DNA of 38,835 nucleotides from Verrucomicrobiota bacterium (lineage in GTDB: Bacteria; Verrucomicrobiota; Verrucomicrobiia; Chthoniobacterales; UBA10450). Shown here piece after piece: positions 1-38,835 of this stretch. The notes below the pieces were generated by a model that made no database searches, was not told the origin of the DNA, and saw only the letters and a program-made list of their open reading frames with translations. The stretch lies in contig QHOK01000036.1 of assembly GCA_003218755.1 (NCBI GenBank), forward strand, positions 1 through 38,835, in the 5' to 3' direction. Each line of letters opens with the position of its first letter. The stretch's first letter is position 1. The position numbers and the translations under genes are program-made.

Positions 1-209
1 TCTTCGTAAAACCCGACCCAGGTGTAAGTGTTGTTTGCCTTCGCGTACGTGCGGGCGGTGTCGAGCACGCCTTTGATTGTGTATGCCGCGCTGGTGAGGT
101 CGGTTCCGCCTTTGATGTATGTGAACGCCGGGGCGATCAACACCATCAGGAGGCCGATGATGCCGACGACGATGAGCAGCTCGAGCAACGTAAATCCGCC
201 TTCGCGCAA
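1..209 (-). CDS. Type II secretion/type IV pilus pseudopilin, 5' part only
   Basis: The minus strand encodes a textbook class III prepilin N-terminus: a basic leader ending in Gly, then FTLLELLIVVGIIGLLMVLI, with Glu at mature position 5. Prepilin peptidase would cut between Gly and Phe, and the hydrophobic helix anchors the subunit in the inner membrane before assembly. The helix is followed by a short stretch containing KGGTDLTSA, and the gene then runs off the left edge. The start is uncertain. No ATG lies in frame; a TTG at 209 would give a five-residue leader (LREGG), but the frame stays open further upstream into a TGATCA-rich repeat and no good ribosome binding site is visible. It could be a GspG/GspH-like minor pseudopilin or a stand-alone verrucomicrobial pseudopilin; the missing C-terminus decides. 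Confidence 0.8.
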   Translation of the reverse strand, partial: MREGGFTLLELLIVVGIIGLLMVLIAPAFTYIKGGTDLTSAAYTIKGVLDTARTYAKANNTYTWVGFYE

Positions 210-746
210 GGCTACGGCGGGACGAGGAGCGCTGGCGCGCCCACGTTGCGAGAGTGATCGGTGATCAGTGATCAGTGATCGGCCTGCCGCGCCGGAGCGC
301 TGCGAAGGCGGGTGATCGGTGAGGCACGCGTGCGCGCGTTGCGCGTCCGCACGGCGCACCACTGACGGCCGTTGTGCTTTCGTGTGAAGGGATTCCCGGT
401 CCATGAGTGAAAATCTTCCCTCACCTCCTTCTCCGGAAAAATGAGCGTGTAGTTTCTATAAATCTTTGGTTTGGTTCCATATTGAACAGGACCAGAAAAT
501 CGGCTGTGCCGAATTTGCGAAATGCCAAGCAGAATTTGACGGGGGCTTCCATGGGCGAGGTGCAGCCCGCTTCGGAGGAACATCGAACTCGGGACGGGTG
601 ATCAGCCTCCCGCGCCGTAGCCCAGCGAAGGCGGGTGATCGATGATCGGCGATGAGCGGGGCGCGGACGCACATGCGTGCGCTGCGCTTGCACCCGAACC
701 CGGCCCGTGATGCTGGGGGCAAACATTAATTAAAGGGGGAGGCATT
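210..746. other. Repeat-rich intergenic region without a convincing gene
   Basis: The stretch begins with tandem GTGATCA/GTGATCGG units (about 255-283). A related block lies at about 598-690, so two similar modules (TGATCA, a GCG-rich segment, GCGAAGGCGGGTGATCG, a GCGGACGCAC-type segment) flank a central 200 bp that I do not recognise. Open frames on both strands are arginine/proline-rich and resemble no protein family. I read this as degenerate intergenic repeats. Confidence 0.5.
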
Positions 747-785
747 ATGTCGAGAACCAAGCGGCTGTCAAGTACTGAATTCTGA
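747..785 (+). CDS. Possible 12-residue leader peptide ORF with strong ribosome binding site
   Basis: An ATG at 747 opens a 12-codon frame (MSRTKRLSSTEF, then TGA) and is preceded by a purine-rich GGGGGAGG only about 4 bases upstream. This is the strongest Shine-Dalgarno-like sequence near this end of the window, yet the frame closes at once. It may be a leader peptide, the start of a gene destroyed by repeats, or chance. The next gene (988) begins about 200 bp downstream. No similarity is recognised. Confidence 0.25.
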   Translation: MSRTKRLSSTEF

Positions 786-987
786 GAGACTTCAAGGGGG
801 GGTCAGCAGGCGGTGGTCGGGGATTAGGATTCAGGATCAGTGGTCAAACGGCGCTTCACAGGTCGAGCAGCAGTTTGAACGGCGTTTTTCCGTCGCCCGG
901 GCGCCCTCAATCTTGGTCCCTGCAAGGGCCAAAAAAAAGGCAAGAAAAGACTTCACAAGCGCCATAGCACACACTATAAATGCGGCC

Positions 988-2142
988 ATGAACATCCGAC
1001 CCCGCTGTATTTTACTCCTCGCGCCGGTCGCATTTGCCCTGATCAGTTGGCCGCCAAAACAGGTGACTGGTGCTGAGCTCAAGGAGGCGCGGGTTACTCA
1101 AGTAGTGCAGGATGTCAAGGTGCTGCCTTCAGGTGCAGCGGCGCGTCCGGCGACGGTCAACGAGACTGTTCGCCAGGGCAGCGCGGTGCAAACCGGCGTC
1201 CAGTCCCGGAGCGAGCTGACGTTCAAGGATCAAACGATCACGCGTCTGGGTGAGAAAACTATTTTTACCGTGCGTGGCGAGGGACGAACCATCGAACTGG
1301 GCAGCGGACAATTTTTGCTTTATGTGCCAAAGAAAGCCGGCGGCGCAAAAATCAAGATGGGCGCAGTTACGGCAGGAATTACAGGCACAACTGTGCTGGG
1401 AAACGTCTCCCCCAGCGGAGTCATCGAATTCACGGTGCTTGAAGGGAGCGCGTGCATTCACCTGGATCGCGCGGGTCAAAATTTGATGGTCTCGGCAGGT
1501 CAAAAGCTGGTTTACGATCCGGTCGCCAACAGATTGGAAGACCCGGTTGACGTCGATCTCCAACAGCAGCTCACTTCTCCTCTGATTACTGGCTTTCGGC
1601 GTTTGCCGAGCGCGCCGCTGATTAATGAGGCAATTCAAAATCAGCATGGAGCTGCGGCGGCAATGGCTAGTGGCGATTTAGCTCGCGCGGTCAGGGCAGC
1701 AGGAGCCAGCAACATCGAGACAGCGACCCCCGATCAATTTTTGCGCGCGCTCGACTCGCTCCTTGTTCGTTCGAATCAACCCGAGAAGTGCGCGCTTGTA
1801 GCCAGAGCCGTGAGGGCGCGCCCTGATCTGGCCGATAGGATCGTCGCTGCGGCGTTGACTGCGAGCCGGCCGGTGCGTGGACATTCCAGAGAACTTCCGT
1901 GCGACTGGGTCGAGTGCATTATTCAAGCGGCAATCGCCGCGGATCCGGCCGCGGCCGATGAAATTATTAATGCGGCCTTGCAGGCGGCGCCTATGCTGCG
2001 CGACTGCATTCAGGCCATGCAGCCGTGTCCGCGGACGAACGCCTTCGTGCAGCGGTATTCAATCAGTCCGATCAATCCAGCGACCTTTGTTTCTCCGCCG
2101 GTTTCGCCTGAACAACCCCCGACGACAACCAACCGCCCTTAG
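988..2142 (+). CDS. Secreted FecR-domain protein
   Basis: The 384-residue protein has an N-terminal signal peptide (MNIRPRC followed by a hydrophobic run to about residue 22), then a FecR-type domain over roughly residues 60-165. The domain shows the pattern of an input-threshold beta structure: NETVRQGSAVQTG, SELTFKDQTITRLGEKT, IELGSGQFLLYVPK and ITGTTVLGNV. In classical systems FecR domains relay signals to ECF sigma factors, but stand-alone secreted FecR proteins are common in Verrucomicrobiota, and no sigma factor or TonB receptor is adjacent. The C-terminal half (about 200-384) is Ala-rich helical with several Cys and ends in a Pro/Thr tail. The ATG at 988 is preferred over the upstream TTG at 913 because it directly precedes the signal peptide. 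The function beyond the domain is unknown. Confidence 0.75.
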   Translation: MNIRPRCILLLAPVAFALISWPPKQVTGAELKEARVTQVVQDVKVLPSGAAARPATVNETVRQGSAVQTGVQSRSELTFKDQTITRLGEKTIFTVRGEGRTIELGSGQFLLYVPKKAGGAKIKMGAVTAGITGTTVLGNVSPSGVIEFTVLEGSACIHLDRAGQNLMVSAGQKLVYDPVANRLEDPVDVDLQQQLTSPLITGFRRLPSAPLINEAIQNQHGAAAAMASGDLARAVRAAGASNIETATPDQFLRALDSLLVRSNQPEKCALVARAVRARPDLADRIVAAALTASRPVRGHSRELPCDWVECIIQAAIAADPAAADEIINAALQAAPMLRDCIQAMQPCPRTNAFVQRYSISPINPATFVSPPVSPEQPPTTTNRP

Positions 2143-2164
2143 AAGCTGGCGATACGAAAACGGT

Positions 2165-2245
2165 TGTAGCCACCGGCCTGTTGCCGGTCGTTCTCGGCGC
2201 TGCTTATCTCACCCTTGGGAGACGGCCCACAGGGCCGTGGCTACA
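2165..2245. repeat. Palindromic MITE-like element, TGTAGCCAC family, copy 1
   Basis: The element begins TGTAGCCACCGG and ends CCGTGGCTACA, so its ends are inverted repeats. Internally there are two hairpins (CCGG...CCGG, and CGGCCCACAGGGCCG). The same architecture recurs at 38363-38414. This is a non-autonomous dispersed repeat; there is no coding capacity. Confidence 0.55.
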
Positions 2246-2285
2246 TCACCGTTAGAAGCTGGCGATACGCAAAGGAATGCGCGTT

Positions 2286-2338
2286 GGTCGTAGTAGAACG
2301 TGTTGTCCTCAGCGCGTTGGCAACCAACGCGGTTTGGC
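2286..2338 (-). repeat. Dispersed repeat shared with the sdhC upstream region, copy 1
   Basis: On the minus strand this reads GCCAAACCGCGTTGGTTGCC, then AACGCGCTGAGGACAACACG and TTCT. The segment at 24075-24125 on the plus strand matches at roughly 80-85% over about 50 bases by eye. One copy precedes icd and the other precedes sdhC, in opposite orientation relative to the gene. Confidence 0.55.
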
Positions 2339-2472
2339 TGCCTAACTGACCAGCGACTTCGGGCGTCCGACGTTCAGCTTCTGTCTTGCAACTGACTTCG
2401 GCAGGATTGCGTTGCGGCTGAGGATCCATTCGGCGTTGCTCAGGACAAGCTTGCCGCTACAGTTTGCCCCTT

Positions 2473-3783
2473 ATGCCGTACAAAGATGTTGCTCCGCCCG
2501 CAGGTGAAAAGATTACCAGAACCGACAGATTGAATGCGCCGGGTCAACCGATCATTCCATTCATCCGCGGTGATGGCACCGGACCAGATATCTGGGCGGC
2601 AAGTGTGCGGGTGTTCGATGCCGCAGTCGAAAAAGCATACGGCGGGAAGAAGAAGATTGCGTGGTTTGAGGTCTTCGCCGGTCAGACAGCGAAGGACAAA
2701 TTCGGTGAGTGGCTGCCGGACGACACAGTGGAGGCCTTCCGCGAGTATCTGGTCGGAATCAAAGGACCGTTGACCACACCAGTGGGAGGTGGCATTCGCT
2801 CGCTCAACGTAGCGCTACGACAGCTTCTCGATCTCTTCGTTTGCCTCCGGCCGATACAGTACTTCAAAGGCGTCCCCTCGCCCGTCAAGCATCCGGAGAA
2901 GGTGAACATGGTGATCTTCCGGGAAAACACGGAAGATATTTACGCCGGCATCGAATACGCCGCCGGCACGCCGGAAGCACAAAAGATCCTCAATTTCCTT
3001 CAGAAAGAATTTCCAAAAGAATTCGACAAAATCCGTTTCGCCACAAAACAGAAAGCTGCGGATTTTTGGAAAAAAGTCGGTGCGCCCGAAAGCGACGAGG
3101 TTTGCGTGGGAATCGGGATCAAGCCGGTCAGCCGCTCGGGCAGTGTGCGTTTGATTCACAGCGCGATTTCCTACGCGATTCAGAACCAGCGCAAGAGCGT
3201 GACTCTGGTGCACAAGGGCAACATCATGAAATTCACCGAGGGCGCTTTCCGGGATTGGGGATTTGAAGTCGCGAAGAAATATTTTGGCGCGGAAGAAATG
3301 GACGGCGGTCCGTGGTGCAAGATTCCCATGGGAAAGCCGGGAGCCGGTATCGTGATCAAGGACGCGATTGCCGACATCACATTACAGCAGGTGCTGACGC
3401 GTCCGGAAGATTTCGATGTGATTGCCACTCTCAATCTGAACGGCGATTACCTCAGCGACGCGCTGGCCGCGCAGGTGGGCGGGATCGGCATCGCGCCTGG
3501 TGGAAACATCAATTACATCACCGGCCACGCAGTCTTTGAAGCGACCCACGGCACAGCGCCGAAATACGCCAATCAGGACAAGGTCAATCCCGGCTCCGTG
3601 ATTCTCTCAGGCGAAATGATGTTCCGTTACCTGGGCTGGACGGAAGCTGCCGACCTGATTCTCAAAGGATTGAGCGGCGCGATCGCAAGCAAACGCGTCA
3701 CCTACGATTTTGCGCGTTTGATGGAAGGGGCGACCGAAATCAAGTGTTCGCAGTTTGGCGACAATATAATCGAGCACATGTGA
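2473..3783 (+). CDS. icd: NADP-dependent isocitrate dehydrogenase
   Basis: This enzyme oxidises isocitrate to 2-oxoglutarate with NADP in the TCA cycle. The 436-residue product matches the E. coli-type homodimeric class throughout. Visible residues include the isocitrate-binding segment [13 protein letters not shown], with Ser110, Asn112 and Arg116 corresponding to E. coli S113/N115/R119. Arg126, Arg150 and Tyr157 ([11 protein letters not shown]) and the lysine in [15 protein letters not shown] follow. The NADP-selecting segment [16 protein letters not shown] is intact. In E. coli the equivalent of Ser110 is phosphorylated by AceK; the site is conserved here, but no aceK is in the window. ATG 2473 is chosen over the in-frame TTG at 2464. 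The gene is alone, followed by a palindromic repeat. Confidence 0.97.
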
Positions 3784-3796
3784 TCGCTCAGATGAG

Positions 3797-3932
3797 CGAA
3801 ATGACGAAATCCGAATGACGAAGCTCGAAACAATGTTGAATGATCAAATGAGGAATAGATGTCGATCTTGGCTTTCGGACTTCGTGCTTCGTCATTCTTT
3901 CGTCATTCGGCATTCGTGCTTCGTCATTTTTC
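3797..3932. repeat. Long imperfect inverted repeat (AATGACGAA family) overlapping the next gene's start
   Basis: The left arm (3797-3830) carries tandem GAAATGACGAAATCCGAATG-type units. The right arm (about 3876-3932) carries the complement, with CTTCGTCATT and CGTCATTCGG units. The two can pair into a long hairpin with a loop of about 45 bases. It lies 14 bp after the icd stop and extends into the coding region of the S9 peptidase. It might act as a transcript-end stabiliser for icd, but its sequence looks like a dispersed repeat. Confidence 0.7.
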
Positions 3933-6121
3933 TCGCTCTCGGCGTCGGCACCGCGTTGGCCGAAAAGCGACCCATCACTGAAAAGGATTTGTTCGATTTT
4001 GTCTGGATCGGCGATCCGCAAATTTCGCCGGACGGCTCGCGCGTCGCGTTCGTGCGGGTAGCGGTCAACGAGAAAAAGGAAGGTTATAACACTTCTATTT
4101 GGTCTGTGCCTGTCGCCGGCGGTGAAGCGCCTCATCAACTGACAAAAGGCGATCACGATTCCACACCTCGCTGGTCCTCCGACGGAAAATTTCTGCTTTT
4201 CCTGCGCGCGATTGAAAAAGAAGGCAAGCCTGAATCGGCACAACTCGCGATCCTGCCAACGAGCGGCGGCGATTCCTTTGTTTTTACTGATCTGCCAAAA
4301 GGCGCGGGCAATCCCGTCTGGGCGCCCGATGGAAAAACCATCGCGTTCACAAGTGAGACGAACGCAGAGGATCTCGCAAAGCAGGAAAAGAAAAAGCGGG
4401 AGGAAAAACCGGGGTCGCCGACCCCGGCTACAGCTGAACACGAGAGCGACATCCGCGTGATCACGCGTGCGGTCTATCGGCAGGACAATGAAGGTTACGC
4501 CGACCCAAAGCACCCGACCCACATCTGGATCGTGACCGCGCCGCACAGCGCTGAAGAAAAAGTGAAACCGCGTCAACTCACAACGGGCCGATTTGATGAG
4601 GATAGTGCGATTTGGTCGAAGGACGGCTCGCAAATTTATTTCACCTCGAGCCGGATCGACGAACCGTATTATGAACTGCCGAGGACTGACCTCTACTCGA
4701 TCGCGAGGGCCGGCGGCAATCCGGTAAAGATCACTACGATTGACCTCAACACTCAGTTCGGTCCGGACTCAGGCGCGTTGTCGCTCAATCCGGACGGCAA
4801 ACAGGTTGCATTTGTTGCCTCAACCACGCAGCCCATCAATTCATACACGGAACCGAACCTATGGGTTCTCGATCTTTTGCCAAACGCCAAGCCGCGGAAC
4901 CTGACCGCCAATCTCGATTTGGACGTCGGCGGTTTTTTGATCGCAGACAGCGGGCCGCCCCGCGCGCGTGGACGGAACGCGCCCATCTGGACGCCGGACG
5001 GAAAAAGCCTCATCGAAGTTTACGCAAAGGAAGGCAAGGCAAATGTCGCGTTGTTCGATGCGGCAACTGGCAGCGTTAAGGACTTAACTTCTGGAAATCA
5101 GGGCGTGATGAGTTTTCGCGCCACACCCGACGGCTCAAAGTTGATCTACATCGTTTCGACACCGACGCGCATTAACGATCTTTTCGTCCTCGATCGCGCA
5201 ACGCCGGGTGCGTCACCCAAGCAACTGACGCACATCAATGACGAGCTGTTCGCCAAACTGAATCTCACCGAGCCGGAAGAGATTTGGTACGACAGCTTTG
5301 ACGGCAAACATATTCAAGCATGGTTGCAAAAACCGCCCGATTTCGATGCGCACAAAAAATATCCATTGATCCTCAACATTCATGGCGGGCCGCACACGGC
5401 GTACGGTTACATTTTCGATCACGAATTTCAGTGGATGGCGGCGAAGGGCTACGTGGTGCTTTATCCAAATCCACGCGGGAGCACCAGCTATGGCGAGGAA
5501 TTTGCGAACATCATTCAGTATCACTATCCCGGCGACGATTACAAAGATCTGATGGCGAGCGTGGATGACGCGATCAAACGCGGTTACATCAACGATAAGA
5601 AGCTTGGCGTGACCGGCGGAAGTGGCGGCGGGTTACTGACGAACTGGGTGGTGGGGCAAACGAGCCGTTTTGCTGTAGCCGTTGCTCAGCGCGACATCGC
5701 CAGTTGGGAGGACTGGTGGTATTCGGGGGATTTTACACTGTTCCAGCCGAACTGGTTTAAGGCGCCGCCATTCGAAGAAGCGGACGATTATCGGGCCCGA
5801 TCGCCGATCAGTTACATAAACAACGTCAAGACCCCGATGATGTTTATTCTCGGCGAAACCGACTATCGGACACCTCCCAGTGCTGGCGGTGAGCAAATGT
5901 TTCGCGCGCTGAAATTCCGCAAGATTCCCACAGTAATGGTGCGTTTCCCCAATGAATCACACGAGCTTTCGCGCTCGGGGCAGCCATGGCATCGCGTCGA
6001 GCGGTTGCAGCATATCGTCGGCTGGTTTGACCATTGGCTAATGGGCGTACCTAAACCGGAATACGACGTGGCTCCGCATGAAGAAGTTCCACACAAGCGA
6101 GCTACAATACGCGGAAACTGA
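3815..6121 (+). CDS. S9 family (prolyl oligopeptidase/acylaminoacyl-peptidase-like) serine peptidase, exported
   Basis: The product has up to 768 residues. The N-terminal half carries WD40-like PD40 beta-propeller repeats (motifs such as ISPDGSRVAF, RWSSDGKFLLF, VWAPDGKTIAF, LNPDGKQVAFV). The C-terminal alpha/beta-hydrolase domain (about 490-750) has Ser603 in TGGSGGG, Asp683 in GETDYRTP and His716 in NESHELSRSGQ. The family cleaves short peptides; the propeller filters substrates. A hydrophobic segment ending in LGVGTALAEK looks like a signal peptide, implying a periplasmic enzyme. Start codons at 3815, 3833 and 3848 are all in frame; 3848 gives a compact basic signal peptide. Oddly, residues of that signal peptide are encoded by the intergenic repeat. 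The nucleophile motif has Gly where many relatives have Tyr (GGSYGG). Confidence 0.92.
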   Translation: MTKLETMLNDQMRNRCRSWLSDFVLRHSFVIRHSCFVIFLALGVGTALAEKRPITEKDLFDFVWIGDPQISPDGSRVAFVRVAVNEKKEGYNTSIWSVPVAGGEAPHQLTKGDHDSTPRWSSDGKFLLFLRAIEKEGKPESAQLAILPTSGGDSFVFTDLPKGAGNPVWAPDGKTIAFTSETNAEDLAKQEKKKREEKPGSPTPATAEHESDIRVITRAVYRQDNEGYADPKHPTHIWIVTAPHSAEEKVKPRQLTTGRFDEDSAIWSKDGSQIYFTSSRIDEPYYELPRTDLYSIARAGGNPVKITTIDLNTQFGPDSGALSLNPDGKQVAFVASTTQPINSYTEPNLWVLDLLPNAKPRNLTANLDLDVGGFLIADSGPPRARGRNAPIWTPDGKSLIEVYAKEGKANVALFDAATGSVKDLTSGNQGVMSFRATPDGSKLIYIVSTPTRINDLFVLDRATPGASPKQLTHINDELFAKLNLTEPEEIWYDSFDGKHIQAWLQKPPDFDAHKKYPLILNIHGGPHTAYGYIFDHEFQWMAAKGYVVLYPNPRGSTSYGEEFANIIQYHYPGDDYKDLMASVDDAIKRGYINDKKLGVTGGSGGGLLTNWVVGQTSRFAVAVAQRDIASWEDWWYSGDFTLFQPNWFKAPPFEEADDYRARSPISYINNVKTPMMFILGETDYRTPPSAGGEQMFRALKFRKIPTVMVRFPNESHELSRSGQPWHRVERLQHIVGWFDHWLMGVPKPEYDVAPHEEVPHKRATIRGN

Positions 6122-6185
6122 ATTTTTCGCCGTACACACTGGTAAGCACAACTAGTTTCGATTCCGTCGAGAAACGAACGACCTG

Positions 6186-7664
6186 TTATCGGCAGACAAT
6201 TACTCTCTGCGTCGTGGGCAAATCGATTCCCCTGTCAGCAACTCGGAGTCGTATCCGATGTGAGTGACCATCTTTGAGTGGCGGCGGCGTTTCGAAACGA
6301 AATGCATGGCGGCCGTTTCCATAACCTGCGTCAACGAGGTCCTGCCGGAATTGATTTGCCGAGATGGTGATCAAATATTCTTCGCCATCCCAAAGTTCGA
6401 CTGAAACCGGCGCCTTCGGCTTGTACTTGTCCCAGACCCAGCCAGAAATCTCGTGGCAATCGGCCTGCTCGATTTCAGCGAAATAATGCTGCAGCGGCGG
6501 GGCACCAATGCGCCCGGAAAAAATGAGCAAACCGAAGCAAACGAAATGGAACGTTATGAAAACGGCCAATGCGTTTGAAAGAAATCCATCGCGCCAATAA
6601 TGGCGCGTCTTGTTCCAGTCGGAAAAAATGTGGAAACCTGAGAGCAGCGTCGCCTGATAAAGGCCATAAATGATGTAGTGCGGCTCGATCCCATGCCACA
6701 AACCCATTAATCCGAATGCAAGAAAATATCCGAGGATCGCGGCTGTATTGAGGCTCCTAAACCATTTGCCCCGCGCAGCGGCAAGCAGGAACCGCATGTA
6801 GACGTGATCGCGAAACCAGAACGAAAGTGTGATGTGCCAGCGATTCCAAAAATCACGTATATTTCGCGCGAGGAACGGTTGGTAGAAATTTTCCGGAGTG
6901 TGGATCCCAAAGAGATAACTCAGACTGATAGCAAACGCGCTGTAGCCAGCGAAATCGAAGAACAAATAGAAACTGTAAGCATACATATAACTGAGCAGCG
7001 CACCGAAGCTCCCACTGCGCGCTGCCGGTTCGAGCCAGTGTTGTTTGATGAGCGCTGCGACTATGAACTTGTAAAACAATCCGCGAAAAAAACGGTGCAC
7101 CGCGCCATCGAGATCAGCCAGGAACTCAGCGCGCGTTCGTTTCCTTTTCCAGTCGGTTAGAAAACGCCGATAGCGATCGATCGGGCCAGCAGAAATAGTG
7201 GGGAAGAAAAATAAGAACATCAAGAAATCGGTGGCGCCGGGCGCAGCGATTACCTCGTCTCGAAGGCAAAACACGACATCAAGCGCCCGAAACGTGATGT
7301 AGGAAATGCCCAGAAAACCAAACTGACTTTTGGGCGACACGAGCGGAACCAATTTCGCTGCTGCCAGCGGAAGCAGACTTGCCGCTAGTGCGCTGTAAAA
7401 CAGCCAGCCTGCGCGCGCACCAGCACTGGCAAACGCGCGTACCGTCACCCATTGCCAAACGGCAAAGCCAAGAACGATCCAGATCTCGCGCACTGGAAAA
7501 TGGGCTCGGACATTAAGCAATTCGTGATACTGCACGAGCAGCATCGCCACAGTCACCAGGAGCGCCCACCGCCAACCCGCGCAGCCAAGCAGACCGAGGA
7601 TCAGAGTCGGAACGGCTACATAAAGTAGCAGTATAAAATATGTGAAATCCGCGTAGGGAATCAC
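6186..7664 (-). CDS. dltB: DltB-like MBOAT O-acyltransferase with extra C-terminal domain
   Basis: This polytopic membrane protein (492 residues) has the MBOAT fold. The hallmark segment YLFFDFAGYSAFAIS is present, followed by PENFYQPFLARNIRDFWNRWH (His277) and the catalytic-type His324 in GLMGLWHGIEPHY. In the dlt pathway DltB takes the D-alanyl group from the carrier protein DltC and passes it across the membrane. The frame overlaps dltA by 4 bases (ATGA), so it is probably translated by coupling, last in the operon. Residues about 401-492 are not part of ordinary DltB: they form a beta-rich module with GWVWD, PVSVELWDG, FRQDL and a G-x-G-x-H-x-F motif, then DGHSHRIRLRV. Similar modules occur in polysaccharide-related proteins, from memory. 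The small C-terminal domain may face the periplasm. Confidence 0.9.
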   Translation of the reverse strand: MIPYADFTYFILLLYVAVPTLILGLLGCAGWRWALLVTVAMLLVQYHELLNVRAHFPVREIWIVLGFAVWQWVTVRAFASAGARAGWLFYSALAASLLPLAAAKLVPLVSPKSQFGFLGISYITFRALDVVFCLRDEVIAAPGATDFLMFLFFFPTISAGPIDRYRRFLTDWKRKRTRAEFLADLDGAVHRFFRGLFYKFIVAALIKQHWLEPAARSGSFGALLSYMYAYSFYLFFDFAGYSAFAISLSYLFGIHTPENFYQPFLARNIRDFWNRWHITLSFWFRDHVYMRFLLAAARGKWFRSLNTAAILGYFLAFGLMGLWHGIEPHYIIYGLYQATLLSGFHIFSDWNKTRHYWRDGFLSNALAVFITFHFVCFGLLIFSGRIGAPPLQHYFAEIEQADCHEISGWVWDKYKPKAPVSVELWDGEEYLITISANQFRQDLVDAGYGNGRHAFRFETPPPLKDGHSHRIRLRVADRGIDLPTTQRVIVCR

Positions 7665-9118
7665 AGCGACTTGGCCAGGCTGGCCCGGTCGACCTTGCCA
7701 TTCGGAGTCATCGGAAATGCATCGAGAAAAATAAATTTGCGGGGCAACATGTATGCGGGAAGCCGCTCACTGAGTTGGTTCCGGAGCCGATATGACAAAT
7801 TGAAATGCGATGTCTCATCTCTCGCAGCCAATAGTACAAAAGCAGCAAGTGATTGGGCAGCACCGTCTTTGATCACCGGCAGTACGATCGCATCCCGTAC
7901 AGTCGCCATCGCTCGGAGATTCGCTTCGACATCACCAAGCTCAATCCGATACCCGCTGAGCTTAATTTGGTCGTCGATGCGGCCTTCAAAGAATAGCAGA
8001 TTGTCACGGAAGCGCCCAAGGTCGCCGGTACGATAAGCGCGCTGACCACGATATTGAAAAAAGGCGTCTGCCGTCAGATCCGGTCGGGCAAGATAACCTG
8101 GGCTCACATTCGGCCCTGCAATAATGATTTCACCGCGCTGATTTACTGGTAAGACCTCGCGATTTCCATTTACGATGGCGATTTCGCTCCCCGGCATCGT
8201 GCGTCCGACTGGCAAAGCCGAGTATTGTTTCAGAATCTCAGCATCGACACGTATCGACGTCGTGGCGACCGTTGCCTCGGTCGGGCCATAGGTGTTCCAA
8301 ACTTCAGCCCGTGGAAATCGCTTCAACAGCAGGCCGGCGGTCTGCGGTGTGAGTGTTTCGCCGCAAAATAGAAAGCGACGCACGCGCGGCAGCATCGTCT
8401 CGGAAAATTTCTCTTCGACAAGGCACATCTGCGCAAATGACGGCGTTGAAACCCACGTCGTCACGCCGGAACTCGTAAGTGCGCGATAAAGCTCTTTTGG
8501 ATTTGCGATAAGATCGCGGCTGATGCTGAAGAGCGTGCCTCCCGTTGCGAGGCCGCAATACAAATCCATTACAGAGAGATCAAACGAGAAGGGCGCCTGA
8601 TTCAAAAACACTTCGCCGAATTCGGTGAATCGGTGCTCCGCGAGCATCCATGTGACGAAATGCTCGAGGCAAGCCAGGGTTATTATGACGCCCTTGGGCT
8701 CACCAGTGCTGCCGCTTGTGAAAAGGACGTAAAACGGCCCGTCACCCTGCAGGCCTCTGGAAGGACAACGCATCTGAGACTCAGGTAATTGCCGAACGTC
8801 TTCCGGAGTCAGCACCAACGCCGCGCCCGAAGTTGCCAAAATTTTGTCGATGCGCTGCTGCGGCAACGCGGTGTCGAGCGGCACATAAGGGCGGCAGGAT
8901 TTCACCGCGCCGAGAAATGCGATTAACATTTCGGGCTCGCGATGCCCGAGCACCGCAATTGGGCTGCGATCATCGCCGAAGCGCTCTGTCAGATAGGAAG
9001 CGAGTGCATCCGAGCGCCTGCGCAGTTGACCATATGTCAAGGTTTTGCGGTCGCTAATATGTGCAGTTGCTTCCGGGGCCACTGCGCCCCAGCGATCGAT
9101 TCGTTCGATCAAATCCAT
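7661..9118 (-). CDS. dltA: D-alanine--carrier protein ligase-like adenylation enzyme
   Basis: This 485-residue adenylate-forming enzyme would activate an amino acid as aminoacyl-AMP and load it onto the DltC phosphopantetheine. Core motifs are in order: FTSGSTGEPKG (about 133-143), FCGETL (251-256), NTYGPTEATVA (275-285), YRTGDLGRF (362-370), GRIDDQIKLSGYRIEL (379-394) and the catalytic Lys475 of NGK. Cys252 in FCGE aligns with the cysteine associated with D-alanine preference in Bacillus DltA (from memory of that literature). Length and sequence fit DltA rather than a multidomain peptide synthetase module. The ATG at 9118 follows directly on the stop of the microprotein gene (TGAATG) and the 3' end overlaps dltB by 4 bases, so it sits in one polycistron. 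Confidence 0.9.
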   Translation of the reverse strand: MDLIERIDRWGAVAPEATAHISDRKTLTYGQLRRRSDALASYLTERFGDDRSPIAVLGHREPEMLIAFLGAVKSCRPYVPLDTALPQQRIDKILATSGAALVLTPEDVRQLPESQMRCPSRGLQGDGPFYVLFTSGSTGEPKGVIITLACLEHFVTWMLAEHRFTEFGEVFLNQAPFSFDLSVMDLYCGLATGGTLFSISRDLIANPKELYRALTSSGVTTWVSTPSFAQMCLVEEKFSETMLPRVRRFLFCGETLTPQTAGLLLKRFPRAEVWNTYGPTEATVATTSIRVDAEILKQYSALPVGRTMPGSEIAIVNGNREVLPVNQRGEIIIAGPNVSPGYLARPDLTADAFFQYRGQRAYRTGDLGRFRDNLLFFEGRIDDQIKLSGYRIELGDVEANLRAMATVRDAIVLPVIKDGAAQSLAAFVLLAARDETSHFNLSYRLRNQLSERLPAYMLPRKFIFLDAFPMTPNGKVDRASLAKSL

Positions 9119-9256
9119 TCAGAAACCCTGATAAACAAACGGCTGCGTAGAGAAATCGCCACGGCCATACATCAGGATCAACGCTACGATGATGGCGAAA
9201 TAATAGAGAATCAGCAGTACGCGATGCACCGCCGGATGTTTCTCGAGCCAGCTCAC
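9119..9256 (-). CDS. dltX: DltX-like membrane microprotein (45 residues)
   Basis: Reading the minus strand from GTG 9256 gives a 45-residue protein with an N-terminal amphipathic start (MSWLEKHPAVHRVL), one membrane helix (LILYYFAIIVALILMYG) and the C-terminal tail PFVYQGF. Single-span proteins of this size ending in F-x-Y-x-x-F are the DltX family (teichoic acid D-alanine biosynthesis, formerly DUF3687), in which the C-terminal motif is needed for D-alanylation. The GTG start overlaps the stop of the carrier protein gene (GTGA), and its TGA abuts the ATG of dltA. This position between dltC and dltA, with tight coupling on both sides, supports it as a real gene. It is easy to miss because it is under 50 codons and starts with GTG. 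Confidence 0.88.
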   Translation of the reverse strand: MSWLEKHPAVHRVLLILYYFAIIVALILMYGRGDFSTQPFVYQGF

Positions 9257-9504
9257 AAGTGCAGTCGGTGCTGGAGATCAGCGATAATTTTCCGCGGTGT
9301 TCGCCAGCTTTCGCGCTCAAATTCCGCCGGAGAAACTTTGATGCCGAATTCCTCTTCGATCATTAGGATGAGCTGAACGGTTCTCATGGAATCGAGAACC
9401 TGATACTCGTAAAGCGGCAGATCGAGATTGTTCAACACCTCGTCGGTTTCGGCAACCGAAGCGAGAAGTTGCAATACTTTGTCCGAGAAATCTGCAGCTA
9501 TCAT
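9253..9504 (-). CDS. dltC: DltC-like acyl/peptidyl carrier protein
   Basis: The protein is 83 residues, acidic and helical, the size of a stand-alone carrier protein. The phosphopantetheine attachment serine is Ser39 in VLDSMRTVQL; LDSM followed by a Val/Gln-rich helix is the DltC form, whereas fatty-acid ACPs usually have DSLD. It would hold the activated amino acid for transfer to the DltB tunnel. It overlaps the microprotein gene by 4 bases (GTGA) and lies 57 bases downstream of the dltD-like gene, on the same transcript. Confidence 0.9.
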   Translation of the reverse strand: MIAADFSDKVLQLLASVAETDEVLNNLDLPLYEYQVLDSMRTVQLILMIEEEFGIKVSPAEFERESWRTPRKIIADLQHRLHL

Positions 9505-9561
9505 GGATGAGGCGCAGCACTATCGTGCCGCCGCTTGAATGAATCGAAGATCATCACGTTG

Positions 9562-10761
9562 TCAGCTTCGTGGCATACGCCCGTGAAAGAAATCGTCAAG
9601 GGCGCGATCGTAATACGCCCAGCCTTTTGCAGTGAGATGACTTTGGTGACGGATAAGAAAAGCCGGGTCTTCGTCATGCTCCTCAAATTCGACTACCGCA
9701 AAATGGTATCGTTGCACGAGTGCGCGAAGCTTTGTGTAATACTCTTCGCGAGCCGACCGCGAAACGCCGGCGTGATCATAAAAATCCCCGGCAATCGGCA
9801 TGCTGAGAATTAGTGGCCGCGCGTGAACTCTTTCAAGTGTGCGCAAGAGCAATTCCAAATCGGCCCAACTCGCGGACGCTTTCACGCCGTTGCGAAATGC
9901 CACGTCACGAGAACCTGGGGTGATTTGCACGTTCAGGCCCGAGGCTTTTGAGACCTTGGCCCAATCGGTGGTTTTGGTTGCTTCTACCCTTGCAATGAGC
10001 TTGGGCCAATCGAGTACTTCTGGATGCCGCTGCGGGGCAGGTTTGATCTCACGCCGAATGTGATTGAGCGCCGCTCTATGATCTTGTAGCTCCAGTAAGG
10101 CAGTCTGCGCTTTTCCGAGTGGCCAGAGGACGCAGAAGATCGTGCGATCGACCAAACGCCCAGAAGCCAGCCGCCTCAGCGCGAATTCAAGCAGGGGACT
10201 TTTTTCAAGAGTGCTCGGACATTCCAGCATCCGCGAAGCAATGTCTCGCTTTAGCTCGAAATCTAGGGCGGTTCCGAAGGCCATTTCGCTTGCTGCCATT
10301 AGCGAAAAATTTCCCGTGTAGCCTCGCCAACCCGGCTTGGCCGCAAAAAACCAGCCGGGCGAAAGCGAGATCGCAAGTTCTTTGCCGCGCAAGTCGGAGC
10401 TGAGTGCGGCAACTTTTTGCGACATGATCAGCGGGGTCGTACCTCCGCCGCCAACGGGCGAAAGTTGAAAACCTGTTGGCGCGGTCCGAAAAAAAATGTT
10501 CCCCCTCTCCGGAGCCGCAGGGACTAGCAATTCCGAACTGCCATAAATCGGCAATACATTCGGCGCATGCGCAGCGGCACGTTGAAAGGCCACTCCCTGA
10601 TTTTTTAGGAGAAATAGATCGGGGGCGGTTGAGGGAATGGTGGAACGTTCGAGATGAATCACAGCCATTCCAGCAGCGAACAAAATGGTCCCCGCCACGC
10701 CAAGCGCGATCAGGCCTGCAAACAAATGGGGCATCTCTTTGTTGGCGTGGACGCGCGCCAT
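9562..10761 (-). CDS. dltD: DltD-like SGNH-fold protein
   Basis: The 399-residue protein has an N-terminal membrane anchor (about 11-36) and then a periplasmic domain. IYGSSELLV (Ser75/Ser76) fits the serine block of DltD. The C-terminus carries LSMPIAGDFYDHAG and finally HQSHLTAKGWAYYDRALDDF, the conserved HL-x-x-KGW end of the family. DltD acts with DltB in the last step of transfer to the acceptor polymer. At the Asp position of the usual D-x-x-H pair there is His372 (H-x-x-H with His375), which is unusual if the alignment is right. As first gene of the operon it is read away from pgi, with a shared 167-bp divergent region. Confidence 0.85.
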   Translation of the reverse strand: MARVHANKEMPHLFAGLIALGVAGTILFAAGMAVIHLERSTIPSTAPDLFLLKNQGVAFQRAAAHAPNVLPIYGSSELLVPAAPERGNIFFRTAPTGFQLSPVGGGGTTPLIMSQKVAALSSDLRGKELAISLSPGWFFAAKPGWRGYTGNFSLMAASEMAFGTALDFELKRDIASRMLECPSTLEKSPLLEFALRRLASGRLVDRTIFCVLWPLGKAQTALLELQDHRAALNHIRREIKPAPQRHPEVLDWPKLIARVEATKTTDWAKVSKASGLNVQITPGSRDVAFRNGVKASASWADLELLLRTLERVHARPLILSMPIAGDFYDHAGVSRSAREEYYTKLRALVQRYHFAVVEFEEHDEDPAFLIRHQSHLTAKGWAYYDRALDDFFHGRMPRS

Positions 10762-10928
10762 AATGCGGCGAAGTTATTGGCGCGATTCAAGGCTGCAATG
10801 TGAATTTCGTGTAGGATTTCACCCTACAAGCTTGTGAGAACGACTGAGTTTGACGGATTCAAAGACTGACATTGGAGTTAACGCGCTTATATCGTTTAAT
10901 ATTGGTCAATCATCGCATTCTTAACACA
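10762..10928. promoter_or_regulatory. Divergent promoter region between dltD and pgi
   Basis: This AT-richer gap serves both directions. An inverted repeat TGTAGG-n7-CCTACA lies at 10810-10828 and could be an operator or a hairpin. On the pgi side, TTGGAG and TTTAAT separated by 17 bases (about 10872-10900) resemble a weak sigma70 promoter. These are pattern matches only. Confidence 0.3.
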
Positions 10929-12512
10929 ATGGCTTCTTCATCGCTTTGGCAGCGCTTCCAACGATATCTTTTGTACTACCGCGATCTTGATTTTTCTCTC
11001 GACATCAGCCGGCTGAAATTTCCGGAGAATTTTTTCGAGAAAATGCAGCCGAAAATCGAGAAGGCGTTCGCGGCGATGCGAGAATTGGAAGCGGGAGCGA
11101 TCGCTAATCCCACCGAAAACCGGATGGTGGGTCATTACTGGCTCCGCAATCCTGCGCTTGCGCCGACTGCGGAAATTCGCACGGAAATTGAAGAGAACAT
11201 CCAGCGCATCAAAAAATTCGCCGAAGATGTTCATGCCGGAAGAATCACGGCCGAAAATGGAAAACGCTTCGAGCATGCGCTGCTGATCGGGATCGGCGGC
11301 TCGGCGCTTGGACCGCAATTGGTGGCAGACGCGCTCTGGTCGGCACGTGATCCAATGGACATCTTTTTCTTCGATAATACGGACCCGAACGGGTTCGATC
11401 GCGTCTTCGACAGGATCGACGATCTGCTCCCCCAAACGCTGGTTATTGTGGTTTCCAAATCCGGCGGAACAAAGGAGACACGAAATGGGATGCTGGAGAC
11501 GGAAGCACGATTCAAAGAGAAAGGACTGCAGTTCAACAAACACGCAGTGGCCGTCACCGGTGTTAGGAGCGATCTGGATAAAATTGCCGAAAGGAACGAA
11601 TGGCTGGCTCGATTCCCGATGCACGATTGGATCGGCGGGCGTACCTCGGTGATAAGCGCGGTGGGGCTTCTCCCGATGGCGCTGGAAGGCTTCGATATCG
11701 ATAGTTTTCTCGCTGGCGCGGCCGCCATGGACGAGCGGACCCGCGTGCCTGATGTGACACACAATGCGGCAATGCTTCTGGCGCTCATGTGGTACTATGC
11801 CGGCCAGGGCAAGGGCGACAAAGATATGGTGATCCTTCCATACAAGGACCGGCTGGCCTTGTTTGCCAAATACCTGCAGCAACTGGTCATGGAATCGCTG
11901 GGAAAGGAAAAAGATCTCGACGGAAAAATCGTGCATCAAGGCATTGCTGTTTACGGCAACAAAGGTTCGACCGATCAGCACGCTTATCTTCAACAATTGC
12001 GTGACGGCGTCTTAAATTTTTTCGTGACGTTCGTCGAAGTGCGTAAAGATCGGCACGGTAAGCAGCTCGAAGTCGAGGACGGCATCACGAGCGGCGATTA
12101 TCTTGAGGGGTTTTTGCGCGGAACGCGAAGCGCGCTTTACGAGAATGGGCGCGAATCCATCACGATAAGTATTCCAGACGTGAACGCGTTTAATCTCGGA
12201 GCGTTGATCGCACTTTACGAGCGTGCGGTAGGCTTTTATGGCTCGCTAATTAATGTCAACGCGTACGATCAACCAGGTGTCGAGGCTGGAAAAAAGGCGG
12301 CGACACGACTGTTGCAGCTTCAAAAGCAAGTGAGCGAGAAACTCGCTGCCAATGAGGGGAAAACCGCCGAAGAAATTGCGCGCTCCATCGACGCAGACCC
12401 GGAAGACGTGTTTCATGTGCTGCGACATTTGGCGAGCAACGATCCGCAAATTAGGGTTGCGCCTGGCGAGAAACCGTCAGAAGACCGTTTTTCAGTCGAA
12501 CAAGAGCGGTAA
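10929..12512 (+). CDS. pgi: Glucose-6-phosphate isomerase
   Basis: This cytosolic enzyme interconverts glucose 6-phosphate and fructose 6-phosphate. The 527-residue form starting at ATG 10929 ([17 protein letters not shown]) resembles the cyanobacterial-type branch rather than the E. coli one. Family signatures are present: [22 protein letters not shown] in the sugar-phosphate site, [14 protein letters not shown] (PGI signature 1 region) and [19 protein letters not shown] (signature 2). The last ~65 residues form a helical tail with [18 protein letters not shown], like a small helix-turn-helix, as in relatives of this branch. A TTG at 10872 would add 19 residues and is less likely. The stop TAA shares its last base with the ATG of the kinase gene (TAATG), which indicates cotranscription. 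Confidence 0.95.
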
Positions 12513-13243
12513 TGTGCCCGATTATGGCAGACAGGCCTCCTCAGAATGGAGAAGATTCCCAGAGCGTCCCGTGGAGCGACGCAATCCGTTTTATCCGGCA
12601 ACTAAGTCATGATCTGCGCAATGATTTAAATGCCATCGAATTGCAGTCCACTTACCTCGGTGAGCTGGAGAAGAATGAAGAATTCAAAAACGAGATCAAA
12701 CGTTTGCGCGAGATGGTCTCAGGTCTGGCCTCGACTTTACAGCGGCTTTCCAGAGCAGTGGGAGAGGTTAAACCTAACCTGATCCCATACCAAGCCACTG
12801 ATTTTATGCATGACTTGCGCGGGAAGATCGACCGCGATTTTCCAAAGGAGAGTAGGGAGATCTCCTGGGACATTCAGCTCGGCGACGCGATGCTCAATGT
12901 TGATCCTCAATTTTGCGAGGAAGCATTTACCGAGCTTTTCGCCAATGCCTTCCGGCACGATCGTGGTAAGGGTCCGCTTGTCGCGAGAGCGAAAATCGAT
13001 GACAAGGGATTCCTCTTCATCCTACGGGAACCTAAAGCTCGTTTTGACTTGCCCACCCAAAATTGGGGGCGCGAACCGCTCCGGAAAATCAGCCTGCGCC
13101 ATTATGGTCTTGGTCTGAATCGCGTCCGCGCTATCGTAGAGGCTCACGGCGGCGAACTGAATGCTCAATATGATCCGAAAGTTTCGGCGCTCACCACGAC
13201 CCTTAGGTTCCCCCTGTCAGGCGAGTCTTCGGAAGAAGCTTGA
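12512..13243 (+). CDS. Soluble histidine kinase without a sensor domain
   Basis: The 243-residue protein has a dimerisation/phosphoacceptor helix with His33 in RQLSHDLRNDLN, then a HATPase domain: N box FTELFANAFRH (about 139-149) and G box HYGLGLNRVRAIVEAHGGEL (about 197-216). No membrane segment or PAS/GAF domain is visible, so the input must come from a partner or from the short N-terminus. The start overlaps the pgi stop by one base; a second in-frame ATG follows at 12524. The response regulator gene begins 72 bp downstream, so the two form a likely kinase-regulator pair. The D1-D2 spacing is short but both phosphotransfer motifs are intact. Confidence 0.85.
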   Translation: MCPIMADRPPQNGEDSQSVPWSDAIRFIRQLSHDLRNDLNAIELQSTYLGELEKNEEFKNEIKRLREMVSGLASTLQRLSRAVGEVKPNLIPYQATDFMHDLRGKIDRDFPKESREISWDIQLGDAMLNVDPQFCEEAFTELFANAFRHDRGKGPLVARAKIDDKGFLFILREPKARFDLPTQNWGREPLRKISLRHYGLGLNRVRAIVEAHGGELNAQYDPKVSALTTTLRFPLSGESSEEA

Positions 13244-13315
13244 AACGTCGGTCATTTCTCACCGTTTAGGCAACTGGAGCCCGCTGGTCGTGCGTAATAC
13301 CGGCGACGCAATTGA

Positions 13316-14710
13316 ATGAAAACAAATAACCGTCATGTCCTGATCATCGATGACGAGCGGCCTGTGCTCATGACGCTCGAAGCGCTGCTGAAGCGGCACG
13401 GGTATGAAGTGGACACCGCGCCGACCGCCACACAAGGACTCAAGTTGCTAAAATCAAAATCGCCAACGCTCGTGTTGCTCGATCTCCGACTACCGGACGC
13501 CGACGGATTAGAGATGCTGGATCGGATCAAGACCGAGTTACCCGAAGTGCAGGTAATTATCCTGACAGCGCACGACTCATTGCACAATGCCATCGAGTCA
13601 ATCAAACGCGGCGCCTACCATTTCATTAGCAAACCGTACGCGCCCGAGGAACTGCTCAGTCTGGTGGAAAAGGCAATGGAAACACAGTTCCTCTTACGAG
13701 AAGCGGAAGAACTCCGGGAAAAAACCGAGCAACTCGAAAAGCGCCTGGAAATCGCGGAGGCGCGGCCGACGCCCATTTTCAAGAGCAAACCGATGCAGGA
13801 GATCGAGGAATTGATCGATGCGATGGCGCCATCGGATGCCAACGTTCTCATCGTGGGCGAAAGCGGCGTGGGCAAGGAAGTGATCGCTAACGCTATCCAC
13901 GCCCGAAGCCGGCGCGCGGGGCAATCAATGGTGAAGCTCAATTGTGCGGCGTTCCCGCAAACTATGATCGAGGGAGAACTTTTCGGTTATGTGAAGGGGG
14001 CCTTTACCGGAGCGATGCACGATTTTCCCGGAATGATCGCAGCGGCAAACAGCGGCACGCTTTTCCTCGACGAGATATCCGATATGCCGACAGATTTACA
14101 GACGCGTTTTCTGCGCGTGCTCCAGGAACGCGAGTATCGGCCGCTTGGCAACACGCAAACAATGAAAGCAGACTTCCGCGCGATTGCGTCGACCAATCGC
14201 CCGATCGCCCAGGCGCTCTCGGAGAACCGGCTGCGCTCCGATTTGTACTACCGGCTAAACACTTTTCAGATTGAAGTTCCGCCGCTCCGAAAACGCAAAG
14301 AGGACATCCCGCCGCTCATCGCGCAATTCGTGAAACAATTTTCTCAACAACTTGGCAAACCAGAGCCGGACATTTCTCCGGACGCGTTTCAAAAGCTGCT
14401 TGATTATTCGTGGCCTGGAAATGTTCGCGAGTTGCAAAACGCTATTGAATACGCCGTGGTGCTGGCGCGGCAGGGCTTGATAGACGTCAAAGAACTTCCG
14501 GCAGAAATACAGTTGCCCCCCGCGCTGCAACAGGCCGAGCTCGGCGCGATACCGCACAGCGGCGTGCAAACTCTCGACGACGTCGAGCGAAACGCCATTC
14601 TCCAAGCACTTGCAGAATGCCGGGGCAACAAGAAAAAAGCGGCGGAACTTCTCGGCATCCAGCGCCCCACCCTCTACAACAAGATGAAGCGCTATGCCAT
14701 CGAGTTGTAA
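13316..14710 (+). CDS. NtrC-family sigma54-activating response regulator
   Basis: The 464-residue protein has three domains. The receiver (1-120) has the acidic pair IIDDE, Asp56 in LVLLDLRLPDADG, Thr84 in ILTAH and Lys106 in ISKPY. After a coiled linker comes an AAA+ domain with Walker A GESGVGKE (181-188), the sigma54-contacting GAFTGA loop (228-233), Walker B GTLFLDEI and an arginine finger region. The C-terminal Fis-type helix-turn-helix ends in RGNKKKAAELLGIQRPTLYNKMKRY. It should activate sigma54 promoters once phosphorylated by the adjacent kinase. Targets are not evident in this window. It is followed by a hairpin and converges with queD. Confidence 0.95.
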   Translation: MKTNNRHVLIIDDERPVLMTLEALLKRHGYEVDTAPTATQGLKLLKSKSPTLVLLDLRLPDADGLEMLDRIKTELPEVQVIILTAHDSLHNAIESIKRGAYHFISKPYAPEELLSLVEKAMETQFLLREAEELREKTEQLEKRLEIAEARPTPIFKSKPMQEIEELIDAMAPSDANVLIVGESGVGKEVIANAIHARSRRAGQSMVKLNCAAFPQTMIEGELFGYVKGAFTGAMHDFPGMIAAANSGTLFLDEISDMPTDLQTRFLRVLQEREYRPLGNTQTMKADFRAIASTNRPIAQALSENRLRSDLYYRLNTFQIEVPPLRKRKEDIPPLIAQFVKQFSQQLGKPEPDISPDAFQKLLDYSWPGNVRELQNAIEYAVVLARQGLIDVKELPAEIQLPPALQQAELGAIPHSGVQTLDDVERNAILQALAECRGNKKKAAELLGIQRPTLYNKMKRYAIEL

Positions 14711-14760
14711 GAGAGCGGGGTCTGCCGAGGCAAAGTGAATAAGAGAAGCTGTGACTCAAA

Positions 14761-14776
14761 CCCGAATTCTTTCGGG
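14761..14776. terminator. Hairpin between convergent response regulator and queD genes
   Basis: CCCGAA-TTCT-TTCGGG is a perfect 6-bp stem with a 4-base loop. It lies 50 bp after the regulator stop and 59 bp after the queD stop. On the minus strand it is followed by a short TTTGAG. It could serve as a bidirectional terminator, but the T-runs are weak. Confidence 0.4.
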
Positions 14777-14834
14777 AAGAATCAGCTTATCGCTGCCGAT
14801 AGGCGTTCGTGCACGAAGATCCCCCGCTAATATT

Positions 14835-15224
14835 CTAGTTGCCTCGATAAACACAGCGCGCGGTCGGTGTTTCGTGCACGACGATCTGGCATAAACCGGG
14901 ACATTGAGAGTCCAAATTCTTCCAGAACCACTCGGCCATTTTTTCAATTGTTGGATTCTCCAATCCTTCGATGTCGTTCAGATAAGCGTGGTCCAGCTTT
15001 TGAAGCAGCGGTTTCATTGCCGCGCTGATGTTCGCGTGATCATAAACCCAACCGACTTTTGGATCGACATCGCCTTCGATGGAAACTTCAACTTTGAAAC
15101 TGTGGCCGTGCACGCCGCGGCATTTATGGCCTTGCGGGGCGTTTGGCAGCGTTTGCGCCGCTTCGAAAGTAAAATCCTTCGTCAACCGCGCGCGCATGAT
15201 GCGCACAATATCACTTTTGCTCAA
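14835..15224 (-). CDS. queD: 6-carboxy-5,6,7,8-tetrahydropterin synthase
   Basis: QueD converts 7,8-dihydroneopterin triphosphate to 6-carboxytetrahydropterin in queuosine (tRNA) biosynthesis. The 129-residue protein has GHKCRGVHGHSFKV with Cys35 and the zinc ligands His39 and His41, then LDHAYLND and the C-terminal VHETPTARC. The first zinc ligand expected in FxAAH is Gln here (FEAAQTL), a substitution I believe occurs in one QueD subgroup. queE lies 64 bp upstream on the same strand, so the two probably form an operon; queC and queF are not in the window. Confidence 0.93.
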   Translation of the reverse strand: MSKSDIVRIMRARLTKDFTFEAAQTLPNAPQGHKCRGVHGHSFKVEVSIEGDVDPKVGWVYDHANISAAMKPLLQKLDHAYLNDIEGLENPTIEKMAEWFWKNLDSQCPGLCQIVVHETPTARCVYRGN

Positions 15225-15288
15225 CGATTGTCATCCAGAGCGAATGAACCTCGGAATGGCGACAGAAAACTGTAGGGCCGCGGCGCTC

Positions 15289-15948
15289 TCAGACTCCGCG
15301 CTGCGTCGCGCTCCAGATGAACTTGTGCATCTGAAGTTGAAACCGCACATCGAGTTTATCGGCGAGGATCCATTCGACGATTTCGCGCGGATCGATCCTG
15401 CCGAAAATCGGGGAGAATAGCACGGCATGACAGCGCGAAGGCAGATCGTATCGCTGCACCTTGTCGCGCGACCACTCGTAATCTTCGCGGGATCCCATTA
15501 CGAATTTCACTTCGTCGCGCAGAGTGAGATGATCGATGTTCGACCAAAGATTTTTGTCCACTTCGCCGCTGCCCGGCGTCTTTAAATCCAGGATCCGATG
15601 GACGCGCAGATCGACTTTGGAGATATCGTGCGCGCCGCTACTTTCGAGTAGCACGGTGTAGTCCGCGTCGCATAACATCGACATCAACGGTAGCACGTTC
15701 TTCTGCAACAACGGCTCGCCGCCGGTGATCTCGACCAGGGGACATCGAAACGCCGATACCGTATCGACAATCTCTTTGAGGGTTTGCTTTTTTCCTTCGT
15801 AAAACGCGTACTCCGTGTCGCAATAGTTGCAGCGAAGATCGCAGAAGGTTAGCCGCACAAAGACGCACGGTCGCCCCATCCAGGTGCTCTCGCCCTGAAT
15901 CGAGTGATAAATCTCGTTAATGGTGAGCGTCTTTTTCTGCTCGGGCAT
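15289..15948 (-). CDS. queE: 7-carboxy-7-deazaguanine synthase (radical SAM)
   Basis: QueE uses S-adenosylmethionine and a [4Fe-4S] cluster to contract the pterin ring of the QueD product to 7-carboxy-7-deazaguanine. The 219-residue protein has the N-terminal IYHSIQGEST motif and the cluster-binding CDLRCNYCD with Cys36, Cys40 and Cys43, followed by LVEITGGEPLLQ, a typical SAM-binding GGEP strand. The length matches the compact family. It is the first gene of the queE-queD pair; its promoter must lie in the 204-bp gap shared with the polysaccharide export genes on the other strand. Confidence 0.95.
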   Translation of the reverse strand: MPEQKKTLTINEIYHSIQGESTWMGRPCVFVRLTFCDLRCNYCDTEYAFYEGKKQTLKEIVDTVSAFRCPLVEITGGEPLLQKNVLPLMSMLCDADYTVLLESSGAHDISKVDLRVHRILDLKTPGSGEVDKNLWSNIDHLTLRDEVKFVMGSREDYEWSRDKVQRYDLPSRCHAVLFSPIFGRIDPREIVEWILADKLDVRFQLQMHKFIWSATQRGV

Positions 15949-16017
15949 ACAGCTGGAGGGTTGAACTGTTGATTCGCTAGATCATTAAACGTCTAACGCG
16001 ACCCACCACAACGCAAG

Positions 16018-16031
16018 TTTCCCCGGGGAAA
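16018..16031. promoter_or_regulatory. Perfect palindrome upstream of export locus and queE
   Basis: TTTCCCCGGGGAAA is a perfect 14-bp palindrome, 70 bp upstream of queE and about 120 bp upstream of the barrel gene. Its position between divergent genes suggests an operator. No regulator can be assigned. Confidence 0.35.
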
Positions 16032-16067
16032 AACGCGTCTGCTAGCAAACGTAAATGACGAGACGAC

Positions 16068-16092
16068 GACTGGTAAATCCAGTCCTTTTTTT
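16068..16092 (+). terminator. Hairpin plus T-run in the leader of the export locus
   Basis: GACTGG-TAAAT-CCAGTC is followed by CTTTTTTT, which has the shape of an intrinsic terminator reading rightward. No rightward gene ends before it, so if it works it would stop transcripts entering the polysaccharide export genes that begin at about 16153. The stem is only 6 bp. Confidence 0.45.
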
Positions 16093-16152
16093 GCTAATTT
16101 TTACTACCATTTTTCGTTGACGGGTTTTTGGCGCCACTCTACTCTCGCGGCG

Positions 16153-17623
16153 ATGCGCCCCGGTTTTGCCTTAACAACTCACCGTTTCGCTGCATTTCCA
16201 CTCCGCACGGCAATAGACACTGCCGGCGAGATCACCCGCCCGCTCACCCGACGGCCAATCCTTGCCCTCGTGGCAGGAATTTTCTTTGCAGCCGTTCTTG
16301 CTGCGCAAGCGCAGGAGTCGGTTGAACCCGACGTCTTGCCCTCGTTAGCGGAGCCGCCACCCGCTTCAGCGGAATCGTTGCCCTCCACATCAGCAGAGCC
16401 ATTGCCCGCTTTACCGCAATCCTTACCCTCCACACCGGCAGAGCCTTTGCCTTCTTCAGCGGCGTCATTGCCCTCCGCCGAGCAGGCGTTTCCGTCTTCA
16501 CCGGAGCCGTGGTCTTCTTCTACGAACTACACCGCAGCACAAACAAACGCTATTCCGCCGCCGACAGCAGGAGGTCCTTACGGCGGGGTCGACACCAAGA
16601 ACGTATTTCCAAGTGGCGAAATCACTTCCTCAGGTGAACCGCGTCGCTTTCACTACGAACTGCGACTGACAGTGCGCGGTGTGTGGGATGACAACATCTT
16701 TATCAGTCATACGAACCGGGTCTCGGATTATTATTTCGCGATTGAGCCGGAGATTACCATTGGATTCGGCGACATCGAGGGGCGCAGCAGAGCTTATCTT
16801 GCAAGATGTGGCGCTACTCGAATCGGCAAATCTCAACAGCATCTTCGATACGACCGGGCTTTGGGCAAACACCGATGCAAGCGCGCCCACCCGGGTGAAC
16901 ATCTTCAACACGCGCTTGAGGGCAAATTATGAACTGACCGGGAAACTATCGTTGCAGGGCGAATTTGATTCCTCGATCTACTTCTATCCTAATCACATCA
17001 GCTCCTACATTGTTTCGGGCGGTCTTTACCTTTACTACAATTGGCTGCCAAAGCTGTCGGTCGGCATTGGCGGCACTTTCGGGTATGATTGGGTCGACGA
17101 ACCAACTCCTAACCAAAGTTTCGAGCAGGTGAACGCGCGTCTTCAGTATCAGGCGACAGCCAAATTAGGTTTGTATGCTTCGGCAGGCGCTGAGTTTCGC
17201 CAGTTCGACGGCAACCGGGGTGACTACACCACACCGGTGTTTGAACTCGGAGCAATTTATCATCCGTTTGAAGGTACCAATCTCACGCTGGCCGCCGGCC
17301 GGCGCATTTATAATTCTGGGTTCCTGGGTGATCAAGATTTCGCGAACACATACGTTGTCGCCCGGTTCCAGCAGCGTTTATTCCAGCGCGTTTACTTCGG
17401 CTTGGCCAGCGGCTATGAAAACTCCGATTATTTCCCCGCGGAGCGGAATGTCAGCGCGCCACGGGATGATGATTACTGGTTTATCGAACCGTCCGTTGAC
17501 GTGCTGATTACCAGATGGCTGAGCACCGGGGTGTATTACCTGCATCGCGAAGACAGCAGTTCAGACGATTTCTTCAGTTTCTATGATAATCAGGTGGGCG
17601 TTAGGGCTACGCTCAGGTTCTAA
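16153..17623 (+). pseudogene. Outer-membrane beta-barrel protein of the export locus, frameshifted
   Basis: The first frame (from ATG 16153) has a signal peptide (RRPILALVAGIFFAAVLAAQAQE), a low-complexity Pro/Ser/Glu repeat region with LPS-type units, and the first barrel strands up to GFGDIEGRS (about 16794). The homologous sequence then continues in the +1 frame from LQDVALLESANL (about 16800) to the terminal Phe at 17623. That second part is rich in alternating aromatic strands (SSIYFYPNHISSY, YDWVDEPTPNQSFEQ, FSFYDNQVGVRATLRF). Neither frame alone makes a full barrel. The junction looks like a small internal deletion that left the frame out of phase, judged from remembered relatives. It could also be a sequencing or assembly error. 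Such barrels usually accompany wza/wzc genes in this phylum. Confidence 0.7.
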
Positions 17624-18317
17624 GCACGGTTTGAATCGTCTGCGAGCTGGGACAAGGGGACGATGGTTGGCGATTGCGCTCCCGTTGTCGTTGCTCCCAG
17701 GGTTCCTGTTAGCCCAAATTATGCCGGGCACCGCCGCGTCGCAGCCCGCCGCCAACTCTACATCGCCAGCGTCCATTTCGGCGCCGCCATCAAGCAGCGG
17801 AGCCAGCGCCCCGGCTGGTTACATTTTGAGTGCCAACGACCAGGTGGCGGTCGAAGTGTTTGGTGAAGAGGATCTGCGGACAAACGGACGATTGAACCCC
17901 GAGGGTAACTTGAGCGTGCCATTGTTGGGCTCGATCCATTTGGCGGGACTCACGCTGACCCAGGCAGCTTCAAAACTCACGGAGTTGTACGGCCGCGATT
18001 ATCTGGTTAACCCAAGGGTCAATGTCATGCTCCTCAGCTATGCAAAGCGACGTTTCTCGATTCTGGGTCAGGTAAGTCGACCCGGCAGTTACGAAATGCC
18101 GGATGCCAGCCCGGGCGGTATTGATCTACTCGAGGCCGTCGCGCTGGCTGGCGGATATACCCGCATTGCTGCGCCGGAACGAATTACGGTGCGGCGACAT
18201 AACGCGAGTGGCGATCAGGTTTTCAAGGTGAATGCGAAGCGCTTCACGAAGGGAAGCGGCGGAGGTTTTCTTGTCGAGCCGGGCGATACCATTACCGTCG
18301 GGGAAAGTATTTTTTAA
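17583..18317 (+). CDS. Wza-like polysaccharide export protein
   Basis: The product (244 residues from ATG 17583) has a hydrophobic export signal (WLAIALPLSLLPGFLLAQ), a Pro/Ser/Ala linker, then a polysaccharide export (Poly_export) domain beginning GYILSANDQVAVEVFGEED and an SLBB-like second half (ILGQVSRPGSYEMP). This family forms the outer-membrane/periplasmic channel for capsule or exopolysaccharide. No lipobox cysteine is visible, unlike E. coli Wza. ATG 17583 overlaps the end of the barrel gene by 41 bases; a TTG at 17631 just after that stop is a plausible alternative start that keeps the whole signal peptide. The Wzc gene follows after 72 bp. Confidence 0.88.
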   Translation: MIIRWALGLRSGSKHGLNRLRAGTRGRWLAIALPLSLLPGFLLAQIMPGTAASQPAANSTSPASISAPPSSSGASAPAGYILSANDQVAVEVFGEEDLRTNGRLNPEGNLSVPLLGSIHLAGLTLTQAASKLTELYGRDYLVNPRVNVMLLSYAKRRFSILGQVSRPGSYEMPDASPGGIDLLEAVALAGGYTRIAAPERITVRRHNASGDQVFKVNAKRFTKGSGGGFLVEPGDTITVGESIF

Positions 18318-18389
18318 CTGGAAATTTTTTTGCGCCTTCGCCTTTCCGATCGCGCTGCTTGAGTGTAAGCTTCGAGCCAATACTTTGCC

Positions 18390-20909
18390 GTGATTGATCC
18401 TGCGCAATCTGTTACGGGAACGACCGTTCCCCCAAATTCCGAGAAACCAGTCGTGCCGTTGGCCGGGCAATACGCCGAGGGGCTACAGAGATTCGATTTT
18501 CGACGTTTCTGGCATTCTTTCGTCGAACGTATTTGGATCGTCGCCATTTGTGTTCTGGCCGGCCTTTTTCTAGCGCTGGGCTACCTGGCGCGGACGCCGA
18601 AGCTTTACCAGGGACACACAGCCCTGGAAGTGGAATTTCAAGAGCCGACTTTTCTCGCTACGGATGATTCTGCAACGCGCATGCGTTCGATGTTTCTAGC
18701 CAGTCAGGAGGCACTGCGAACGATCGAACAAAATCTGACTAACCAAACACTTCTTGCCCGAGTTGTGCGCTCCGAAGGCTTGACTGAAGACGGTGGACGC
18801 GCGCTTCTAGGTCAGAGCGTCGCAGGCGATAAGAGTTCCACCTCGACGCAGCGCACCGATCCGTCGCAGGTTGAGAACAAGACTCAGAACGCGAGCGGTG
18901 TCACAACATTTACGCCACTCGAAGAGGGATTGGGTCGAGCAATGGTCGGGATGGTGAAGCCGGCGATCCGCCGCGGGACGCGCCTGATCGATTTATACGT
19001 GACGCACCGCGATCCAGCCATGGCACAGCGGCTCGCCGAAGCAATCGGTCGGGAGTACATCCGCAACTCGATCGAGCGCCGCGCTTCGCTCAGCGAGGAG
19101 GCATTGCGTTATTTGCTGGAAGAAGAAGAACGATTGAAGAGGAACCTGCAAAAAAGCGAGGCGGCCGTCGCCGAATACAAGGCGAATAATCCAGACGCGT
19201 TGCAACTTGGCGGCGGCACGGCCGCGACGGGCTCACAGCAGGGATCTGGCTCTGGCGCCGGCGGACCACGGGGCGGCTTGGTCGAGGACAAACTGCAAGA
19301 GCTAAACAACAAATTGACCGCAGCGAAGGCCGATCGGATTCACCTTGAAGGTGAGCTCCAGCAAATCGAACAAGCTGGTGATAACATCGACGCGTTGCTT
19401 GCGATTCCGAGTATCTCTGCTGCCGGAATGGTGACCGAAGCGCGGCGTGAAGTTACAAGGATTGAAGCGGGGATCACAACCTACGCGTTACGGTACAAGG
19501 ACAAGCATCCCAAAATGATTGCAGCCCGGGCCTCGCTGGCCGAGGCGAAACAAAAGCTTCGTCAAGCCGTGCTGGCGCAACCTCCGATTCTGCGTAATGC
19601 CATCGAACAGACCAAGGCCACAGAGGTCAGCTTGCAACAGGCGTTGCAAGACCAGCAGGGCGTCGCGGTCAATCTCAACCGCACAGCAATCGGCTATCAG
19701 GAGTTGGCCCGGCAAGCCGAAACGGATCGGGCACTCTACGAGAGCGTCCTTCGCCAGATAAAGGAGACAAGTTTAACAAAAGACGTGAAGACGAATGCAG
19801 TAAGTGTGATTGAGCACTCGCCGCTTCCGCACTCACCCGTTAGTCCTCGTCCCACGAGAGCGATCGCTCTGGGTCTGCTTGGCGGCCTGGCTGCCGGACT
19901 GGCATTCGTTTTTGGCGCCGATGCGCTGGACCGTTCCATCAAGACCGTGGACCAGGCAGAAAGTACACTGGGATTACCTGTTTTCGCAGCTGTTCCCGAC
20001 ACCACTGATGAAGGCCCTGTTACCAGGCTAAAACGGCGAAGCAAAGTTTTCGGAAGTTCGAACTACCGCGTCGTGGTGGAAACTCCTGAAAGCCCGGCCG
20101 CCGAAGCGTTCCGCAATTTGCGCGCTGCGCTTTCTCTTTTGGGCCCGGAAGCCGAGCGCAAGGTTTCGCTTTTCACCAGTGCGCTGCCTAACGAAGGAAA
20201 AAGTTTCACCAGCGCAAATTATTCGCTTGCGCTGGCTCAACAGGGTTATCGCGTGCTTCTAATCGACGGCGACCTGCGCCGGCCAAACATGCACAGGATT
20301 TTCCGTTTCCCGGATGCCAACACAACAAACAATTCCGACGAAGAAGGAGCGCCGGGAGTGATAGACTGCCTGGTGGGTGAAGCGGACGTAGCCTCGGCAG
20401 CGCGCCAGATTCCCGCTGGAGAAATCCAGCTTGTCGACGAGAGCATTGAGCTGACAGGGAACATTCTCACCGCGACAGGAGGCCAGCTTTCCGTCCTCGC
20501 AGGTGGACGACGCGCGCCCAATCCGGCTGAGATTCTTGCCGGGCCATTCTTCGGGCAACTCGTTGCCGAGGCTGCAACAATCTTTGATCGTGTGGTAATC
20601 GATAGCGCACCAATTCTGGCAGTCAGTGACACTCTGCTCATGACTCCACACGTCCAGACGGTGTGCATTGTTATTCGAGCGGCAAAAACACCGCGTCCGG
20701 CCGTCCGCCGTGCAATTACCTTGCTGGCAAAGTCAGGAATTCGCCCGGCCGGGTTGGTACTGAATCGTTTGCGGCGAAGCCGTGGGGTTGGCTATTATTA
20801 CTATTACGCTTCGCACGGTTACGGCAAAGACGAAGGAGCATATTCTCGGAGCTACACTCACAGCTACGGTGGCCGATCCAAGTCCGACCACGAGGACAAC
20901 GGAGCCTAG
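18390..20909 (+). CDS. Wzc-like polysaccharide co-polymerase with tyrosine autokinase domain
   Basis: This 839-residue inner-membrane protein controls chain length and export. The N-terminal Wzz-type domain begins with a first membrane helix (about 48-66), followed by a long periplasmic coiled-coil region (about 210-450, with a Gly-rich insert near 275-295) and a second helix (about 490-512). The cytosolic BY-kinase domain has Walker A LPNEGKSFTSAN (about 597-608) and Walker A' VLLIDGDLRRP (about 621-631). The C-terminus is a tyrosine cluster (VGYYYYYASHGYG, then further Tyr to the end), as used for autophosphorylation. The start is GTG 18390. Its stop is immediately followed by the stop of the O-antigen ligase gene on the other strand. 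Confidence 0.93.
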   Translation: MIDPAQSVTGTTVPPNSEKPVVPLAGQYAEGLQRFDFRRFWHSFVERIWIVAICVLAGLFLALGYLARTPKLYQGHTALEVEFQEPTFLATDDSATRMRSMFLASQEALRTIEQNLTNQTLLARVVRSEGLTEDGGRALLGQSVAGDKSSTSTQRTDPSQVENKTQNASGVTTFTPLEEGLGRAMVGMVKPAIRRGTRLIDLYVTHRDPAMAQRLAEAIGREYIRNSIERRASLSEEALRYLLEEEERLKRNLQKSEAAVAEYKANNPDALQLGGGTAATGSQQGSGSGAGGPRGGLVEDKLQELNNKLTAAKADRIHLEGELQQIEQAGDNIDALLAIPSISAAGMVTEARREVTRIEAGITTYALRYKDKHPKMIAARASLAEAKQKLRQAVLAQPPILRNAIEQTKATEVSLQQALQDQQGVAVNLNRTAIGYQELARQAETDRALYESVLRQIKETSLTKDVKTNAVSVIEHSPLPHSPVSPRPTRAIALGLLGGLAAGLAFVFGADALDRSIKTVDQAESTLGLPVFAAVPDTTDEGPVTRLKRRSKVFGSSNYRVVVETPESPAAEAFRNLRAALSLLGPEAERKVSLFTSALPNEGKSFTSANYSLALAQQGYRVLLIDGDLRRPNMHRIFRFPDANTTNNSDEEGAPGVIDCLVGEADVASAARQIPAGEIQLVDESIELTGNILTATGGQLSVLAGGRRAPNPAEILAGPFFGQLVAEAATIFDRVVIDSAPILAVSDTLLMTPHVQTVCIVIRAAKTPRPAVRRAITLLAKSGIRPAGLVLNRLRRSRGVGYYYYYASHGYGKDEGAYSRSYTHSYGGRSKSDHEDNGA

Positions 20910-22352
20910 TTAATCGCGAGCTATCACTTCAGTTTTGTCTTGGAGTTCTGGCTTCAGACCACCGAACGCTAAGCCTCGGCTGCTGACTAGCCTTTCGTGC
21001 CATAGGGAGCTTCCCCAGCAAAGACCCAGATAAGTCGCCACATAGAGCTGGATCGATTCGATCTGAAGGGGGAAATCGACCAGCGCGTGCAGCGCCACTC
21101 CTATAAGTGCAGTGATAACCAAAGGCTGCAGCACGCGTCTTCGTGGCGTCCAGTCTCGCTTGGCATACTTCTTATAACTATGAAGCCCGACTGTTATTCC
21201 TCCGAAGAACAGCAACGCCCAAAGGCTGCTCCCCAACCACCCCCATTCCAACAGAGTCTGTAAGTAGTCCTCGTGCAAGAACCTCCAGGTACCCGGCGCC
21301 TGGTTAGTAGATCCGATGTTGTAGGTCGGAAATACAACGCGAAAGGTTGCCGGCCCAAATCCGAACAGCCTCGCATCGGGCAGCGCGCCCATCGCGACGC
21401 CGAAAGCTCGCCAACGCGCATCGCCAGAAATCCGTTGGCTCTCCGCCTGCCACCGGTTCAGCGGTTGGTCCAAATGAGTCGCCTGAGCGAGTGCGATCAG
21501 CGCCAAAAGAATCGCAAGGACGCCCGCCAACGCGACGCTTTTCTCTGCGCCGGACAGCTTTCGCAGAAGCGCGGGTCCAAATTGCACAAAGATCGCAACC
21601 AGTAATAGAAGAGCGACCAATTGAGCCATACGCGAGGTATTCGCCGGCACCCCGGCAATCGTCAGGATAAAAACACTTATCCACATCGCTCGCATGCCGG
21701 GATGAGATCGGTTGCTAAAGGCTCGGATAACAAGACCGGCACTCAACGGCCACACCACGTTCAAAAATGCTCCGGCATTACCGTGGTAATAATATGTCGC
21801 AAAAAAAGTGCTCACCCAAACTTCCGGCGGCGGCGGCGGTTGCCAGAAAATCATCTGCGCGCCGGTGGCTTTCTGAAGCAAACCGAGAAATGCGATCGAG
21901 CCAGCGACCAGACCAATCACATACCATAAGCGAAGCAACCACCGGTTGCTCTGAGAAACATCCGAGACGAACAGGATCGTCCCCAGCAGCAACGCGCCTC
22001 GGATCATCCATGCAGCGCTGATTGTGTAATCAACGGAGCCGGCCAAAGACGGCGCGAAGTTGTGTAGCGGCACAAAAACAAAAAAATCCGAATCGTAGAT
22101 TGACTTCGCGTTGAAGCCCATCCAGCCGCCTACGCAAAGCAAAGCCCCTGTAAAAAAGAACAGAAGCCGTGGAAATCGCGGCCTTCGCCTACTAACAAGC
22201 AACTCAACGGCCCAAAGAACGAGCGCAGCCAATAACACCCAGTTGGTTATTTGGATGCTCGACGATGTTGTGGCGCCGTACGCCCACGGGGCGTAAATAA
22301 GGGCAGTAAAAAAAATCCAGCGAGATGCAGTGCGAAAGAAATGGGAAATCAC
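20910..22352 (-). CDS. O-antigen ligase/polymerase family membrane protein
   Basis: The 480-residue protein has about ten to twelve hydrophobic helices and a Wzy_C/O-antigen ligase signature: LFGFGPATFRVVFP, then HEDYLQTLLEWGWLG in the large periplasmic loop region. The family polymerises repeat units (Wzy) or transfers glycans to a lipid acceptor (WaaL); sequence alone does not separate them. Given the adjacent Wza and Wzc genes, polymerisation of an exopolysaccharide is more likely. It ends base-to-base against wzc on the opposite strand, and the initiating sugar transferase lies 103 bp upstream on the same strand. Confidence 0.88.
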   Translation of the reverse strand: MISHFFRTASRWIFFTALIYAPWAYGATTSSSIQITNWVLLAALVLWAVELLVSRRRPRFPRLLFFFTGALLCVGGWMGFNAKSIYDSDFFVFVPLHNFAPSLAGSVDYTISAAWMIRGALLLGTILFVSDVSQSNRWLLRLWYVIGLVAGSIAFLGLLQKATGAQMIFWQPPPPPEVWVSTFFATYYYHGNAGAFLNVVWPLSAGLVIRAFSNRSHPGMRAMWISVFILTIAGVPANTSRMAQLVALLLLVAIFVQFGPALLRKLSGAEKSVALAGVLAILLALIALAQATHLDQPLNRWQAESQRISGDARWRAFGVAMGALPDARLFGFGPATFRVVFPTYNIGSTNQAPGTWRFLHEDYLQTLLEWGWLGSSLWALLFFGGITVGLHSYKKYAKRDWTPRRRVLQPLVITALIGVALHALVDFPLQIESIQLYVATYLGLCWGSSLWHERLVSSRGLAFGGLKPELQDKTEVIARD

Positions 22353-22455
22353 ACAAAAACGGCAAGCTGCTTGTCAATGAACGGTTATCAGTATCACTCG
22401 GCGGCTAATCCCGCACGCTTCACGTAACTCACGTATCTATTCAAGACTTTGACGC

Positions 22456-23979
22456 TCACCGTCCTTTGCCAAACAGCATGGTGTACAACGTTTTCAACAC
22501 GATCATTGCATCCAGCTTCAGTGAGTAATGCCGAATGTAGTAGAGGTCGTACTTTAGCTTCTCCACCGCGTCCTCGTCACTCTCGCCGTAGGGATAGTTT
22601 ACTTGCGCCCACCCAGTGATCCCTGGTTTGACCAGGTGCCGAAAATGATAAAATGAGACCGTTTGCTCATAGCGTTCGGCGCACTTGCTCCACTCTGGGC
22701 GTGGACCAATCAGGCTAATGTCTCCTTTGAGCGCATTCCAAAGTTGGGGCAGCTCATCGAGCCGGAGTTTTCGCAGCCAAAGCCCCACAGACGTAACGCG
22801 GCGATCGCCCTTTCGCGTGTAAATGTCTTCGTCCGCCTGATCGAAGCGCCGGCACATCGTTCGGAATTTGAAAAGAATGAACCGTCTCCCGTCGCGGCCA
22901 ACTCGTTCCTGCCGGAAAAAAACCGGACTGCGGTCCTCCATCCAAATGAGGAGAGGGACAAGCACGAAGAGCGGAGCGCAAACGACTAGCGCTGTCGCAG
23001 AGGCTACAATGTCGAAGAGCCGCTTGAGATAATGGTAGGGCGAGGTACGAGCCAGTTGAAAACCAGTCTGGAGCGGCCAAAACGGATCGACGATACCGAG
23101 CGGCAGATAACGCCACTGAGTTTCATAAAATGATTCCAGCGTGTAAACGCGCGTTTGCTGAAACTGGGCGCGCACAAGATGCGCCAGCAGTTGCGTGCTG
23201 AGCGAGCTCGCTCTCTCAGCGAGAATGATGCCGCTATAACGTTCGCCGAGATTATTTAACTTGGCGGCGAGATTTCCTTGCACAATCGGCGATCCTTCAC
23301 CGGCGATTGGCTGGCCCACTCGTTCCTCATTTACATCCACAAATTCGAGCCGCTGTCCGTTTGGCGAGTTCCTGTACGCCTGGTAAAAATGCGCCGCCGC
23401 CGCGCCACCGCCGATGACGAGGAACGAGCGTCCGGCGCTGCTGGCAACCACGTATTGCCGAATCCACCGGCGGTAAGCCAACGATAGCGGCAGGAAAATT
23501 GCGAAACTCAAAAGAAGCACGCCGCGGCTCGGCTTCATCGTCTGATCGAATGTCGCCGCAGAGTAAATCAACATCGCACTGACAACGGCCGCCGCGGTCA
23601 CAGCAAGAATGTGTTCGGCGGCATAGCCAAGAGTGAGCTTCTCAACGGTGCGATCATAGCCGCCGACAAAGTAAAGCGCCGTCACTATCACGCCGAGTTG
23701 AATCAGATTGATGATGAAGAACTGAAACGGCGTCGCATAGAATGCATCGTACCGAAACCAGCCTGCCACTCGGTAGATTGCGACCCAGCTCACTACATCC
23801 AGAAAAAGATACAGCACCGCAGACGACCATTCGTGGCTGAGAAAATGCGACCAGAGACCAGTTCGCCTAACGCGGGTAGCCGTGCCCCCGGCTTCGCTAA
23901 CGCCAGTTGAACAGTCCTCCTGGAATCCAAGGATTTCCCTAGAGATCGTCTGGGACCGGGATTCTTCACTGTTTCCCAT
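22456..23979 (-). CDS. Polyprenyl glycosylphosphotransferase (initiating sugar transferase)
   Basis: This 507-residue enzyme links the first sugar phosphate to undecaprenyl phosphate. The N-terminal half has four to five membrane helices, followed by a CoA-binding-like region with the Gly-rich LVIGGGAAAAHF. The catalytic C-terminal third (about 318-507) has the reentrant helix RLFDIVASATALVV, FFRQERVGRDGRRFILFKFRTM and RLDELPQLWNALKGDISLIGPRPE, closing with KPGITGWAQVNYPYG. These are the hallmarks of the WcaJ/EpsE family. It belongs with the O-antigen ligase-like gene downstream. No other glycosyltransferases lie in the window, so the remaining repeat-unit genes must be elsewhere. Confidence 0.95.
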   Translation of the reverse strand: MGNSEESRSQTISREILGFQEDCSTGVSEAGGTATRVRRTGLWSHFLSHEWSSAVLYLFLDVVSWVAIYRVAGWFRYDAFYATPFQFFIINLIQLGVIVTALYFVGGYDRTVEKLTLGYAAEHILAVTAAAVVSAMLIYSAATFDQTMKPSRGVLLLSFAIFLPLSLAYRRWIRQYVVASSAGRSFLVIGGGAAAAHFYQAYRNSPNGQRLEFVDVNEERVGQPIAGEGSPIVQGNLAAKLNNLGERYSGIILAERASSLSTQLLAHLVRAQFQQTRVYTLESFYETQWRYLPLGIVDPFWPLQTGFQLARTSPYHYLKRLFDIVASATALVVCAPLFVLVPLLIWMEDRSPVFFRQERVGRDGRRFILFKFRTMCRRFDQADEDIYTRKGDRRVTSVGLWLRKLRLDELPQLWNALKGDISLIGPRPEWSKCAERYEQTVSFYHFRHLVKPGITGWAQVNYPYGESDEDAVEKLKYDLYYIRHYSLKLDAMIVLKTLYTMLFGKGR

Positions 23980-24074
23980 GAAGCCGGTAATTATATGCTT
24001 AAGCGCAGCGGAAGTGAAGATTACTTTGTTCTGACCGAAGTCTTCGACGTAGCGTTGACATAATCAATCCGGTG

Positions 24075-24125
24075 GCCAAACCGCACTTGATTGCCAACGC
24101 GTTGAGAACAACGCGTTCTCCGCCT
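24075..24125 (+). repeat. Dispersed repeat shared with the icd upstream region, copy 2
   Basis: This reads GGCCAAACCGCACTTGATTG, then CCAACGCGTTGAGAACAACG and CGTTCT, matching the segment at 2286-2338 (minus strand) with a few substitutions. It ends about 30 bp before the sdhC start and may overlap its promoter or leader. Confidence 0.55.
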
Positions 24126-24153
24126 ACCGTCCACCGCAGTGCATGTTCGTACC

Positions 24154-24849
24154 GTGAATATTTTAGCGGCTTTTTATCCATCATCCGTCGGAAAAAAAAT
24201 GATCGTCGCGATCACTGGCATGATTTTGATCCTTTTTGTCATCGGACATTTGCTCGGCAATTTGCAAATTTTTATCGGACCGCACTGGATCAATGGTTAC
24301 TCGCAACATCTGCGCGATCTCGGCCCCCTGCTTTGGGCAATTCGTTTGTTCCTGCTTACGGCGGTCATTATTCACATCTGGGTAACGATCCATCTGGCGA
24401 TTGAGAATCGCCGCGCCCGGCCGGAAGCCTACATCGACAGGCGCTATGTGAAAGCAACTTTCGCCTCGCGCCACATGGTGATGAGCGGCCTGATCGTGCT
24501 GGCCTTTATTATCTATCATCTGGCGCATTTCACCGTTCGTGTGACGGATACACGGTTCACTCTGCTTAAAGCGGATCCTCTCGGCCATTATGATGTCTAT
24601 TCGATGATGGTCTATGGTTTCCAAAATTATTTTGTATCTGGGTTTTACGTGCTCGGGCTGTTTCTGCTCGCGCTTCATTTAAGCCATGGATCATCCAGCT
24701 TTTTTCAATCGCTTGGACTGAATGACAAGAAACTGACGCCGCGCCTGGCGCTCGGCGGTCGAATTTTCGCGTGGCTTCTCTTTGCAGGCTACACCTCCAT
24801 TCCCCTCGCCATCCTGCTTGGACTAATCAAGCCAGCGCAACAATTATGA
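24154..24849 (+). CDS. sdhC: Succinate dehydrogenase cytochrome b subunit
   Basis: This membrane anchor of complex II belongs to the single-subunit, five-helix, diheme class (as in Bacillus and Wolinella), in place of separate SdhC and SdhD. Visible features are an N-terminal [20 protein letters not shown] segment with HLLGNLQIF, and His residues on successive helices ([36 protein letters not shown]) that can bind two hemes. The length is 231 residues from GTG 24154; a GTG at 24139 is also in frame. I prefer 24154 because it aligns with the usual start of relatives (MNI-x-AAF-x-PSSVGKK). The stop overlaps sdhA by 4 bases (ATGA). Confidence 0.92.
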
Positions 24850-26768
24850 TTGGCACGCTGGATCCAAAAATTCCGCCGGGGCCGCTCGCTCAGAAATGGC
24901 GCAGCCACCGTGACCATTCGCGCTTAGTGAGTCCAAACAACCGGCGAAAGTTTGACATCATCGTTGTAGGCAGCGGTCTGGCCGGTGGATCAGCGGCGGC
25001 CACTCTCGGTGAGCTGGGATATCGGGTGAAATGCTTTTGTTTCCAGGATTCGGCGCGCCGCGCGCACTCGATTGCTGCCCAAGGCGGAATTAACGCGGCA
25101 AAAAACTATCAGAACGATGGCGACAGTGTTTATCGATTGTTCCACGACACGATAAAAGGCGGCGATTTTCGATCCCGCGAAGCGAACGTTTACCGCCTCG
25201 CTGAAATCAGCAACAACATCATCGACCAGTGCGTTGCGCAGGGGGTACCGTTCGCCCGCGAATACGGCGGATTGCTCGCCAACCGCTCCTTCGGTGGCGC
25301 TCAGGTATCACGGACTTTCTACGCGCGCGGCCAGACTGGCCAGCAACTTTTGCTCGGCTGTTATCAGGCGCTCTGTCGCCAAATCGCCAGGGACACTGTG
25401 CGGATGTTTCCGCAGACGGAGATGCTCGATCTGGTAATCGTGGACGGACAAGCCAAGGGAATTATCACGCGCAGTTTATGCTCAGGAAAAATCGACAGGC
25501 ACGCGGCCGATGCCGTCGTGCTCGCCACCGGCGGATACGGAAACGTTTTTTATCTTTCGACCAATGCGCGCGGCTGCAACGTCACAGCCACGTATCGCGC
25601 TTACAAACGGGGCGCGCTTTTTGCCAATCCAGCCTTTACGCAAATTCATCCTACGTGCATCCCGGTCAGTGGCGAACACCAATCCAAGCTCACGCTGATG
25701 TCCGAGTCGTTGCGGAACGATGGACGCGTTTGGGTCCCGAAACGAAAGGAGGATCGCGACAAGCCGCCGGGTGAAATTCCGGAACAAGAACGCGATTATT
25801 ATCTCGAACGAAAATATCCCAGCTACGGCAACCTTGCGCCGCGTGATATTTCATCACGCGCAGCGAAGGAAGTTTGCGATGAGGGCCGCGGCGTCGGTCC
25901 CGGTGGACGAGGCGTGTATCTGGATTTTGCCGACGCGATTAAGCGCCTTGGCGAAGATACGATTCGCGAACGCTACGGAAATTTGTTTGAAGTCTATGAA
26001 AAGATCACCGGTGAAAACGCCTATAAGGTGCCGATGCGAATTTACCCCGCAGTCCATTACACGATGGGTGGCCTTTGGGTCGATTACGATCTGATGAGCA
26101 ATGTGCCGGGTTTGTTTGTGATCGGCGAAGCGAATTTTTCGGATCACGGCGCGAACCGGCTCGGGGCCAGTGCACTTATGCAAGGCTTGGCTGACGGTTA
26201 TTTTATTTTGCCTAATACGCTGCCGAATTATCTCGCCAGCCAAATGGGAAAACGACCGTCGCCCGATTTTCCGGAATTTGAAAACGCCGAAAACGAAGTG
26301 CGTGCGCGGATCGAGAGACTCCTCACCGTCAATGGAACACGTTCGCTCGATTCGTTTCACCGCGAGCTCGGCGTTCTTCTTTGGGACCAATGTGGAATGT
26401 CGCGCCATGAGAAAGGATTGCGCGAGTCGCTGCAAAAAATTCCAGAACTGCGAGAACAATTCTGGCGCGATGTGCGCGTCCTGGGCAGCGACGAAGATTT
26501 TAACCAGTCCCTGGAACGCGCCGGACGCGTTGCCGATTTCCTCGAATTCGCCGAGCTGATGTGCATGGATGCGCTTGAGCGCGACGAATCTGCCGGAGCG
26601 CATTTTCGCGAGGAACATCAAACGGCTGATGGCGAGGCGCTCCGCGACGACGAACACCACGCAGCAGTGTTCGCCTGGGAATTTCAAGGCAACGGGCAAC
26701 CGCCAAAGCTGCATCGCGAACCGCTACGTTTCGAAACGGTGCATCTGACGCAAAGGAGCTATAAGTGA
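24846..26768 (+). CDS. sdhA: Succinate dehydrogenase flavoprotein subunit
   Basis: The catalytic subunit oxidises succinate to fumarate with covalently bound FAD. The 640-residue protein has the FAD-binding [12 protein letters not shown] (about 40-51) and [15 protein letters not shown], where His74 corresponds to the flavinylated histidine. [19 protein letters not shown] (catalytic Arg) and [16 protein letters not shown] follow, then [19 protein letters not shown]. This is the form paired with diheme cytochrome b subunits. The ATG at 24846 overlaps the sdhC stop. After its stop a 30-bp dispersed repeat separates it from sdhB, but the three genes still read as one unit. Confidence 0.97.
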
Positions 26769-26770
26769 TC

Positions 26771-26800
26771 TGTCATTCCGAGCGAAGTCGAGGAATCTCT
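26771..26800 (+). repeat. TGTCATTCCGAGCGAAG repeat, single arm
   Basis: A 30-base unit starting TGTCATTCCGAGCGAAGTCG is identical to 28591-28620. Only one arm is present here, between sdhA and sdhB. Variants occur at 29379-29464 and, strongly decayed, at about 15228-15260. Confidence 0.75.
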
Positions 26801-26815
26801 CATTTTTCGTAATCA

Positions 26816-27571
26816 ATGAATTTCAAGCTCAAAATTTGGCGTCAAACGAACGCACAAACACCCGGCAAACTTGTCGATTACGACGTTCGCGACATTTCGC
26901 CGCACACGTCGTTTCTCGAAATGCTCGACATCCTGAACGAACAATTGCTCGGGCGCGGCGAGGAGCCGATCGCGTTCGATTCCGATTGCCGCGAAGGCAT
27001 TTGCGGAACATGCGCGCTCACGGTCAATGGCGAAGCCCACGGTCCCGATCACCCTGGCGCTGTCTGCGAGCTTTACATGCGAAAATTTCGAGATGGCGCC
27101 ACGATCACAATCGAGCCATTTCGCGTCGGCGCCTTCCCGATCGTCAAAGATCTGGTGATCGATCGAAGCCCGCTGGATCGCATCGTGCAAGCGGGCGGGT
27201 TCATCAGTGCCCGCGCCGGGTCCGCCCCGGAAGCAAATTCGATCCTCATTCCCAAACATGACGCCGACCTGGCGATGGAAGCGGCGGCCTGCATCGGCTG
27301 CGGCGCGTGCGCTGCAGCTTGTCCAAATGGGTCGGCGATGCTTTTCACCGCGGCGAAAGTCTCGCACTTATCGCTTTTGCCGCAGGGCTATCCGGAACGA
27401 GAAAGCCGAGTCCTGAAAATGGTGCGCGTGATGGATGCGGAAGGATTCGGCAATTGCACCAACACTTACGAGTGCGAAGCAGTGTGTCCCGCCGAGATCA
27501 GCGCCAGTTTCATTGCAAAACTGAATCGCGAGTACGCGCGAGCGAGATTGCGCAAAAGCGCAGGCGAGTAA
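26816..27571 (+). CDS. sdhB: Succinate dehydrogenase iron-sulfur subunit
   Basis: This subunit carries electrons from FAD to quinone through three clusters. Its 251 residues show all ligands: the [2Fe-2S] set Cys58, Cys63, Cys66 (CREGICGTC) and Cys84; the [4Fe-4S] motif CIGCGACAAACP (Cys159, 162, 165); and the [3Fe-4S] set in FGNCTNTYECEAVCP (Cys169, Cys214, Cys220, with Cys224 joining the first). The order and spacing are those of the class associated with five-helix anchors. It lies 47 bp after sdhA, with a dispersed repeat in the gap. It is followed by a MITE-like element at 27593. Confidence 0.97.
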   Translation: MNFKLKIWRQTNAQTPGKLVDYDVRDISPHTSFLEMLDILNEQLLGRGEEPIAFDSDCREGICGTCALTVNGEAHGPDHPGAVCELYMRKFRDGATITIEPFRVGAFPIVKDLVIDRSPLDRIVQAGGFISARAGSAPEANSILIPKHDADLAMEAAACIGCGACAAACPNGSAMLFTAAKVSHLSLLPQGYPERESRVLKMVRVMDAEGFGNCTNTYECEAVCPAEISASFIAKLNREYARARLRKSAGE

Positions 27572-27592
27572 TCTCGCGCGGTTCGCACCTCT

Positions 27593-27742
27593 GGGTAGCG
27601 CACGCGTCTCGCGTGCTGGTTTCGGCGTCGCGCCGAAACAACCTTTTCTTTAACTTCCGCCGTCGGCGACGATTAAGGGTCCTAAAGGAAGTTCGTGATC
27701 GCGAGGACGCGCTCGCCAGCACGCGAGACGCATGCGCTACCC
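27593..27742. mobile_element. MITE-like element with 27-bp terminal inverted repeats, copy 1
   Basis: The left end GGGTAGCGCACGCGTCTCGC and on to GTGCTGG (27593-27619) is the inverse of the right end 27716-27742, with one mismatch. The 150-bp unit has a small inner hairpin (GTTTCGGCGTCGCGCCGAAAC) and no coding capacity. A second copy is at 32200-32346 with conserved ends and a diverged middle. The right end contains the stop codon of ispE. The mobilising enzyme is not in the window. Confidence 0.85.
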
Positions 27743-28576
27743 GATCGTTTGGCATGCGCGCGTCCACAACTCGGGATCGAGCTCGGCTTTCGCGCGTTTT
27801 GCCAGAACGTCGGCATCTGCGTTAGGGCGCAACGTCGCGAACATCGTCGAGCCGGAACCGGACATCAGTGCCGCGCCGACTTCCGGCTGCTCAAGCAACC
27901 ACATCTTCAGTTGCGCGAGAAAAACAAATTTTTCGAAAACTGGTCGCTCGAGATCGTTCATGAAACTCTGCTTAGCGAATTGTTGAGCTGCGTAAGAGAC
28001 GCCTGGAATTTCTTGCGAGTCTCGCCAGCGGTGATATGCCGATGCCGTAGAGACGCCAAATTCTGGCTTCAATAACAGGATCGAGAGTTCTTCTTTCAAC
28101 TTCACAGGCGTGACCAGTTCGCCGCGTCCCTTACAGAGTGCGGTAGACTGAAAAATAAAAAATGGAATGTCCGATCCGATTGATTCCGCTATTTCCGCCA
28201 GCGTTTCGCGCGGCAATTTCGCTTCGAATAGGTCGTTGAGCGCCAGCAGAGTGGAAGCCGCGTCGCTGCTCCCCCCACCCAAGCCCGCATCGTGCGGAAT
28301 TTTCTTTTTTAGCTCAATTGAAATCGCCGGCGTGATCTTTGTCGCGGCAAAAAAACTTTTCGCGCCGCGCACAATTAGATTTTCGTCGCCTGTCGGCAAA
28401 GAGAGATCATCGCAGCTAAACTCGATTCCCTTCTCGCAGTCTGCCTTGTCGATTTCGATCTGGTCGCAAAGCGAAATCGGAGCGATGAGCGTCTCGATTT
28501 CGTGAAAGCCGTCGTTACGCCGGCCGAGAATCCTCAGGGAAAGGTTAATCTTCGCAGGAGCAAAAACTTGCATCAT
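27737..28576 (-). CDS. ispE: 4-diphosphocytidyl-2-C-methyl-D-erythritol kinase
   Basis: IspE phosphorylates 4-diphosphocytidyl-methylerythritol in the MEP isoprenoid pathway. The 279-residue protein starts MMQVFAPAKINLSLRILGRR, the usual IspE opening, and has the GHMP-kinase ATP loop PHDAGLGGGSSDAAS plus the C-terminal GAALMSGSGSTMFA. The frame is open further upstream, but that part encodes a translated dispersed repeat, so the tandem ATGs at 28576/28573 are the start. The TAG stop at 27737-27739 lies inside the terminal repeat of the adjacent MITE, so the original C-terminus may have been replaced by a few residues. Confidence 0.93.
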   Translation of the reverse strand: MMQVFAPAKINLSLRILGRRNDGFHEIETLIAPISLCDQIEIDKADCEKGIEFSCDDLSLPTGDENLIVRGAKSFFAATKITPAISIELKKKIPHDAGLGGGSSDAASTLLALNDLFEAKLPRETLAEIAESIGSDIPFFIFQSTALCKGRGELVTPVKLKEELSILLLKPEFGVSTASAYHRWRDSQEIPGVSYAAQQFAKQSFMNDLERPVFEKFVFLAQLKMWLLEQPEVGAALMSGSGSTMFATLRPNADADVLAKRAKAELDPELWTRACQTIG

Positions 28577-28590
28577 TTTGCAATTTGCTC

Positions 28591-28670
28591 TGTCATTCCG
28601 AGCGAAGTCGAGGAATCTCTTACTGTTGGTTGGAACATTGAGAGATGTCTCGACTCCGCTCGACATGACA
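28591..28670. repeat. TGTCATTCCGAGCGAAG palindromic repeat between ispE and pyrF
   Basis: The left arm 28591-28620 (TGTCATTCCGAGCGAAGTCG and on to AGGAATCTCT) is opposed by the right arm 28641-28670, which read in reverse complement is TGTCATGTCGAGCGGAGTCG and on. The 80-bp unit can fold into a long hairpin. It fills most of the divergent promoter gap between ispE and pyrF. Confidence 0.8.
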
Positions 28671-28684
28671 GGTTGGACTTAGGA

Positions 28685-29377
28685 ATGACAAACATTGCTG
28701 ACAAAATCATCGTGGCGCTGGATGTCGCGACAAAACGGCAGGCGCTCAGTCTCGTCGAGCAATTGCGCGACCAGGTTTCGTTTTTCAAAGTCGGCTTGCA
28801 ACTTTACACGGCCGAAGGCCCAGAAATCGTGCGCGCCGTCTTATCTACCAGCGCAAAAGTGTGGCTGGATCTCAAGCTGTATGATATCCCGAACACGGTC
28901 GCAAGGGCCGTCGAATCGGCGAGCAATCTTGGTGTGCAGATGCTCACCATTCACTTGAGCGGTGGAAGCGAAATGATTCGCGCCGCGACCGCGGCTCGCC
29001 CCAACAAGATGTTGCTCCTCGGCGTGACTGTTTTAACAAGCGCGACGGAACAAACGCTGCGCGAAATTGGAATCGCCGACAAAGTGGACGATCAGGTCGT
29101 GCGCCTGGCTAAATTGGGCGTGGAGGCAGACATCGATGGAATTGTCGCGAGCGCGCACGAAATCAAAATGCTGCGGACAGAATTCGGAGACAAAATTAAG
29201 ATCGCCGTTCAGGGAATTCGTCCGACTTGGGCGGACCCGGGCGACCAAAAACGATTTATGGCGCCGCGCCAGGCAGTCGAAGCAGGCGCGGACTATATCG
29301 GTATTGGCCGGCCAATTACTGCACACCGAAACCCGCGAGAAGCCGTCGCTAAAGTTTTGGATGAGCTTCACACCTGA
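28685..29377 (+). CDS. pyrF: Orotidine 5'-phosphate decarboxylase
   Basis: PyrF makes UMP from OMP, the last step of pyrimidine synthesis. The 230-residue protein starts MTNIADKIIVALDV (ligand Asp13) and has FFKVGLQL (Lys35) and the catalytic array LDLKLYDIPNT with Asp62, Lys64 and Asp67. The phosphate-binding end GIRPTWADPGDQKR and GADYIGIGRPIT follows. These fit the group I family. ATG 28685 is chosen because the family's opening follows directly; the open frame upstream is repeat-derived. The start lies just after the palindromic repeat, and another copy follows the stop. Confidence 0.95.
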   Translation: MTNIADKIIVALDVATKRQALSLVEQLRDQVSFFKVGLQLYTAEGPEIVRAVLSTSAKVWLDLKLYDIPNTVARAVESASNLGVQMLTIHLSGGSEMIRAATAARPNKMLLLGVTVLTSATEQTLREIGIADKVDDQVVRLAKLGVEADIDGIVASAHEIKMLRTEFGDKIKIAVQGIRPTWADPGDQKRFMAPRQAVEAGADYIGIGRPITAHRNPREAVAKVLDELHT

Positions 29378-29378
29378 T

Positions 29379-29464
29379 TGTCATGTGGAGCGAAGTCGAC
29401 ATATCCCGGGAAGTACTCACCGCAATGCAACGGGGTTCCTTGACTTCGCTTCGCTCGGAATGAC
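29379..29464. repeat. TGTCAT...AATGAC palindromic repeat between pyrF and the lipM-like gene
   Basis: The element begins TGTCATGTGGAGCGAAGTCG and ends with CTTCGCTTCGCTCGGAATGAC, which are inverted relatives of the unit at 28591. It starts 2 bp after the pyrF stop. Its final GGAATGAC contains the ATG of the next gene. Confidence 0.75.
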
Positions 29465-30167
29465 TGAGAATTTATTCGCCAGGCTTGGTGTCTATCAGGA
29501 CGACTCTGCATGCTCGGCAGCGATGAACATGGCCATCGACGAAGCGCTGCTCGAGTATGCCACGTTTCCTTCGATTCGATTTTACCGATGGCACTGCCCT
29601 GCCCTGTCGTTTGGTTATTTCGGCAGATTTAGTGATGTCGCTGATCATGCTTCCGCGCGCGATGTAGTCCGGCGCTGGACGGGCGGCGGAATCGTTTTTC
29701 ACGGAGACGATCTCACCTACTCGATTGTAATTCCCGTGAGCGATGCCGTCTGCAATGAATCATCGATGTCACTATACGAAAAAATTCATCGCGCGTTGGT
29801 CAATGCGTTCAACGGAATCGGTAAGCGCGCAGTTGTAGCCGGGGGCGTGGACTTCCGCGGCATTGCGGCTGCCATGCGAACCGCTGTCAGCGCCAGCGGC
29901 TACAATTGTTTTGCGAATCCGGTCCGCGCGGACGTGATGATCGATAGCCGCAAGATCGCTGGATCGGCACAGCGCCGGACCCGCCGCGGATTGTTGCAGC
30001 AAGGCAGCATTCAAGGAGTCGAGCTTGAGAATGGCCTGGCGGAACGATTTGCCGAAGAGCTGTCGACCAATTGCGAGCCGCGGAGTTTGCCGAAGGCCGT
30101 TCATTGCCGAGCGCGGGAAATCGCCGCGCGAAAGTACGCAACCGATGCATGGCTGCGTAAACGCTGA
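29460..30167 (+). CDS. Lipoyl/octanoyl transferase of the LipM/LplA family
   Basis: This 235-residue protein belongs to the biotin/lipoate ligase fold family that attaches octanoyl or lipoyl groups to the 2-oxoacid dehydrogenase and glycine cleavage carrier domains. Motifs are RRWTGGGIVFHGDDLTYSI, then NCFANPVRADVMIDSRKIAGSAQRR with Cys150 and the family lysine Lys165, then LLQQGSI. A cysteine at 150 in this context is how LipM octanoyltransferases carry the acyl thioester; E. coli-type LplA ligases lack it and have an extra C-terminal domain. Octanoyl-ACP transfer is therefore the better guess, though lipoate salvage is not excluded. The ATG at 29460 comes from the repeat just upstream; no better start is visible. 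Confidence 0.82.
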   Translation: MTENLFARLGVYQDDSACSAAMNMAIDEALLEYATFPSIRFYRWHCPALSFGYFGRFSDVADHASARDVVRRWTGGGIVFHGDDLTYSIVIPVSDAVCNESSMSLYEKIHRALVNAFNGIGKRAVVAGGVDFRGIAAAMRTAVSASGYNCFANPVRADVMIDSRKIAGSAQRRTRRGLLQQGSIQGVELENGLAERFAEELSTNCEPRSLPKAVHCRAREIAARKYATDAWLRKR

Positions 30168-30279
30168 GCGGTCTTCGGCAAGCTGGTGCTGAAGACAGGA
30201 CGCTGGCAGCGTGCGCTCACCAGAAAATTTGCGGCGCGAAGCTTTGACAAGCTAGAACCTGCCCCGCTATTCTCGCCTC

Positions 30280-31323
30280 GTGGAATTTTCCGCGCGCTCA
30301 CTACCGAGGCGGACTGGTGTTACGGCGACCGCTTCGCCTGCCAGTTCGCTCGCTCAGGTCGCGCGGCTCGTTCAGCCGCACCTCGAAGAAGTCGAGACCC
30401 GCATTTCCCAACAAGCCGCGGCTTTTGATCCGGCGCTCGAAGGTTACGTCGTTTATGCAATCGGAAGTCGCGGCAAACGTCTCCGCCCGCTTCTGTCTCT
30501 TCTCGCCGGCGGCGCCACGGGCAAGATAAACTCGAACCACGTCGATCTCGCCGTGATCGTGGAGCTCATCCATATCGCCACGCTCGTGCATGACGACGTG
30601 ATGGATGAAGCAGAACGCCGTCGCGCCCAGCCCACCGCGAACGCGCGCTGGGGAAATTCGCTGAGCGTTTTGCTGGGCGATTGTCTCTTCGCGCATGCGC
30701 TCACGTTATCGACAAATTTTGAGAACTCAGGTATCGGTCGCGCGATTGCGCGTACGGCCGCCACCGTCTGCTCTGGGGAAATGATCCAGACGCAGCGCCG
30801 GTTCGATCTAAACCTCACCGTGCAGGATTATCTACGGATCGTAGAAATGAAGACCGGCTCGCTTTTTTCTACTGCAGCCGAATTGGCCGCGGTGCTCAGC
30901 GAAGCCGAGCCTAACGTGATCGAAACATTCAAGAATTTCGGAATTCAGGTCGGCACGGCATATCAGATTTACGATGATTGCGTCGATCTTGCCGGCAGCG
31001 AGAGCGTCACTGGCAAAACACTTGGGACCGACCTGCGAAAAGGCAAATTTACGCTGCCAGTTTTGATTTTCCTGGGTTCGGCTTCGGAGTTCGAGCGGGA
31101 ACGCTGTTGCCAGCTTGTGCTCGAAGAACAAATCGAAGAAATGATCGAGCTCCTGAAGAATGGCGCGAACGACGGCGCGTTAAACGAGTCAATCGCAGCC
31201 GGCAGCGATTTGATTCGCGAAGCGCAATGCACGCTGGATGCAATCGCGTCGAATCCTTACGCCGACGCGCTTTTTTCTCTCGGCGACGCCTTGTGCGAGA
31301 TGTTCGATCAACTTCGTGTCTAA
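30280..31323 (+). CDS. Long-chain polyprenyl diphosphate synthase
   Basis: This trans-prenyltransferase extends allylic diphosphates with isopentenyl diphosphate. The 347-residue protein (GTG start at 30280) has GSRGKRLRPLL, the first Asp-rich motif LVHDDVMDEA (Asp105, Asp106, Asp109), GDCLFAHAL, and the second motif YDDCVDLAG (Asp232, Asp233, Asp236) followed by GTDLRKGKFTLPVL. Length and motifs fit octaprenyl/heptaprenyl synthases (IspB/HepT) that make quinone side chains. The region upstream (30168-30279) holds no gene. The first ~20 residues are weakly supported and a later start is possible. Confidence 0.92.
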   Translation: MEFSARSLPRRTGVTATASPASSLAQVARLVQPHLEEVETRISQQAAAFDPALEGYVVYAIGSRGKRLRPLLSLLAGGATGKINSNHVDLAVIVELIHIATLVHDDVMDEAERRRAQPTANARWGNSLSVLLGDCLFAHALTLSTNFENSGIGRAIARTAATVCSGEMIQTQRRFDLNLTVQDYLRIVEMKTGSLFSTAAELAAVLSEAEPNVIETFKNFGIQVGTAYQIYDDCVDLAGSESVTGKTLGTDLRKGKFTLPVLIFLGSASEFERERCCQLVLEEQIEEMIELLKNGANDGALNESIAAGSDLIREAQCTLDAIASNPYADALFSLGDALCEMFDQLRV

Positions 31324-31333
31324 ACCGATCCAT

Positions 31334-31388
31334 GGAGGGTCGAGCTCCTGCGAGATTTTAGCCCGGCGTCGCCGGAGCTCCGCCCTCC
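31334..31388. repeat. GGAGGG...CCCTCC palindrome between prenyl synthase and radC
   Basis: GGAGGGTCGAGCTCCTGCGA pairs with GCCGGAGCTCCGCCCTCC across a short loop containing ATTTTAG. It begins 11 bp after the prenyl synthase stop, where it could act as a hairpin that ends or protects the transcript. Confidence 0.6.
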
Positions 31389-31401
31389 AAATTCTGATTA
31401 A

Positions 31402-32097
31402 ATGTCGCAGCTTAAAATCCGCGAAATGCCGCAGGATGAGCGGCCCCGAGAAAAACTGCTTGCACGCGGAGTATCGGCACTGAGCGATCCGGAATTGATC
31501 GCGATTCTCTTGCGCACAGGATTGCGTGGCGCAAACGCAGTTGAAGTAGGGCGGCAACTTCTCGAAAAGTATAAGTCCCTCACGGGTATAAGCCGGTGCA
31601 GCGTAAAGGAACTGCGCAAGATTCCAGGCATCGGTCAGACGAAAGCTCTTGAGTTGGTAGCAGCGTTTGGCTTGGGCCAACGCCTCGCACGCGAAACATT
31701 ATCGAAGCAAAAACTCGATTCACCTGAACTCGTGAGCGAACTCGTCGGGCCGGAAATGCGTCGGCTGCGTACCGAGTCGCTGCGTGTCATCTTGCTCGAT
31801 ACGCGATATCGCCTTCTGCATATTGAAGAGGTTTCACTCGGCAGCCTCAACGAGAGCATCGCGCATCCGCGTGAAATTTTTCGCCCAGCTCTGACTTATT
31901 CGGCCCACGCCGTGATTGTCGTGCACAATCATCCGTCCGGTGACGCCTCGCCAAGCCAGACGGACCACAGTCTGACGCGACGCCTGGCCGAGGCCGCCGA
32001 GTTGTTACAGATCAAATTGCTCGACCACATCATCATCGGCGCGCCGTCGGGAGGAAGCCCGGGCTATTTCAGTTTCAAGGAAGCAGGCGTGTTGTAA
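31402..32097 (+). CDS. radC: RadC family JAB-domain protein
   Basis: The 231-residue protein has an N-terminal helix-hairpin-helix (RKIPGIGQTKALEL, about 72-86) and a C-terminal JAB/MPN metal site HNHPSGDASPSQTD, with His175, His177 and Asp188 as ligands. The family (UPF0758) was linked to DNA repair, but its biochemical role is unproven; the JAB domain suggests a metal-dependent hydrolase. It starts with ATG 14 bp after the palindrome and lies 40 bp before a decayed lpxA-like fragment. Confidence 0.92.
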   Translation: MSQLKIREMPQDERPREKLLARGVSALSDPELIAILLRTGLRGANAVEVGRQLLEKYKSLTGISRCSVKELRKIPGIGQTKALELVAAFGLGQRLARETLSKQKLDSPELVSELVGPEMRRLRTESLRVILLDTRYRLLHIEEVSLGSLNESIAHPREIFRPALTYSAHAVIVVHNHPSGDASPSQTDHSLTRRLAEAAELLQIKLLDHIIIGAPSGGSPGYFSFKEAGVL

Positions 32098-32137
32098 GAA
32101 CGGAAAATCCGAAATTCAAATTTCAAAATCCGAAACG

Positions 32138-32197
32138 ATGAGCAGCGTCAGAATTCGTCCCACCGCAATTGTCGATCGCCATGCGGAAATTGGAAAT
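32138..32197 (+). pseudogene. Decayed copy of the lpxA 5' end
   Basis: An ATG at 32138 opens a frame whose first 20 codons (MSSVRIRPTAIVDRHAEIGN) match the start of the LpxA protein 275 bp downstream (KIHPTAIVDPDGQIGA), with about 70% identity over 44 bases at the DNA level by eye. The match stops where the MITE begins at about 32200. The frame continues through the element to a stop at 32416 that overlaps the real lpxA ATG, but that part is translated repeat. It reads as a partial duplication, or as the stump of a second hexapeptide acyltransferase gene broken by the element. Confidence 0.6.
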
Positions 32198-32199
32198 CC

Positions 32200-32346
32200 G
32201 GGTAGCGCACGCGTCTCGCGTGCTGGTTTCGGCATCGCGCCGAAACAGTCTTTCGTTGTGCGGTATTTGGTCAGTAAGCATTTCGCCAACAAAAGTCCGC
32301 GGCCGCGAGCACGCGTTCGCCAGCATGCGAGACGCATGCGCTACCG
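32200..32346. mobile_element. MITE-like element with inverted termini, copy 2
   Basis: The ends GGGTAGCGCACGCGTCTCGC and GCGAGACGCATGCGCTACC match the copy at 27593, including GCTGGTTTCGGC and CGCGCCGAAACA just inside. The middle (about 32250-32310) differs, which suggests an old insertion. It sits exactly at the break of the lpxA-like stump. Confidence 0.85.
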
Positions 32347-32412
32347 GGACTGCGATCGCGCGCTTGAACACGTGAAACCGGCGACAGTCGCCATCGACAC
32401 AAGCTCGCAGCA

Positions 32413-33228
32413 ATGACCGCCCGCGCGAAGATTCATCCAACTGCGATTGTCGATCCGGACGGGCAAATCGGCGCTGATGTGGAGATCGGCCCGTTTTCGA
32501 TCGTCGGGCCGCACGCTATGATCGGTGAGAAAACCGTCGTGCAATCACACGTCGTGATCGAAGGCAAGGTGACGATCGGCACCGGAAATTTTATTGGACA
32601 CGGCGCGATCATCGGCGCGCCGCCGCAGGACATTTCATTCTCGCCGGAACGAAAAACCAGCGTCGAGATCGGGAACGACAACGTCATCCGCGAGTACTGC
32701 ACGATTCATCGTGGCAGCGCCAATGGCACCGCCACGAAAATCGGCGACAAGAATTTTGTTATGGCAGGCGCACACATCGGACACAATTGCCTCATTGGAA
32801 ACAACATTGTTATTGCGAACAACTGCTTGTTGGCTGGGCACGTGTGCGTGGATGACGGTGCATTTCTCGGCGGTGCATCGACGTTCCACCAATCCATGCA
32901 CATCGGGCGCCTGGTGATGGTGCAGGGCAGCTCGGCGTTCGGCAAAGACATTCCGCCATTCGTGATCGCAGCGGAGCGCAATTACGTCTTCGGCTTGAAC
33001 GTGGTCGGGCTGCGCCGCGCGGGCTTCAGCGCGAAAGATCGAGGCGAAATCAAGGCAGCATTCAAGCTAATTTATCTGAGCGGACTCAACATCTCGCAAG
33101 CGCTCGAAAAAGCTGGGACGATGAAGTTCTCCGCACCAGCACGCGAATTCGTCGATTTCGTCGCAAACGCAGAAAAACGCGGCATTTGCCCGCTCAAACG
33201 CGGCCGGGACGAGCACAAAGAATTCTAG
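32413..33228 (+). CDS. lpxA: Acyl-ACP--UDP-N-acetylglucosamine O-acyltransferase
   Basis: LpxA adds a hydroxyacyl chain to UDP-GlcNAc, the first step of lipid A synthesis, in the cytosol. The 271-residue protein is a left-handed beta helix of hexapeptide repeats (IHPTAIV, IGADVEIGPFSIVGP, IGNNIVIANNCLLAG). The catalytic histidine is His124 in AHIGHNCLIG. After it come GGASTFHQSMHIG and the helical C-terminus FGLNVVGLRRAGFSAKDRG with LIYLSGLNISQALEK. This is direct evidence for a lipid A-type outer membrane. The start ATG overlaps the stop of the decayed upstream frame (ATGA). Confidence 0.95.
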   Translation: MTARAKIHPTAIVDPDGQIGADVEIGPFSIVGPHAMIGEKTVVQSHVVIEGKVTIGTGNFIGHGAIIGAPPQDISFSPERKTSVEIGNDNVIREYCTIHRGSANGTATKIGDKNFVMAGAHIGHNCLIGNNIVIANNCLLAGHVCVDDGAFLGGASTFHQSMHIGRLVMVQGSSAFGKDIPPFVIAAERNYVFGLNVVGLRRAGFSAKDRGEIKAAFKLIYLSGLNISQALEKAGTMKFSAPAREFVDFVANAEKRGICPLKRGRDEHKEF

Positions 33229-33235
33229 CGCGACG

Positions 33236-33988
33236 TCAATTTTTGCCGGCGACGTGCGCCAGCGCGATATCGGCAAACGTGGACGCCATCGAATCGAAAA
33301 TAGGACCATGGGCGCCGTTGGGTACAATCCAGAGCGCCGACTGCGGGATCCCGCGAAACAGCTCAATCGCCATCTCCACGGGGTAAAGAGGATCGCGGTC
33401 GCCGTGGACGATCAGCGTTCGCGCTGTAATCGTGCTCAGGAGCGGCGGTGTGAATGCCATGTCGTCGTAGCTCGTGGCAAACGATCCTGTCATTGCATAG
33501 AGCTGTAGGATTTGCTGATCGCCATGGACATGGCGACTGCGCAATGTGTCGCGCTCGGCATCCGACAAACGCGCAAACGCTTCCTTGGTGTATGTGGCGG
33601 CCGCTTCTCGCAACTGAGGTGGAAAATAGGGCGTCGCGCTAACAAGGACCATCGCCTGGATTCGGTCCGGCTGCATCGTCGCGACATGCAGCAGAGCCTT
33701 CGCTCCCATGCTCATGCCAATCGCCTTAGCGGTCGCGATCTGAAGATGATCAAGCAATGCAACGACATCGTTCGCGCATTGTTTGAATGTGAAGCACTTG
33801 GATGGATTGGTAGATCGCCCATGCCCCCGCAGATCGGGCACGATGACTCGATAGCCCTGAGGGTCGGACGCAAAAATGTGTTTCCAATCGCTGCCAATAC
33901 CCATGCCTCCGTGCAGAAGCAACAGCGCCTCACCGTCTCCGCGCACCTCGTAGTACATTTCGAATCCGTTCAGCGAGATAGTCGCCAT
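33236..33988 (-). CDS. Alpha/beta-fold hydrolase
   Basis: The 250-residue protein has the alpha/beta hydrolase fold with oxyanion-hole HGGMG (about 26-30), nucleophile Ser93 in GMSMG, acid Asp199 in HGDRDPLYP and base His227 in NGAHGPIF, so the triad is complete. The substrate is not predictable; relatives include esterases, lactonases and C-C hydrolases. ATG 33988 (MATISLNGFEMYYEVRG) gives the usual start; the frame upstream runs into pgeF. It lies 7 bp after the pgeF stop and is probably cotranscribed with it. It converges on lpxA with 7 bp between stops. Confidence 0.88.
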   Translation of the reverse strand: MATISLNGFEMYYEVRGDGEALLLLHGGMGIGSDWKHIFASDPQGYRVIVPDLRGHGRSTNPSKCFTFKQCANDVVALLDHLQIATAKAIGMSMGAKALLHVATMQPDRIQAMVLVSATPYFPPQLREAAATYTKEAFARLSDAERDTLRSRHVHGDQQILQLYAMTGSFATSYDDMAFTPPLLSTITARTLIVHGDRDPLYPVEMAIELFRGIPQSALWIVPNGAHGPIFDSMASTFADIALAHVAGKN

Positions 33989-33995
33989 ATTGAAC

Positions 33996-34655
33996 TTATT
34001 TGGGGCCAAGAAGCGCGAGCATGCGGCCGGTTTTTCCTTTTTCAGCGCGGTACGAGTAGTAACGATCCAGATCACACGCAGTGCATATGGCTGGATCGTG
34101 AATTTCTTTTACGCCAAGCGCGCGACATTGCCGGACGATTTCCGCTGCAAAATCGACTTCGTAGTGCGGCGGACGAATGCAGGGACTGAGTTGCACGATC
34201 ATGTCCTTGGGATCCGATTCAAAGCGTTCGATCATTTGATTGAGCGCATTTGTGACGACGCCGAACTCGGTGCCTTTGCGGCCGGAATGGACCAGACCGA
34301 TAGCCGGCGTTTTTGGATCGACAATGTAAACAGCACAACAGTCAGCGACGTAAACGCCGAGCGCGACACCACGTTGATTGGTGATAATGCCGTCGCAGGC
34401 GGGAAATTCTCTGTCAGTTTTAAATGGCGTATCTACAACTGCGATTTTATTTCCGTGAACTTGTTGCGCGGTGATTAGCGGCCAATCGCCGACGCCGATT
34501 GCCTTGCGAATTGCGCGATGCGCGGAATCGAGACGCTTTAATAGCTCCGGTTTATCGTTCGAAACATCGATGCCGGGAATTCTCTGCGTGAATGCATGGC
34601 GACAGATTTCGATCGCACTCAGCGCGGGAAATTGCTCGAAGGGAAGCTGCGCCAT
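33996..34655 (-). CDS. pgeF: Peptidoglycan editing factor/laccase-domain protein (YfiH family)
   Basis: The 219-residue protein is a PgeF/YfiH (DUF152) family member. Signature metal-site elements are AQQVHGNKIAVV, VADCCAVYI, LVHSGRKGTEFGVV and the C-terminal TACDLDRYYSYRAEKGKTGRMLALLG. In E. coli the protein removes mis-incorporated serine from peptidoglycan precursors; other members show purine nucleoside phosphorylase/adenosine deaminase activity. The start ATG is at 34655. The alpha/beta hydrolase gene follows directly. Upstream lies a palindromic repeat that also borders tolC. Confidence 0.92.
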   Translation of the reverse strand: MAQLPFEQFPALSAIEICRHAFTQRIPGIDVSNDKPELLKRLDSAHRAIRKAIGVGDWPLITAQQVHGNKIAVVDTPFKTDREFPACDGIITNQRGVALGVYVADCCAVYIVDPKTPAIGLVHSGRKGTEFGVVTNALNQMIERFESDPKDMIVQLSPCIRPPHYEVDFAAEIVRQCRALGVKEIHDPAICTACDLDRYYSYRAEKGKTGRMLALLGPK

Positions 34656-34663
34656 TTAGGTTT

Positions 34664-34792
34664 GAAATCCCAAGATCCAAATCCCAATGAAATTCCAAAT
34701 CATCAAATCCCAAAAAGGAGTCAACGCACAACGCGAGTTTTGAACCTGGATTTGAAAATTGTTTGGGATTTGGAACTTGGAACTTGGGATTT
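34664..34792. repeat. AAATCCCAAG palindromic repeat between pgeF and tolC
   Basis: The left part (34664-34712) has GAAATCCCAAGATCCAAATC and CCAAATC units. The right part (34760-34792) has the complement, TTGGGATTTGGAACTTGG and ACTTGGGATT. The 129-bp unit forms a long imperfect hairpin. The tolC stop codon overlaps its right end. Confidence 0.7.
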
Positions 34793-36443
34793 ACTTCGAA
34801 TACGAAGTTCGCGATCTTCCGGTCGAAGTCCGCACCGCGCTATCGTCAGCGTGTTTTGGGTGGCCTTCTGCGTCTACGCCGCTGCCGGTATAATAGGTCT
34901 TCGTTTTCGTGGCCCGCGGCGTGAGATTGGCGAACATCTCGTGGTAGGTGCTCTGTGCGCCTGTGGCTCGATCAAATTCCGCAAGCGAGGAATTGTAACC
35001 GAAAAGCGCCTGCAGGCGCGTTGATTGCGCTGTGAGCAGTTGCACCTGCGCGTTGAGTACATCCAATTGGACTCCTGCGCCTGCGTCCAGCCGCGCCTTG
35101 GCCAGGCGCAGCGCTTCCTCGGCTTGCTCCACGTTTTTCTCCTGACTCTTAATCAGCTCGCGGTTCTGCAGCAAATTTGAATACGCGGTCTGGATTTCCA
35201 GCTCCACCTGCCGAACGTCATCGTCGTAAGTGTTCTTGACTTCCGAAAGGAGGGCACGCTGTTGTATGACCTGGCCAGCGATCGCGCCGCTGTCCCAGAT
35301 CGGCACGCTGCCCTGCACCATTGCGATCCAACCTTTGGAAATATCGTGCCAACTGGAATTCGTGGGCGAGCTGACCCATTCGCCGCCCCCGGTCGTAGTG
35401 ATGGTTGGGAGGTACTGGCCCGCTGCTGCCCGCACTTGCTGCAGTTGATTCAAGACGTTTGCCCGCGCCTGCTTGAGAAACGGACGCCGCTGTTTGCCAA
35501 GCTCGATTGCATCCGCTAACGCGATGGTGCGCGGGGTGTATGGCATTTCGCCTACCACTTCCAGCGGCGGATTTTCACCGCGCCCTGGCTGGAAATCGAG
35601 GCCCAGCGTCTTGGCCAGAGTGATCTTCGAGATACGATAATTATTTTGCGCGGTGATCAGTTGTGGGATTTGATTGTAGAGTGCCACCTCGGCTTGCAAG
35701 ACGTTGAAGCGCGGAACAGTTCCCGCTTCAAAACGATTTAGCTGATCCTTCAATTGCTGTTGCAGCAAATTCACGGATTGCTGCTGCACGTCGATGAGCT
35801 CTCGATTGACCACTACCTGGTAGAACTGCGTTTTCACAGTCGCGATGAGTTGGTCCAGAACATTTCGGAACGCGAAGTAGGCGCTGTCCCGCTGAAAAAA
35901 CGTGCCGCGAATCTCCGGGAAAGTGGTGCCGTTAAAAATCAGCTGCGACCCAAGCACACTAATGGCGTAGGATATATCGCTTGCCTGAGCAGTGCTAATA
36001 ACGACCGGTGTGGGCGATGGAGCGGCTAGGGGTGTCCGCACTTCCTGCGCTTGCGACGGCGGTGGATCAACAAGGGGAGCGGCTGCGCCAGTTCCCGTCG
36101 CAAATGTTGAAGTGGTCGAGGTACCTCCAAGTATGCGGGCGCCGACCAAGTTCGGATCAGTCCAAGTAAAATTCGCCCGCGCGTTGACCTGCGGCAGGGC
36201 CTGCGCACGGACCTGAATGATCACGCCTTTGGTACGTTTGATCTCCTGCTCAGCGTTCAGGAGAGTCGGATTGCGTTGCAGCGCAGTCAGGATCCCTTGA
36301 TCGAGTGTGAAGGTCGGAACTTTGCCTGAAGAAGAGGTACCCCCGCCTCTCGATGTCGATCCTTCGCCTGTGCCGGCGCGCGCCACCGAGCTTGCAGCGA
36401 TCATCGAAGCGGCGAACCCGGAGATTACAAAATATTTTCGCAT
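34791..36443 (-). CDS. TolC family outer membrane efflux protein
   Basis: The 550-residue protein has a signal peptide (MRKYFVISGFAASMIAASSVARA), a Gly/Ser-rich linker and two OEP repeats of long coiled-coil helices. Characteristic stretches are LDQGILTALQRNPTLLNAEQ and QLKDQLNRFEAGTVPRFNVL, then IALADAIELGKQRRPFLKQA and EEALRLAKARLDAGAGVQLD. It forms the outer membrane duct of a tripartite efflux or type I secretion system; the inner-membrane partners are not in the window. A Pro/Thr/Ala-rich insert (about 105-150) lies in the first repeat. The ATG is at 36443, with marR upstream. The C-terminal ~35 residues are low-complexity and end in the repeat. Confidence 0.92.
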   Translation of the reverse strand: MRKYFVISGFAASMIAASSVARAGTGEGSTSRGGGTSSSGKVPTFTLDQGILTALQRNPTLLNAEQEIKRTKGVIIQVRAQALPQVNARANFTWTDPNLVGARILGGTSTTSTFATGTGAAAPLVDPPPSQAQEVRTPLAAPSPTPVVISTAQASDISYAISVLGSQLIFNGTTFPEIRGTFFQRDSAYFAFRNVLDQLIATVKTQFYQVVVNRELIDVQQQSVNLLQQQLKDQLNRFEAGTVPRFNVLQAEVALYNQIPQLITAQNNYRISKITLAKTLGLDFQPGRGENPPLEVVGEMPYTPRTIALADAIELGKQRRPFLKQARANVLNQLQQVRAAAGQYLPTITTTGGGEWVSSPTNSSWHDISKGWIAMVQGSVPIWDSGAIAGQVIQQRALLSEVKNTYDDDVRQVELEIQTAYSNLLQNRELIKSQEKNVEQAEEALRLAKARLDAGAGVQLDVLNAQVQLLTAQSTRLQALFGYNSSLAEFDRATGAQSTYHEMFANLTPRATKTKTYYTGSGVDAEGHPKHADDSAVRTSTGRSRTSYSK

Positions 36444-36514
36444 AAAGAAGGTTTAGCCCAGAGATTAGACGCGTAATCGTAGGCGCGTAGATTCAAACTG
36501 CGCGCTTTTACCGT

Positions 36515-36528
36515 GGTGTGATAACACC
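36515..36528. promoter_or_regulatory. Palindrome upstream of tolC, possible MarR operator
   Basis: GGTGT-GATA-ACACC is a perfect 5-bp inverted repeat lying 72 bp before the tolC start and 20 bp after the marR stop. MarR proteins bind palindromes near their own efflux targets, so this is a candidate site. It could instead be a hairpin at the end of marR. Confidence 0.3.
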
Positions 36529-36547
36529 CCCGGCCAATAGATGAAAA

Positions 36548-37060
36548 TCATTTCGATTGGCAGTAATCATAAATTTTACTGTAAATCTGCAGCCAGGCCT
36601 TCTGCTCATCCGGCGTGAGGTGGTTGAGTACTTTTATCAAATTGCCAATTATCTCCTCGCGAATCCGTCGCACGAGGGCCGAGCCTTTCGGCGTGATGCA
36701 GACCATCACTTTGCGGCGATCGTCTCGCGCAACCGAGCGCATCACGTAGCGAAGATTCTCCAGGCGCGCCACCAAACCGCTCGCGGCTGCGGTGGTGTGC
36801 CCCATCTTCTGCGCAATCGCAGACATGGTGAGCACTTCTTTTCGATCGAGGTAAGCGAGAAGAAAAAATTGCGGGAACGAAACGTTGCCCGGCGCGAGCT
36901 CCTTGCACAGGCGCAGCACAAAACAGCGCTGCATTTCCAATACGATGTGGGAAAGCCGTTCGGCATCCGCACGAATCGGATCGGTCGGAGTTCGTGCAAA
37001 TGCGGTAACCGGTCCCGTGTCCAAGGCGATAAAATTAGAAATGCACGCAGAGCCTGTCAA
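36548..37060 (-). CDS. MarR family transcriptional regulator
   Basis: The product has up to 170 residues with a winged helix: FPQFFLLAYLDRKEVLTMSA, IAQKMGHTTAAASGLVARLE (recognition helix) and the wing RSVARDDRRKVMVCITPKG. Flanking helices supply dimerisation. MarR proteins are usually repressors released by small ligands. The location directly upstream of tolC on the same strand suggests it controls that efflux gene. The start is unclear: TTG at 37060 gives the full open frame, and a second TTG at 37024 is possible; there is no ATG near the expected N-terminus. Confidence 0.88.
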   Translation of the reverse strand: MTGSACISNFIALDTGPVTAFARTPTDPIRADAERLSHIVLEMQRCFVLRLCKELAPGNVSFPQFFLLAYLDRKEVLTMSAIAQKMGHTTAAASGLVARLENLRYVMRSVARDDRRKVMVCITPKGSALVRRIREEIIGNLIKVLNHLTPDEQKAWLQIYSKIYDYCQSK

Positions 37061-37075
37061 ACCCGCTCAACAGGC

Positions 37076-37109
37076 TTTGGAGTGCGGCGACATGTCGCCG
37101 CGCTCCAAA
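37076..37109. repeat. 34-bp near-perfect palindrome between moeA and marR
   Basis: TTTGGAGTGCGGCGACA is followed by TGTCGCCGCGCTCCAAA, complementary except for one pair. It lies 15 bp upstream of the marR start and 15 bp after the moeA stop. It could terminate moeA transcripts or bind a regulator, and it has the look of a dispersed repeat. Confidence 0.65.
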
Positions 37110-37124
37110 TGCAACGCGAGCTCC

Positions 37125-38303
37125 TCACCAATCCCAGATTTGAACATCAACAATTTCATCGGCTTTCAACGAGTGGCCGAGGTCAAGCCGCAGCAACGCA
37201 TTTGATTGGCTCAAACCAAAAAGCGCATGCGATTCCTGGCGGCCAACTGGAGTAAATTTTCCATGTTCGAGTCTGCCGCGAATGTAATGCGCTCGATCGC
37301 TGTCGTTCATGAGATCGACGGTCAACTTCGCCGGCACCTGTGGCAGATTGAGATTGGTTGCGCCCATCATTTTCAAAATCGTGGGACGCACGAACTGCAG
37401 AAAGGTAACGAAAGCGGATACCGGATTGCCCGGCAACCCGAACACTGCGCATTGGTTCAATTGACCGAAGAGAAACGGCTTACCCGGCTTGATTGCCACT
37501 CGCCAGACCTCGATCTGCGCTCCGAGCTTGTACAATGCATCTCTTACTAAGTCGTGCTCCCCAACGGAAACACCGCCGCTGATAATGAGAATGTTATTTT
37601 TGATTCCGCGCTTAATCGCTTCGGTCAAACGTTCCCGGTCGTCACGACAATGTTCTTCCGATTTCACGATCACGCCGCAGCGTTGGACCAATGCGTTAAG
37701 CAAGGCCGAGTTGCTTTCGTAAATTTGGCCGGGCTCGAGTTTGCCGCCGGGCTTCACAAGTTCATCCCCGGTCGAGAGGATCGCGGCTTTCACTTCGCCG
37801 CCGATCATCACTTCGGCAAAGCCTTGTGACGCGAGCAAAGCGAGTGTCGCCGGGCCGATTCGCTCGCCGGCTGCCAGAATCTTCTGGCCCTCGGCAAGAT
37901 CGCAGCCGCGTCGCCTGATAAATTCGCCAGCTTTGACGTCTGTATTTACGACAATCTCGTCGCCGTCACGTGTGACGTCCTCCTGCATGACGATCGCGTC
38001 CGCCCCTTGCGGGACTGGGGCGCCGGTAAAGATTCGGATCGCTTCACCCGCAGAAACACTGAGTTGCTTGTCGCGACCGGCCGGCTGTTCACCGATCACG
38101 CGCAGCCGCTGGCCCTTTTTACACGAGCTTGCGACAACAGCGTAGCCATCCATCGCCGAATTATCGAAGGTGGGCAGCGGCAGCCGCGCGACATAATCTT
38201 CGGCTGCAAAACAATCTAGTGCTTGCGAGAGCGACAATCGTCGTGAAGGCAAAGGCCGAACCGTCTCGACAATCTTCTTTCGCGCTTCTTCTTCGCTGAC
38301 CAC
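37125..38303 (-). CDS. moeA: Molybdopterin molybdenumtransferase
   Basis: MoeA inserts molybdate into adenylylated molybdopterin to complete the molybdenum cofactor. The 392-residue protein has LPTFDNSAMDGYAV (about 43-56), the domain II region IFTGAPVPQGADAIVMQED, the MPT-binding domain with ILSTGDELV and IISGGVSVGEHDLV, then IKPGKPFLFG and GLPGNPVSAFV, and a C-terminal domain IV. All are as in functional MoeA. The start is GTG 38303. It implies molybdoenzymes elsewhere in the genome; no other moa/mog gene is nearby. It is followed by a 34-bp palindrome and marR. Confidence 0.96.
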   Translation of the reverse strand: MVSEEEARKKIVETVRPLPSRRLSLSQALDCFAAEDYVARLPLPTFDNSAMDGYAVVASSCKKGQRLRVIGEQPAGRDKQLSVSAGEAIRIFTGAPVPQGADAIVMQEDVTRDGDEIVVNTDVKAGEFIRRRGCDLAEGQKILAAGERIGPATLALLASQGFAEVMIGGEVKAAILSTGDELVKPGGKLEPGQIYESNSALLNALVQRCGVIVKSEEHCRDDRERLTEAIKRGIKNNILIISGGVSVGEHDLVRDALYKLGAQIEVWRVAIKPGKPFLFGQLNQCAVFGLPGNPVSAFVTFLQFVRPTILKMMGATNLNLPQVPAKLTVDLMNDSDRAHYIRGRLEHGKFTPVGRQESHALFGLSQSNALLRLDLGHSLKADEIVDVQIWDW

Positions 38304-38362
38304 GGCTAATCATTTCAATTAGCAATCGGCGATTGGCAACTCCTGATGATCATGACAAACCC

Positions 38363-38414
38363 TGTAGTCACGTCCCTGTGGGACGTGCGCACGGCGCACA
38401 GCGCCGTGGCTACA
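38363..38414. repeat. Palindromic MITE-like element, TGTAGTCAC family, copy 2
   Basis: The ends TGTAGTCACG and CGTGGCTACA are inverted, and two hairpins lie inside (CACGTCCCTGTGGGACGTG and CACGGCGCACAGCGCCGTG). The element at 2165-2245 has the same ends and layout. Related inverted bits (GGCAATCG/CGATTGGC) flank it at about 38325 and 38450. Confidence 0.6.
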
Positions 38415-38488
38415 TCTCTTCGACAGCACACGAAAGGAGGTCGCGGTTGGCAATCGCCAATTCTTCGCGATATTCTCGCTCTGATTTT

Positions 38489-38576
38489 GGTGAGGTGGCT
38501 GAGTGGTTGAAAGCAGCGCTTTGCTAAAGCGCCGTAGCCCAAAAGGCTACCGAGGGTTCGAATCCCTCCCTCACCG
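38489..38576 (+). tRNA. tRNA-Ser (anticodon GCU)
   Basis: An 88-base class II tRNA. The acceptor GGTGAGG pairs with CCTCACC and the discriminator is G. The anticodon stem GCGCT/AGCGC encloses TTGCTAA with GCT at 38523-38525. The long variable arm (GTAGCC/GGCTAC) is typical of serine tRNAs, and the T arm is GAGGG-TTCGAAT-CCCTC. It reads AGC and AGU codons. CCA is not encoded. Confidence 0.97.
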
Positions 38577-38614
38577 GTTGCCTCGTCCTCAGGGCAAATT
38601 CAGTCTGTCGGAAG

Positions 38615-38835
38615 TTATTTGGTCGTGCCGTTCCTGTAAATAGCAATGGGGCTTGTGGTGGTCGGAATTGAGCTGAGCCTATCACAAGGCACAGGAATAC
38701 CGGATGTTGTAGTGAACGTGTAGCACACTTTCTTTGCGGTCTTAAGCGACTGCTGTGTTTTTGCCGGCACCACTACGTTCTTGCTCGGATCAGCAGCGAA
38801 TGCCGATGCGCAAAACGCGAGCGTGAGCACGACAC
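38615..38835 (-). CDS. Short secreted protein of unknown function, possibly incomplete at the 5' end
   Basis: The frame encodes about 71 residues from a GTG at 38830 and stays open to the window edge, so the true start may lie outside. It opens with the end of a signal peptide (LTLAFCASAFAADPSK), giving a mature exported peptide of about 55 residues with two cysteines and a Thr-rich middle (CYTFTTTSGIPVPC). No family is recognised. It converges with the tRNA-Ser gene. Confidence 0.5.
   Translation of the reverse strand, partial: VVLTLAFCASAFAADPSKNVVVPAKTQQSLKTAKKVCYTFTTTSGIPVPCDRLSSIPTTTSPIAIYRNGTTK

Follow-up and report, generated by a model that had tools for sequence, protein, structure and literature searches.

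We report what is, at a probability of roughly 93%, a verrucomicrobial dltX gene from a diderm host, set in a compact and complete dlt operon, with a product that works by the DltX acyl relay. The window, the whole 38,835-nucleotide stretch of contig QHOK01000036.1 that was analyzed, carries the operon in the order dltD-dltC-dltX-dltA-dltB on the minus strand. The dltX frame (9119..9256, minus strand) lies between dltC and dltA, has 45 codons, and starts with GTG. Its product, (V/M)SWLEKHPAVHRVLLILYYFAIIVALILMYGRGDFSTQPFVYQGF, is a predicted 45-residue, single-pass membrane microprotein that ends in PFVYQGF; the only hydrophobic helix has VLLILYYFAIIVALILMYG as its best 19-residue window (mean hydropathy 2.6). 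A sequence-only reading of this DNA had described the frame with its coordinates, strand, and start, along with one membrane helix and the PFVYQGF end, and translation and hydropathy bear the description out. The dltC stop and the dltX start overlap by 4 nt (GTGA, 9253..9256, minus strand), and the dltX stop (TGA) directly abuts the ATG of dltA. Since inspection revealed no clear Shine-Dalgarno sequence or ribosome-binding site upstream of the GTG, coupling to dltC suggests itself as the likely mode of dltX translation.

In Pfam-A, the frame matches PF12459 (DltX) at 33.1 bits (cut-off 25; E = 4e-8), with residues 6-45 aligned to positions 4-43 of a 43-position profile; NCBIfam returned no model for it. 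Beside this score, other features typical of the family are present: about 50 residues with one helix, the tail, and a location within a dlt operon. Judged on these features, the frame is a genuine, family-typical DltX, a known kind of protein. A search for a solved DltX structure found none; 7ue2 (RPB_PLP3_R6), a structure match, was set aside because its name does not read as DltX.

Across 14 members of the genus, the dltX alignment is ungapped; the start codon is GTG in 13 and ATG in the remaining one; and, among the 45 codons, 24, 13, and 40 columns vary at the first, second, and third positions, respectively. Pooled dN/dS comes to 0.18 in this frame and exceeds 1 in each of the remaining forward frames. 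The sequence-only reading was to be given up if the peptide proved not conserved or free of coding constraint; both conservation and constraint were found, and its view that the frame is a DltX within a complete dlt operon gains support from a curated profile and from synteny, conservation, and purifying selection.

All 4 partner proteins, DltA, DltB, DltC, and DltD, are encoded beside dltX, with DltB and DltC above NCBI equivalog cut-offs, DltA above that of a subfamily model, and DltD above that of Pfam. The dltC gene (9253..9504, minus strand) specifies an 83-residue D-alanyl carrier protein with a DSM phosphopantetheine motif (NF003464, 88.3 bits, cut-off 68; TIGR01688, 80.3 bits, cut-off 52.35), whose Asp-Ser is invariant across all aligned DltC. 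The 485-residue D-alanine–carrier protein ligase encoded by dltA (7661..9118, minus strand) scores 566.4 bits against NF003417 (cut-off 476) and 546.4 bits against TIGR01734, slightly below the cut-off of 559.85. The dltA stop overlaps the dltB start by 4 nt (7661..7664, minus strand). The MBOAT D-alanyltransferase DltB (6186..7664, minus strand; 492 residues) reaches 421 bits against TIGR04091 (cut-off 375), resembles the solved DltB structures 6bug and 8jem in sequence (E about 1e-65) and as a predicted model (Foldseek E 6e-21; mean pLDDT 78.8), and keeps both histidines of the active-site region, H277 and H324. It has no F-x-Y-x-x-F tail. At its C-terminus, DltB bears an extension of about 100 residues (6186-6500, minus strand; consensus GWVWDK...ANQFRQDL.DAGYGNG), which AlphaFold2 predicts to be a beta-sandwich (mean pLDDT 91.6). 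The extension has no match in Pfam and only weak Ig/FN3-like matches, and it is common to many but not all relatives, among which it varies.

The dltD gene (9562..10761, minus strand) encodes a 399-residue SGNH-type D-alanyl transfer protein (PF04914, 138.5 bits) that scores 134.7 bits against TIGR04092, under the NCBI equivalog cut-off of 150. Its Ser-His-Asp triad is incomplete in the window's genus: in an alignment of 138 DltD, the serine (GSSEL) and histidine are kept and the aspartate of DxxH is replaced. At about residues 368-385, the window's DltD reads FLIRHQSHLT in place of the aspartate-bearing DxxH that Bacillota keep. A tandem second dltD occurs in several genus members (L056, L057, L060, and L074). 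Because the DxxH aspartate is missing, the final transfer step may differ here, or some relatives may rely on a second DltD instead.

The dlt genes are nearly restricted to one order of Verrucomicrobiota. In a phylum-wide sample of 388 genomes, true DltB occurs in 1, the window's own, and the window's own DltX alone exceeds the cut-off; the sole other DltX match in that scan (L002) has no dlt genes and was rejected. Taken alone, the phylum-wide DltX scan would mislead, and an order-level scan was needed. Of 213 Chthoniobacterales genomes, a strong DltB is found in 53 (51 of them over the cut-off) and a DltX match at E up to 1e-3 in 39. The profile search of verrucomicrobial dlt loci that the sequence-only reading had proposed shows order-wide conservation: 49 of the 53 dltB-bearing genomes have DltX in the equivalent position, a count that includes sub-threshold DltX found by reading the loci, and in the remaining 4 (G409, G390, G408, and G444) the operon is truncated by the end of a contig. 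DltB is likewise present in 37 of the 39 genomes with a DltX match; as for the other 2, the contig of G458 is cut after dltA, and the match in G572 is a false positive in a locus with no dlt genes (L193). Fusions of DltX to DltD or DltC, suspected from long open frames in L191 and L192, were dismissed because the reading frames differ.

Gene order varies around this conserved set: most of these order genomes have D-C-X-A-B, Chloroflexota and Desulfosporosinus have C-D-X-A-B, and Bacilli have X-A-B-C-D. At 2 loci (L079 and L103), dltA is absent and dltX directly precedes dltB; hence, dltX tracks dltB, dltC, and dltD and not dltA alone. In a metagenome-assembled genome of an Isosphaeraceae planctomycete, dltA-dltB-dltC stands at the start of one contig (L116), and dltD-dltX lies close to where a second contig ends (L201); the two are probably one operon split by assembly.

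The sequence-only reading had also asked whether the tyrosine and terminal phenylalanine are conserved; Y42 and F45 are both invariant across 19 diverse members from Bacillota, Chloroflexota, a planctomycete, and Verrucomicrobiota. A tyrosine of the helix is conserved as strongly as the tail. In a separate collection of tails, the last residue is Tyr in 1 of 13 copies outside Bacillota and Verrucomicrobiota; this collection was gathered with a pattern that requires the tyrosine, and its invariance counts are partly circular. An independent check comes from the order loci retrieved by the Pfam profile (L077-L105), where 29/29 carry the tail pattern. The tails of Verrucomicrobiota, Chloroflexota, and Planctomycetota have YGxGxFxTPxF(V/I)YQ(G/E)F in common. 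The tail in cis is found on 0/46 true DltB versus 29/31 other MBOATs of the phylum. The latter, non-Dlt proteins (L004-L032) nearly all have F(I/L)Y..F at the C-terminus, which is the same acyl-shuttle tail in its cis form. At the level of sequence, the complementarity of cis and trans tails speaks independently for the acyl-shuttle model.

In Gram-positive bacteria, as reported in PMC12148441, DltB takes D-alanine from DltC and places it on the DltX tail tyrosine, from which it reaches a serine of DltD; the mechanism of DltX is further treated in PMC5541007 and PMC11035591. PatA of Gram-negative bacteria performs the same acyl-tyrosine chemistry with its tail in cis, and the shuttle is already known there in this form (PMC12148441). 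By analogy with this work on DltX and PatA, from which we take the relay, the N-in/C-out orientation, and the D-alanine cargo, DltA would load D-alanine onto DltC, and inner-membrane DltB would transfer it to the tyrosine of the DltX F-x-Y-x-x-F tail on the periplasmic side. The DltX tyrosine would then hand D-alanine to the DltD serine, and DltD would esterify an envelope polymer. DltX would in this way act in trans as the tail of DltB, a part that other MBOATs bear at their own C-terminus. The sequence evidence fits the published relay, and DltX very probably moves D-alanine across the membrane for envelope decoration.

Two other accounts of the peptide carry little weight. An untranslated dltC-dltA stretch could resemble DltX by accident: the frame has just 45 codons, a GTG start, and no obvious Shine-Dalgarno sequence. 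Conservation and codon constraint refute this idea, whose probability is close to nil: a Pfam E-value of 4e-8 and a dN/dS of 0.18 stand against it, and so does a reading frame preserved in dozens of genomes. Furthermore, of the window's 751 stop-to-stop frames with 30 aa or more, dltX alone ends in F-x-Y-x-x-F, where 0.017 such ends are expected by chance per shuffled window. DltX might also be a structural or assembly helper that joins DltB and DltD, its tyrosine never acylated. Gram-positive DltX does bind both proteins (PMC12148441), PMC11035591 leaves a regulatory function open, and the helix tyrosine is conserved equally to the tail. Even so, we regard a pure helper role as improbable, given that Tyr42 and the terminal Phe45 are invariant across phyla, that PatA is acylated within the same hexapeptide (PMC12148441), and that this hexapeptide is absent from DltB and present in other MBOATs.

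The suggestion that the DltX mechanism crosses or predates the Gram-positive/negative divide stands in its first part, with DltX in Verrucomicrobiota, Planctomycetota, and Chloroflexota; the second part is not supported, with dlt patchy and the DltB tree unrooted. Lateral spread accounts for the distribution at least as well as a pre-divide origin, and we favor it because of the placement of DltB in the tree and the patchy distribution (true DltB in 1/388 genomes phylum-wide and in 51/213 of the order). It is fairly probable that the verrucomicrobial operon, dltX included, was acquired from donors resembling Chloroflexota or Bacillota, or by way of such donors: most verrucomicrobial DltB sequences group with those of Chloroflexota and a planctomycete, away from Bacillota; these groups have the tail motif in common; and IS-flanked dlt operons on enterobacterial plasmids imply that such operons do move laterally. 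Against this, the unrooted tree does not resolve the direction of transfer, and some verrucomicrobial sequences branch outside the main clade. A phylum scan centered on the genome of L120, which is titled “Proteobacteria”, found DltX in 9/301. This genome is of uncertain phylum and its operon resembles those of Chloroflexota, and we base no claim about Proteobacteria on it.

The plasmid operons, common to Klebsiella electrica and Enterobacter cloacae, have the IS-flanked order dltD-[40 aa]-dltB-dltA-dltC. The 40-aa frame between dltD and dltB (NZ_CP041250.1, locus L217:5590-5712; NZ_CP071862.1, locus L218:3590-3712) encodes WP_255423173.1, an annotated “hypothetical protein” with one hydrophobic helix and the end FEYQKF. 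The sequence-only reading held that automatic annotation probably misses the window's frame; on these plasmids annotation does call the analogous frame, under that uninformative name. The plasmid protein goes unmatched in Pfam, and the E. coli genome collection contains nothing close to it; the window's DltX peptide, for its part, has no match in the plasmid collection. Because a profile comparison with the DltX family aligned the tail alone (probability 2.8%), we call WP_255423173.1 a likely analogue of DltX by position and tail, and not a member of the family. We see an even chance that a trans F-x-Y-x-x-F microprotein is an obligatory and largely overlooked fifth dlt component of diderms generally, proteobacterial ones with proteins beyond the reach of Pfam, such as WP_255423173.1, included, and that it serves D-alanylation of a non-teichoic polymer of the outer membrane or periplasm.

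The window belongs to the order Chthoniobacterales of Verrucomicrobiota, and its genus is most likely Candidatus Udaeobacter, as indicated by named relatives, among them Candidatus Udaeobacter sp. AEW3, at 73% identity in DltB, and the culturable Chthoniobacter flavus Ellin428, whose dlt operon likewise includes DltX (L109). LpxC is encoded in the genome from which the window comes, which marks the organism as a lipid A-type diderm; a TagF-type (PF04464) glycerophosphotransferase was not detected in this assembly, which is 87% complete. Given these 2 results, teichoic acid cannot be assumed as the acceptor. A complete Gram-positive-type D-alanylation relay, down to its smallest part, appears to be maintained by selection in soil diderms that have not been cultured, and a question open to testing follows: what does the verrucomicrobial dlt system D-alanylate? 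For annotators, the lesson is to seek a tiny frame ending in F-x-Y-x-x-F wherever DltB comes without a tail. Our literature search found no paper connecting DltX with Verrucomicrobiota; its coverage was incomplete, so we claim no priority.

Among known systems, the closest parallel is the DltX of Bacillus, Staphylococcus, and Streptococcus (PF12459, formerly DUF3687). It has the same build, with about 45-55 residues, one helix with a conserved YY/FY, and an F-x-Y-x-x-F end; its gene also lies immediately before dltA, and its partners are DltB and DltD. The differences lie in the operon (X-A-B-C-D there, D-C-X-A-B here), in the tail ((F/Y)IYN(D/E)F there, F(V/I)YQ(G/E)F here), and in the host, which is here a diderm. 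PatA-PatB of peptidoglycan O-acetylation and other MBOAT-SGNH pairs use the same hexapeptide and pass an acyl-tyrosine to the SGNH partner (PMC12148441); in PatA-PatB, however, the MBOAT itself carries the tail, in cis, and acetyl-CoA is the donor with no carrier protein. Dickeya dadantii offers D-alanylation-type genes in a diderm, dltBAC with dltD/pbpG, tied to polymyxin resistance (PMC3544676); that paper lists dltBAC and dltD and reports no DltX, whereas the operon described here includes one.
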